DNA from: an uncultured Lachnospiraceae bacterium
GTDB lineage: Bacteria; Bacillota; Clostridia; Lachnospirales; Lachnospiraceae
Direction of reading: 5' to 3'
DNA: 55,425 bases
Assembly: GCA_905235415.1 (NCBI GenBank)
Contig: CAJOKX010000008.1
Location: 1-55,425, forward strand
Shown here: piece after piece, positions 1-55,425 of the stretch
Layout: every line of letters starts with the position of its first letter
Position numbering within the stretch: the first letter of the stretch is position 1
Program-made: the position numbers and the translations under genes
The notes under the pieces: generated by a model
What the model saw: only the letters and a program-made list of their open reading frames with translations
What the model was told of the DNA's origin: nothing
Database searches by the model: none

Positions 1-1
1 C

Positions 2-421
2 AATCCGGAAGATGTTCTTAAAAAGATGATTGGCTCAGTTACACAGGAAGGTTTGGTCATCTGTATAGAGCCGAGCAGACGTATGGAAAATGCAGGTATT
101 TTTATAGACAGCGAAATGTTTGATCCATTTGAGCATGATGATTATTTAAAGAATAAGTGGATTTCAGAGGAGCAATCCGGTGGACGAGATTATCAGATAG
201 GAATCAAGATTCCGGTGTTTATGAAAAAGCTGGGTTTAAAAGATGTTGGAGTCCGAATCAATGATTATGTGGATTTCCTGGACAGGGAAATAAATTGCGA
301 GAATTTTGAATCAGAGAAGGACAGGTTCATTGCAGGCCACGGCATAGATGAAAAATATGGCTCATGCAATACTTTTGTTGCAGCAAGATGTCATGTCATT
401 TCTTATGGAACCAGGAAGTAG
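2..421 (+). CDS. SAM-dependent methyltransferase, C-terminal part (5' end outside window)
   Basis: Frame is open from base 2 (NPEDVLKKMIGSVTQEGLVICIEPSRRMENAG...GGRDYQIGIKIP), resembling the C-terminal half of a class I methyltransferase; stop TAG at 419-421. Confidence 0.55.
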   Translation, partial: NPEDVLKKMIGSVTQEGLVICIEPSRRMENAGIFIDSEMFDPFEHDDYLKNKWISEEQSGGRDYQIGIKIPVFMKKLGLKDVGVRINDYVDFLDREINCENFESEKDRFIAGHGIDEKYGSCNTFVAARCHVISYGTRK

Positions 422-441
422 AAAATAACTCAGAGGAGAAA

Positions 442-907
442 ATGGATAGAGAAATGATTACCTATCAGAGATTAACGGAAAATGAACTGAATACATTTAT
501 CCGGATGCGAATATGTCAGCTTCGCGAGGAAGGAAGGCGCAACAGAGGACATTGATCTGGTCCCGGCGCTGCAGGATTATTATAACCGGCACATGTCTGA
601 CGGTACATTTGTTTCCTGGCTGGCAATGGACGGAGATCGAATTGTCGGAACAAGCGGGATGTCATTTGTGGAAAAACCGCCTTATTTCGGATGCCCGAGC
701 GGAAAGATGGGGATCGTGTCAAGTATGTTCACGGATCCGGAATATCGCCGCAGAGGAATCGCGAAGGAACTGCTCTCCAGAGTCGTTGAGGAGGCAAGAG
801 CTTACGGCTGCGGAACTGTGCAGATCACGGCATCGGACATGGGCGTTCTTCTGTATACGGATTTTGGTTTCGTGAAGAACGGGAATTTTATGCAGTATAA
901 ATTATAG
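442..907 (+). pseudogene. GNAT family N-acetyltransferase, frameshifted by a 4-bp tandem duplication
   Basis: N-terminal part MDREMITYQRLTENELNTFIRMRICQLREEG is in one frame; TEDIDLVPALQDYYNRHMSDGTFVSWLAMDGDRIVGTSGMSF...RRRGIAKELL...YTDFGFVKNGNFMQYKL is in another. GGAA is duplicated within GAGGAAGGAAGG at 526-537; deleting one copy restores ...LREEGATEDIDL... Confidence 0.8.
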
Positions 908-968
908 GGGCAATGTATCGTTTAAATGACGAAGAAACGGTACTGGTGTTTGAGGTGAAAAACGAATC

Positions 969-1805
969 ATGAAAAAAGTTGGTATTGTGGCATGCTCGGA
1001 TGCACAAAAGGAAGAGTATCGTAAACAGAATGAGGAATTGATCAGATTCCTTGAATTTAATGATACTCAACCAGTGATGAGTGCATGTATTTATGAAAAA
1101 ACGGACAGCATTTTCTCCGGCTCTCCCAAAGAGAAGGCAGACCAGTTGATGAGAATGTTCACAGACCCGGATATCGAAGAGATCTATGATATTTCAGGCG
1201 GAGATGTGGCAAATCAGATTTTGGATGATCTTGACTATGAGAGAATAGCCGGAAGCAAGGCTGTTTTCTGGGGTTATAGTGATCTGACTACAGTCATTAA
1301 TGCCATCTATACAATGACTGGGAAAGCAAGCGTATTATACCAGGCGAAGTTTTTGACGAGTTTCGGCAATTCGGCAAAACTGCAAAGAGAGAGGTTTCAA
1401 AAACGTGATGAACTGTTCTCGCCGGCGTTCGAGTTTGTCCAGGGGAATGCGATGAGCGGTATAGTAGTCGGAGGAAATATACGATGCTTCCTGAAACTGG
1501 CAGGTACCCGGTATTTTCCGAATCTTGAGAAGAAGATTCTTCTTCTGGAATCCCTTGGCGGGGAAGTGCCGCAGATGACGACTTATCTTGCTCAGTTAAA
1601 GCAGTTAGGGGCATTTAAAAAGGTGAATGGAATCATACTCGGTACTTTTACTGCAATGGATAAAAATCATTGTATTCCGGATATCGTAACACTGGTAAAG
1701 GAATACATTCATCCGGAGACGCCGGTCGCAGTTACGAAGGATATTGGTCACGGAGATAATGCGAAGGCGATTATCATCGGGAAAGAAATTAAAATATCCG
1801 TTTAA
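969..1805 (+). CDS. S66 family peptidase (LD-carboxypeptidase / MccF-like)
   Basis: MKKVGIVACSDAQ...IYDISGGDVANQILDDLDYERI...FWGYSDLTTVINAIYTMTGKASVLYQAKF is typical of S66 LD-carboxypeptidase-like proteins. Confidence 0.8.
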   Translation: MKKVGIVACSDAQKEEYRKQNEELIRFLEFNDTQPVMSACIYEKTDSIFSGSPKEKADQLMRMFTDPDIEEIYDISGGDVANQILDDLDYERIAGSKAVFWGYSDLTTVINAIYTMTGKASVLYQAKFLTSFGNSAKLQRERFQKRDELFSPAFEFVQGNAMSGIVVGGNIRCFLKLAGTRYFPNLEKKILLLESLGGEVPQMTTYLAQLKQLGAFKKVNGIILGTFTAMDKNHCIPDIVTLVKEYIHPETPVAVTKDIGHGDNAKAIIIGKEIKISV

Positions 1806-1915
1806 AGTAAGTTGGATGAGTATTCTAAAAGAGCGAAAGAGCTTTACGGAACTACACCAGAGTTATAAAGAAACGGTCAACCTATTCGAGCCATGATGCA
1901 TTACGAAGAAAAATA

Positions 1916-2374
1916 ATGGAGGGATCTGTGGTAGAACTGAGAATAATAACTGAAGATAACTTTCTTGATGCGTTTAATCTCAAACTGGCGCCGGGCCAGG
2001 AGGCTTTTGTGTCCCATCCTGTCCGAAGCCTGGCGCAGGCGTATGTGTACCGGAATCAGTGCCAGCCGTTCGGCATCTATGCAGGAAATAAAATGATCGG
2101 GTATGTCATGGTGATATATGACTATGACATTCCTGAATATGATATCTGGCACATGATGATTGACGAATCGATGCAGGGTCAGGGGTACGGACAGGAGGCT
2201 CTGGACAGGGTGATTGAGTATATCCGGACGAAGCCCTTCGGTGATTCGGGGAGGGTTGCCCTGACTTGCAATAAGCAGAATCCCATTGCCAGGAAAATGT
2301 ATGAGAGCAGGGGCTTTTGCGCAACCGGAAACGAGGATGAAGATGAGATCGAACTATCCTTAACGATCACATGA
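1916..2374 (+). CDS. GNAT family N-acetyltransferase (spermine/spermidine acetyltransferase-like)
   Basis: Acetyl-CoA binding motif region MIDESMQGQGYGQEALDRVIEYI and NPIARKMYESRGF. Confidence 0.8.
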   Translation: MEGSVVELRIITEDNFLDAFNLKLAPGQEAFVSHPVRSLAQAYVYRNQCQPFGIYAGNKMIGYVMVIYDYDIPEYDIWHMMIDESMQGQGYGQEALDRVIEYIRTKPFGDSGRVALTCNKQNPIARKMYESRGFCATGNEDEDEIELSLTIT

Positions 2375-2418
2375 GACGCAGCAGCAAGCTTATGATTGTA
2401 GAGAAGAGAGGTAATCAA

Positions 2419-3381
2419 ATGAGAATGCTGAACAAAACCAGGAGCCTGATGCTCATTTCCCTGCTGTCTGTTTTTGTATGGCTGCCTTGTATCTGCAATG
2501 CTTCAGAAACAGAAACCGAAGGTTCATTGATCACCGTTCCTGTATCTTCTGAGCTTGCGGACAATCCGGCAATCAGTTATCTGGGACCGCAGGGAACGTA
2601 TACGGAAGAAGCGGCGCAGTCCTTCTTTCAGACAGGAGAATTCATACCGAAGGAATCTGTCCCCGATGCAATTGCGGATGTCATGGAGGGCACTGCCGAT
2701 TACGCGGTCATTCCGCAGGAGAACACATTGGGAGGCGCAGTGACAGACTATTTAGATGCACTGATTGCCAAGCAGGATGTCTATGTGGTCGGAGAGGTCG
2801 TTTTGCCGATCAGCCAGACCCTGATGGCGCTTCCGGGAGCAGCCATTGACGATATTAAGACTGTCTGCTCCCATGCGCAGGGAATTGCGCAGTCTGCAGA
2901 GTGGAGGAAGGAGCATCTGCCGGATGCCGTCACACAGGAAATGGACAGTACAGCCGCCGCCGCAAGGTATGTTTCCGAATCCGGCGATAAGACGATTGCT
3001 GCGGTTGCCGCACCCGGCGCTGCCAAGCTGTACGGGCTCAGCGTGCTGGCGGAGAACGTGCAGATTACGGATGCAAATAAGACCCGTTTTTATGTTCTGT
3101 CTTCCTCACGGCTGAAGGAGGAAGGACAGACCAACGCTGTATATGTGGTAAGCTGTGAAGCGAACCGGATCGATGATATAATCGTTGCCATCCACGACAG
3201 CGGTCTGGAACTTGTCACGATTCATGACCGTCCGGAAGGCAGCAGGCTGGGAACCTACAATTACGTTATCGAACTGGAGGATCCTTCCGGATTGTCCGAC
3301 GATGTTCTTTCCGAACTGGATGCAATCAGTGAAGCGCAGTTCCGGGGCAGTTTTCGTGTGATGAATGTCGGTGCAGAGTAA
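2419..3381 (+). CDS. Exported prephenate dehydratase-domain protein with C-terminal ACT-like domain
   Basis: N-terminal signal sequence MRMLNKTRSLMLISLLSVFVWLPCICNASE; PDT core YLGPQGTYTEEAAQSFF, IPQENTLGGAVTDYLD, catalytic TRF motif in DANKTRFYVLS; ACT-like LVTIHDRPEGSRLGTYNYVIELE; SD-like gagaggt before ATG 2419. Confidence 0.8.
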   Translation: MRMLNKTRSLMLISLLSVFVWLPCICNASETETEGSLITVPVSSELADNPAISYLGPQGTYTEEAAQSFFQTGEFIPKESVPDAIADVMEGTADYAVIPQENTLGGAVTDYLDALIAKQDVYVVGEVVLPISQTLMALPGAAIDDIKTVCSHAQGIAQSAEWRKEHLPDAVTQEMDSTAAAARYVSESGDKTIAAVAAPGAAKLYGLSVLAENVQITDANKTRFYVLSSSRLKEEGQTNAVYVVSCEANRIDDIIVAIHDSGLELVTIHDRPEGSRLGTYNYVIELEDPSGLSDDVLSELDAISEAQFRGSFRVMNVGAE

Positions 3382-3487
3382 AGAATACTGTGACCAGGCT
3401 GGGAATCTGCGCGGCCGGCGGGAAACCGGGAGTGCAGAGTGATGTACGGTGCAAAAAGCACTGAACCCTATTGAGGAGAATACGGAG

Positions 3488-3982
3488 ATGCGTCTTTTTA
3501 TCGCCATTCAGCTCTCAGAAGAGATGAAAACATCCGTCATCGGAACGATGCATGAGTTAAAGAAGGCGGGCGTGAAGGGAAGCTATGTCCCGGCGGCCAA
3601 TCTTCACCTGACGCTGGCTTTCCTCGGGGAAGTCCCCGACCCCAGGCCGGTGAAGGACGCGCTCAGGAAGATTGCAGTGAAGCCGTTCAGGCTGTCCATG
3701 GCGGATATGGGAACCTTCGGGGATATTCTGTGGATCGGCCTGAAAGGCAACCAGGGACTGAGCCAGGCCGCGCGGGATGTGCGCTCGGCGCTGGATGAGG
3801 CAGGGATCGAATACGACCGGAAGAAGTTCTCCCCGCACATCACCATTATCCGGAAAATGAGCGGGAACTGGAAGAAGGTTCCTGCCCGGAAGGGTGAGAT
3901 GACAGTCAGAAAGATATCCCTGATGAAGTCGGAGATGAAGGACGGAAAGAGGGTGTACACGGAGATCGCAAGTAATGTATGA
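3488..3982 (+). CDS. thpR: RNA 2',3'-cyclic phosphodiesterase (2'-5' RNA ligase family)
   Basis: MRLFIAIQLSEEMK start; two H-x-T motifs (LHLTLAFLGEV and PHITIIRK). Confidence 0.85.
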   Translation: MRLFIAIQLSEEMKTSVIGTMHELKKAGVKGSYVPAANLHLTLAFLGEVPDPRPVKDALRKIAVKPFRLSMADMGTFGDILWIGLKGNQGLSQAARDVRSALDEAGIEYDRKKFSPHITIIRKMSGNWKKVPARKGEMTVRKISLMKSEMKDGKRVYTEIASNV

Positions 3983-4862
3983 ATTGATTCAGGCAGCAGA
4001 GCACAGCTATTATATCCAGAGCCCCGCTAAGATCGGAGTGGTCAGAACGGGGGAGAAAGGCGTCTTCCTGATCGACAGCGGCAATGATAAGGACGCCGGC
4101 AAGAAGGTTAAGAAGATCCTCGATGCACAGGGCTGGACGCTGGAGGCTGTCTTCAACACGCACTCCCATGCGGATCATATCGGCGGAAATCGATATTTGC
4201 AGATGCAGACCGGATGCCATGTCTACGCACCGGGGGTCGAGCGTGACTTTACGGAGCATCCCATCCTGGAGCCATCGTATCTGTATGGCGGATATCCGCC
4301 GAAGGAGCTGCGGCATAAGTTCCTGATGGCGCAGGGAAGCGAGGCGGCGCCGCTGACACCGGAGGTTCTTCCGGAAGGGTGGGAAATGATCCCGCTTCCG
4401 GGGCATTCTTTCGACATGACCGGATTCCGTACTCCGGACGGCGTTGTGTATCTGGCGGACTGCCTCTCCGGAGAGGAGGCGCTGGCCAAATACCAGATCA
4501 GCTTCCTGGTGGATGTGGAGGCGTACCTGAACACACTTGAAACAGTGAAGGCGATGAACGCGAAGCTCTTCATTCCCTCCCACGCGGATCCGGTTGAGGA
4601 TATAGCGCCTCTGGCACAGCTCAACATAGACAAGGTGCGGGAGATCGCGGACCGGATCGTGGACATCTGCGCGGACGGCGCGGGCTTCGAACAGATCCTG
4701 CAGGAACTGTTCGATGTGTATGAACTGACGATGACATATGAGCAGCATGCCCTTGTCGGAAGCACGGTCCGCTCTTACCTGGCATGGCTCACGCAGGCCG
4801 GAAGACTGCAGTCGCGGATAGAGAAGAACAGGCTCATATGGAAGCACAGCGCGGGAGAGTGA
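3975..4862 (+). CDS. MBL-fold metallo-hydrolase
   Basis: NTHSHADHIGG metal-binding motif; PLPGHSFDMTGF; VYLADCLSG; IPSHADPV. Confidence 0.9.
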   Translation: MYELIQAAEHSYYIQSPAKIGVVRTGEKGVFLIDSGNDKDAGKKVKKILDAQGWTLEAVFNTHSHADHIGGNRYLQMQTGCHVYAPGVERDFTEHPILEPSYLYGGYPPKELRHKFLMAQGSEAAPLTPEVLPEGWEMIPLPGHSFDMTGFRTPDGVVYLADCLSGEEALAKYQISFLVDVEAYLNTLETVKAMNAKLFIPSHADPVEDIAPLAQLNIDKVREIADRIVDICADGAGFEQILQELFDVYELTMTYEQHALVGSTVRSYLAWLTQAGRLQSRIEKNRLIWKHSAGE

Positions 4863-5012
4863 GGAATCCTGCACGGAGCGCCATATGGCATCATACATAG
4901 GGCGGGAGCCTGCAGGATTCCGGGATTGCACATAAGGACAGGACACCCCGCCCGTATAATGAATATCCGATACAGGCGGGAAAACAAAGAAACAAGTACG
5001 AGGAGGTACGTT

Positions 5013-5642
5013 ATGTCAAAGGTTCTGCTGTTAAACGGAAGCCCGCATCCGCACGGATGCATCGCAGTTGCACTGGATGAGATGATCGGCGTCTTCCGGG
5101 AGGAAGGCGTGGAGACGGAAGTGATACAGGTAGGAAAGCAGGCCATCCGCGGATGCATTGCATGCGATGCCTGTTCAAAGCTCGGAAGGTGTGCATTTAA
5201 TGATGATCCGGTCAATGAGATCGCTGCAAAATTCGAGGCGGCGGACGGCCTGGTGGTCGGAAGCCCGGTCTACTATGCTTCCCCGAACGGAACCCTGATC
5301 TCCCTGCTGGACCGCCTGTTCTACAGCACATCCTTCTCCAAGCAGATGAAGGTCGGAGCGGCAGTGGTGAACTGCAGGAGAGGCGGCAATACCGCCAGCT
5401 TTGACGTCCTGAATAAGTACTTTACCATCAGCGGAATGCCGGTCGCATCCAGCACATACTGGAACCAGATACACGGCTTTACCCCGGAGGATGCCAGAAA
5501 AGACCTGGAAGGCCTGCAGACGATGAGAAATCTGGCAAAGAATATGTCCTTCATGGTGAAGGCATTCGAAGAAGCACGCAAAAAAGAAGGATATCCGGTT
5601 CTGGACAGCGGTGCGTTCACCAGCTTTCCGGATGGGAAATAA
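5013..5642 (+). CDS. Flavodoxin-fold NAD(P)H-dependent FMN reductase / iron-sulfur flavoprotein family
   Basis: MSKVLLLNGSPHPHGC...CIACDACSKLGRCAFNDD...GLVVGSPVYYASPNG; aggagg SD. Confidence 0.85.
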   Translation: MSKVLLLNGSPHPHGCIAVALDEMIGVFREEGVETEVIQVGKQAIRGCIACDACSKLGRCAFNDDPVNEIAAKFEAADGLVVGSPVYYASPNGTLISLLDRLFYSTSFSKQMKVGAAVVNCRRGGNTASFDVLNKYFTISGMPVASSTYWNQIHGFTPEDARKDLEGLQTMRNLAKNMSFMVKAFEEARKKEGYPVLDSGAFTSFPDGK

Positions 5643-5823
5643 AACCGGTCTGCACCCGGGCCGGGGACTGCGGAGTTCGGATAAATCACGCGGTGCGTGA
5701 TTTGTCCTGCCTGTGTCCGGGCGGGAGTGATAAAATCATATAGACATTTTATGCACGTCTGCCTATAATAATGCCCGGATAAAAGACGTGCCTGATTAAC
5801 CGGACAGGGAGAGGAACCGACAC

Positions 5824-6597
5824 ATGCTGAACCAGTTTTCGAGAACCCAGCTTTTATACGGAGAAGACGCTATGGCTATGCTTGCGTCTTCGCGGGTTGC
5901 GATCTTCGGAATCGGCGGCGTCGGCGGCTATGTGGTTGAGGCACTTGCCCGTTCCGGGATCGGCGCGATGGACCTGATCGACGATGACAAGATCTGCCTG
6001 ACGAATCTCAACCGGCAGATCCTTGCAACCAGAAAGACGGTCGGCCAGTATAAGGTGGATGTCGCAGCACAGAGAGTTGCGGAGATCAACCCGCACTGCG
6101 AGGTGCGGACCTACAAGACCTTCTATCTTCCCGAGACGCAGGATCAGTTCGATTTCAGCGAATATCAGTATGTGGTGGACGCGATCGATACGGTCACCGG
6201 GAAGCTTGCGATTATTGAAAATGCGAAGAAGACCGGCGTTCCGGTGATCTCTTCCATGGGCGCCGGGAACAAGGTGGATGCTTCGGCTTTTGAAGTGGCA
6301 GATATCTATGAGACGTCTGTCTGTCCGCTCGCGAAAGTCATGCGGCATGAGTGCAGGAAGCGTGGAATCAGGGACCTGAAGGTCGTCTATTCAAAAGAGA
6401 AACCGGTTCGTCCGCTGGAGGACATGTCCATCAGCTGCAGGCAGCACTGCATCTGCCCGCCCGGGACAGTCCGGAAATGTACAGTGCGGAGAGACATCCC
6501 CGGTTCAACGGCATTTGTCCCGTCCACGGTCGGCCTGATCATCGCAGGCGAGATCATCAACGACCTCACCGGACGCAGGCCGGAGAAAACAACCTGA
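5824..6597 (+). CDS. tcdA: tRNA threonylcarbamoyladenosine dehydratase (ThiF/HesA/MoeB family)
   Basis: E1-like Rossmann motif VAIFGIGGVGGYVVEALARSGIG, DLIDDDKICLTNLNRQ; VDAIDTVTGKLAII; CxxC-containing C-terminus. Confidence 0.85.
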   Translation: MLNQFSRTQLLYGEDAMAMLASSRVAIFGIGGVGGYVVEALARSGIGAMDLIDDDKICLTNLNRQILATRKTVGQYKVDVAAQRVAEINPHCEVRTYKTFYLPETQDQFDFSEYQYVVDAIDTVTGKLAIIENAKKTGVPVISSMGAGNKVDASAFEVADIYETSVCPLAKVMRHECRKRGIRDLKVVYSKEKPVRPLEDMSISCRQHCICPPGTVRKCTVRRDIPGSTAFVPSTVGLIIAGEIINDLTGRRPEKTT

Positions 6598-6659
6598 AAC
6601 AGCCATCCATTAAAGCGAACAGGTTCGAGAACAGAACGAACCAATGGCGCAGAGGGACG

Positions 6660-6716
6660 AAAGCAGCCGCGCCGGTGCGTGAAACGATGTACGTACCGGC
6701 AGGGCTGCTTTTTTTA
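6660..6716 (+). terminator. Rho-independent terminator downstream of tcdA-like gene
   Basis: AAGCAGCC...GGGCTGCTT paired arms followed by T-tract. Confidence 0.6.
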
Positions 6717-6734
6717 GTGCGGTGAATCCGTTCA

Positions 6735-6815
6735 GATCTCCATCCTTCGAATCTCCGCTCTTCGAATCCCCATCCTTCAAATTGCTAATTTCCGCTCTTT
6801 ACATCTCCATCCTTC
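6735..6815. repeat. Degenerate ~15-bp intergenic tandem repeat (gaatctccatccttc-like)
   Basis: Successive units gatctccatccttc / gaatctccgctcttc / gaatccccatccttc / ... / atctccatccttc. Confidence 0.55.
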
Positions 6816-6925
6816 ACTGATCTTTCACATTTCCGGACAGCCGAATTAAGGCTCAGTTAATGTTCACGGCGTATCCTTCTTACAGTTAAAACCTTCGTCG
6901 GAACCTGACCGGCTGAAACACAGAG

Positions 6926-7044
6926 AGCGCGGCAGACAGTGAAACACCGCAGACAGCAGAGTGCGGCGAACAGCGAAACACAGCAGAAAGCAGAGCGAAA
7001 CAGACAGCGGAGCGCGGCAGACAGTGAAACACCGCAGACAGCAG
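6926..7044. repeat. 34-bp direct repeat flanking related A/G/C-rich repeats
   Basis: AGCGCGGCAGACAGTGAAACACCGCAGACAGCAG is identical at 6926-6959 and 7011-7044, with related cagcgaaacacagcagaaagcag between. Confidence 0.85.
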
Positions 7045-7147
7045 GATGCCGATGACGCTGCTGCGCGGTCTTCCTAAAGCTGACCGATGACAGGTTTGAA
7101 AGGCGAAATTGACTGATGTCTATATATCGATATGGGGGCATTCATCC

Positions 7148-7825
7148 ATGGAAGTACATTACCGGCATGAAGTGAAGCATTATCTGAATGTCGCGGATCT
7201 CGTGTCTATCCGGAAGCGTCTTCGCTGCGTTATGGAGACGGATCCGCATGCAAGGGACGGAACCTATCAGATCCGCAGCCTGTACTTTGACAATGCAAAG
7301 GACAAGGCGCTGCGGGAGAAGGTGGACGGAGTCAATCTGCGGGAGAAGTTCCGGATCCGCTATTACAACGGAGATCCCTCGCTGATCCATCTGGAGAAAA
7401 AAAGCAAACACAACAGTCTGGGCACCAAATACAGTGCCCCGCTGAGCGCGGAGGAAGCGCAGCGCATTGTGGATGGAGAGATTGGATGGATGCTGGACGA
7501 CAGGCGCCCTCTCGTGCAGGAGCTCTACGTGAAGATGCGCAGCCAGGGGCTTCGGCCGAAGACCATTGTCGACTACACCCGGCAGCCGTTCATTTACCGG
7601 CCCGGAAATGTGCGCGTCACGTTCGACTACAACATCCGGACGGGCCTGTTTTGCACAGATTTTCTGAACCCGGACTGCGTTACGATTCCGGCCGGCGATC
7701 CGGTAATTCTGATGGAGGTCAAGTGGGACGCCTATCTTCCGGACGTCATCCGATGCATCTTGCAGGAAGAAGGGCGCATGCAGACCGCATTTTCAAAGTA
7801 TGCCGCGTGCCGCGTGTACGACTGA
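7148..7825 (+). CDS. VTC-domain protein (polyphosphate polymerase domain-containing)
   Basis: YRHEVKHYLN, YQIRSLYFDN, REKFRIRYYNGD, LEKKSKHN, RPKTIVDYTRQPFIY, VTFDYNIRT, ILMEVKWD match the VTC domain pattern of basic and acidic motifs. Confidence 0.85.
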   Translation: MEVHYRHEVKHYLNVADLVSIRKRLRCVMETDPHARDGTYQIRSLYFDNAKDKALREKVDGVNLREKFRIRYYNGDPSLIHLEKKSKHNSLGTKYSAPLSAEEAQRIVDGEIGWMLDDRRPLVQELYVKMRSQGLRPKTIVDYTRQPFIYRPGNVRVTFDYNIRTGLFCTDFLNPDCVTIPAGDPVILMEVKWDAYLPDVIRCILQEEGRMQTAFSKYAACRVYD

Positions 7826-7983
7826 GGATTCCCGGAAACAATCGATAATAGTCGATCTGTGCATTCTCGAATCTGCGTACTTCCAAGCCTGCAGATGATC
7901 TAAACGATCAGAACGAACCCGGCAAAGAGGGCGCGGGCGTCGGGACACGATTGATTGATGAACAATACAGGAGGTTGATACCT

Positions 7984-8655
7984 ATGACGTTTTCAGACAT
8001 ATTCAAATCCAGTTTTCTGGAAAATGTAACTGCTGTCAGTATTCTGGACATGGTCCTTGCCATGGCGCTGTCATTTGCGCTGGGACTGTTCATTTTCTAC
8101 ATCTACAAGAAGACATATGCAGGCGTGATGTACTCGTCGAGCTTCGGCGTGACGCTGGTCGCCCTGTCCATGATTACCACGCTGGTCATCCTTGCGGTCA
8201 CCTCCAACGTGGTGCTGTCATTGGGTATGGTCGGCGCCCTGTCCATCGTTCGTTTCCGCGCGGCAATCAAGGAACCGCTGGACATAGCGTTCCTGTTCTG
8301 GGCGATCGCGGTCGGAATCGTGCTGGCGGCCGGGATGATTCCGCTGGCGGTCATCGGCAGCGTGATTATCGGACTGGTCATCCTGGTCTTCGCCAATCAT
8401 AAGGATCACACCAATCCGTATATCGTGGTCCTGCAGTGTCAGGATCATGCAAGTGAGCAGTCGGCGGTGTCGTATCTGAAAGAGCATACGGAGCGTTGCG
8501 TGACCAAGAGCAAGACGGCGCAGCAGGGGCTTGTCGAAGTGAACCTGGACGTACGCCTGAAGGATGACAATACGGACTTTATCAATGCGCTGAGCATGCA
8601 AGACGGCGTCAGGAGTGCGGTGTTGGTCAGCTATAACGGCGAATATATGGGATAA
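7984..8655 (+). CDS. DUF4956 domain-containing membrane protein
   Basis: MTFSDIFKSSFLENV...MALSFALGLFIFYIYKKTYAGVMYSSSFGVTLV...LGMVGALSIVRFRAAIKEPLDIAFLFWAIAVGI. Confidence 0.85.
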   Translation: MTFSDIFKSSFLENVTAVSILDMVLAMALSFALGLFIFYIYKKTYAGVMYSSSFGVTLVALSMITTLVILAVTSNVVLSLGMVGALSIVRFRAAIKEPLDIAFLFWAIAVGIVLAAGMIPLAVIGSVIIGLVILVFANHKDHTNPYIVVLQCQDHASEQSAVSYLKEHTERCVTKSKTAQQGLVEVNLDVRLKDDNTDFINALSMQDGVRSAVLVSYNGEYMG

Positions 8656-8667
8656 GAGGAATCGCTC

Positions 8668-10845
8668 ATGTCAACAAGCAAGTATTTTGACCGGATCTGC
8701 GCGGGAGTGATTGTGATCGCACTCGTGATCACGGTGCTGTTTATGAACGGGCAGGCGCTTGGGATCGGGCTGGTGACAGACGCCGACAGCGAAGCGCACT
8801 CCGACAGTGTTTATTTTACGGAAAATGACCAGGTGTCGGACTGGAGTACGGATGGGGCGACTGTCATCACGCTGGAGGGCAGCACCGCATCGGTCAAAGG
8901 GACCAATGCCTACGTGTACGATCAGGATGTGGTCATCACCAATTCCGGGAGATACGTGATCAGCGGAATGCTGGACGACGGGTCCGTCATCGTGGACGCC
9001 AATGATAATTCTAAAGTCTGGATCCTGTTTCAGGGCGTGGATATCAGCTGCAGCGACCACGCATGCCTGCGGGTGGAAGAGGCCGACAAGGTATTCCTGA
9101 CGCTGGCAGACGGGACGGAGAATACCCTGACTTCCGGAGAAGAGCTGTGTGAAGAGGCACTGGAAGACGGTGCGTACGGAACCATATTTACACATGACGA
9201 TCTGACGATCAATGGGAGCGGAAGTCTGAAGATCCATGCAGGGTATAAGCATGGCATCAAAGCCAACGATGACCTGGTGATCACCGGGGGGACCATCACA
9301 ATTGATGCACCGGCAGACGCGGTCCATGTCAATGACAGCTTCCGGCTGAAGGATGCAGACCTGAACCTTACTGCGGGCGATGACGGAATCCTGGTGGAGA
9401 ATGAGGACGGGTATTTCTACATGGAGAGCGGCTCGGCTGCTGTGGACGCACAGGGCGACGCGATCCACAGCAATGCGGATCTGATCTTCGCGGGCGGAAC
9501 CCTGCGGCTGGATGCAGGCGACGACGCGATCCACGCGGACGGGAGCATAGAGATCTCAGACGGAACCATTCAGATCAACAGCTGCTACGAAGGCATCGAG
9601 GCATTGACGATCGATGTATCGGGCGGCGACATCACAGTGTGCAGCACAGACGACGGATTCAACGCCAACGGAGGCAGCGACAGTTTTGCTGATGGCATGA
9701 TGCCCGGGGGATTCGGATCGGGACAGATGCCGCAGGACGCGGATCGTCCGGCGGAAGGGATGACAGAAGAATCTGTGCAGGAGGAGACGGACGAAGAAAC
9801 CTCTGAAGAGGAAACATGGATTCGAATCAGCGGCGGAACGATCACCATCCTCAATGAGAACGGCAATGATTCGGACGGACTGGATTCCAACGGGAGCATC
9901 TATATCACAGGAGGCACCATACGGATCAGCATGTCGGACAACGGCATGAACTGCGCGCTGGATGCCGGTACAGAGAGCGGAGGAATGATACAGATCAGCG
10001 GTGGAACACTCATCGCCTGCGGCAGCAGCTCCATGGCAGAAGGCTGCGATTCTTCCTCAGAACAGTGCTCCGTACTGTATACACTCGCTTCAGGAGCAGA
10101 AGACTCTACAGTGCTTTCCCTGGAAGATGAAGAAGGAACTTCCCTGATCAGCTGGGAAGTACCCTATGGTTTTTCCTCGGCCCTGATCAGCTGTCCGGAG
10201 ATGGAGACGGGCAAGACCTATACAATCGTATCGGGCGAAACAGAGGAGACGATTGAACTGACAGAGATCGCTGCCACGGCAGGCGCAGCATCTTCCCGGG
10301 GGATGATGCATGGCGGAGGAATGGCACAGGATGACATGCCTTCGGGCATGCAATGGAATGATACGCAAGGCGCCGTACTGGATGGCGCAAGTGTGCCGGA
10401 CATGGCGGACAGCACAGAAGCATCGGGTGATATGGCGCAGAAGGATATGCAGTATGGCATGCCGGATGGTGCGAGTGTGCCGGATGGTGCGGGTGTGCCG
10501 GATGTGACGGACAGCACGGAAGCATCGGGTGATACGATACAGGAAGGACTGCAGCCGGAGTTCGGGAATCGTCCGCAGATGCCGGAGGGCGGAACGGATC
10601 TGCCCGCAATGGGTCAGAACCACAGAATGGGTGGTGGTCAGCAGGCCTCATTTGCAGAAGGAGAGATGAATGCTCAGTCTGCAGCGGAAGGGCTGAGTGC
10701 TGCATCCGCAGAAGCGGTGCAGGATCAGGAGGACACAACAGACTCTACGTTTTTCTCTTATGACCGTTCGGTATACATCGAACTGGTGGTAAGCGTGGTT
10801 GTCCTGTTCCTGGGACTCATAATCGCGAAGCGGTACAGGAAATAA
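8668..10845 (+). CDS. Cthe_2159/DUF4353-like beta-helix carbohydrate-binding protein, membrane anchored
   Basis: N-terminal signal-anchor; repeating GDDAIHADG/GGTIxI beta-helix rungs with acidic putative Ca sites; low-complexity repeat DGASVPD..DSTEASGD; C-terminal TM VYIELVVSVVVLFLGLIIAKRYRK. Confidence 0.8.
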   Translation: MSTSKYFDRICAGVIVIALVITVLFMNGQALGIGLVTDADSEAHSDSVYFTENDQVSDWSTDGATVITLEGSTASVKGTNAYVYDQDVVITNSGRYVISGMLDDGSVIVDANDNSKVWILFQGVDISCSDHACLRVEEADKVFLTLADGTENTLTSGEELCEEALEDGAYGTIFTHDDLTINGSGSLKIHAGYKHGIKANDDLVITGGTITIDAPADAVHVNDSFRLKDADLNLTAGDDGILVENEDGYFYMESGSAAVDAQGDAIHSNADLIFAGGTLRLDAGDDAIHADGSIEISDGTIQINSCYEGIEALTIDVSGGDITVCSTDDGFNANGGSDSFADGMMPGGFGSGQMPQDADRPAEGMTEESVQEETDEETSEEETWIRISGGTITILNENGNDSDGLDSNGSIYITGGTIRISMSDNGMNCALDAGTESGGMIQISGGTLIACGSSSMAEGCDSSSEQCSVLYTLASGAEDSTVLSLEDEEGTSLISWEVPYGFSSALISCPEMETGKTYTIVSGETEETIELTEIAATAGAASSRGMMHGGGMAQDDMPSGMQWNDTQGAVLDGASVPDMADSTEASGDMAQKDMQYGMPDGASVPDGAGVPDVTDSTEASGDTIQEGLQPEFGNRPQMPEGGTDLPAMGQNHRMGGGQQASFAEGEMNAQSAAEGLSAASAEAVQDQEDTTDSTFFSYDRSVYIELVVSVVVLFLGLIIAKRYRK

Positions 10846-10878
10846 GAATACGATCGACAGGGGGGAAGACAATTGTTT

Positions 10879-11272
10879 GATTCCTATGCCTCGATGATCA
10901 GAGGAGAGGGCAAGCAGGGCATAGGAAACTGCAGAGTTGTTGATTCTTATGCCTCGATGGTAAGAGGAGAGGGGAAGCAGGGCATAGGAAACTGCAGAGT
11001 TGTTGATTCCTATGCCTCGATGGTAAGAGGAGAGGGGAAGCAGGGCATAGGAATCTGCAGAATTGTATGATTCCTATGCCTCGATGGTAAGAGGAGAGGG
11101 GAAGCAGGGCATAGGAATCTGCAGAATTGTTTGATCCCTATGCCCCGATGGTAAGAGGAGAGGGGAAGCAGGGCATAGGAATCTGTAGAATTGCTTGATC
11201 CCTATGCCCCGAGGATCAGAGGAGAGGGGGAGTGGGGCATAGGGATCTCTATGACTCTTTGATCCCTATGCC
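10879..11272. repeat. Tandem hairpin array, period 63-64 bp, about 6 units plus partial
   Basis: Unit starts (GATYCCTATGCC) at 10879, 10942, 11005, 11069, 11133, 11197, 11261; each unit carries an inverted arm GGCATAGGAAWC/GGGCATAGGGATC. Confidence 0.92.
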
Positions 11273-11358
11273 TCCATTCCCGGTGATCAGTCAATATATG
11301 GTGCATGGCATTTCTCCGGCGACATCTATGAGGTGGAAGTGAGAGAAAACAGGCAGAA

Positions 11359-11417
11359 CAGGCATACGGGCAGATCAGGCAATATAGGCAGATCAGGCAT
11401 ACAGGCAAAACAGGCTG
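11359..11417. repeat. 17-18 bp tandem repeat (caggcatacgggcagat-like)
   Basis: caggcatacgggcagat / caggcaatataggcagat / caggcatacaggcaaaa / caggctg. Confidence 0.65.
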
Positions 11418-11488
11418 CGGGTCTTTTCAGATTCTGATTCCGTGGAATGTGGATAGAGGTAGTTTTTGAGCATTATGCACAATAAATT

Positions 11489-11504
11489 ATGTAACCAGTT
11501 ACAT
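11489..11504. promoter_or_regulatory. Putative LacI-type operator, copy 1
   Basis: ATGTAACCAGTTACAT near-perfect palindrome, shared with 11672-11687. Confidence 0.5.
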
Positions 11505-11671
11505 GAAACGCAGAGGGATAGAACGCGGCTGAAAACCGCACAGCATAAGGCGCAGAGGCGATTCTGCGCCTGAAATGTGTTGACTCCACGATACTGTTGA
11601 AAGTTCACGAAATTGCCTCCTTGACGAAAAACCGTATTGCGCTCCTGGGTTCCGGGTGCTACTATGACAAT

Positions 11672-11687
11672 ATGAAACCGGTTACAT
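11672..11687. promoter_or_regulatory. Putative LacI-type operator, copy 2
   Basis: ATGAAACCGGTTACAT palindrome upstream of the sugar ABC substrate-binding gene. Confidence 0.5.
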
Positions 11688-11836
11688 TTTGTGGAATATA
11701 GGCAATATGCATAAAAGCAACCGGGGTTTCATGTTTCTCGCTCATGGCATCTTGCCTTTCTTTTCTCAAAGGCATCCTGCATTTGAGGTCAGACAGTGCC
11801 GGAAGGCGCACCACAATTTCTAAGGAGGGAAAACAC

Positions 11837-12869
11837 ATGAAGAAGTCACTGAAGAAAGTCCTTGCTCTGGGCGCAGCAGCGGTTATGGCAGTCAGCAGCT
11901 TCAGTTTCGCTGCCATGGCGGATGAGGCGGAAGCAAAAGATTACACCATCGCGGTTGTAGTTAAGGGCAACACCAATGGCTGGTTTGTCAGGATGGAAGA
12001 GGGAATCAAGCGCTATGCGGAGGAGACCGGAATCAACGCTTACATGACCGGCCCGTCCGATACAGACTCTGCACAGCAGATCCAGGTCCTTCAGGATGTT
12101 GTTTCTCAGAATCCGGATGCAATCTGCGTCGTTCCGATCGACCCGGCTGCGTGTGAGAACGTTCTTGCGGAAGCAAGGGAAAAAGGCATCAAGGTTATCT
12201 GCCACGAAGGTTCTTCCGTTGAGAACTGCGACTATGACGTAGAGGCATTCGACAATGCAGGCTATGGTGCATTCATCATGGATGAGCTTGCAAAGCTGAT
12301 GGGAGAAGAAGGCGAATACATCACGATGGTCGGCTATCTGACCTCTGCTTCCCACAATGAATGGGCAGACGGTGCGGTTGCCCGCCAGGAAGAAGCATAT
12401 CCGAACATGATATCCGAACATGACGCTGGCTGCTGAGAAGAGACTTGAGTCCGAGAACTCTGCAGAGACTGCGTACGAAGTTGCAAAGCAGTATCTGAAG
12501 ACCAACCCGAACATCAAGGGCTTCACCGGTTCTTCCTCCGATGACACTCCCGGCGTTGCACGTGCAATCAACGAGCTCGGCCTGAAGGGCAAGGTATTCG
12601 TAGTCGGTACCGGTATGCCGAATGAGTGCCGTGAGCTTCTGAAGTCCGGCGACCTTGACACCATCACACTGTGGGATCCGGCAGACGCAGGTTATGCAAT
12701 GTGCAACCTGGCAACGCAGGTTCTGGACGGAAATGAGATCGGTGAGGGCACAGACCTCGGCGTAGAGGGATATGACAACCTGAAGGTTTCCGAAGAGGAC
12801 GACAATCTTCTGATGGGCGATGCTTCCATCGCAATCACCGCTGAGAACGTTGACGATTACAACTTCTGA
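11837..12869 (+). pseudogene. Sugar ABC transporter substrate-binding protein (type I periplasmic-binding fold), frameshifted by 13-bp tandem duplication
   Basis: MKKSLKKVLALGAAAVMAVSSFSFAAMADE signal; KGNTNGWFVRMEEGIKRYAEETG; the frame breaks at ATATCCGAACATG x2 (12397-12409, 12410-12422). Removing one copy gives ...EEAYPNMTLAAEKRLESENSAETAYEVAKQYL... Confidence 0.9.
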
Positions 12870-12907
12870 TGATCCGGTCAAAGCGTAGGACTATTCGTTC
12901 ATGAATC

Positions 12908-12949
12908 AGGTTCCTGCTTCTGTTTCGCGCAGGGGCAGGGACCTTTTTT
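12908..12949 (+). terminator. Intra-operon hairpin/terminator between substrate-binding and ATPase genes
   Basis: AGGTTCCTGC...GCAGGGACCT followed by TTTTTT. Confidence 0.55.
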
Positions 12950-12976
12950 CAGATTTGCAAGCGGGAGGGTTTGAGC

Positions 12977-14467
12977 GTGTCTGAGAATATCATTAAAGTG
13001 ACCGGGGTTAAGAAATATTTCGGCGGCGTCAAGGCGCTCGACGGAGTCGACCTGGTTATCAAAAAAGGCGAGGTGCACTGCCTGGCAGGCGAGAACGGCT
13101 GCGGCAAGTCCACCATTATCAATGTCATTTCCGGATTCTATACACCGGATGCGGGAACGATCGAGATCGACGGCAAAGAATACACAAAACTGACGACCCA
13201 GCAGGCCATTGAAGCGGGCGTACAGGTTATCTATCAGGATCTTTCGGTTTTCCCGAACCTGACAGTCAGAGAGAACCTGGCAATCACAATGGAGAAGTCA
13301 AGCGGCAGGAAATTCGTCAGCAGGAAGAGATTCGACGAGATTGCCCATAAGGCGCTGTCCACGATTGATTTTAAAGTAGACCTTGACGAGTATGTGGAGA
13401 ACCTGACCGTTGCGGACAAGCAGCTGATCGCAATCTCCCGTGCTCTTTTATATGACGCGAAGCTGATTATCATGGATGAGCCGACCACGGCTATCACACA
13501 GAAGGAAGTTAAGAATCTGTTCGAAGTAATCAGAGGACTCCAGAAGCAGGGTATCTCGGTCCTGTTTGTATCCCACAAGCTGGATGAAGTCTTCGAGATC
13601 GCAGACCATTTCACAATCTTCCGCTCGGGACACAATGTATATTCCGGACCGACCAAAGAACTGAACCAGGCGCTGTTCACGCACTACATGACAGGGCGCG
13701 ACATCGAGGAAGAAGCATTTGTCTATGAAGAGAAGAGTACCGGCGGAAATATCCTGGAGGTGAAGAACCTGTCCCTGAAGGATGGATATAAGGACTGCAG
13801 CTTCTCGATCAGGGCAGGAGAGATCCTGGGGATCACGGGACTTCTCGGTTCCGGACGCACCGAACTTGCGGAGACGATCTTCGGCGTTCACCAGGCGGAT
13901 TCCGGACAGATCCTGCTTGACGGGAAGGAAGTTCATTTCAGGAATGTCCAGGACGCCATGGCGGCCGGAATCGGCTATGTGCCTCCTGAAAGAAACGTCA
14001 TGGGCCTGTTTATGGATCAGTCGATCTCGGACAACATCTCCGTCACCCGCTGGAAGGACTGCAAGAAGGGCTTCATGATGGACCAGGGCGCAATTGATTC
14101 CCTGGTAAACCGCTGGGTCGGCGAACTGTCGATCAAGATCGGGAATCCTTCCGATACGATGCGCACCTTATCCGGCGGAAATGCACAGAAGTGTGTTCTT
14201 GCGAAATGGCTCGCCCTTGACCTGAAGGTCCTGATTCTGAACGGACCGACAGTCGGCGTGGATATCGGAGCGAAATACGATATCTACAACCTGACCAAGC
14301 AGCTTGCGCAGAGCGGCCTTGCCGTGATCATCATCTCCGATGACATCCGCGAGGTACTCCTGAACTGCAACCGGGTGCTGGTCATGAGACGCGGACACCT
14401 TGTGGATGAGAGGCAGACAAAGGATCTGGATGAAGAGACCCTTTCGAAGCTTTCGGTCGAGTATTAA
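12977..14467 (+). CDS. Sugar ABC transporter ATP-binding protein (two ABC domains, RbsA-like)
   Basis: GTG start with gggaggg SD; Walker A GENGCGKST, LIIMDEPTTAIT, second half GLLGSGRTELAETIFG, LSGGNAQKCVLAKWL. Confidence 0.93.
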   Translation: MSENIIKVTGVKKYFGGVKALDGVDLVIKKGEVHCLAGENGCGKSTIINVISGFYTPDAGTIEIDGKEYTKLTTQQAIEAGVQVIYQDLSVFPNLTVRENLAITMEKSSGRKFVSRKRFDEIAHKALSTIDFKVDLDEYVENLTVADKQLIAISRALLYDAKLIIMDEPTTAITQKEVKNLFEVIRGLQKQGISVLFVSHKLDEVFEIADHFTIFRSGHNVYSGPTKELNQALFTHYMTGRDIEEEAFVYEEKSTGGNILEVKNLSLKDGYKDCSFSIRAGEILGITGLLGSGRTELAETIFGVHQADSGQILLDGKEVHFRNVQDAMAAGIGYVPPERNVMGLFMDQSISDNISVTRWKDCKKGFMMDQGAIDSLVNRWVGELSIKIGNPSDTMRTLSGGNAQKCVLAKWLALDLKVLILNGPTVGVDIGAKYDIYNLTKQLAQSGLAVIIISDDIREVLLNCNRVLVMRRGHLVDERQTKDLDEETLSKLSVEY

Positions 14468-14480
14468 GGAGGTGCCGGAT

Positions 14481-15485
14481 ATGAATTTAAAAAGAATGAC
14501 AAAGAAAACGGAATTCTATGTAGCACTGATCCTGATTGCATTCTGCCTGATCATCCAGATCAGAAGCGGACAGTTCTTCACTCCGAACAATATCGTGGAC
14601 CTGCTTCGCTCCCTGACGATTCCGATGATGTTTGCGGTGGGAGAGATGATGGTGCTGATCTCGGGAGGCGTTGACTGCTCGTTCCCGGCAATCGCATCCC
14701 TGTCCATGTATTTTGTCTGCACCAAGCTGGACGGCGTATTTTCCAATCCGATCCCGTACTTCCTGATCGCGATGGCGCTGGGTCTGTGCATGGGTGCGCT
14801 GAACGGCTTTATCGTAGCGAAATATCATTTCCCGGCCATGATCGTAACGCTCGGCGCTTCGTCTCTGTGGATCGGGGTCATGCAGGGTCTGCTGGGATCC
14901 TCGGAATATCCGCTGACGTCCGCGCTCTATCAGCTTGGACAGGCCAAGATCCTGACCGGAACGAACGCGGAGACGGGATTCAGTTCAAACCTGCCGGTAC
15001 ATTTCGCATTTGCCGTGATTCTGGTTGCGGTCGGATGGTTCATCCTGAACAAAACGATGCTCGGACGCGGAATCTACGCGATCGGCGGTGATGAAGTCGC
15101 TGCCGCAAGGGCCGGCTTCAATGTGTTCGGAATCCGCATGTTTATCTTCTGCTTCTCCGGAGCTCTGGCGGGTTTCATCGGCGTATGCCGCGCTTCCATG
15201 ATGATGACCGTCAATCCGAACAACATGATCGGTATGGAGATGGATGTCATCGCAGCCTGCGTCCTGGGCGGCGTCTCCCTGGTAGGAGGTAAGGGCTCCG
15301 TGCTCGGCGCCGTGCTTGGTACGGCTCTTATGACCCTGGTCGCGAACAGCCTGATCCTTCTGGGAATCCCGACCGTCTGGTCGCGTGTGTTCACCGGCCT
15401 GATCATTATCGTCGGTACCGGCGTATCCGCGGTGCAGGAGAAGACTCGCAAGAACACACTGCATGTCGCAGTGTCGGATCAGTAA
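14481..15485 (+). CDS. Sugar ABC transporter permease (RbsC-like)
   Basis: Hydrophobic multi-TM, VGEMMVLISGGVDCSFPAI, AIGGDEVAAARAGFNV, AACVLGGVSLVGGKGSV. Confidence 0.92.
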   Translation: MNLKRMTKKTEFYVALILIAFCLIIQIRSGQFFTPNNIVDLLRSLTIPMMFAVGEMMVLISGGVDCSFPAIASLSMYFVCTKLDGVFSNPIPYFLIAMALGLCMGALNGFIVAKYHFPAMIVTLGASSLWIGVMQGLLGSSEYPLTSALYQLGQAKILTGTNAETGFSSNLPVHFAFAVILVAVGWFILNKTMLGRGIYAIGGDEVAAARAGFNVFGIRMFIFCFSGALAGFIGVCRASMMMTVNPNNMIGMEMDVIAACVLGGVSLVGGKGSVLGAVLGTALMTLVANSLILLGIPTVWSRVFTGLIIIVGTGVSAVQEKTRKNTLHVAVSDQ

Positions 15486-15498
15486 GGGAGGTGCTGTG

Positions 15499-16506
15499 AT
15501 GAATAACGAAACAACAGCTAAGAAACCATTCGCAGCGATTCTGGATAACAGCTCTGCCCGCATGGCCGCACTCTTTGTGGTGGTTTTTGCCGCATGTTCA
15601 CTGCTGCAGGGGAAGAACTTCCTGAGCGCAGACAATTTCCTGGCGATGTTCAGGCAGTTCCCCGAATACGGACTTCTTGCGATCGGGATCGGCATGGCGC
15701 TGATCATAGGCGGCATTGACCTGAGCGCAGTCTATCTCGCGAACCTCTCATCAATCGTCGCCGGCCTTTTCGTCCTGCATTTCTATACAGGAGACGGTGA
15801 GGGAGGAACCGACCTGGTTCTTGCGAGCTTTGTGATTGCACTGATTGTCGGCGCAATCGGCGGTATTCTCAACGGAATCCTGATCTCCGGACTCGGAATC
15901 CCCGCTATGCTGGCAACGCTCGGCACACAGTCCCTGTTCTGGGGCCTGGGCGTGGTGCTTACCGGCGGCTCCACTCTGAGCGGATTCCCGAAAGTACTCG
16001 GCAACATGATCAACCTCAAGTTCGGGCTGTTCCCGGTTACGATCTTCATCTTCGCCGCCGCGGCGTTTCTTGCCGGTATTGTGGTTCAGAAGACGAAGCT
16101 CGGACGTGAGATGAAGATGTACGGAACCAATAACCGCGCGACGGTCTATTCGGGAATGAATAATTTCAAGATCGTCGTCCTTACCCATATGACCAGCGGC
16201 ATGCTCGCCGCGCTGTCCGGAATCATCATGTGGGGACGCTACAGCTCCGCGAAGGCGGATACAGGTTCCACCTATACGATGCAGGCGATCCTGATCGCGG
16301 TGCTGGGCGGCGTAAGCCCGCTGGGCGGCAGCGGATCGGTGACGGGAATTGTTCTTGCAGTCCTGATCATCCAGATGCTCTCATCGCTCCTGAATATGTA
16401 TACATTCATTCCGAATGCGTGCAGACAGATCGTATGGGGCGGACTGCTGCTGGTCGTCATGATTGTCAACTATTATCTGGACCAGAAGAAGAAGAACAGA
16501 CACTGA
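15499..16506 (+). CDS. Sugar ABC transporter permease (RbsC-like)
   Basis: GMALIIGGIDLSAVYLANLSSI, MYGTNNRATVYSGMNN, AVLGGVSPLGGSGSV. Confidence 0.92.
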   Translation: MNNETTAKKPFAAILDNSSARMAALFVVVFAACSLLQGKNFLSADNFLAMFRQFPEYGLLAIGIGMALIIGGIDLSAVYLANLSSIVAGLFVLHFYTGDGEGGTDLVLASFVIALIVGAIGGILNGILISGLGIPAMLATLGTQSLFWGLGVVLTGGSTLSGFPKVLGNMINLKFGLFPVTIFIFAAAAFLAGIVVQKTKLGREMKMYGTNNRATVYSGMNNFKIVVLTHMTSGMLAALSGIIMWGRYSSAKADTGSTYTMQAILIAVLGGVSPLGGSGSVTGIVLAVLIIQMLSSLLNMYTFIPNACRQIVWGGLLLVVMIVNYYLDQKKKNRH

Positions 16507-16521
16507 TCGGGGAGAGCCGTT

Positions 16522-17157
16522 ATGAAATTATACGACGTCAGAGACGACAGGTTCTCTGTATACGGCAGGATCGTGGAGGGCTATGACTTCTCCGGAGTGA
16601 TCGGACTGGTCGCGAAGATGCCCGTTCCGGAAGAGGTGGTGTATGTCGCGAGCGATCCGCAGCTCGAAGCGCTTCCCGTATTCGGGGAGTTTGAGAGCCG
16701 GTTTTACGGACAGATGCCGGCGCAGCTCGGGTACTGCATGGGACATAACGACAGGCTGAACGGACTGGAGTACCACAGAGGATCGGAAGTCAACATTGCT
16801 GTCACCGACTATGTCGTCATCGTCGGAAGGCAGCAGGACATCGAGCCGGATATGCGGTTTGATACCAATAAAGCGGAAGCGTTCTATGTAACCGCGGGAA
16901 TGGCGGTTGAATTCTACGCGACAACGCTTCATTACTGTGCCTGCCATGTCAGTGAGGGAGGATACGCGCATGCAACGTTCCTCCCGCGAGGCACCAACAC
17001 GGATCCGGATCCGGCATTCAGGGCGGTAACGGAAGAGGACCGGCTTATTCAGGCCAGGAACAAATGGCTGATTGCGCATCCTGAGGGCGGCCTGGGGCCG
17101 GAGGTCCCGGCGCTCCTGTACGGCCCGAACTGGACGCTGGCGGATCTGGAGAAATAA
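16522..17157 (+). CDS. DUF4867 family protein
   Basis: GYCMGHNDRLNGLEYHRGSEVNIAVTDYVVIVGRQQDIE...HYCACHVSEGGYAHATFLPRGTN, recognised as DUF4867-type. Confidence 0.65.
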   Translation: MKLYDVRDDRFSVYGRIVEGYDFSGVIGLVAKMPVPEEVVYVASDPQLEALPVFGEFESRFYGQMPAQLGYCMGHNDRLNGLEYHRGSEVNIAVTDYVVIVGRQQDIEPDMRFDTNKAEAFYVTAGMAVEFYATTLHYCACHVSEGGYAHATFLPRGTNTDPDPAFRAVTEEDRLIQARNKWLIAHPEGGLGPEVPALLYGPNWTLADLEK

Positions 17158-17179
17158 CCTGAAAGCCGGGAGGAAAAGT

Positions 17180-18103
17180 ATGTACGACAAGGTAGTGGTA
17201 ATCGGCAGTCTGAATTATGACGTCTGCCTGAAACTTGAGAGACTTCCGGAAGAGGGCGAGACGAATTTTGCCGATTCCGTGGAATACTGCAGCGGAGGCA
17301 AGGGTGCGAACCAGGCCGTTCAGGCTGCGAAGCTGGACCTGGAAGTCTATATGGCCGGATGCATCGGAGAGGACGCAAGCGGTGAATTCCTGAAAAAGAC
17401 CGTGGAGGGATACGGCGTCCGGACAGATTATCTGAAAAAGGTTCCCGGAAACAGCGGCATGTCTGTCGCCCAGTCCCTCTATGACGGGGGGATCCGGGCG
17501 TCGGTGGTGCGCGGCGCGAACGACTGTGTGACAAGGGCTGATATTGACGCGCTGGCACCGGCGATAGACGCGGGGACGGTCGTGGTGTTCCAGCTGGAGA
17601 TCCCGATGGATACGATCCTCTACGCGATTGATCTGTGCAGGGAGAAGGGCGCTTATATCATTCTGAACGGAGCGCCTGCAGCCGCACTTCCGGAAGAATC
17701 GCTCCGGAAGCTGGACCTGTTCATTGTCAATGAAGTGGAAGCCTCGTTCTACGGAAACTGCAGGATCGATTCTGTGGAAACAGCGACAGAGCAGATCCTG
17801 AAGATGTCCGGGAGGCTGGGGACAGACTGCATCTTCACGCTGGGAAAGGCTGGATCCGTCGTCTGCCGGAACATGCAGACACAGATGGTGCCTTCCAGAA
17901 AAGTGCAGGCGGTGGAATCCACCGGCGCGGGAGATTCTTTCATCGGCGGACTGTGTTATGGGCTGGTAAATGAAATGGATCTGTTCGAGGCGTGCAGGTT
18001 CGCAACCTGCTGCAGCGCCAGGACAGTATGCAAGACCGGCGGACAGCCTGCGATGCCGACACTGGATGAAGTCCTTGAGATCTACGAAGGAGAAAACGGA
18101 TGA
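17180..18103 (+). CDS. PfkB family carbohydrate kinase (ribokinase-like)
   Basis: VVVIGSLNYDVCLKLERLPEEGETNF...YCSGGKGANQAVQAAKL; ESTGAGDSFIGGL; ggagg SD. Confidence 0.88.
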   Translation: MYDKVVVIGSLNYDVCLKLERLPEEGETNFADSVEYCSGGKGANQAVQAAKLDLEVYMAGCIGEDASGEFLKKTVEGYGVRTDYLKKVPGNSGMSVAQSLYDGGIRASVVRGANDCVTRADIDALAPAIDAGTVVVFQLEIPMDTILYAIDLCREKGAYIILNGAPAAALPEESLRKLDLFIVNEVEASFYGNCRIDSVETATEQILKMSGRLGTDCIFTLGKAGSVVCRNMQTQMVPSRKVQAVESTGAGDSFIGGLCYGLVNEMDLFEACRFATCCSARTVCKTGGQPAMPTLDEVLEIYEGENG

Positions 18104-19020
18104 ATTACGCGGGCAGATTTAACTCATTTGTATTCAAGGGACAGACTGTCTATGACGCAATAGAAGCTTACAAGAACGCGGACGGGATCACGCATCTGGA
18201 ATTCAACTATCCGGAGCATTTTGAAGGGCTCGATCTGGAAGACCTGAAGGCGCACATCCATCCGCTGAAGGTGAACGGGCTGGCGGTGCGCTGGCGCAAA
18301 AACTGGCTGACGGGGAATTTCTCCAATCCGGATGAGGACAGGAGAAGGAGCGCGATTGATCTGGCGAAGAAAGGCTGCGACGTGTGCCGGGAGATCGGCG
18401 GATCGGTCGTAACGCTGTGGTTTGAAAATGACGGCTTCGAGTACGCGTTCCAGACAGATTACGAGAAGTGCTGGAAGCTCCTGGTGGAAGGAATCCGGGA
18501 GGTGTGCGACTACGCACCGGACCTGAAGATCAGTATCGAGTATAAGCCGTATGAAGAGCGCGAGTTTGCGATGGTCGACAGCACGGGAATGACCATGTAT
18601 CTGATCGGCTGCGTGGACAGACCGAATATCGGATGTACGCTGGACTTCTGCCATATGCTGATGAAGCATGACGAACCGTCCTTCGGGCTGGCGCTTGCGG
18701 CGTCGAGGGGAAAGCTCTTCGGACTGCACATGAATGACGGATATGGGTACAAGGACAGCGGGATGATCTTCGGATCCGTTAACTTCTCGCTGTGCGCCGA
18801 GTTCATTTACTATCTGGAACGATATCGGTATGACGGGGTTGTCTTCTTTGACACCTTCCCGGTCCGTGAGGAATGCAGGGCGGAATGCCAGGCGAACATC
18901 GACGCGTTCGAACTGATCAAGTCAAGGGTGGACCGCACAGGCGTGGACGCCATCACGAAGGTGGTGGACAGACATGACGGGATCGCCGCGCAGAGGCTTA
19001 TCCTTGAACTGCTTGGGTGA
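18100..19020 (+). CDS. TIM-barrel sugar phosphate isomerase/epimerase family protein
   Basis: ISIEYKPYEEREFAMVDST, GCTLDFCHMLMKHDEP, LFGLHMNDGYG; start overlaps previous stop (ATGA). Confidence 0.8.
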   Translation: MNYAGRFNSFVFKGQTVYDAIEAYKNADGITHLEFNYPEHFEGLDLEDLKAHIHPLKVNGLAVRWRKNWLTGNFSNPDEDRRRSAIDLAKKGCDVCREIGGSVVTLWFENDGFEYAFQTDYEKCWKLLVEGIREVCDYAPDLKISIEYKPYEEREFAMVDSTGMTMYLIGCVDRPNIGCTLDFCHMLMKHDEPSFGLALAASRGKLFGLHMNDGYGYKDSGMIFGSVNFSLCAEFIYYLERYRYDGVVFFDTFPVREECRAECQANIDAFELIKSRVDRTGVDAITKVVDRHDGIAAQRLILELLG

Positions 19021-19027
19021 TTGTGCA

Positions 19028-19055
19028 GGCTGCCTGTGTATGCAGGCAGCCTTTT
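19028..19055 (+). terminator. Rho-independent terminator-like hairpin
   Basis: GGCTGCCTG TGTATG CAGGCAGCC TTTT. Confidence 0.75.
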
Positions 19056-19199
19056 ATAATCCGGCGCAGAGTTTCCCCGGATGCAGAAGGTACTTTTGAC
19101 CCCGGCGTCATTCTGATAGAATCAGAATCAGAAGTGCGGAATCGATTCACGATTCATGCGGACAGAAGGAAGCGCACCTGCATACAGGAGGAAATGCAT

Positions 19200-19760
19200 A
19201 TGTCGGAATCTGTATATCTGATGGAAGTCATAAAAGAACTGGAGCGCAATGCGCATCTGGTGAGGGAAGAGGAGCTGCAGGCGGCGGCGGATCTGATCCT
19301 GGCCTCAGACAGAATCTTTGTGGCCGGCGCGGGAAGGTCCGGTTTTGCCGCGAGGGGATTCAGCAACAGGCTGATGCACCTTGGACGGACGGTTTATTTT
19401 GTTTCGGAACCGACAACGCCTTCAATCGGTAAGGGGGATCTTCTGTGGATCGCTTCGGGATCCGGACAGACGGGGTCCATGCGGGTGATGGCTGAAACAG
19501 CCAAAGGTCTGGGCGCAGCCCTTGCGACGGTTACGATCCATCCGGAAGGAGCGATCGGACAGATGGCGGACACTGTGATCCGTCTTCCGGGAGGAACGCC
19601 CAAGAGCAGCCTCGAGGACACCTGTCCCAGCATCCAGATCATGGCAGATGCGTTCGAACAGATGTCGTGGATCGTCTATGACGTGCTGATCCATGAACTG
19701 ATGGAGCGCACCGGCGTTACAGAGGAAGAGATGTTTTCGCGGCACGCGAACCTGGAGTGA
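19200..19760 (+). CDS. SIS-domain protein, 6-phospho-3-hexuloisomerase-like
   Basis: DRIFVAGAGRSGFAARGFSNRLMHLGRTVYFVSEPTTPSIGKGDLLWIASGSGQTGSM...AIGQMADTVIRLPG matches HxlB-type SIS proteins; alternative start at 19194. Confidence 0.85.
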   Translation: MSESVYLMEVIKELERNAHLVREEELQAAADLILASDRIFVAGAGRSGFAARGFSNRLMHLGRTVYFVSEPTTPSIGKGDLLWIASGSGQTGSMRVMAETAKGLGAALATVTIHPEGAIGQMADTVIRLPGGTPKSSLEDTCPSIQIMADAFEQMSWIVYDVLIHELMERTGVTEEEMFSRHANLE

Positions 19761-19766
19761 CAAACT

Positions 19767-20819
19767 ATGAATATGAATGAGATACTGGAAGTGTTTCGCT
19801 ATTGCAACATGGATTGCGAGGTCCTTACGGTCGGGGACGGCTGGCAGGTGATCGTGAGCAGGCACGGAGGCCACGTGTTCGGGCCGTTTTCGGACAGCTG
19901 TCCGGAGGGGATCTTCTGGATCCCGGACGCAGTGAAAGACAGGGACCGGTACAAAGAACTGATCGATCAGAAGATCTGGAACATCGGAGGGGACAGAGTA
20001 TGGATCGCCCCGGAGATCCAGTTCAACATTACCGACCGTTCCCATTTCAGACAGACGCTGAACACGCCGAAGACGATCGATCCGGGTTCATACCGGATGC
20101 GCCGCGAGGGCGAAGCCATCCATCTGGAAATGGAGCTGGATCTGGCAAGCTACAACACGGTAGAGGGAAGCCTTCATGCGGATTTTCACCGCATGATCCA
20201 CAGGGCGCCCAACCCGCTCAGGAAGCTGCCTGCATATCATGAGCTGATGGAAGGCCTGTCCTACTGCGGACTGGAAGAGGTGATCGACCTGCGGGTGTCC
20301 AGCGAACAGGACGTTCTGGCAGAGAGCTGGGATCTTCTGCAGATCCGGCCGAAGGGAACCCTGTTTATCCCGATGTACCAGCCGCTTCGCGGAACCGATC
20401 ATTATGAACCTGCGGGGGACCATGAGACGGTCGCTGAAAATGGGATCTGTCTGCGCATCACCGGGGATTCCCGGTATAAGATCGCATACCGCTCTGCCGT
20501 CCTGACGGGACGCTTCGGATATCTCGCGGATTCCGATACCGACTCGTCGGTTCTGATAATAATCTGCTATCCGAACAATCCGTCCGCGATGTACTCGGAG
20601 GAGCCGCCTCTTTCGGAAGGAGATACCGGGTATTCCATCCATGTATACAATGACGACGGCAATTCGGGCGGATTTGCGGAGATGGAATGCAACCTGCTCA
20701 CGCTCGGCAATCCCACCGGGATCCATCACGCGACAGACCGGCTGACAAAATGGATCTTTACGGGAAAGACTGAAAAGCTGAAGGAAGCGGCAGGCGTACT
20801 GCTCGGCTGGAAGCTGTGA
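19767..20819 (+). CDS. Uncharacterised protein, possibly DUF6786/mutarotase-like beta-sandwich
   Basis: IWNIGGDRVWIAPEIQFNI motif and overall style; position inside sugar locus. Confidence 0.45.
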   Translation: MNMNEILEVFRYCNMDCEVLTVGDGWQVIVSRHGGHVFGPFSDSCPEGIFWIPDAVKDRDRYKELIDQKIWNIGGDRVWIAPEIQFNITDRSHFRQTLNTPKTIDPGSYRMRREGEAIHLEMELDLASYNTVEGSLHADFHRMIHRAPNPLRKLPAYHELMEGLSYCGLEEVIDLRVSSEQDVLAESWDLLQIRPKGTLFIPMYQPLRGTDHYEPAGDHETVAENGICLRITGDSRYKIAYRSAVLTGRFGYLADSDTDSSVLIIICYPNNPSAMYSEEPPLSEGDTGYSIHVYNDDGNSGGFAEMECNLLTLGNPTGIHHATDRLTKWIFTGKTEKLKEAAGVLLGWKL

Positions 20820-21005
20820 GAGGATTGCCGGTTCTTGTTCAGCCCTGCCGCACCGGAGATCCCGGAGCATGCAGATGCTTCCGGCTGCGAGAGACGGCTT
20901 TTATGCAAGGAATCCTACTTTTATGCGGTGTGGCTTGCCATAATTGATTGATCCTAACTATAATGATGTTGAGGTTTAGTTTTTCATAGAAACGGATAGG
21001 TTTGG

Positions 21006-22091
21006 ATGGGCATGTCAGAGAAAATGAATATCAGAGAGATCGCAGATCTCGCAGGCGTATCCGTTGCCACTGTTTCACGGGTGATCAATCATTCAGCAAG
21101 TGTTAAACCGCAGACCCGGGAACATGTGCAGCAGGTGATGAAGGAGCATAATTATGTTCCGAGCGCCACTGCAAGAGATCTGAGCTTTCAGAGGTCCCAG
21201 GTGGTGGCGGTTGTGATCCCCGATCTGAAGAACCCGTATTTCTACGGACTGATTGAGGGGATCACCAGAGTTGCCGAGAAGAATCGGTTCCAGGTCCTGA
21301 TCTTCAACACCAATGAGGATCCCGGCAAAGAAGCGGAAGCGCTGGAGGCCATCCGGGAACGCAATGTCGCGGGAATCCTGATTACGGCGGCAGGCGTCAG
21401 GGATGAGAGAACCGGAAGGATGCTTACGGAGTATCAGGAATCCGGGACACCGGTCGTCCTGATTGACCGTTTTATCGAAGACGGGGATACGCTGGATACT
21501 GTGATGGCGGATAATGAGTCCGGCTCCTATGAGGCAGTGTCTGAACTGATCGCGCAGGGCCATGACCGTATCGCGATTATAGCCGGCGAGAAGTCGCTCA
21601 GCCCCGTATATGAGAGAGAACTCGGATACCGGAGAGCTCTGACCGAGCACGGCATCCGTGTCCGGGAGATGTATATTGCGTACGGAGATCAGATGGCGGA
21701 TAAGTCTTATCTGTGTATGAGGAGGCTGATGTCCCTCTCGAAACCGCCGACGGCGGTCTTCTGCGGGAACAACCAGATGACGCTGGGTGCGCTGCGGTAT
21801 CTGAACGAACACGGAATCCGCACGGGCGAGGACATCGGAATCATCGGATTCGACGATATTGATGTGCTGAACAAGCTGGGCATCCCGCTGTCGGTGGTGG
21901 ACCGCTCTGAGAAGGATATGGGAAAGAAGGCAATGGAGCTGCTCCTGCGCCATATGAAAAATCAAGACGCGCCGGCCAGGCATGTGTCCGTTCCAACGAG
22001 GCTGATCCTCAGAGGATCTGAGCGGGCGGCATGTGTCGAACCGCTGCAGTCTAGGGCAGGGCGAAAGCGAAAGGCGCAAAAAGAAGAGTAA
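21006..22091 (+). CDS. LacI family transcriptional regulator
   Basis: MNIREIADLAGVSVATVSRVINHSASVKPQTREHVQQVMKEHNYVPSATARDL HTH plus periplasmic-binding-like domain. Confidence 0.95.
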   Translation: MGMSEKMNIREIADLAGVSVATVSRVINHSASVKPQTREHVQQVMKEHNYVPSATARDLSFQRSQVVAVVIPDLKNPYFYGLIEGITRVAEKNRFQVLIFNTNEDPGKEAEALEAIRERNVAGILITAAGVRDERTGRMLTEYQESGTPVVLIDRFIEDGDTLDTVMADNESGSYEAVSELIAQGHDRIAIIAGEKSLSPVYERELGYRRALTEHGIRVREMYIAYGDQMADKSYLCMRRLMSLSKPPTAVFCGNNQMTLGALRYLNEHGIRTGEDIGIIGFDDIDVLNKLGIPLSVVDRSEKDMGKKAMELLLRHMKNQDAPARHVSVPTRLILRGSERAACVEPLQSRAGRKRKAQKEE

Positions 22092-22104
22092 GAGAGAAAA
22101 CCAT

Positions 22105-22210
22105 GCCGGAGTGCTGAGCGGCCCGGGCAGGATGAAAGCGGTGCCGGAGTGCTGAGCGGCCCGGGCAGGATGACATCCATGCCGGGCTTCAAGGCGGCCC
22201 GGGCAAAAGG
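22105..22210. repeat. 38-bp period tandem repeat (2 good copies plus degenerate third)
   Basis: GCCGGAGTGCTGAGCGGCCCGGGCAGGATGA identical at 22105-22135 and 22143-22173; third related copy atgccgggcttcaaggcggcccgggca. Confidence 0.85.
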
Positions 22211-22218
22211 AGGAGAAG

Positions 22219-23112
22219 ATGAAAGTACTGAATTACGGATCTCTGAATGTAGACCACACCTACAGCGTCCAGCATATCGTTGTGGGCGGGGAGACACTGT
22301 CCTCCTATGAGATGCATGATTACTGCGGAGGAAAGGGACTCAACCAGTCGGTTGCGCTGGCAAAGGCGGGCGTTGACGTCTGGCATGCGGGTATCATCGG
22401 AAATGACGGAGAGATGCTTCTGGATGCCTGCAAAGAGGCGGGCGTGCACACGGAGTTCATCCGGCAGCTGGATGTGCACGGCGGCCACACCATCATCCAG
22501 GTGGATGAGAAGGGGCAGAACTGCATCATCCTTTATGGCGGAACCAATCAGATGCAGACAGAGGCGTTTGCAGACGAAGTGCTCTCCCATTTCGAAGCGG
22601 GGGATTATCTGGTCCTGCAGAATGAGATCAATCTGCTCGGTTACATTATCGACCGCGCATACGAGCGCGGCATGAAGATTATCATGAACCCGTCCCCGTA
22701 CAATGAGAGCCTGGATGCCTGCGATCTGAGCAAGGTGTCCCTGTTCCTGGTCAATGAGATCGAGGCGGCGCAGATCACCGGCAATCAGGATGCGGACCAC
22801 GCGCTGGACGCACTGCATGAGAAGTTTCCGGAAGCGGCATTTGTCCTGACACTCGGATCAGACGGCGCATGGTACTATGACGGGAAGCAGAAGGTCTTCC
22901 AGGATATCTTTCCGGTGCAGGCCGTCGACACGACAGCGGCGGGCGACACATTTACCGGCTTCTTCATCAGCAAGCTGGCAGAGGGCGCGGATATCCCCGA
23001 TGCCCTGCGCACTGCAGCGAAGGCTTCCTCGATCGCGGTGACCAGAGAAGGCGCCGTACCGTCCATTCCGACGAAGGAAGAAGTACTTTTATCCCTGAAA
23101 GAAGAGGGATAA
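22219..23112 (+). CDS. PfkB family carbohydrate kinase (ribokinase-like)
   Basis: LNYGSLNVDHTYSVQHIVVGGETLSSYEMHDYCGGKGLNQSVALAKAG; VDTTAAGDTFTGFF. Confidence 0.9.
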   Translation: MKVLNYGSLNVDHTYSVQHIVVGGETLSSYEMHDYCGGKGLNQSVALAKAGVDVWHAGIIGNDGEMLLDACKEAGVHTEFIRQLDVHGGHTIIQVDEKGQNCIILYGGTNQMQTEAFADEVLSHFEAGDYLVLQNEINLLGYIIDRAYERGMKIIMNPSPYNESLDACDLSKVSLFLVNEIEAAQITGNQDADHALDALHEKFPEAAFVLTLGSDGAWYYDGKQKVFQDIFPVQAVDTTAAGDTFTGFFISKLAEGADIPDALRTAAKASSIAVTREGAVPSIPTKEEVLLSLKEEG

Positions 23113-23150
23113 AGCTTATACCGTTCCGAATACATTCGATCGCATGAAAA

Positions 23151-23171
23151 GAGCCGGCCAATGGCCGGCTC
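23151..23171 (-). terminator. Terminator hairpin for the minus-strand carD gene
   Basis: GAGCCGGCC AAT GGCCGGCTC; minus strand continues into TTTT. Confidence 0.7.
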
Positions 23172-23197
23172 CTGATTCTGTGCATATGCGGGACGGA

Positions 23198-23704
23198 TCA
23201 CATCTCTTCGAAGGAATCCATCAGAAGTTCTTTGGTCTGTTCACTGTCAATGCCCAGGACTACGGAGAACTCCTCGACGAGCTTATCGGTCGCAGCTTTG
23301 AAGTACCTGTCGTCCGTTGCGGTAACCTTCTTGCCCTTTTCCCTGCGCACGGCAATGCGCTGGTTCAGCGTCTTGACCAGGCTGAGCCATTCGCGGCAGC
23401 TTCCCGAATGAAGCGCCTTGGAATAGGAGATCTCCTGCTGGCGTGCGCTCTGCTCCGGGAGAGTCTCAATCTGCGGGATATCTTCCAGAAGCTGGCGCGT
23501 CTCCTCAGGGGAGATCAGGTCACGCATGATGACCTTGTGGTTGTCCACCGGAGTCGTAATCTTGCAGGACTGATCATGGAGAGGACGAAGAATATAGCAG
23601 GTCCGTCCGACTGCAGTCCCGACAGCTGAGTTCACCACTTCAGTGCCCATCACTTCACAAACGCCGCTGTTGCCATACGAAATAAAATCGCCAACGCTAT
23701 ACAA
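23198..23704 (-). CDS. CarD family transcriptional regulator
   Basis: MYSVGDFISYGNSGVCEVMGTEVV...TCYILRPLHDQSCKITTPVDNHKVIMRDLIS. Confidence 0.88.
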   Translation of the reverse strand: MYSVGDFISYGNSGVCEVMGTEVVNSAVGTAVGRTCYILRPLHDQSCKITTPVDNHKVIMRDLISPEETRQLLEDIPQIETLPEQSARQQEISYSKALHSGSCREWLSLVKTLNQRIAVRREKGKKVTATDDRYFKAATDKLVEEFSVVLGIDSEQTKELLMDSFEEM

Positions 23705-24104
23705 TTGCGCTCTCCTTTCTTTCAGTCTCGTGAATCATGCGTAAGCAAATTCAGAAACGATGTAAAAACAAGTAAAATCTCTATTGACATATCCACCGTA
23801 CTCTGATATTATACCTGACTTTTTTGCAAAATGATATGAATCGAACGGACAAATAATTAAGGGAAATCTGCGGAAACACCAGCAAATTTTACAACATATC
23901 ACGTTTTGACAGATATGCGAACGGCTCATATACTGAAATGGCGGTGTATTATAGTCCGGCCGATTCCTGCTCCGGAAGCGTGAAACAGAGCCCCCTGACA
24001 TGTCGCAGCGCGCGGAAGGAGAAGAAGGTTCACAGGAGCACGGAAGAAGATGGAACGCAGGATCACGGAAGGATCATACTATCTCAGAAGGAGAGGATAG
24101 ACGC

Positions 24105-24803
24105 ATGGGAGCGGCAATGCAGAAAATCGCTGTCATCAGGAGCGATTTCCCGGAGAAGTTCGGGATTCCCAGACAGAGCGGACTGATCGAAGAACTGAAG
24201 GCGGAGATTCTCTTTGAAAAGCCCTATCAGGATCCAAACTGTGTGGCGGGTCTGGAAGAATTCTCCCACATATGGCTGCTCTGGGAATTCTCCGGAAACC
24301 TGGAAGGCGGATGGTCGCCTACGGTCATTCCGCCGCGCCTTGGAGGAAAGATCCACAAAGGGGTATTTGCGACGCGCTCTCCGTTCCGGCCAAGTCCGGT
24401 CGGTCTGTCCTGCGTGAAACTGGATCAGATCGAGATGCGCCCGGGAGCGGGCCCGGTTCTGCATGTGTCGGGCGCAGATCTCAGGGACGGTACGCCCATC
24501 TATGATATCAAGCCCTATATCCGCTATACAGACTGTCATCCGGACGCGGTGAGCGGATTTGTCGATACACTCTCAGACCACCGCCTGGAGGTGGACTTTC
24601 CGCAGGAGCTTCTGGAAAAGCTTCCGGAGGACAAGCGGACCGCAGCAGTCAGGATCCTCGCGCAGGATCCCAGACCTGCTTATCAGAAGGATCCGCAGCG
24701 CCGGTACGGAACCGCGTTTGCCGGCTGGGACATCCGGTATCATGTGAAGGATGGGGTGCTGCGTGTCTGTGAAGTCGTTCCTTACAGAAAGCCGGAGCAC
24801 TGA
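24105..24803 (+). CDS. trmO: tRNA (t6A37) N6-methyltransferase TrmO / TsaA family
   Basis: FGIPRQSGLIEELKAEILFE, FSHIWLLWEFSGN, GGKIHKGVFATRSPFRPSPVGLSCVKL, GTPIYDIKPYIRYTD. Confidence 0.9.
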   Translation: MGAAMQKIAVIRSDFPEKFGIPRQSGLIEELKAEILFEKPYQDPNCVAGLEEFSHIWLLWEFSGNLEGGWSPTVIPPRLGGKIHKGVFATRSPFRPSPVGLSCVKLDQIEMRPGAGPVLHVSGADLRDGTPIYDIKPYIRYTDCHPDAVSGFVDTLSDHRLEVDFPQELLEKLPEDKRTAAVRILAQDPRPAYQKDPQRRYGTAFAGWDIRYHVKDGVLRVCEVVPYRKPEH

Positions 24804-24966
24804 CTTCGGGAGCATTGAGATTCGGAGCACTGATAACCGAAGCACTGAGATCCGGAGCCCTGACATCGGGAGCACTGACATCGGGAGCACTGAGATCCGG
24901 AGCCTGATATCCGGAGCCTGACGTTCGGAGTACTGAGATCCGGAGCCTGAGATCCGGAGCACTGAC
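24794..24966. repeat. ~15-bp minisatellite, about 12 degenerate units (cggagcactgagatc)
   Basis: Runs of gagcactgacttcgg / gagcattgagattcg / gagcactgataaccg / agcactgagatccgg / agccctgacatcgg ... agcactgacc. Confidence 0.88.
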
Positions 24967-24968
24967 CT

Positions 24969-26054
24969 ATGGAGTATGCAGAATACATCGATAAAAATGA
25001 ATATGTTATCCTGTACCGGTTATACGGGGAAGGCGGCGTAGCGGAGATCCCGCAGACGATCTGCGGAAAGACGGTAAAGATCCTCGCGGACCATCTGTTT
25101 GCAAACGAGCCGTCTGTCCAGTATGACAAAGGGCAGATCCGGCGCTGTGCGCTGAATGGTCTCCCGGGGGAGGAGAGCCCGGAAGATAAGGCAGCAGACA
25201 GGGCAGAAGACACGGCAGAAGATCCGGCAGCAGACACGGCAAGCCCTGTCCGGGAAAAGGCACTGTGCGGGGCATCTGTCGAGATGATCCGGATTCCGGA
25301 GGGCGTGGAGGCGGTCGGCAATTACGCCTTCTATGGATGCCAGAACCTGAAGGAGGTTTCATTTCCATCGACGATGAAGCGCATCGGCTATGGGATGTTC
25401 AACGGGTGCGGCAGGGTGCGCCGGCTGGAGTTTCATCTGGAGGACAATGGAGATCGCAGGGCGGACATTCCGTGCAGCGAGCAGACCCCGCCGATTATGA
25501 AAGAAGTGCTGGACGCTGTGTCTGACAGAATCGAGGCCGTCGTCCGGTGCGGCGCGCAGGAGCTGTGGCGTCTGACCTTCCCGGATTATTACGAAGAGGG
25601 CAGGGAAAATACCCCCGCCCGCATCATTGAGATCGTCTATCACGGGACGGGCTATCAGTACCGCAACTGTTTTCTGAACCGGAGGATCCAGCCCGGAAAA
25701 TACGATGAGGTATTCCCGTATGCGCAGGCACAGGAGAGTACGGATACCTGCATCTCCATCGCGCGGAACCGTCTGCGCTGTGCGCCGGAGCCGGCGGAAA
25801 AATGGATGAACAGATACATCGAATATCTTCGATCTGAAGAGAGGGCGCTGATGGAGGCGGTCCTTTCCGACACGGAACATGATCCGGTCGGGGAGCTGAA
25901 GATCCTAAGCTGTGCCGGATTCTTTACATCGAGCAATATCGATTCATTTATAGAAACCGCATCGCAGCACAGGCGCTCTGATGCAGTCAGCTTCCTGATG
26001 AATGTGAAGCATCAGCAGTTTAGCTCCGCGCGCGCGGGCAGATACGAACTATAA
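24969..26054 (+). CDS. BspA-type leucine-rich repeat (LRR_5) protein
   Basis: GGVAEIPQTICGKTVKILADHLF..., VEMIRIPEGVEAVGNYAFYGCQNLKEVSFPSTMKRIGYGMFNGCGRVRRLEF; no signal peptide. Confidence 0.75.
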   Translation: MEYAEYIDKNEYVILYRLYGEGGVAEIPQTICGKTVKILADHLFANEPSVQYDKGQIRRCALNGLPGEESPEDKAADRAEDTAEDPAADTASPVREKALCGASVEMIRIPEGVEAVGNYAFYGCQNLKEVSFPSTMKRIGYGMFNGCGRVRRLEFHLEDNGDRRADIPCSEQTPPIMKEVLDAVSDRIEAVVRCGAQELWRLTFPDYYEEGRENTPARIIEIVYHGTGYQYRNCFLNRRIQPGKYDEVFPYAQAQESTDTCISIARNRLRCAPEPAEKWMNRYIEYLRSEERALMEAVLSDTEHDPVGELKILSCAGFFTSSNIDSFIETASQHRRSDAVSFLMNVKHQQFSSARAGRYEL

Positions 26055-26075
26055 AGAATAAACCCGGGTGGGCCT

Positions 26076-27452
26076 ATGGATGTGAGAGAGGACATCGGGC
26101 GCAGATTTACGGATGTTTCGATCGACATCCTGACTGCGAGCCGCAATGAACTGTATATGGATCAGCACTACCTGGCGCTTGCGCTGGGAGGGCTGGAGTT
26201 TGCGGTCACGACGCAGATAGAGGGGATCGGGACGGACGGAAATGTTCTTGCCGTCCATCCGAAAGCGCTCGCGGATCTCTACCGGACAAGCCGGATCGCG
26301 GTCAACCGGATCTTTCTCCATCAGGTCTACCACTGCCTGTTCCGTCACATTTTCAAGCGGATCCGTCCGCAGAAGGAGATCTGGATGCTCTCGTGCGACA
26401 TCGCGGTGGAGCTTCTGATCGACAGCCAGGACAACCGCTCCACAAGGGCGCCGAGAAGCCGGCTTCGGGAAAATGTGCGGCAGGAACTTAGCGCTTCGCT
26501 GCATGTCCTCAACGCGGAGGGGATCTACAGGGTCCTGACAGACAAGCCCTGTGACCCGGCCAGGATCAGCGCCCTCATGCAGGAATTCTGTGTCGACGAT
26601 CACAGCCTGTGGCCTGCGTGGAGCCTGGATGAGAAACGGCCCCATCTTCCGCCGAAAAGTCTGCTCCTGAAAAAGAAATGGGATGATATCTCTGCGAAGA
26701 CGCAGACGGATATGGAAAGCTTTTCCTCAGAGGCCGCCGCCTCTTCCGGGGATCTTCTGGAGGAGACCCGGATCGAAAACCGTGAGCGGATTTCCTACCG
26801 CTCATTTCTGCGCAAGTTTGCGGCGATCCGGGAGGAGATGCACATAGACATGGATTCCTGGGACAGTATCCTCTATACGTTCGGACTGTCGATGTATGGC
26901 AACATGCCGCTCATAGAACCGCTGGAGAGCCGGGAGGTCAAAAAGATCGACGAGTTCGTGATCGTGATCGACACGTCCATGTCGGTTTCGGGCGCCCTGG
27001 TGCACAGTTTCCTGGAGCAGACCTACAGCGTCCTGAGCGAGTCAGAGAGCTATCTGCACAAGGTCCATATCCGGATCCTGCAGTGCGATGAGCAGGTCCT
27101 GTCGGATGTAAAGATCACATCGCAGGAAGAGCTGGCCGCCTATATGGATCATTTCCGTCTGACGGGAGGCGGCGGCACCGACTTCAGACCCGCGTTTGAA
27201 TATGTGAACCGGCTGATCGGCGAGAATCAGTTTCAGGACCTCCGGGGGCTTCTTTATTTTACAGACGGCAAGGGGATCTATCCGAAGAAAAAGCCCCCCT
27301 ATGAGACAGCCTTTATCTTCTGCGAGGAAAAATGTGATGCGGGAGGTGTTCCGCCCTGGGCGATCCGCCTGGTCCTTCCCAGGGAAGATACCAAAGTCGA
27401 TGAGAAAGAACTTGGCAGCGCCCGGTTTGTGTGGGCGGAGGAGCAGCTATGA
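26076..27452 (+). CDS. DUF2201-type putative metallopeptidase/vWA-like protein
   Basis: FLHQVYHCLFRH in the N-terminal metallopeptidase-like region; C-terminal MIDAS-like VIVIDTSMSVSG and LTGGGGTDFRPAFEYV. Confidence 0.85.
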   Translation: MDVREDIGRRFTDVSIDILTASRNELYMDQHYLALALGGLEFAVTTQIEGIGTDGNVLAVHPKALADLYRTSRIAVNRIFLHQVYHCLFRHIFKRIRPQKEIWMLSCDIAVELLIDSQDNRSTRAPRSRLRENVRQELSASLHVLNAEGIYRVLTDKPCDPARISALMQEFCVDDHSLWPAWSLDEKRPHLPPKSLLLKKKWDDISAKTQTDMESFSSEAAASSGDLLEETRIENRERISYRSFLRKFAAIREEMHIDMDSWDSILYTFGLSMYGNMPLIEPLESREVKKIDEFVIVIDTSMSVSGALVHSFLEQTYSVLSESESYLHKVHIRILQCDEQVLSDVKITSQEELAAYMDHFRLTGGGGTDFRPAFEYVNRLIGENQFQDLRGLLYFTDGKGIYPKKKPPYETAFIFCEEKCDAGGVPPWAIRLVLPREDTKVDEKELGSARFVWAEEQL

Positions 27453-28990
27453 ATATCAGACGCGCAAAACAGGAGATCATGAATACCATCGAGGCCTATC
27501 TGGAGAAGGACGAGTACGGGGACTATAAGATCCCGGAGATCCGGCAGAGGCCGGTGCTTCTCATGGGACCTCCCGGAATCGGCAAGACGCAGATCATGGA
27601 ACAGATCGCCGGGGAGAGCGATCTGGCGCTGGTTGCCTACACGATCACGCACCATACCCGGCAGAGCGCAGTGGGGCTTCCGTACATAACAAAGAAGATC
27701 TACGGGGGCAGGGAATACCAGGTTACGGAATACACGATGAGCGAGATCATCGCTTCGGTCTGCGATACCATGGAAGCCTCCGGCAAGAAGGAGGGGATCC
27801 TGTTCATCGACGAGATCAACTGTGTCTCGGAGACGCTCGCGCCGACCATGCTGCAGTTTTTGCAGCAGAAGACCTTCGGCAACCAGAAGGTTCCGCAGGG
27901 ATGGATCATCGTCTCTGCCGGCAATCCGCCCGAGTACAATAAGTCTGTCCGGGACTTTGACGTGGTCACGCTCGATAGGGTGAAGGTGATCGACGTGGAC
28001 CCGGATTTCGAGGTGTGGAAAGCGTATGCGTACGAGGCCGGTATCCACAATGCAGTGATTTCCTATCTGGACATGCACAGGGAGAACTTCTTCCGCTGCG
28101 AGAGTACGGTGGACGGAAAGCGCTTTGTGACCGCCAGAGGCTGGGAGGACCTGTCCCAGATCATCTGCGCCTATGAGCGGACCGGCCGGAAGGTTGACAC
28201 AGAGGTCGTTGTCCAGTACCTGCAGTATCCGAAGATCGCGCAGGATTTCGCCAACTATCTGGAACTGTTCTATAAATACCGCAGGGACTACCATGTGGAC
28301 AGCATCCTGTCCGGAGAGATTCCGGAGGAGACGCTGAACAGACTTCGGTACGCGCCGTTTGACGAGCGTCTCCAGATCGTATCGCTTCTGCTGGCGCGGC
28401 TGTGCGGAAGCTTCAGGCAGGTGCGCGCATCTGACAGGGAAGTCTCCCACCTGTATTCATTTCTCAGATCCTGCAGGGAGGGGGAGGGAAATGAAGCCTC
28501 CGGGACGTTTCAGGGCGCCGCGCGCTATGAAGCGCTTCTGAATGACCTGAAGAAGACGGTGCGCGCGCGCATCGATGCAGGGCAGAATGAGAAGGAACTG
28601 AAGGAAGAGTACAGGGGCGTATTCCGGACCCTGGAGGAATGGCTTCCTGCAGTGCAGCGTGCGCCAAAAGAGGAAGCCTGGGAGATGCTCCGCAGCAGAT
28701 TCTCCGGGGTGCGCGATGACCTGGAGGCGCAGATTCAGAGCGCATCGGAACTGCTGGAATATGCGTTTGACTTCATGGAGGCCGCCTTCTCAGAGAGCCA
28801 GGAGATGGTCTTCTTTATCACGGAGCTTTCCGCCAATGCAGACGCCATGTGGCTGATCGGGGAGACGGAGTGTCCGCGGTATTACCGCTACAACAAGGCG
28901 CTTCTGTTTGAGGACAGAGGCGCGGAGATCAGAAAGCAGCTGGATGAGATCCGCTCGGAGATGAACGGCGCACTTCCGGATCAGCCCTGA
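27449..28990 (+). CDS. MoxR-type AAA+ ATPase
   Basis: VLLMGPPGIGKTQIMEQIA Walker A; GILFIDEINCVSETLAPTMLQFLQQKTFG Walker B; IVSAGNPPEYN sensor. Confidence 0.92.
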   Translation: MNIRRAKQEIMNTIEAYLEKDEYGDYKIPEIRQRPVLLMGPPGIGKTQIMEQIAGESDLALVAYTITHHTRQSAVGLPYITKKIYGGREYQVTEYTMSEIIASVCDTMEASGKKEGILFIDEINCVSETLAPTMLQFLQQKTFGNQKVPQGWIIVSAGNPPEYNKSVRDFDVVTLDRVKVIDVDPDFEVWKAYAYEAGIHNAVISYLDMHRENFFRCESTVDGKRFVTARGWEDLSQIICAYERTGRKVDTEVVVQYLQYPKIAQDFANYLELFYKYRRDYHVDSILSGEIPEETLNRLRYAPFDERLQIVSLLLARLCGSFRQVRASDREVSHLYSFLRSCREGEGNEASGTFQGAARYEALLNDLKKTVRARIDAGQNEKELKEEYRGVFRTLEEWLPAVQRAPKEEAWEMLRSRFSGVRDDLEAQIQSASELLEYAFDFMEAAFSESQEMVFFITELSANADAMWLIGETECPRYYRYNKALLFEDRGAEIRKQLDEIRSEMNGALPDQP

Positions 28991-29142
28991 GCATCAATAT
29001 GCCGAGCCGGTCGTCTTCCGGAAGCCGGATCTCCCCTTGCGTGATCTGCATCAGGCGGACCATCTCTTCCGCCCGTCTTTGAGGGCATGGGAGCCGGCGG
29101 CGGGACAAGGGTTTGTCACCCGCCGCTGAGTGAAGAGTGATA

Positions 29143-29172
29143 GAACCCACCGCCTGCTAAGGCGGTGGGTTC
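29143..29172. repeat. Perfect 12-bp inverted repeat, IS605/PATE-end-like hairpin or bidirectional terminator
   Basis: GAACCCACCGCC TGCTAA GGCGGTGGGTTC between convergent genes; no clear T-tract. Confidence 0.8.
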
Positions 29173-29194
29173 ATCGGCTGAATTATATTATCTA

Positions 29195-29977
29195 TCAGGA
29201 AATGGAGGCAGTCTCCAGGAGCATTCTGCACAGTGCGGTTTTCTCCGGGAGGCTGTCTTTTATCTGTACAGACCCCGGGGTTGTGTGCGCGGACAGAAAC
29301 CCGGACTCCCGCAGGCGTCTCTGCAGTTCCCGGGCGGTTCCCGCGCCGCCGTCGAAGATGCGCACAGAAGGCCCGGCAATCTGGCGGATCAGGGGCCTGA
29401 CAAACGGATAATGCGTGCATCCGAGCACGATGGCGTCCGGATGATGCTCTGTGAGGGCGGGCGTCAGGAGGTCCTGCAGGTACTGTCTGACCTGCGGGGT
29501 GTCCAGGCATCCCTGCTCGACATATTCCATCAGACCGGGACATGCGAGCGGGATCACGTCGGCCCGGTCGCTGTATTTTCCAAGTAGGTCCCGGAACTTG
29601 TCGCCGGCAACGGTAAGAGGCGTCGCCATCACGATCACCGAGGGGTGCTGCGCCATGAGGGCGGCAGGCTTCAGGGCAGGTTCGATGCCGATGACCGGGA
29701 TGTCCGTATAGATCTCTCTCAGCGGCCGGATCGCCGCGCTTGTGGCCGTGTTGCAGGCGATCACCAGGGCTTTGATGCCCTGCGCGTACAGATGCGCTGC
29801 ATGCTCCAGCGTGAGCGCGCGGATCTCTTCGATCTTCCGGGTCCCGTAGGGAGCGTTTGCAGAATCTCCGAAGTACAGATACTGCTCCGCGGGCATCAGC
29901 GCGACGGCTTCCTTGAGCACACTGATCCCGCCTACGCCGGAATCAAAGAATGCAATTGGCAGGTCTCTTCTGTCCAT
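29195..29977 (-). CDS. murI: Glutamate racemase
   Basis: IAFFDSGVGGISVLKEA, FGDSANAPYGTRK, IACNTATSAA, VIGIEPALKPA, VLGCTHYPFV. Confidence 0.95.
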   Translation of the reverse strand: MDRRDLPIAFFDSGVGGISVLKEAVALMPAEQYLYFGDSANAPYGTRKIEEIRALTLEHAAHLYAQGIKALVIACNTATSAAIRPLREIYTDIPVIGIEPALKPAALMAQHPSVIVMATPLTVAGDKFRDLLGKYSDRADVIPLACPGLMEYVEQGCLDTPQVRQYLQDLLTPALTEHHPDAIVLGCTHYPFVRPLIRQIAGPSVRIFDGGAGTARELQRRLRESGFLSAHTTPGSVQIKDSLPEKTALCRMLLETASIS

Positions 29978-29985
29978 CTGTCTCC

Positions 29986-30651
29986 TCAGAATATTTTCGC
30001 GAAATAATCATCTTCAAGCAGGACGGCTTCGCCTTCGGAGGATGCATACCGCACGGGATCCTCCGCAAGGAAGAGGGCCCTTCCGCCGGTCTTGTCCGTG
30101 ATCTCTGTCTTCAGGGCGCCGGCCTGCGCGGCAGGGACGAGCGTCGTGATCTCTACCGTATCCGTGTAGGACGTATCCGTAACCGGCAGGGATCTCTGCG
30201 CGAGAATGTACTGGATCTTTCCGATCCCGTTGTAATCCGTTCCGATCTTCAGGCACAGGCCTTCCGTGCACTCGCTCAGGGTGCATGCGTTCAACGCCTC
30301 CTGCACCGCTGCGGAGTAGGCGCGCACCAGGCCGCCGGTCCCGAGCAGGACCCCTCCGAAATAGCGGGTCACCACTGCAAGGGCGTTGGTGACGCCGGCT
30401 CCGGACAGTACGCTGAGCATGGGGCGTCCGGCAGTCCCGGCGGGCTCCCCGTCATCGCTGCAGCGGGAGAATTCTCCGCGCTCGCCGATGACCATGGCGC
30501 TGCAGTTGTGCCTTGCGTCCCAGTACTGCTTCCTGATTGCGGCGATCTTTTCATTTGCCTCATCAGGCGTCCTGACCGCATAAACCGTCGCAATGAAGCG
30601 CGATTTTTTTTCTGTAATCTCGGCGCTTCCTTCTCGTAAAATGATCTTCAC
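29986..30651 (-). CDS. YigZ/IMPACT family protein (UPF0029)
   Basis: EKKSRFIATVYAVRTPDEAN, DARHNCSAMVIGERGEFSRCSDDGEPAGTAGRPML, VVTRYFGGVLLGTGGLVRAY; GTG start at 30651 or upstream ATG at 30690. Confidence 0.9.
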   Translation of the reverse strand: MKIILREGSAEITEKKSRFIATVYAVRTPDEANEKIAAIRKQYWDARHNCSAMVIGERGEFSRCSDDGEPAGTAGRPMLSVLSGAGVTNALAVVTRYFGGVLLGTGGLVRAYSAAVQEALNACTLSECTEGLCLKIGTDYNGIGKIQYILAQRSLPVTDTSYTDTVEITTLVPAAQAGALKTEITDKTGGRALFLAEDPVRYASSEGEAVLLEDDYFAKIF

Positions 30652-30844
30652 GTTTATAAAAACCTTAAGGAATATCCAACATTGATCCAACGATATGGTT
30701 ATACAATAATCAGGGTAAGGCAGTCAACTCAGCCGGCGGAGCGCTCTGAAGAAGATGGTGCCGGCGCACCCGGCGCGGCAGGAGGACCGAGGCGTTCCTG
30801 AACCGGTGCGCCCTCGCCGGATTCCGGAAGGAAAGTGCACAGCT

Positions 30845-33622
30845 ATGTACGATTACACGTCCAGAGGAATTGAAAAAAAGCTGCGTCCGCACACAGGACG
30901 AAAGAGTGTGAAGAAGGCAGTCTCCGCGTTTCTGAAACTGCTCCTGATCGTGATCATCGCGGCAGCGGTCGGGACAGGGATCTATGCATACACACGCATG
31001 TCCGCGATCATCAGCAGCGCGCCGGACATTTCCGGGATGACCCTCGCGCCTGTACGGTCGGCAACCTATATCTGCAATCAGGAGGGCAAACGGGTACAGA
31101 AACTGACGCTTCCGGAAGGAAACCGGGATCTTGTGAAGCTGGACGACGTGCCAAAGGATCTGCAGCATGCGGTGGTGGCGATTGAGGACGAGCGGTTCTA
31201 TGAGCACCACGGCATCGACCCGCGGGGGATCGTGAGGGCAGCGTTTCAGGGACTGACCAGCGGCTCATTTTCCCAGGGAGCCAGTACCATCACACAGCAG
31301 CTGCTGAAGAACACGGTGTTTCCCGACTGGATGGCGGAATCTACGTTTGAACAGAAGGTCGAGCGGAAACTGCAGGAACAGTACCTTGCGCTGAAGCTGG
31401 AGAAGACGATGAGCAAGGATCAGATCCTGGAGAACTATCTCAATATGATCAATCTGGGGGCGGGCTGTTTCGGCGTGCAGGTAGCGTCCTACCGGTATTT
31501 CGGCAAGTCCGTGAGCGACCTGACCCTCTCTGAGGACGCGGTCATTGCAGGGATCACGCAGAATCCGACCGCCTACAATCCCATCGTGTACCCCGAGAAC
31601 AATGAGAAGCGCCGGAAGATGGTGCTCGATTCCATGCTCCGCCAGGAATATATCACGACCGCGCAGTATGAGGAGGCGCTTGCAGATCCCGTGTATGAGC
31701 GGATCCGGACCAATGAGCAGTCGGTGGATACCAGCGGGTCCGTCTATACCTTCTACCAGGATGCGCTGATCGGACAGGTCATGCAGGATCTGCAGGATGA
31801 GCTGGCCTATACCTATCAGCAGGCGTATGAGGCGGTCTATTCCGGAGGGCTTCGCATCTATTCTGCGCAGGACGATGAGATGCAGAAGATCTGCGACGAG
31901 GAATTCGAGAACGCGGCCAATTTCCCGGAGGGGACGATGGTCGGCATCGATTACGCGCTGAGCGTGCAGGATGCGGATAAGGTTGTGACGGATTACGGGA
32001 ACAGCGACCTGCGCGCATTTATCAGGAAGAATCAGGATCCTTCCTTTAACCTGATGTTTGAATCCTCCGATGCGGCCAGAAAGAGCGCGGAGCAGTTCCG
32101 CCTCAGCGTCGTGAAAGAGAGCGACACAGTTCTCGGAGAGCGCATCACCATTACCCCGCAGCCGCAGGCGTCCTGCGTTGTCATAGACCAGTCGAACGGG
32201 CTTGTGAGGGCGCTGGTCGGAGGAAGAGGACAGAAGGAAGCCAGCCTGACTCTGAACCGGGCGTACTATACGATGCGCCAGCCCGGTTCCACCTTTAAGA
32301 TCCTCACGGCGTACGCGCCGGCGATCGACAGCGGACAGCTGACACTCGCATCGACCATTGTCGATGAACCGTACAACTATGAATTCGGAACGCCGGTCTA
32401 CAATGCGTCCAGAGACTATCAGGGAGAGGTCACGGTGCGGGAGGCGATTGTCCGCTCCATCAATGTTCCCGCCGTGAAGGTGCTGACGCAGATCACTCCG
32501 CAGACGGGGTATGACTTTGCAAAGAAGTTCGGGATTACCACACTGACGGATCATCTGGAGACCGATTCCGGGATCCTGACGGACGTCGGCCAGACGCTGG
32601 CACTGGGCGGAATCAGCCGGGGCGTGACCAACCTGGAACTGACCGGCGCGTACGCGGCGATTGCGAACATGGGCCATTACATTGCGCCGAAGTTTTATAC
32701 AGAGGTTGTGGATTCCTACGGCAACGTTCTTCTGGACAACACGGATCCGAAGAGCCGCACCGTGCTCCGGGAAGGAACGGCCGAGGTGCTCGCCAGCGCG
32801 ATGGAAGGGGTCATTGAGGATGAGGACGGTACCGCGCACGGACTGATCGACATGGCGCCGATGCCCTGTGCCGGAAAGACCGGGACGACGTCCGACTGGC
32901 GCGATTCCTGGTTCGTCGGGTATACGCCGGTATGCACCTGCGGGATCTGGGCAGGATATGACAACAATGAACAGATGCCGGATACCGGCACCTATCATAC
33001 CTACAGCCGGATTCTGTGGAATTCCATCATGAAGCGGATCAATGCCGGCCGCTCCGTCCAGACATTCAGGACGACGGGGGATACCGTGAAGGGACGGGTC
33101 TGCCCGAAGAGCCATATGGCGGCGGCGCCCGGATGCACCGGGGCGTATGAGGAGATCTTCGTACAGGGCACGCAGCCCATGTTTTACTGCGACATCCACG
33201 GAAACGGAGGATCCGTCAGCAGCGGAGACGGCAGCATGAGGCCGGAGGACAGGATTACGATCTTCAATACGGATCAGACAATCGATGTCAGCACGCCGCC
33301 TGCACCGCCGCAGGATACGCCCACCGTGCAGGAGGATCCGGTGACTGCGGGAAGCGGCCCGGGCGGCGCCCGCCAGGATACTTCACAGGGGCAGGTTATA
33401 CCGGATTCCGGCGCGCAGGCTGGCACCGGGCAGGATCAGGGGATTATCATCTACAACAGCGACGAGGGAACATACGGCGTGCAGGGAAACAGCGTGGTCC
33501 CGGAGCAGGGCTCCGGCCAGCCGTCCTACGTTTCTCCGGACAATGAAGGCCTTCCGGATGGCAGTACCTATCAGGATTCCGGAGCCGCCTCGGGCGCCGG
33601 GGAGATTGTGATCATCAACTGA
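30845..33622 (+). CDS. Class A penicillin-binding protein (PBP1A family, transglycosylase-transpeptidase)
   Basis: N-terminal TM; AVVAIEDERFYEHHGIDPRGIVRA, QGASTITQQLLKN; transpeptidase RQPGSTFKI; AGKTGTTSDWRDSWFVGYTP; low-complexity C-tail. Confidence 0.95.
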   Translation: MYDYTSRGIEKKLRPHTGRKSVKKAVSAFLKLLLIVIIAAAVGTGIYAYTRMSAIISSAPDISGMTLAPVRSATYICNQEGKRVQKLTLPEGNRDLVKLDDVPKDLQHAVVAIEDERFYEHHGIDPRGIVRAAFQGLTSGSFSQGASTITQQLLKNTVFPDWMAESTFEQKVERKLQEQYLALKLEKTMSKDQILENYLNMINLGAGCFGVQVASYRYFGKSVSDLTLSEDAVIAGITQNPTAYNPIVYPENNEKRRKMVLDSMLRQEYITTAQYEEALADPVYERIRTNEQSVDTSGSVYTFYQDALIGQVMQDLQDELAYTYQQAYEAVYSGGLRIYSAQDDEMQKICDEEFENAANFPEGTMVGIDYALSVQDADKVVTDYGNSDLRAFIRKNQDPSFNLMFESSDAARKSAEQFRLSVVKESDTVLGERITITPQPQASCVVIDQSNGLVRALVGGRGQKEASLTLNRAYYTMRQPGSTFKILTAYAPAIDSGQLTLASTIVDEPYNYEFGTPVYNASRDYQGEVTVREAIVRSINVPAVKVLTQITPQTGYDFAKKFGITTLTDHLETDSGILTDVGQTLALGGISRGVTNLELTGAYAAIANMGHYIAPKFYTEVVDSYGNVLLDNTDPKSRTVLREGTAEVLASAMEGVIEDEDGTAHGLIDMAPMPCAGKTGTTSDWRDSWFVGYTPVCTCGIWAGYDNNEQMPDTGTYHTYSRILWNSIMKRINAGRSVQTFRTTGDTVKGRVCPKSHMAAAPGCTGAYEEIFVQGTQPMFYCDIHGNGGSVSSGDGSMRPEDRITIFNTDQTIDVSTPPAPPQDTPTVQEDPVTAGSGPGGARQDTSQGQVIPDSGAQAGTGQDQGIIIYNSDEGTYGVQGNSVVPEQGSGQPSYVSPDNEGLPDGSTYQDSGAASGAGEIVIIN

Positions 33623-33626
33623 CGTT

Positions 33627-33649
33627 CAAGTACGCTATCGGCGTACTTG
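33627..33649. terminator. Hairpin after PBP gene
   Basis: CAAGTACGC TATCG GCGTACTTG perfect 9-bp stem. Confidence 0.5.
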
Positions 33650-33660
33650 CGCCCGCAGAA

Positions 33661-33696
33661 AAAACGCATCGTACATCAGGATGCACGGTGCGTTTT
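33661..33696. terminator. Bidirectional terminator-like hairpin between convergent genes
   Basis: AAAACGCATCGT...ACGGTGCGTTTT flanked by A and T tracts. Confidence 0.65.
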
Positions 33697-33713
33697 CTGA
33701 AAATCTTTTATGA

Positions 33714-34208
33714 TTATTTGTTCTTTTTCTTTCCGGATGTTTTGGGGGCGGAAGCGGCGGCGTCTTTGTTTTTGCGGCCGATCCGTTTGTACCACTTCTC
33801 CTTCTTGGGCGGCGTGTCAAGCGTGCCGCGGATCGCCTTCACATCCATGATGTAGATACCGCTGATCACTGCCTTGACCTCCTTGCCGACGGGGATCACG
33901 GGGTAGATCTTCTGGTCAGCGACCAGTGTCATGATCCTTCCCTGCACACGTGCCTTCACGATCGGCATCTTGGAGCGGCGCATGAGCTTCGGAGTCTGGT
34001 CGATGACAACCTGTGGAAGACCGGACTGCTTGACAGGCAGAAGCTTCTTGTCAATGACAAAGATCTGAACGGTCTGCTTGGCGGCCTCCATCTGCGCCTG
34101 TGACTCCTCCTGACGTTTCTGGAGCTTTTTCCCTACGAAATAAAGCACGATCAGGATTACAACGAGGACTGCCAGAATAATAAGAAGCGTAATCAATAAT
34201 GGTGACAT
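33714..34208 (-). CDS. Uncharacterised membrane-anchored protein
   Basis: N-terminal TM MSPLLITLLIILAVLVVILIVLYFVGKKLQKRQEES; lysine-rich C-terminus; no family recognised. Confidence 0.65.
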   Translation of the reverse strand: MSPLLITLLIILAVLVVILIVLYFVGKKLQKRQEESQAQMEAAKQTVQIFVIDKKLLPVKQSGLPQVVIDQTPKLMRRSKMPIVKARVQGRIMTLVADQKIYPVIPVGKEVKAVISGIYIMDVKAIRGTLDTPPKKEKWYKRIGRKNKDAAASAPKTSGKKKNK

Positions 34209-34558
34209 GTGGGTTTCCTCCGAATAGAACTCTGCCGGCGCACTTCCGTCTCCGTGGAAGGCGGGCGCCCGATCTGGATTGGCTGCGGGAAAAAGAATCC
34301 CGATTCAGCATAGGAGGAATTTTACCATTTTCTGTACGAAAGCGCAAGAAGTGTGATATAGTATTGAGCGGCAGGGTCTGAACGGAAAAGACGCATCTGC
34401 TTCCATGCAGAGAGCAGGGACAAGCGTCTTTTTGGAGATTGCTGCCGTTGGGGATGAGTTGAACAATGGATTGTCTGAAGCAGGCAGACATATATACACG
34501 GAACACTCTGCATGGTTCCGTGCATACACTTTGCAGAAACAGAAAGGGTTGTGTAATT

Positions 34559-36190
34559 ATGAAGAAGAAACAGGTTCTTGTAGCGATGGCAGCAGGATGC
34601 GCTCTGATTCTTGCAGGCTGCAGCAGTTCCAAGAAAGAGACGGAGGCACCCGTACCGCAGAGAAAGGCTGAATCCGAGCAGGCGCAGGAGACGTCGGCCG
34701 CGGCAGAAACCGAAGTAGCTGCTGCTGAGACCGAGGCTGCCGCTGAAGCGGCTGTTGAGACGGAGGCTGCCATTGAAACGGCTGTTGAGACCGAGGCTGC
34801 CGCTGAAACCGCTGCGGAGACGGAGGCTGTCTTTGAAGTGACGGATGAGACGGAAGAGGCTGCAGACGTCGTACCGGAAACCGAGGAAGACTTTGAGATC
34901 ATCCTGGAGGATGAGAGCGAAGACGGATGGGAAACCGAGGACGACATCTGGGAGTACGTCTGGGAAACCGAGAGCGAGGGTGACTGGGACGCTTACTGGG
35001 ATACCGAGGATGAGGAAGACTGGGACGCTTACTGGGAAACCGAGAGCGAGTACGATGAGTTTGATTATACGGAAACCGAGCCGGAGATCATTCCGAGACC
35101 GGAGTACAATGTAGATGACTATCTCACGATCGAAGATGACGACTACAAGAATATCAAGGTCCAGGTTGCTCCGGCACAGCAGGTGACGGATGAAGAGATC
35201 CAGTCTGAGATCGATGATGCCTTCTATTATCTGGAAGACTATGACGACCTGGTTGTGAAGAAGAAGGAAGGAACTGTTGCGGAAGGCGACAATGTCAACA
35301 TCGATTATGTCGGCAAGAAGGACGGCGAGGAATTCGAGGGCGGTTCCGCTGAAGGCACCGATCTGGTGATCGGTTCCGGTACATTTATCCCGGGCTTTGA
35401 AGAAGGACTGATCGGCAAAGAGATCGGCAGCACGGTCGACCTGGATGTCACATTCCCGGAGAACTATGGCGTTGAGAATCTGAACGGAGCGCAGGTTGTG
35501 TTCACGGTCACGATCAATTATGTCACTGAGATTCCGGAGATTACGGATGAGATCGCGGAGAAGCTTTCCGACGGCGAATTCACAACCGTTGATGAATACA
35601 AAGAGTCCATCCGTGAAGAACTGCAGTCCTCTTATGATGACGAGTACAAGAGTTCCGTGACAAACGCTGTGGCCGCCACGCTGCTGAATATGTACAGCCC
35701 CGAAGAGCTTCCGCAGGCGAATATCGATTACACAAAGGATATGATCGTGGCGCAGTATATTGACCCGTATGCCGCTATGTATGGAATGAGTAAGGAAGAC
35801 TTCGTGGAAGCTGCCTACAGCATGACCTACGATGAGTTCGAAGCAGAGGAACTGATTCCGTCCGCAACGCAGTCCGTGGAGCGGGAAGTGATTCTGGAAG
35901 CGATTGCCGAGAAGGAAGGCATCACGATGACGGATGACGAACTTCAGGAAGTCCTGCAGGGGTATGCGGATCAGTATGGAATCGAAGTGGAAGAGCTTGT
36001 CTACGGCCAGGATATGGGGTATGTCCGCGCGAATGAGCTGGAGCTGAAGGTTATGAACTGGCTTACAGAGAATGCGGATGTCGAAGTGATCTATGAGTCT
36101 GAGGACTTCTCATTTACCGAGACAGAGGCGGAAGCTGCAGCAGAGACAGAGGCAGAGACTGCAGCGTCTGAGACGGAGAGCGAAGCGTAA
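34559..36190 (+). CDS. Exported FKBP-type PPIase / trigger-factor-like lipoprotein with Glu/Trp-rich linker
   Basis: Lipobox LILAGC; FKBP core VAEGDNVNIDYVGKKDGEEFEGGSAEGTDLVIGSGTFIPGFEEGLIGKEIGSTVDLDVTFPENYGVENLNGAQVVFTVTINYV; TF-C-like SurA region. Confidence 0.85.
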   Translation: MKKKQVLVAMAAGCALILAGCSSSKKETEAPVPQRKAESEQAQETSAAAETEVAAAETEAAAEAAVETEAAIETAVETEAAAETAAETEAVFEVTDETEEAADVVPETEEDFEIILEDESEDGWETEDDIWEYVWETESEGDWDAYWDTEDEEDWDAYWETESEYDEFDYTETEPEIIPRPEYNVDDYLTIEDDDYKNIKVQVAPAQQVTDEEIQSEIDDAFYYLEDYDDLVVKKKEGTVAEGDNVNIDYVGKKDGEEFEGGSAEGTDLVIGSGTFIPGFEEGLIGKEIGSTVDLDVTFPENYGVENLNGAQVVFTVTINYVTEIPEITDEIAEKLSDGEFTTVDEYKESIREELQSSYDDEYKSSVTNAVAATLLNMYSPEELPQANIDYTKDMIVAQYIDPYAAMYGMSKEDFVEAAYSMTYDEFEAEELIPSATQSVEREVILEAIAEKEGITMTDDELQEVLQGYADQYGIEVEELVYGQDMGYVRANELELKVMNWLTENADVEVIYESEDFSFTETEAEAAAETEAETAASETESEA

Positions 36191-36234
36191 GAGAGAGACT
36201 GCAGAAGGAAGTGGAGAAAAGGGGGACCCATGGC

Positions 36235-37050
36235 ATGATGAAAAAAATACCATCCGCACTTCTGATTTCTTCGGTGCTGTGCGGGATGCTTCTGATAAAC
36301 CCCATGGCCGGGGAGGCGGAAGAGGACGCGGATCTTCCCTCAGAACAGACGGAGCAGATCTCGACTGAAGCGATGGATGCGAAACAGGAAGATGCTCCCG
36401 TGAAGGTCGATGTTCCTGCGGCCAGACCGGACTATGACGCGTCCGACTATCTCAATGTCAGCGACGAAAAGTACAAGGATATCTCGTTCAGTATCTATCC
36501 GCCCGCAGATGACTCCGAAGAGGCACAGAATGCCTGGCAGACGGAAGTGGATACGGAGATTATGAAGCAGCTGTTCGGACTGTATCCGATCACGGAGTAT
36601 CCGGAAGATCTTCTGAATTATGTTTCGGGGAGCCTGGTACAGACCTATCAGCAGTATGCGGACATGTACGGGATCGACTTCTCCTCCTTCCTCCAGACCT
36701 ATCTGAAGGTGGATCAGGATACATTCATGCAGCAGGTGCAGAGCGCCGCGCAGCAGACGCTGAAGGAGGAGATGCTCCTGAAAGCGGTTGCGGAGCACGA
36801 GAACCTGACCGTCTCTGACAGCGAATATGACAAAGGCTGCGAGGCATATGCCGCTATGTACGGATATGATTCCGCGGATGCGCTCAGGCAGGTGGTTGAT
36901 GAAGAAACCATCCGGATCAGCCTTCTCATGGATAAGACGTTTGAGTACCTTGAGAAGACGGTTCAGATCGACCTGATCATCGAAACCGAGACCGAGAGTG
37001 AACTGGCAGGCATGACGGAAGCCGAGACGGAGGCAGAGACAGAAGCATAA
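36235..37050 (+). CDS. Exported trigger-factor C-domain-like protein lacking the FKBP domain
   Basis: Signal sequence MMKKIPSALLISSVLCGMLLINPMAGEAEE; YPEDLLNYVSGSLVQTYQQYADMYGIDFSSFLQTYLKVDQDTFMQQVQSAAQQTLKEEMLLKAVAEHENLTVSDSEY parallels the C-domain of the upstream gene; same TEAETEAETEA tail. Confidence 0.75.
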   Translation: MMKKIPSALLISSVLCGMLLINPMAGEAEEDADLPSEQTEQISTEAMDAKQEDAPVKVDVPAARPDYDASDYLNVSDEKYKDISFSIYPPADDSEEAQNAWQTEVDTEIMKQLFGLYPITEYPEDLLNYVSGSLVQTYQQYADMYGIDFSSFLQTYLKVDQDTFMQQVQSAAQQTLKEEMLLKAVAEHENLTVSDSEYDKGCEAYAAMYGYDSADALRQVVDEETIRISLLMDKTFEYLEKTVQIDLIIETETESELAGMTEAETEAETEA

Positions 37051-37169
37051 GGAAGAGCGGCCGGAGGCGGCCGGTTTCGATACGGAAGTTTCTGCTTAAA
37101 AGAATGATTTGAAAAGACAGGGTTCCTGCGGGATGTGCAGGGGCCCTGTTTTATGTTGGTGCATCTGGC

Positions 37170-37274
37170 GGACGCTCCATTCTATTCGTCGAACGCTCCA
37201 TTGTTGACGGTGGACGCTCTGTTTTGCACGGCGGCCTCTCTATTTCGCGCGGCGGACTCTCCATTTTAACTTTG
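37170..37274. repeat. 21-bp degenerate tandem repeat, about 5 units
   Basis: ggacgctccattctattcgtc / gaacgctccattgttgacggt / ggacgctctgttttgcacggc / ggcctctctatttcgcgcggc / ggactctccattttaac. Confidence 0.82.
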
Positions 37275-37345
37275 CCTTGTGCATGAATATCGTGTAAAAT
37301 GAATCTAAGACTTGTTTAACCACATGCTGTATGCAGGAGGCTGTT

Positions 37346-38314
37346 ATGGGAAAAACGTATGATGTAGTAGGACTTGGAGAACTGCTGATCGATTTCACGG
37401 AGACCGGACTCAGCGCGCAGGGCAATCCTCTTCTGGAGGTGAATCCCGGCGGCGCCCCGGGCAATGTGCTGTCGATGCTTCAGAATTACGGAGAAAAAAC
37501 CGCTTTTATCGGGAAGGTGGGCGATGACATGTTCGGCCGGATCCTTCTGGAAGCGGTCGGCGGCTGCGGGATCGATACAAAGGGGATCCTGGTGGATAAG
37601 GAAGTGCATACGACGCTTGCCTTCGTTCACACGTATGAAGACGGAGACCGCGACTTTTCATTCTACCGCAATCCCGGTGCGGATATGATGCTCAGCAAAG
37701 ATGAGGTGAACACGGATCTGATCAGGGATGCAAAGGTATTCCATTTCGGAACGCTTTCTTCGACCGATCCGGTGGTGAGAGAGGCAACGAGATATGCGAT
37801 CGATGTTGCGAAGGACTCCGGCGCAGTCATCTCATTTGATCCGAACCTCAGAGAACCGCTGTGGAGGTCGCTGGACGACGCGAAGAGAGAGATCGCATAC
37901 GGCCTCGGGAAGTGCGACCTTCTGAAGATTTCCGACAATGAGGTCGAGTTTATGTGCGGAACCGATGACTATGACAAGGGCGCGCAGATGCTGATCGATC
38001 AGTATCAGATTCCGCTTGTTCTGGTCACCCTGGGCAAGGAAGGCAGCCGGGCATACTATAAGGGCATGCGCCTGGAGGAGAAGCCTTTCCTGACGGATAA
38101 GACGATCGAGACGACCGGAGCCGGCGACACCTTCTGCGCAAGCTCGATTCATTATGTGCTGAAGTACGGTCTGGACAATCTGACAGAAGAGAATCTGAGA
38201 GAGCTGCTGGTCTACGCAAACGCAGCCGCATCCATTATCACAACCCGCAAGGGGGCGCTGAGAGTGATGCCGAAGCTGGAAGAAGTGGAAGCGCTGGCTG
38301 CAACGCGTCTGTAA
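37346..38314 (+). CDS. Fructokinase (PfkB family)
   Basis: VVGLGELLIDFTETG, NPGGAPGNVLSMLQNYGEKTAFIGKVGDDMFG, FYRNPGADMML, ETTGAGDTFCAS; aggagg SD. Confidence 0.9.
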   Translation: MGKTYDVVGLGELLIDFTETGLSAQGNPLLEVNPGGAPGNVLSMLQNYGEKTAFIGKVGDDMFGRILLEAVGGCGIDTKGILVDKEVHTTLAFVHTYEDGDRDFSFYRNPGADMMLSKDEVNTDLIRDAKVFHFGTLSSTDPVVREATRYAIDVAKDSGAVISFDPNLREPLWRSLDDAKREIAYGLGKCDLLKISDNEVEFMCGTDDYDKGAQMLIDQYQIPLVLVTLGKEGSRAYYKGMRLEEKPFLTDKTIETTGAGDTFCASSIHYVLKYGLDNLTEENLRELLVYANAAASIITTRKGALRVMPKLEEVEALAATRL

Positions 38315-38350
38315 GAAATCCGAAACTGTTCCGGAACCATTCCGGACTCC

Positions 38351-38382
38351 AGGCCCCGGGCGATCTGCCCGGGGTCTTTTTG
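38351..38382 (+). terminator. Rho-independent terminator after fructokinase
   Basis: GGCCCCGGGC GATCT GCCCGGGGTC TTTTT. Confidence 0.85.
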
Positions 38383-38464
38383 AGGATAAGTGTGTTATGT
38401 TATTCAGCTCCAGTTTTCGATTCTCAGATGACTGACTCTGCAGAATTGGTGTCAAGCATATGTT

Positions 38465-38704
38465 TCATAGCTCTTCACGCTCCTGTACCATATCCGCTGT
38501 CCATCCGTCAGTCATAAAATCGTCTGAGAACATATCTATTGCCTTCACAAAAGAATCCCATTTATTCTGCTTGGGAAGCAAAATCACAATATCACCAATC
38601 TTGTTCACCAGCACCTCATCTGATGAAAAATGACACTCCTCAGGAAGCCTGATTGACTGACAATTTCCATTTTTAAAAACCTTTGCAGTCATCATATTGA
38701 TCAC
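38465..38704 (-). CDS. VapB/AbrB-fold antitoxin-like protein (orphan)
   Basis: MMTAKVFKNGNCQSIRLPEECHFSSDEVLVNKIGDIVILLPKQNKWDSF matches the VapB MTAKVFKNGNSQAIRLP pattern. Confidence 0.8.
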   Translation of the reverse strand: MINMMTAKVFKNGNCQSIRLPEECHFSSDEVLVNKIGDIVILLPKQNKWDSFVKAIDMFSDDFMTDGWTADMVQEREEL

Positions 38705-38863
38705 CTCCTCAGATAGTATATATACGATTATATAACCTGATCAAGAAACTTCACAGAACAAGGCGAGAACATGGTGAAAGTACATTGTTACTGACTTCCG
38801 CGCAATAGGGATGGACGAGTCTTGATATTCCTATGCCGCGCCCGGCAGGCAGTCTGAAAATAA

Positions 38864-38890
38864 TTAGCACTCACCTCTTTACAGTGCTAA
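38864..38890. promoter_or_regulatory. CIRCE element (HrcA operator), one mismatch in right arm
   Basis: TTAGCACTC-N9-CAGTGCTAA (consensus TTAGCACTC-N9-GAGTGCTAA). Confidence 0.9.
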
Positions 38891-38906
38891 CAACGTGTGC
38901 TATAAC
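38878..38906 (+). promoter_or_regulatory. clpB promoter overlapped by CIRCE
   Basis: TTTACA (38878-38883), 17 nt spacer, TATAAC (38901-38906). Confidence 0.7.
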
Positions 38907-39036
38907 AGATTCAGAGGCTTAAATCCCCTGATTTGGAAAATGGATGCAGGCGCAGTTGTGTGCATCCGGGTATCGGCCTCATCATAAAACAGGATGGATA
39001 TGAGATGGATATCTTTCCGGAATAGGAGGATAGCAC

Positions 39037-41622
39037 ATGAATATACAGAAATTCACACAGAAATCAATTGAAGCGGTCAATATGCTCGAGAAGGTTGCGT
39101 CGGAGTACGGCAACCAGGAGATCGAGCAGGAACATCTGCTGTACGCGCTGATTCATCAGGATGACTCACTGACGGCAAGACTGATCGAGAAGATGGGCAT
39201 CCAGAAGGAGTATTTTGACAATGCGCTGGAGAGTGCGCTGAACAGGAGACCCAAGGTTTCGGGGGCGGGTCAGCCTTATGTCGGACAGTATCTGAATAAG
39301 TCGCTGATCAATGCCGAGGATGAGGCGAAGAAGATGGGAGACGAGTATGTCTCTGTCGAGCATCTTTTCCTGTCCATTCTGGACTACGCGTCGCCTTCCA
39401 TGAGTTCCTTCCTGAAGGAGTTCGGAATCACAAGGGAGCGGTTCCTCCAGGTTCTGTCTACCGTCAGGGGGAATCAGAACGTGACGACGGACACGCCGGA
39501 GGACACGTATGATTCGCTGAATAAGTACGGAACCGAACTCGTACAGAAGGCAAGAGAGCAGAAGATGGATCCGATCATCGGAAGGGATGAGGAGATCCGC
39601 AATGTCATCCGGATCCTCTCCAGGAAGTCGAAGAACAATCCGGTGCTGATCGGCGAACCGGGCGTCGGCAAGACGGCGGTGGTCGAGGGGCTTGCCCAGA
39701 GGATCGCGAAGGGGGATGTCCCGGAAGCGCTGAAGGACAAGAAGGTATTCTCCCTGGATATGGGGGCTCTGGTGGCCGGCGCCAAGTACAGAGGCGAGTT
39801 TGAGGAAAGGCTCAAGGCGGTTCTGCAGGAGGTGTCCAGGAGCGACGGGCAGATCCTGCTCTTTATCGATGAACTGCATCTGATTGTAGGGGCCGGGAAG
39901 ACCGACGGCGCCATGGATGCGGGCAATATGCTCAAGCCTATGCTTGCCAGAGGGGAGCTGCACTGCATCGGCGCCACGACGCTGGATGAGTACAGAAAAT
40001 ACATTGAGAAGGACGCCGCGCTTGCGAGAAGATTCCAGCCTGTCATGGTGGACGAGCCGACCGTCGAGGATACCATCTCGATCCTGCGGGGGCTCAAGGA
40101 GCGCTATGAAGTCTATCACGGCGTCAAGATCACGGACAGTGCGCTGGTTGCGGCGGCTACGCTGTCTCACAGATATATCACAGACCGCTTCCTTCCGGAC
40201 AAGGCCATTGACCTGGTGGATGAAGCGTGTGCCCAGATCAAGACAGAACTGGACTCGATGCCTGCCGAACTGGATGAACTGAACCGCAGGATCATGCAGC
40301 TGCAGATTGAAGAGACAGCACTGAAAAAAGAGACGGATGCTGCATCAAAGGAGCGTCTGGAGAATCTTCAGAAAGAACTGGCCGATCTCAGTGAACAGTT
40401 TTCAGCCCGGAAGGCACAGTGGGACAATGAAAAGAATGCGGTCAACAATCTCAGTGTCCTGCGTGAACAGATCGATGAGATCAACCGGCAGATCGAATCC
40501 GCCAAGCAGAAGAGCGACCTGAACGAAGCGGCAAGGCTCCAGTACGGAGAACTTCCGCGTCTGCAGCAGCAGCTTGCGGAAGAAGAGGAGATTCTTAAGA
40601 AAAAAGATCTCTCCCTTGTGCACGAGGCGGTGGGTGAGGAGGAGATTGCCCGGGTGGTCAGCCGCTGGACCGGGATCCCGGTCGCCAAGCTGAATGAAGG
40701 CGAGCGTCAGAAGATCCTGGCTCTGGGAAGCAAACTCCATGAGAGAGTTGTGGGACAGGATGAGGCGGTGGACCGGACCGTGGATGCGATTCTCAGATCC
40801 AAGGCCGGCATCCAGGATCCGTCAAGACCCATCGGATCTTTCCTGTTCCTTGGGCCGACCGGCGTGGGCAAGACCGAACTTGCCAAGGCGCTGGCCCAGA
40901 ACCTGTTTGACGATGAGAACAACATGGTCCGGATCGATATGAGTGAATATATGGAGAAGTTCTCCGTATCCAGACTCATCGGAGCGCCTCCCGGATATGT
41001 CGGATACGATGAAGGCGGACAGCTGACGGAAGCAGTCAGGCGCAGACCGTACTGCGTGGTGCTGTTTGATGAGATCGAGAAGGCACATCCGGACGTGTTC
41101 AACATCCTTCTGCAGGTGCTGGACGACGGAAGGATCACGGATTCACAGGGACGGACCGTGGACTTCAAGAATACCATCCTGATTATGACTTCCAACATAG
41201 GGTCACAGTATCTTCTGGAAGGGATTCAGGAGGACGGGCAGATCAGTGAGGAAGCGGCCGGCGCAGTGCAGGCAGACCTGAAAGCGCATTTCCGTCCGGA
41301 GTTTTTGAACAGGCTGGATGAGATCATTCTGTTCCATCCGCTTGGAAGGGATGATATCGGGCAGATTGTCGATCTGCAGATCGACCGGCTGAACGAGCGG
41401 CTCGCTGCACAGCAGCTCAGGATCCGTCTGACGCAGGCTGCGAAGGATGCCATCGTGGAAGGCGGCTATGATCCGGCGTTTGGCGCAAGACCGCTCAGGC
41501 GCTATATTCAGAAGAATGTAGAAACGCTTGCGGCCAGAAAGATCCTGTCAGGAGAGGTCATGCCGGGACAGACGATCGTGATCGACGATGTGGACGGCGA
41601 ACTGACAGCCGCAGCGGAATAA
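39037..41622 (+). CDS. clpB: ATP-dependent chaperone ClpB
   Basis: Clp_N repeats; [18 protein letters not shown] and [15 protein letters not shown] Walker A motifs; coiled-coil M domain; [24 protein letters not shown]. Confidence 0.97.
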
Positions 41623-41654
41623 AGAGTGTTGGAAACCGATATTGCAGGAATCCG

Positions 41655-41693
41655 GAAGCCGGGACAGACGGTATGTGTCTGCCCGGCTTTTTC
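41655..41693 (+). terminator. Rho-independent terminator after clpB
   Basis: AAGCCGGGACAGAC...GTCTGCCCGGCTTTTT. Confidence 0.85.
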
Positions 41694-41721
41694 TGCCTGT
41701 TCGTCATAGAAACATCTTATA

Positions 41722-41750
41722 TTGACGCGGACGCAGGAGGATGTTACCAT
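41722..41750 (+). promoter_or_regulatory. Promoter of LacI-family gene
   Basis: TTGACG-17-TACCAT. Confidence 0.55.
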
Positions 41751-41752
41751 AA

Positions 41753-41766
41753 GTTTAGCGCTTAAC
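41753..41766. promoter_or_regulatory. Putative LacI-family operator (autoregulatory)
   Basis: GTTTAGCGCTTAAC; 11/14 identical to 42984-42997. Confidence 0.65.
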
Positions 41767-41775
41767 ATGTTCACA

Positions 41776-41839
41776 TAAGCGCCCGAAGAGGGAGAATGAT
41801 GGCGACTTAAGCGGCCGGAGAGGGAGAACGATGGCGACT
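41776..41839. repeat. 32-bp tandem duplication covering RBS and start codon of the LacI gene
   Basis: TAAGCGCCCGAAGAGGGAGAATGATGGCGACT followed by TAAGCGGCCGGAGAGGGAGAACGATGGCGACT. Confidence 0.92.
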
Positions 41840-42820
41840 TTGAAAGATGTTGCGCGGGAGGCCGGACTGTCCGTCGGGACTGTTTCCCGCGTTCTGAATA
41901 ACCGGGGATATATCAGCGATGAGACCCGGGAGAGCGTGCAGCGGGCAATGGCCAGGCTGAATTATCAGCCCAATGAGATGGCGCGCTCTCTGTCCAGGAA
42001 AAAGAGCAGTATGATCGGCGTGATCGTTCCGAACATCGATCATCCGTATTTCGCGAAACTGATCAGCTGCCTGGATGCGTCCGCCCGCAGGCAGGGATAT
42101 GAGATCCTGCTCTTTGCTTCGCATGGAAAGGCGGAGCGGGAAGAAGAGTACGTCAGGCTGTGCTCCAGCAACAGGGTGGCAGGGCTGATCCTGTGCTCCG
42201 GCGATTTCAGCACAACAAAGCTCAGGGATCTGGGACTTCCCGTGATTGCCTATGAGCTGTTTGCCGATGACTCGGACGCGGCTATGGAGTGTGACAACTA
42301 CGAGGGCGGCGTTCTGGCGGCGCAGGAACTGATCCAGGCAGGATGCAGGAAGATTCTGAGCATCAGCGGCGCCGGGCCTGTCAATATGCCGGCAGACGCA
42401 AGGAGCGAAGGATTTCTGGAAACCTGCAGGGCAAGTGAAGGCGTGGAAGCGTACAACCGGGTGTGCAAAGCCGAGAGAATCCGTGATCTTGACTACATGC
42501 CGGAAATTAATGCATTTCTGGATGAGTTTCCGGATGCGGACGGAATCTTTGCCGGATCGGATGTGATCGCGGCGATGGTGCTGAAATCGCTTCGGGCAAG
42601 ATCCAGAAAGGTTCCCGAGGATGTGAAGGTTTTGGGATATGATGACGTCATGCTCGCGGAGCTGACGGATCCGTCGCTGACAACGATCCACCAGCCGGTC
42701 GCGGAGATGGCGGACGCCTGCATGCAGTTTATCAGCAGGGCCGCGAAGGGGGAGAGCATACCGGTCAGGACAACCTTCCACGTCCGGCTGACGCGCAGAG
42801 AATCCACGGCCACAGGATGA
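41831..42820 (+). CDS. LacI family transcriptional regulator (sucrose/fructan operon-type)
   Basis: MATLKDVAREAGLSVGTVSRVLNNRGYISDETRESVQRAMARLNYQPNEMARSLSRKKS. Confidence 0.95.
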   Translation: MATLKDVAREAGLSVGTVSRVLNNRGYISDETRESVQRAMARLNYQPNEMARSLSRKKSSMIGVIVPNIDHPYFAKLISCLDASARRQGYEILLFASHGKAEREEEYVRLCSSNRVAGLILCSGDFSTTKLRDLGLPVIAYELFADDSDAAMECDNYEGGVLAAQELIQAGCRKILSISGAGPVNMPADARSEGFLETCRASEGVEAYNRVCKAERIRDLDYMPEINAFLDEFPDADGIFAGSDVIAAMVLKSLRARSRKVPEDVKVLGYDDVMLAELTDPSLTTIHQPVAEMADACMQFISRAAKGESIPVRTTFHVRLTRRESTATG

Positions 42821-42890
42821 TACGCATCCGGGAGCTTTCCTGCGGGGGAAAATGTATCAGAGAGAGAAGAAAAGAGCGGTTACCACGAAG

Positions 42891-42918
42891 AAGAGACGTC
42901 GTTGCACGTCTCTTTTTT
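42891..42918 (+). terminator. Rho-independent terminator after LacI gene
   Basis: AAGAGACGTCGTTGCACGTCTCTTTTTT. Confidence 0.85.
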
Positions 42919-42983
42919 AAGGATAGTGCACAATAAAAGGTTAAATAAATTGTAAATTACAACCAAAAATGCAGATCAAACAT

Positions 42984-42997
42984 GTTAAGCGGTTGAC
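42984..42997. promoter_or_regulatory. Putative LacI-family operator overlapping -35 of transporter operon
   Basis: GTTAAGCGGTTGAC, overlapping -35 TTGACA at 42993-42998. Confidence 0.65.
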
Positions 42998-43021
42998 ATA
43001 TTTCGGGCAGGATGCTACATT
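42993..43021 (+). promoter_or_regulatory. Promoter of GH32/ABC operon
   Basis: TTGACA-17-TACATT. Confidence 0.65.
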
Positions 43022-43069
43022 GAAGATAGCTATTCAATCGAATCCATATTTCTAAGGAGGAAATGTGCA

Positions 43070-44311
43070 ATGAGAAAAATGAGTCTCGCAATTGCAACTC
43101 TTGCAGCGGCTGCAATGACCGTATCTCCGGTTCTGGCTGCTACAGACCTTACCGTCTTCAATTCCAAGTCTGAGATTCAGACCCAGTTTGAAGATGAAGC
43201 AGCAGTTTATTCCGACGAATACGACGTCAATATGGAAGTGGCGATGTCCAATGACCCGGTCATCACCCATATGGGAACCAGATATTCTTCCAATAACCCG
43301 TATGTCCTTTCCATGGTCGACGCAAAAGACATTTATTCCCTGACTCCGGAACACGGTATTGATCTTTCGGATCTGGATGCTGCGGCTGATACCGATTATG
43401 CAATCGAGATCGACGGCAAGGTTGCCGCTCTTCCGTTCTGCGTCGAGGCACGCGGCGTGATGTACAACAAGACCGCGATCGAGGATATCACCGGTGAAGA
43501 TTTCGATCCGGCGGATTATGCGACCCTGGATGCATTCAAGGAACTCCTTGACAAGCTGGTCGACGGCGGAATGGATGCCCCGGTTGCCATCATGAAGGAA
43601 GACTGGTCTCTTGCGGCTCACTATCTTGCACAGTGGATCGAAGAGCAGGAAGATCCGGAAGCTTACGTGCAGCAGCTCGTAGCCGGCGAAGGCGACATCA
43701 TCAACAACGAGAAGTTCAATTCCCTGATGGATACCTTTGATGTCCTGATGGAGTACAACTACTCGAAGGACGCTGCAGTCAATGCAGAGCGCAACAAGTC
43801 CGAGGATATGCTGGCATGGGGCGATGTGGCATTCATGTTCGGCGGCAACTGGGACTGGTCCCTGATCGTTCAGTCCGAATCTGACTGTGAGATGGGCATG
43901 ATGCCGGTTCCGCAGAATATGGATGACGGCTCCAACGAGAAGCTTGTCGGCGGCGGATCCAAGTATTTCTTCATCGACAGCTCCGTTTCCGAAGAGCAGC
44001 AGCAGGCAGCGAAGGATTTCATCAACTGGTTCGCTATGGACGAAGAAGGACAGGATTTCGTAACGAATACCTGCGCACTGGTTTCCCCGTATAAGAGCAA
44101 TACGCTGGAAGTCTCCGATCCGCTCTCTGTTTCTGTCAAGGCATATGCGGATGAAGGAAACCTGATCCCGAACTACAACTTCTTCCCGGATGATCACATC
44201 ACCAAGGCAGGCGCAAGCATGCAGAAGTACCTTGGCGGTGAGATCGACAGAGAAGGCCTTGCTGATGAGCTGACCGAGTACTGGAAGGGCGCAGCCGTTA
44301 TCGAGCACTGA
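43070..44311 (+). CDS. Carbohydrate ABC transporter extracellular solute-binding protein (family 1)
   Basis: Signal peptide MRKMSLAIATLAAAAMTVSPVLAA; ALPFCVEARGVMYNKTAIEDITGEDF; WGDVAFMFGGNWDWSLI; aaggagg SD. Confidence 0.92.
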   Translation: MRKMSLAIATLAAAAMTVSPVLAATDLTVFNSKSEIQTQFEDEAAVYSDEYDVNMEVAMSNDPVITHMGTRYSSNNPYVLSMVDAKDIYSLTPEHGIDLSDLDAAADTDYAIEIDGKVAALPFCVEARGVMYNKTAIEDITGEDFDPADYATLDAFKELLDKLVDGGMDAPVAIMKEDWSLAAHYLAQWIEEQEDPEAYVQQLVAGEGDIINNEKFNSLMDTFDVLMEYNYSKDAAVNAERNKSEDMLAWGDVAFMFGGNWDWSLIVQSESDCEMGMMPVPQNMDDGSNEKLVGGGSKYFFIDSSVSEEQQQAAKDFINWFAMDEEGQDFVTNTCALVSPYKSNTLEVSDPLSVSVKAYADEGNLIPNYNFFPDDHITKAGASMQKYLGGEIDREGLADELTEYWKGAAVIEH

Positions 44312-44356
44312 TCTGAATCGCCTGATTCTTATCGAAACTGACAGATATGTAAAAAC

Positions 44357-44390
44357 GGAAGAGGTATCGGCAGGTACCGGTACCTCTTCC
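44357..44390 (+). promoter_or_regulatory. Intra-operon stem-loop after solute-binding protein gene (mRNA stabiliser/attenuator candidate)
   Basis: GGAAGAGGTA...TACCTCTTCC with no strong T-tract. Confidence 0.55.
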
Positions 44391-44416
44391 TGAGTATTTA
44401 AGGTAGGGAGACTGAG

Positions 44417-45298
44417 ATGAAAAGAAATACAATGTCTTATAAGGTCAGTCAGTATCTCATGTTTGCCGGTCCTGCAACGCTCCTGTTCTGCGGAATTGTC
44501 GTCCTCCCGCTGATCTATGGTTTTTATCTGACCTTTACCAGCTGGGACGGAATCTCCACATCCAAGCCTTTTGTCGGAATTGCCAATTATGCGTCCGCTT
44601 TCAGTGACAAGGCATTCTGGGTGGCGATGGGCAGAACGCTGATTTACTCGGCGATTGCGGTTATACTGGTAAATATTGTGGCGTTCCTTCTGGCCTATAT
44701 GGTGACCAGAGGCATTAAGGGACAGAATTTCTTCCGTGCAGGCTTCTTCATTCCGAACCTGATCGGCGGCATCGTCCTCGGTTATGTATGGAAATTCGTG
44801 TTCAACAGCGCATTCGTCGCAATCGGCGAAAACCTGAACATCGGATTATTAAAGAACTCCTGGCTCGGAACGCCTTCCGGAGCCATGGCCTGCATGATTA
44901 TCGTGGCAGTATGGCAGTATGCCGGCTACATGATGCTGATCTATGTTGCAGGATTCATGAGCGTATCCAAGAGCCTGATTGAGGCAGCGCAGATCGATGG
45001 CTGCACACAGTCACAGGCAACATGGAAGGTTATCGTCCCGCTGATGAGAGCATCCTTTGTACAGTGCATATTCCTGTCCATTACCAGATGCTTCATGGTG
45101 TACGATGTCAACCTGACGTTGACAGAGGGCGGACCGTACAACTCTTCGGTCATGGCTGCCATGCACGTCTACCGGACAGCGTTCACAGAGCGTGCATTCG
45201 GTACAGGACAGGCAGAGGCTCTGATCCTCTTCCTTGTCTGCGCGGTTGTCGGTGTAACACAGGTCTACATCGGACGTAAAGGGGAGGTGGCTGCATAA
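44417..45298 (+). CDS. Sugar ABC transporter permease (MalF-like)
   Basis: Six-TM pattern; EAAQIDGCTQSQATWKVIVPLMRASF EAA loop. Confidence 0.93.
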   Translation: MKRNTMSYKVSQYLMFAGPATLLFCGIVVLPLIYGFYLTFTSWDGISTSKPFVGIANYASAFSDKAFWVAMGRTLIYSAIAVILVNIVAFLLAYMVTRGIKGQNFFRAGFFIPNLIGGIVLGYVWKFVFNSAFVAIGENLNIGLLKNSWLGTPSGAMACMIIVAVWQYAGYMMLIYVAGFMSVSKSLIEAAQIDGCTQSQATWKVIVPLMRASFVQCIFLSITRCFMVYDVNLTLTEGGPYNSSVMAAMHVYRTAFTERAFGTGQAEALILFLVCAVVGVTQVYIGRKGEVAA

Positions 45299-46170
45299 TG
45301 TATGAACTTGAAAATGCGAAAGCGGCACGTCACAGAAAGATCGTAAATGCGGTCATGTGGGTTGTCCTGGTCATCCTCTTTATTGCATTTATCTTCCCGT
45401 TTATCATCGCTTTAATCAACGCTTTTAAGGCGAATACGGATATCAACAGATTCCCGCTGGCACTGATCGGACCCAGAAAGGGATTTGTCACGAGCAATTT
45501 CCCGACCGCGATGGAGAAGATGAACTTCTGGGGTTCATTCGGAAATTCTCTGATCATTACGGTTTCCGCTACAGTGCTGACCCTGCTGTTCTCGGGAATG
45601 TGCGCATTTGTCGTAACCAGGAACAACTGGACTGCCTGCAGGCTGATCTATGCTCTGATGATCGCCTCCATGGTCATTCCGTTCCAGGTTCTGATGATCC
45701 CGATCGTTTCGATCTACGGCGGAACCTTGAATGTGTTAAACCACCGGCTGACGCTGATTCTGATGCATACCGGATTCTCGGTTTCCATGGCAACCTTCAT
45801 GTACAGCGGCGCAATCAAGACAAACATTCCGCTGGAACTTGAAGAGGCTGCCCTGATCGACGGGTGCTCCAGATGGCAGACCTACTGGAAGGTCGTATAT
45901 CCGCTCCTCGGGCCGACAACCGCAACGGTAGCGATTATCGATGCGATGGCTTTCTGGAACGATTACCTGCTTCCGAGCCTGGTTCTTACCAACAAGCCGC
46001 TCTATACGATCCCGATCGCAACCCAGATCTTCTACGGGTCGATGGGCGGATCTGATATGGGCTGCGTGCTTGCGGCTCTGATCCTCGCGATGCTGCCGAT
46101 CCTGATCCTGTATCTGGTGATGCAGAAGTATATCGTAGAGGGTGTCACTTCCGGCGCTGTCAAGGGCTGA
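45298..46170 (+). CDS. Carbohydrate ABC transporter permease (MalG-like)
   Basis: EEAALIDGCSRWQTYWKVVYPLLGPTTATVAI EAA loop; start overlaps preceding stop. Confidence 0.93.
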   Translation: MYELENAKAARHRKIVNAVMWVVLVILFIAFIFPFIIALINAFKANTDINRFPLALIGPRKGFVTSNFPTAMEKMNFWGSFGNSLIITVSATVLTLLFSGMCAFVVTRNNWTACRLIYALMIASMVIPFQVLMIPIVSIYGGTLNVLNHRLTLILMHTGFSVSMATFMYSGAIKTNIPLELEEAALIDGCSRWQTYWKVVYPLLGPTTATVAIIDAMAFWNDYLLPSLVLTNKPLYTIPIATQIFYGSMGGSDMGCVLAALILAMLPILILYLVMQKYIVEGVTSGAVKG

Positions 46171-46301
46171 TGATCCCGCAGACGGAAGAGACTTCAACTG
46201 AATAAAATATCGCGCGGGCGCAGTGGATAGAGATGTGAACATCTGCTGCGCCTGTGCTGTACCAGGAACAATCAAGGAGACATGCAGAAGCCGGAGGGCG
46301 T

Positions 46302-47798
46302 ATGAAGATCAGCGAGAAACTGTCCAAAGTCAGAAGCTATGAAGAGAATATGGGAAACTGCATTCCGGATGAGGAAAGACCGGCCTATCATCTCTCCAGC
46401 CGTGTGGGATGGATGAATGATCCGAACGGGTTTTCCTGGTATCAGGGAAAGTATCATCTGTTTTATCAGTATTATCCGTACAATACCGTCTGGGGGCCGT
46501 GTTACTGGGGCCATGCGGTGTCTGAGGACCTCCTGCACTGGACCTATCTGCCCGCAGCGCTTGCGCCCGACGAGGCGTATGACGCGGACGGCTGTTTCTC
46601 GGGTTCTGCCGTGACCCTGCCGGACGGGCGTCAGATGCTGATCTACACAGGGGTCCTGCGCCGTGAACTGGAAGACGGAACCGTGCATGATTTCCAGCAG
46701 CAGTGCCTTGCATTCGGGGACGGGACGGAGTATGAAAAATACGAGGGCAACCCGGTCCTGACATCGGAGGATCTGCCCGAGGGCTGCAGCCCGTATGATT
46801 TCAGGGATCCCAGTATCATCCGGCAGGAAGACGGTTCCTACAGGATCGTGACCTGCTGCGCGACGATCGGGCGGGACGCAAGACTTGCGATGTTCCGCAG
46901 TCCGGACGGGATTCACTGGGACAGAGGCAGGATCCTGATCCGGAACAATGAGCGCTTCGGGAAGGTCTGGGAGTGCCCGGAGCTGTTCAGGATGGATGAG
47001 AAATGGGTGATCCTGACCAGTCCGATGGATATGCTTCCGGAGGGATTTGAATATCACAACGGGAACGGAACCCTGTGCCTGATCGGTGATCTGGATGAAA
47101 AGAGCGGCGTGTTTACGCCGCAGCATGATCAGGCAATCGATTACGGGATCGATTTCTACGCGACGCAGACGATCCTGGCGCCGGACGGAAGGCGCATCAT
47201 GATCGCCTGGATGCAGAACTGGGACACGACCCCTGGCTACCGGCTGGATCCGACCAGCTGGTTCGGACAGATGACCATACCCAGAGAGCTGTCGGTGAGA
47301 GACGGACGGCTGTACCAGTGGCCGGTGAGGGAACTGGAGCAGATCAGGAAGAATAAAGTCGCCTATGAAAATGTATACGTCAGCGGCGAGATGGAGCTGG
47401 AGGGCGTCAGGGGAAGGATCGCGGATCTGGAGATCGAGCTCAGCAACGCGGATCCGGAGGAGCCCTTTGACAAGTTTACGATCAAATTTGCCGCGGGGGG
47501 ACGATACTATACGATGCTGAGCTATCATCCTGCCGACCAGATCATGAAGATAGACCGGAAGTTCTCCGGATCGCGCAGGGCGATCATTCATCAGAGAAGG
47601 GCGCTGGTGCCCATGAAGGACAATAAGCTGAAGATCCGCCTGCTTCTGGACCGCTACAGCGTGGAGGCGTTTATCAACGACGGCGCGCAGACGATCACGG
47701 CGAACCTGTACACGGACATGGGGGCGCAGCGGATTACATTTTCGGCAGTCGGGGCGGTCAGCATGAATCTGGTCAAATATGACCTTGGCGGGGAATGA
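46302..47798 (+). CDS. Glycoside hydrolase family 32 (sucrose-6-phosphate hydrolase/beta-fructofuranosidase)
   Basis: VGWMNDPNGFSWYQGKYHLFYQYYPYNTVWGPCYWGHAVSEDLLHW; FRDPSI; WECPELF. Confidence 0.95.
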   Translation: MKISEKLSKVRSYEENMGNCIPDEERPAYHLSSRVGWMNDPNGFSWYQGKYHLFYQYYPYNTVWGPCYWGHAVSEDLLHWTYLPAALAPDEAYDADGCFSGSAVTLPDGRQMLIYTGVLRRELEDGTVHDFQQQCLAFGDGTEYEKYEGNPVLTSEDLPEGCSPYDFRDPSIIRQEDGSYRIVTCCATIGRDARLAMFRSPDGIHWDRGRILIRNNERFGKVWECPELFRMDEKWVILTSPMDMLPEGFEYHNGNGTLCLIGDLDEKSGVFTPQHDQAIDYGIDFYATQTILAPDGRRIMIAWMQNWDTTPGYRLDPTSWFGQMTIPRELSVRDGRLYQWPVRELEQIRKNKVAYENVYVSGEMELEGVRGRIADLEIELSNADPEEPFDKFTIKFAAGGRYYTMLSYHPADQIMKIDRKFSGSRRAIIHQRRALVPMKDNKLKIRLLLDRYSVEAFINDGAQTITANLYTDMGAQRITFSAVGAVSMNLVKYDLGGE

Positions 47799-47806
47799 CG
47801 TACCTG

Positions 47807-47851
47807 GATCAGGTTCCGCAGGATCAGGTCTCGTAGAATCAGGCCCCGTAA
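47807..47851. repeat. 15-bp tandem repeat x3 upstream of trmD-like gene
   Basis: gatcaggttccgcag / gatcaggtctcgtag / aatcaggccccgtaa. Confidence 0.85.
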
Positions 47852-47864
47852 AGAAGGGAGAGCC

Positions 47865-48545
47865 ATGAAGATATCCGTACTGACGATCTTTCCGGAAATG
47901 TTCGGAGATTTTATGAAGGAGCCTGTGATTGCGCGCGCGCTGTCTTCAGGCGCTGCACAGATCGACATTGTGGATATCAGGCCCTTTGCGGGAGGAAGCT
48001 TCAGACATATCGATGATGATCCATATGGCGGCGGCGCGGGGATGGTCATGCGGTGCGGCCCGGTCCTGGACGCGCTGGAGTCTGTCAGGACCGATGGATG
48101 CTATACGGCTGTGATGACGCCTGCGGGCAGGCGCTATACGCAGAAGACGGCCCATGCATTTGCCGCGCTGGAGCACCTGGTCCTCATCTGCGGGCATTAC
48201 GAAGGACTGGATGAGCGCATCCTGGATCATGCGGATGGCGTCTATACGATCGGAGATTATGTGCTGACGGGAGGCGAGCTTCCGGCGAAGGTCGTGATGG
48301 ATTCTGTGATCCGTCTGCTTCCGGGCGTCCTGCGGAGGGAAGCGACCATAGAAGAATCCTTTGAGGCGGGGCTACTGGAGCATCCCCAGTATACAAAGCC
48401 TGCAGACTGGAGGGGAGAGAAGATTCCCGAAGTGCTTCTGTCAGGAGACCATGCAAAGATCGAAGCCTTCCGGCGCAGCGAGGCGCTGCGTATCACAAAG
48501 GAGAGAAGGCCGGATCTTCTGGAAGACGGAGCGCACAGATCATAA
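47865..48545 (+). CDS. trmD: tRNA (guanine37-N1)-methyltransferase
   Basis: MKISVLTIFPEMFGDF; DDPYGGGAGMVMRCGPV; LICGHYEGLDERI; TIGDYVLTGGELP; RRSEALRITKERRPDLL. Confidence 0.95.
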   Translation: MKISVLTIFPEMFGDFMKEPVIARALSSGAAQIDIVDIRPFAGGSFRHIDDDPYGGGAGMVMRCGPVLDALESVRTDGCYTAVMTPAGRRYTQKTAHAFAALEHLVLICGHYEGLDERILDHADGVYTIGDYVLTGGELPAKVVMDSVIRLLPGVLRREATIEESFEAGLLEHPQYTKPADWRGEKIPEVLLSGDHAKIEAFRRSEALRITKERRPDLLEDGAHRS

Positions 48546-48558
48546 TACAGATTAAAAA

Positions 48559-48590
48559 GGCCTGCCCGGCATCCGGATGCCGCGCAGGCC
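48559..48590. terminator. Strong terminator hairpin between convergent trmD and threonine aldolase genes
   Basis: GGCCTGCCCGGCATCCGGATGCCGCGCAGGCC; T-tract on minus strand. Confidence 0.75.
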
Positions 48591-48668
48591 GTATGTCTCA
48601 TGTCTCAGATCCAAGAGCTCAGATCTCAGGGCTCAGATCCTGCAGTATATGACAGGATGAAACAGGAT

Positions 48669-49721
48669 TCACATTTCACGGATCACCCGGATCAGGGCGT
48701 TCGTCTTTTCCTCTGTCGTTGACCATGATGTGCAGAAACGGATCATGGATCGATTGTCATCGATCTTTTCCATAAACCCATAGGAAACCTTTCTGCCGAG
48801 GTCTTCGAGCAGGTCATTGTTGATGGCGAAGAAGATCTGGTTCGTTTCTGCGTGCACGCTGAGCTCAAAGCCGCGTGCGGACAGCTCTTCCCGGATAGCT
48901 GCGGCGCTTTGGATCGCGGGTTCTCCGATTTTCTCATACAGATGATCTGTAAACAGCGTCTGGAACTGGACCCCGAGCAGGCGTCCCTTGGCAAGCAGGG
49001 CTCCGTGCTGTTTGATCTGTCCCGTCAGACGGGGAATCATGCCCTTTTTCGTAAAGACAAGCGCTTCGCCGAACAGAAGACCGCATTTGGTGCCGCCGAT
49101 ATAGAAGACGTCGCACAGCCTTCCGAGATCGGGGAGGGTGACATCGTTATGGGGCGCCGCGAGTGCGTACGCAAGCCTGGCGCCGTCCACGAATAGAGGA
49201 AGGGCATACTGCCTGCAGACAGCGCTGATCTCTTCGAGCTCCTTCAGGCTGTACAGTGTTCCGTATTCCGTGGGCTGGGACAGATAGACCATGCCGGGAG
49301 TGACCATATGCTCATGGTTGGCGTCCGCCATGCTGTCCAGATACAGCCTGCGGATGGAACCGGCGTCGATCTTTCCTTCACGCTCTTCAAGCGTCAGAAC
49401 TTTGTGCCCGCTAAACTCGATGGCGCCTGCCTCATGCACCGAAACATGACCGGATGCGGCGCTGACAACGCCTGTGCACGGGGGCAGCAGTGTATCAATC
49501 ACGAACTGGTTGACCTGCGTTCCGCCCATCAGGAAACGCACCTCGCCCTCCGGAAGGCGGCACGCTTCCAGGATCCGCCTTTCGGCGTCCAGGCAGAACG
49601 CGTCTTCGCCGTACCCTTCCGTAGAAACCAGATTGGTACGCATAAGGGCCTCCATGACCTTTGGATGGGCGCCTTCCATGTAATCGGATGTAAAATACAG
49701 TCTCTCTTCTGTCTGACTCAT
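48669..49721 (-). CDS. Low-specificity L-threonine aldolase / beta-eliminating lyase family
   Basis: FTSDYMEGAHPKVMEALMRTN, FLMGGTQVNQFVIDTLL, HEAGAIEFSGHKVL, LPLFVDGARLAYAL, DVFYIGGTKCGLLFGEALV. Confidence 0.92.
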   Translation of the reverse strand: MSQTEERLYFTSDYMEGAHPKVMEALMRTNLVSTEGYGEDAFCLDAERRILEACRLPEGEVRFLMGGTQVNQFVIDTLLPPCTGVVSAASGHVSVHEAGAIEFSGHKVLTLEEREGKIDAGSIRRLYLDSMADANHEHMVTPGMVYLSQPTEYGTLYSLKELEEISAVCRQYALPLFVDGARLAYALAAPHNDVTLPDLGRLCDVFYIGGTKCGLLFGEALVFTKKGMIPRLTGQIKQHGALLAKGRLLGVQFQTLFTDHLYEKIGEPAIQSAAAIREELSARGFELSVHAETNQIFFAINNDLLEDLGRKVSYGFMEKIDDNRSMIRFCTSWSTTEEKTNALIRVIREM

Positions 49722-49883
49722 TTCCGAACCCTTTCTCATACCGGCTCCAGATGATCTTCCGGAGCGTTTTTCTGAAAACGGAAGATCCATCTTCCATCGT
49801 CCGGCCTTTGACCCGGACACCAGTGTATAGTAACATGGATTCTGTGAAACGGCGAGCATTAATCACACAGGAAGGGGATCTCG

Positions 49884-51029
49884 ATGAAGGTATTTCACAT
49901 AGCAGATCTTCATATCGGCAAGAAGATGTACGGCCATTCGCTGACGGAGGACCAGGCCTTTATCCTGGACCAGATCGTGCAGCTGGCGTCTCTCCACAGG
50001 CCCGACGCGGTGCTGATCTGCGGGGACGTCTATGACAGGAGAGATCCTTCGGCGCAGAGTGTGGCGATGCTGGACGATTTCCTGACAAGGCTTTCGGATG
50101 TGACGAAGGTCATGATGATCAGCGGCAATCACGACTCGCCGGAGCGTCTGGCCTATGCGGGAAGGCTGCTGTCTTCAAGGGGCGTGTATGTCTCCCCGGT
50201 TTACGACAAAACGGTGCGCAGGGTCGACCTGGAAGATCGCTTCGGATGCGTGCATTTCTACCTGCTTCCGTACATCCGGCCCTCCATGGCGGCCCGGTTT
50301 TTTGAGCTGGAGGATGCCGGCTCTTATACGGATGCGGTCCGCGCCGCCATCGGGGCGATGGATGTGGATTTCTCGCAGCGCAACGTGCTGCTGTCGCACC
50401 AGTTTGTGACGGGCGCGAGCGTCTGTGAGTCTGAGGAGATCCTGGTGGGAGGCCTGGAAAATGTGGACGGCAGCGTGTACGATGGGTTTGACTACGTTGC
50501 GCTGGGCCACATCCATACGCCACAGAATGTCCGCGCAGGCAGCAGGATCCGGTATGCGGGGACGCCTTTGAAGTACTCATTTTCGGAGGCGTCAGACAGA
50601 AAATCCGTGACGCAGGTGACCCTCGGGGAGAAGGGAGACGTGCAGGTGGACTGCCTCGGCCTTACGCCGATGCGCGAGGTCTCCATGATCACGGGGGCCT
50701 TTGACGAGGTGCGGCTTTCGGCGGCATACGGCGAGGAGAAAGGGATTCTGGACAATTATCTCAGTGTGACCCTCACGGATGAGACGGAGGCGCTGAATGC
50801 GTTTCAGACGCTCCGGGCGGTGTATCCGAATATTCTCCAGATGCGCTATGAGCGCTCGGGACGGATTGTGGATGCGCAGATTCCGCAGGAAGAAGACATC
50901 GCTTCAAAGAGTCCGCTGGAACTGTTCGAGGATTTCTACCGGCAGCAGAACGGCGTGGAGATGTCAGATGACCAGGCAGCGTATGTCACGGACCTGATCC
51001 GGCAGCTGGAAGCCTCCGGAAAGCGGTAG
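49884..51029 (+). CDS. sbcD: Exonuclease subunit SbcD
   Basis: MKVFHIADLHIGKKMYG; VLICGDVYDRRDPS; ISGNHDSPERL; LLSHQFV; VALGHIHTPQ. Confidence 0.95.
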   Translation: MKVFHIADLHIGKKMYGHSLTEDQAFILDQIVQLASLHRPDAVLICGDVYDRRDPSAQSVAMLDDFLTRLSDVTKVMMISGNHDSPERLAYAGRLLSSRGVYVSPVYDKTVRRVDLEDRFGCVHFYLLPYIRPSMAARFFELEDAGSYTDAVRAAIGAMDVDFSQRNVLLSHQFVTGASVCESEEILVGGLENVDGSVYDGFDYVALGHIHTPQNVRAGSRIRYAGTPLKYSFSEASDRKSVTQVTLGEKGDVQVDCLGLTPMREVSMITGAFDEVRLSAAYGEEKGILDNYLSVTLTDETEALNAFQTLRAVYPNILQMRYERSGRIVDAQIPQEEDIASKSPLELFEDFYRQQNGVEMSDDQAAYVTDLIRQLEASGKR

Positions 51030-51033
51030 AACA

Positions 51034-51137
51034 CGCAGAGGCAGCCTGGGAGCGGCGGCACGCAGAGGCACCCGGGGCAGGCAGATCGCAGAGGCAGCCG
51101 GGAGCGGCGGCACGCAGAGGCAGCGGGCAGCGGCGTG
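51034..51137. repeat. 26-27 bp tandem repeat x4 between sbcD and sbcC
   Basis: cgcagaggcagcctgggagcggcggca / cgcagaggcacccggggcaggcagat / cgcagaggcagccgggagcggcggca / cgcagaggcagcgggcagcggcgtg. Confidence 0.88.
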
Positions 51138-51190
51138 CGCGGCAGATGAACCGCGCTTTTGGAAACGCACACATGCGGGAGGAAGGATAC

Positions 51191-52618
51191 ATGAGACCTG
51201 TCAGACTGACCCTGTCAGCATTCGGATCCTATGCCGGTGAGCAGACGCTGGATATGGACAGGCTGGGAGAGAGCGGCATCTACCTGATCACAGGAAAGAC
51301 CGGACACGGGAAGACTACGATCTTCGACGCGGTGTGCTATGCGCTCTACGGTGTGGCAAGCGGAGAGCTGAGAATGCCGGGCGGGTTCAGGTCCGGATAC
51401 GCCCTGAGCGGGACGGAGACATTTGTCGAACTGACATTTGTGCATGAGGGGCGGGAATATACCATCCGGCGCTGGCCCGACCAGGAGAGGCAGAAAAAAC
51501 GCGGGGAAGGGACGACAACGCTCAAGGCAGGCGCGCAGCTGACCTTTCCGGACAGAGCGGATGTGACCGGGACGTCTGCCGTAAACGAGGCTGTCTGTGA
51601 GATTCTGGGCCTCAATGCGTATCAGTTCAGGAATATCAGTATGATCGCGCAGGGAGAGTTCCGCAGGTTCATCAGCGCCTCTACAGAGGACCGCATTAAG
51701 ATCTTCCGGAGCATCTTCGGAACCTCTCTCTACGATGATCTTCAGAACCGTCTCCTGGAGGATCTGAAGGGCGTCACGGACAGTCTGAAGCTTCTCAAAG
51801 AGAGCCAGAAGCAGTATGTGCGCCAGATCAGATGTGATGAGAACAGTCCTTTGCGCTCGCAGGTGCGGCAGGTGCTTGAATGTGAAGGCGAGGGCGTTTC
51901 GACGCAGGAGACGGGGGACCTGATCCGGCGTATCCTTGAAGAAGACGGCAGCATCGCCCTGCAGCTGGATAACATGCTGGAGGAGAACGACCAGAACAGG
52001 CGCAGGGCGGACGCGGACATGCAGACAATCCGTCAGAGGAAACAGTGGGAGGAAGGCATCCGGGACCGGAAACAGAAGGTAGACCGGTACAGGGAAGAGC
52101 TGGAGACGGAAAAGGAAGAGCAGCGTCTTCATGATGCGAAGAAGCAAGAGGTGGATGCGCAGAAGGAAGAGCTGATCCGTCTGAAGAATCTGCGCCCCGA
52201 GTACGAGACACTGGACGCCCTGTCATCGTCCGCCCTGAAACGGAAGGGGCAGATCGGGCGGCATGAGGAAGATGTGAGGAAGATTCGGGAGCGCGGGGAT
52301 GCGGAAGGGCGAAACCTTCTTGCGCTGAAGGAAGAACAGGAGAAGCTGCAGGATGCCGGTCAGAGCCTGGTGAAGGTATCGCAGCAGGTCCGGGAAGAAC
52401 AGGAGAGGCAGCAGGTTTTCAGGGAACTTGGAAATGACCTGCAGGACCTTCTTGATGCAAAGAAGAAAGCGGATTCGTCCGCGGAGCGGTATGTCCGCGC
52501 CAGGGAAAAGGCGCTGAGAGAGCAGTCTGCCTACAGCAGGCTGTACACCCTATATCTGGATGAGCAGGCGGGAATCCTGGCGGACCGTCTCAGAGAACGA
52601 AAGGGGTACCACGCATGA
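51191..52618 (+). pseudogene. sbcC: SbcC ATPase subunit, truncated before zinc hook (N-terminal half only)
   Basis: MRPVRLTLSAFGSYAGEQTLDM, LITGKTGHGKTTIFDAVCYALYG Walker A, MIAQGEFRRFI; ends [21 protein letters not shown] with no CPxCG hook, second coiled coil, signature or Walker B. Confidence 0.9.
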
Positions 52619-53886
52619 ATGACGAACTGCAACTGACCGAGGAAGATCTCGAGAGCATGGCAGACAAGCTTATCGAGGAAGCTGCCGGGGCGGACATTGC
52701 CGGGCAGGAAGAGACGGAGCTGTATGTGAGTCCTAAAAAATCCTCAAAAAAGAAAGAGGCACCTGCGGATACGCGGACATCGGAAGAGCGTCTTGCAGAG
52801 CTTTTTGAAAAGGGCAGAAAAGTCGGGAAACTTACTTCGAAGGAGCTGGAACTGCTGAATGAGCTGAATCTGGATGCAGATGCAACAGACAAGTTCTATG
52901 ATCAGTTGGAACAGGCAGGAATTGAAATCGATATCTCTCCGGATGATATTCCCCTGGTTCTGGACGATGATCTTCTTCCGGAACTGGATGATCTGAGCGA
53001 TGTGGAAGAAGTTACACCCGCGGATATTGAGGATACCGACGCATTGATAGACAGCTTTGCAACGGATGACCCAGTGCGGATGTACCTCAAGGAAATCGGT
53101 AAAATCCCTCTGCTGACTCCCGAAGAGGAACTCGAGCTTGCAAAGCGCATGTCCGAAGGCGACGAGGAAGCGAAGCGCCGCATGACCGAGGCAAACCTCC
53201 GCCTTGTGGTTTCCATTGCCAAACGCTATGTAGGCCGCGGCATGCTGTTTCTCGATCTCATTCAGGAAGGCAATCTCGGCCTCATCAAGGCAGTGGAAAA
53301 GTTCGACTACACCAAGGGTTACAAATTCTCGACCTATGCCACCTGGTGGATCCGTCAGGCAATTACCAGGGCAATTGCGGACCAGGCACGTACGATTCGC
53401 ATTCCGGTCCATATGGTGGAGACCATCAACAAGACCATCCGGGTCTCCCGCCAGCTGCTGCAGGAGCTTGGGCACGACCCCAGTGCTGAGGAAATAGCGG
53501 CCGAAATGGATATGCCGGTGGAAAAGGTGAGGGATATTCTGAAAATCGCACAGGAGCCGGTTTCTCTGGAAACACCGATCGGCGAAGAAGAGGACAGCCA
53601 TCTGGGTGATTTCATTCCCGATGAGGATGCATCCGAGCCTTCCGAAGCCGCATCCTTCTCTCTCCTGCGGGAACAGCTGGAGGAAGTACTGGATACTCTC
53701 GCGCCCAGGGAGAAAAAGGTTCTGGAGCTGCGTTTTGGCCTTGTAGACGGCCGTACCCGTACGCTTGAGGAGGTTGGGAAAGAGTTCAACGTCACTCGTG
53801 AGCGCATCCGCCAGATTGAGGCAAAAGCCCTTCGCAAGCTCCGTCATCCCAGCAGGAGCAAGAAGCTGAAGGATTTCCTGAACTGA
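52615..53886 (+). CDS. rpoD: Primary RNA polymerase sigma factor RpoD (sigma-70)
   Basis: [125 protein letters not shown]. Confidence 0.97.
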
Positions 53887-53913
53887 TTACTCATTTCAGA
53901 CAGGCAGACAGAT

Positions 53914-53943
53914 TGCAGGCCGCCGGATTCTCCGACGGCCTGC
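53914..53943 (+). terminator. Terminator-like hairpin after rpoD
   Basis: TGCAGGCCGCCGGATTCTCCGACGGCCTGCA. Confidence 0.65.
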
Positions 53944-53963
53944 ATATGTTTTCATATCATGTT

Positions 53964-54708
53964 TCAGATATCGTCACTGTCTTCCCAGATATCTTTTTTC
54001 TGAATCTCCGTCATGTACCCGGCAGTGATAATGCCTGCGGGAAGTGCAACAATGGCAATCCCAAACAGTGAGGAAATCATTGCGACGATACGCCCTATCA
54101 CGGTAACAGGATATATATCGCCGTATCCCACGGTTGTCAGGGAAACCGTCGCCCAGTACACAGCATCAAAAAACGTGTTAAAGCTGTCCGGCTCAATGGT
54201 ATAGATTATAGATTACAAGCGCTGAAATCAAAATATAGCCGAACGCCAGAAAGGCCACGGAAGCTAGAGATTTTTTTGATTTTCTCATGACTTCGCTGAT
54301 AATGAGGAGATTCTTGGAATACCGAAGGCCTTTGAAGATGCGCAGCACTCTCATCGCACGAAGCATCCGAACCACACGCAGTACTTTGAACGCATCGTTC
54401 ACAACGGTCAGTGACGGCAGAATGGAGAGCAGATCGATGATGGCCATGAAAGTGAAGGGATAGCGTATAAAAGCAATGGGCGAAAAGCAGTTGAGCCGGT
54501 AATCTGCAGTGATCCACCGCAGGATGTAATCAACGATGAAGATCATCACTGCTGTTTTATCGACAACTGTCAGAAATGGAGTATCTCTTTTGAAAGCCAG
54601 CGGTACCAGGCTGAGGAATATGACAATGATCATGAAGACATCGTAGATCTGACTCGGGCGGTCGTTGGTGTCTGCCCGTTCCACAATCTCATATATTCGT
54701 TTTCTCAT
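53964..54708 (-). pseudogene. Voltage-gated-type K+ ion channel, frameshifted by 7-bp tandem duplication
   Basis: N part with S4-like FKVLRVVRMLRAMRVLRIFKGLR and C part with selectivity filter ATVSLTTVGYGDIYPVT lie in different frames. TATAGAT is duplicated at 54200-54206/54207-54213; removing one copy gives ...SALVIYTIEPDSFNTFFDAVYWATVSLTTVGYGD... Confidence 0.88.
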
Positions 54709-54810
54709 AGCTGTACGCTCCTTCAGCCCGGATTAGTCAATCAACGTCTTATATAATTCCAGCCCGGATGCATTGCCAAATATGGCAGCACACCGGGCTG
54801 GGCTGATATA

Positions 54811-55425
54811 TCACGGAAGAACTTCGGGCGGTTCCTCCAGGTTTGCATCCGCAAGCCGGAGGGCAACGCTCTCTGTCACCGCATTATAATAATTCCGGTC
54901 GGCCTCGGACATTTTATCCACATCATATGCCCGCAGCTGCTTGAGATACGTGACATATGTGACCTGCAGTTCCTCTGCACGTTGGATCTGTTCCGGATCG
55001 CTCCGGTTGTAACCGCGCATAAACTCGATGTATTCATCCATGAACTCAAGATACTTATCCAGAAGATCTCTCAGCTGGACGGACACCGCTTCGCTCTCCT
55101 TCTTCTGCTCAATGCTCTCCTGCAATGCCGCAGAGGCACGCTCGATCGAGTCGATCACAGGAGCATAATCAGGAACTTCAAAATCCGCATACTTCTGATA
55201 ATAGCTGAAACGCTGCTGATCAATGATCTTAGCGGTCTCCCGGATATCCTTCGCATGCAGAACGGAATCCTTGGCCGGTTCCGGAATTGTCGGCGCTTCT
55301 ACGGTCGGCGGCTCCACTCTCAGTTCTCTTGCACGCTGCAGGACAGTCAGAGCATTGCTCTTTGTGCTGGGATCCAGCGGTTCTTCTCCGGAGAAAATGA
55401 TACTCGAGAGAGAATCCATTTTCGC
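54811..55425 (-). CDS. Uncharacterised protein, probably continuing beyond window at its N-terminus
   Basis: Open minus frame MDSLSSIIFSGEEPLDPSTKSNALTVLQRARELRVEPPTVEAP...; Pro/Glu-rich then helical; frame still open to window edge. Confidence 0.6.
   Translation of the reverse strand, partial: AKMDSLSSIIFSGEEPLDPSTKSNALTVLQRARELRVEPPTVEAPTIPEPAKDSVLHAKDIRETAKIIDQQRFSYYQKYADFEVPDYAPVIDSIERASAALQESIEQKKESEAVSVQLRDLLDKYLEFMDEYIEFMRGYNRSDPEQIQRAEELQVTYVTYLKQLRAYDVDKMSEADRNYYNAVTESVALRLADANLEEPPEVLP

Follow-up and report, generated by a model that had tools for sequence, protein, structure and literature searches.

Does an LRR gene lying directly upstream of a DUF2201-type vWA gene and a MoxR-like AAA+ ATPase gene belong to the same machinery, and if so, what might its product do? 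The locus lies in the window, by which we mean the whole 55,425-nucleotide stretch of DNA analysed here. The initial annotation had proposed an LRR/vWA/MoxR trio in which the LRR protein could act as client, adaptor or sensor, and all three open reading frames are indeed present on the + strand:

24969..26054, + strand, BspA-type LRR protein with a C-terminal domain, the third component (361 aa; PF13306 LRR_5, E 2.6e-12)
26076..27452, + strand, DUF2201-type vWA protein (458 aa; Pfam DUF2201, E 6.8e-13)
27449..28990, + strand, MoxR-like AAA+ ATPase (513 aa; Pfam AAA, 3.6e-8; AAA_5, 7.6e-8)

The LRR and vWA genes are separated by 21 nt, and the ATPase start (ATG 27449, opening a conserved N-terminus, MNIxRAK, in the relatives) overlaps the vWA stop by 4 nt. 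Overlap or a spacing of <=30 bp between the vWA and AAA genes was seen in 86 of 111 flanked loci. No transmembrane or signal-like stretch was detected by hydropathy in the trio proteins, and searches of Pfam, NCBIfam and PADLOC matched no effector or signalling domain in any of the three. No Rfam family was found in the window, in which sigma-70-like and terminator-like sites were no commoner than in shuffled sequence.

A conserved three-gene module

We sampled 299 genomes of the same family (Lachnospiraceae), representing 298 genera. A strong ATPase match was obtained in 158 of them, and a profile of the third protein's C-terminal domain matched 111, every one of which also encoded the ATPase (111/111; Fisher p about 1e-44). 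The 47 ATPase genomes without a match to this profile include a divergent clade in which the third gene lies downstream and the profile is weak. Among 116 distinct loci with flanking sequence, the vWA gene was present in 111, the third gene nearby in 105 and both in 104, with the third gene lying upstream in the same orientation in 95 loci and downstream in 7. It was located elsewhere or not found nearby in L040, L068 and L106, and in L063 and genome G119 it is kept though it lies away from the vWA/ATPase pair. The proposal had been staked on the LRR gene being co-conserved with the pair, and these counts bear it out: the trio is a conserved module. Named hosts among the best 80 loci include Coprococcus comes, Blautia, Anaerostipes, Oscillibacter and Faecalibacterium, and in a phylum-wide sample the module was present in 7 of 399 genomes, four of them from its own family, making it rare outside the family.

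The tree distances of the ATPase, the vWA protein and the third protein correlate at 0.89-0.92, and still at 0.85-0.90 with rpoB regressed out (permutation p 0.001); within clade A, with rpoB removed, the values were 0.51-0.79 (genome G043 was left out of these correlations on account of its anomalous rpoB branch). In clade A the ATPase distances track those of rpoB (r 0.79), so the ATPase has been passed on mostly by vertical descent in that clade. Of the three proteins, the third evolves fastest. In a same-genus relative (L049), where the trio adjoins the same CarD-like and TrmO genes as in the window, identities are 38% for the LRR protein, 63% for the vWA protein and about 62% for the ATPase, compared with about 70% for the flanking CarD-like and TrmO genes.

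An association with defence genes or prophages, which had also been suggested, was rejected. The trio lies among housekeeping genes, such as TrmO, response regulators and genes of folate, nucleotide and transport functions, PADLOC matches were few and scattered among the 143 neighbours, giving no enrichment of defence genes next to the trio, no trio match was found in IMG/VR, no full-length trio match was found on plasmids, and the phage search gave no link either. Seven strong matches in a phage collection fell in faecal 'Bacteriophage sp.' records, which are short unannotated contigs (MT837836, MT837937, MT835935 and others; L211); one such record that we examined is labelled UNVERIFIED, and the module in these contigs is probably contaminating bacterial DNA. 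We also considered whether a phage MoxR partner might be a DUF2201 protein, and dropped the idea on finding that the adjoining gene in Vibrio phage phiKT1024 was not vWA-like by eye. A MntP-like manganese efflux gene lies a few genes from the trio, on either side, in L031, L032, L034, L039, L046 and L060; as a fourth part of the module it was discarded, being near the trio in just 6 of the 116 loci.

Architecture of the three proteins

The ATPase and the vWA protein carry the following features:

26319..26348, + strand, degenerate metallopeptidase motif HQVYHCLFRH of the vWA protein (His retained, catalytic Glu lost)
26952..27377, + strand, vWA domain with intact MIDAS residues (D299-S301-S303, T368 and D397 invariant)
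27566..27589, + strand, Walker A, GPPGIGKT (G40, P42, G43, G45, K46 and T47 invariant)
27797..27814, + strand, Walker B, ILFIDE (L118, F119, D121 and E122 invariant)
28436..28987, + strand, C-terminal part of the ATPase, ~180 aa past the matched AAA domains (aligns in relatives; no Pfam match)

With an AAA+ core bearing intact Walker A and B motifs and an adjacent vWA protein with an intact MIDAS, the two have the make-up of a MoxR AAA+/vWA pair. AAA and AAA_5 are present in all 39 ATPase relatives; as to placement in the MoxR clade, AAA_5 scored above its cut-off, bpMoxR was below cut-off in the window ATPase and weak in 32 of the 39, and AAA_3 was not significant. The ATPase is single copy in its own genome.

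The model of the vWA domain matches the NorD VWA and MDN1 MIDAS domains (Foldseek). DUF2201_N scored under its cut-off of 23.2 in the window protein (20.8 bits, E 3.2e-4) and was matched at E<=0.01 by 38 of 39 family members. What had been read as an HxxxHxxxxxH metallopeptidase region is in fact HQVYHCLFRH (H82, H86, H91), an HExxH motif with Gln (Q83) in place of Glu; H82, H86 and D108 are invariant among relatives. A working metallopeptidase is not borne out, the catalytic Glu being lost in 112 of 113 trio vWA proteins, whereas 13 of the 15 strong DUF2201 matches that lie outside the trio retain HExxH. To judge from these residues, the DUF2201_N-type domain of the trio has probably lost catalysis and may retain metal binding. 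The sole relative with an intact HExxH in its vWA protein is L049:6572-8038, which belongs to the window's own genus. PHROG 1314, labelled HNH endonuclease, matches residues 19-418 of the DUF2201 vWA protein (E 4e-26), and that label looks wrong.

The third protein comprises:

25002..25439, + strand, LRR units with a variable linker between them (residues about 12-157; Pfam, AF2 and structure matches)
25182..25241, + strand, acidic insert, a 12-bp x 5 tandem repeat within the LRR gene (residues 72-91; not conserved in relatives)
25461..26015, + strand, unnamed C-terminal domain, a beta part followed by a helical bundle (residues 165-349; conserved in alignments of relatives)
26016..26051, + strand, predicted-disordered C-terminal tail ending RYEL-COOH (pLDDT 40-62)

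The LRR is thus the front half only of this protein, and the back half is an unnamed domain that ends in a conserved tail. The AF2 model is confident (mean pLDDT 88.8) and consists of a short LRR block, the beta part, the helical bundle and the disordered tail. In structure comparisons the LRR part resembles solved BspA-like proteins such as TpLRR, and LRR_5 (PF13306) was found in 26 of 26 relatives, with no Pfam family other than LRR. A strongly hydrophobic segment was seen in none of 105 homologues, judged by hydropathy, so the secreted or surface character of BspA-like proteins is not evident here. The C-terminal domain, whose beta part has the family consensus FPEYYEExxENTPARI...HGSGxxYRxCF, gave no convincing match to a Pfam family or PDB chain.

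A tail end of the form [FYM]x[LF]-COOH occurs in 95 of 106 distinct third proteins, against 22 of 1119 background ORFs, and the usual family form is (K/R)(K/R)x[FY]x[L/F]-COOH, with two basic residues mostly preceding. A tail so conserved, although predicted to be disordered, is what one would expect of a short docking motif. The remaining 11 third proteins have deviant tails, several with 1-6 extra residues, suggesting that a free carboxylate may not be essential. In 4 of the first 40 loci the third protein is only 113-146 aa long and consists of the helical part and tail. L051, L055, L056 and L062 are paralogous modules whose third protein has lost the LRR, and at least G028 and G133 carry, elsewhere in the same genome as such a paralogue, the full LRR version as well. 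Since the LRR-less paralogues retain the domain and tail, these are the constant part of the protein and the LRR is an optional, variable one.

The acidic repetitive insert that the initial annotation had singled out proved to be a local minisatellite. It is missing from the same-genus relative, and loops at this position, though mostly acidic, differ in length or do not occur at all. The window is minisatellite-rich, with several repeats within coding sequence (31 TRF rows over 1-55425). About 12 degenerate 15-bp repeats (CCGGAGCACTGACAT, with one more near-match elsewhere in the genome) fill the TrmO-LRR gene gap at 24792-24966, a gap of just ~30 bp in the same-genus relative, and positions 10871-11274 hold ~6 copies of a 64-bp repeat (no indels, 91% matches), each bearing 12-bp inverted arms (GATTCCTATGCC/GGCATAGGAATC).

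Adaptor, client or conflict system

The three proteins very probably form one molecular machine, and from the sequence comparisons we infer a physical complex. The reading that we prefer, and hold with about even confidence, is a MoxR-like AAA+/vWA remodelling machine, chromosomal and transmitted mostly by vertical descent, in which the third subunit is a tail-docking LRR adaptor. As NorQ does for NorD, the ATPase ring would drive the vWA protein; the C-terminal domain and [FY]x[L/F]-COOH tail of the adaptor would dock at the vWA MIDAS, at the AAA ring or at both, a proposal made by analogy with NorQD, and its variable LRR part would recognise and present the client. This reading is supported by the 104 complete loci, the one-way co-occurrence, the distance correlations beyond rpoB, the conservation of the tail, the LRR-less paralogues that retain domain and tail, the intact MIDAS and Walker motifs, the NorD fold match, the housekeeping-like neighbours and the same place beside TrmO in the same-genus relative. 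It is weakened by the deviant tails and by the three loci in which the third gene is elsewhere or not found nearby.

The main rival makes the LRR protein the client, which the MoxR/vWA pair would fold or disassemble via its tail and which would do its cellular work alone. A dedicated client would suit both the strict one-way co-occurrence and the fastest evolution of the third protein, and residues of clients are the usual ligands of vWA MIDAS domains; the LRR-less paralogues, however, with a helical domain and tail alone, resemble a docking unit more than an effector, and we regard this role as possible but rather unlikely. That the trio is instead a ternary anti-phage conflict system with the LRR as sensor seems improbable. 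It would share the MoxR, vWA and third-component grammar set out by Kaur et al. 2020 (PMC7159879), and its patchy presence (158/299) and fast-evolving third component would fit, but the proteins show no effector domain, the neighbours are not defence genes, the clade A ATPase largely follows rpoB, plasmids and IMG/VR lack the module, and the bpMoxR match is under cut-off.

An active metalloprotease/ATPase machine degrading LRR-bound targets is very unlikely: the DUF2201_N match and the invariant H82 and H86 would favour it, yet the Glu has gone from nearly all trio members while persisting outside the trio. We give almost no credence to the last alternative, three neighbouring genes with no functional link; bacterial genes often show short, operon-like spacing, but co-occurrence, co-evolution and locus counts contradict it, as do L063 and G119, which retain the third gene away from the pair. 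What stands of the first proposal is a MoxR-like/vWA pair with a dedicated, co-conserved and co-evolving LRR partner; a working metallopeptidase, a special acidic insert, an NLR-like design and a defence link are not supported.

Tentatively, and with somewhat less than even confidence, we suggest that the trio represents an undescribed class of AAA+ adaptor in gut Clostridia, in which a MoxR/vWA motor with a non-catalytic zincin-like domain would engage a fast-evolving LRR adaptor via a near-universal C-terminal peptide. The module occurs in around half of the genera sampled from a major family of gut bacteria. Its conserved tail offers a sharp and cheap handle on the recruitment of partners by MoxR/vWA motors, a matter not yet settled for AAA+ proteins of this class.

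Relation to known systems

No published description of the trio was found in the open-licence literature, and an earlier description elsewhere is possible. A close parallel is NorQ-NorD, which likewise combines an AAA+ ring with a vWA protein that has a MIDAS, an extra N-terminal domain and a matching VWA fold (PMC9976466, PMC13036017). The VWA domain of NorQD reaches with a finger into the AAA+ pore. Its MIDAS probably grips an acidic patch on the client and is not needed for NorQ binding (PMC13036017, PMC9976466). NorQ-NorD differs in working without a dedicated LRR third subunit and in that the NorD client is known (cNOR). RavA-ViaA and CbbQ-CbbO share the two-protein MoxR/vWA logic but are not known to have an LRR partner (PMC7159879).

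The MoxR-vWA ternary conflict systems of Kaur et al. 2020 (PMC7159879), with VMAP, iSTAND, FtsH and beta-propeller third components, resemble the trio in that MoxR, vWA and third component are encoded together; the third component here is instead an LRR plus an unnamed domain with a conserved tail, and no effector or signalling domain and no defence context was found. The MoxR-vWA ternary systems listed in that paper and its follow-up (PMC8195603) have other third components, none of this LRR/tail type in the passages covered. DUF2201/AAA+ pairs elsewhere in Bacillota have the same vWA family and, in several loci, an adjoining AAA+ gene, but mostly keep HExxH (13/15), and the AAA gene seen lies on their upstream side. 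Over the 1.5 kb read, the C-terminal domain was absent from all of those that lie outside the trio.

The NLR-like sensor/ATPase/effector design that the initial annotation had entertained does not fit: the trio ATPase is AAA_5/MoxR-like and not a STAND NTPase, the BspA-type LRR is a separate polypeptide, and no effector domain was found. SspB, which serves ClpX, joins a folded recognition domain through a flexible linker to a short conserved C-terminal docking peptide for the AAA+ ring. The third protein of the trio is unrelated to it, and the likeness, one of layout only, is the arrangement that an LRR adaptor with a docking tail would share.
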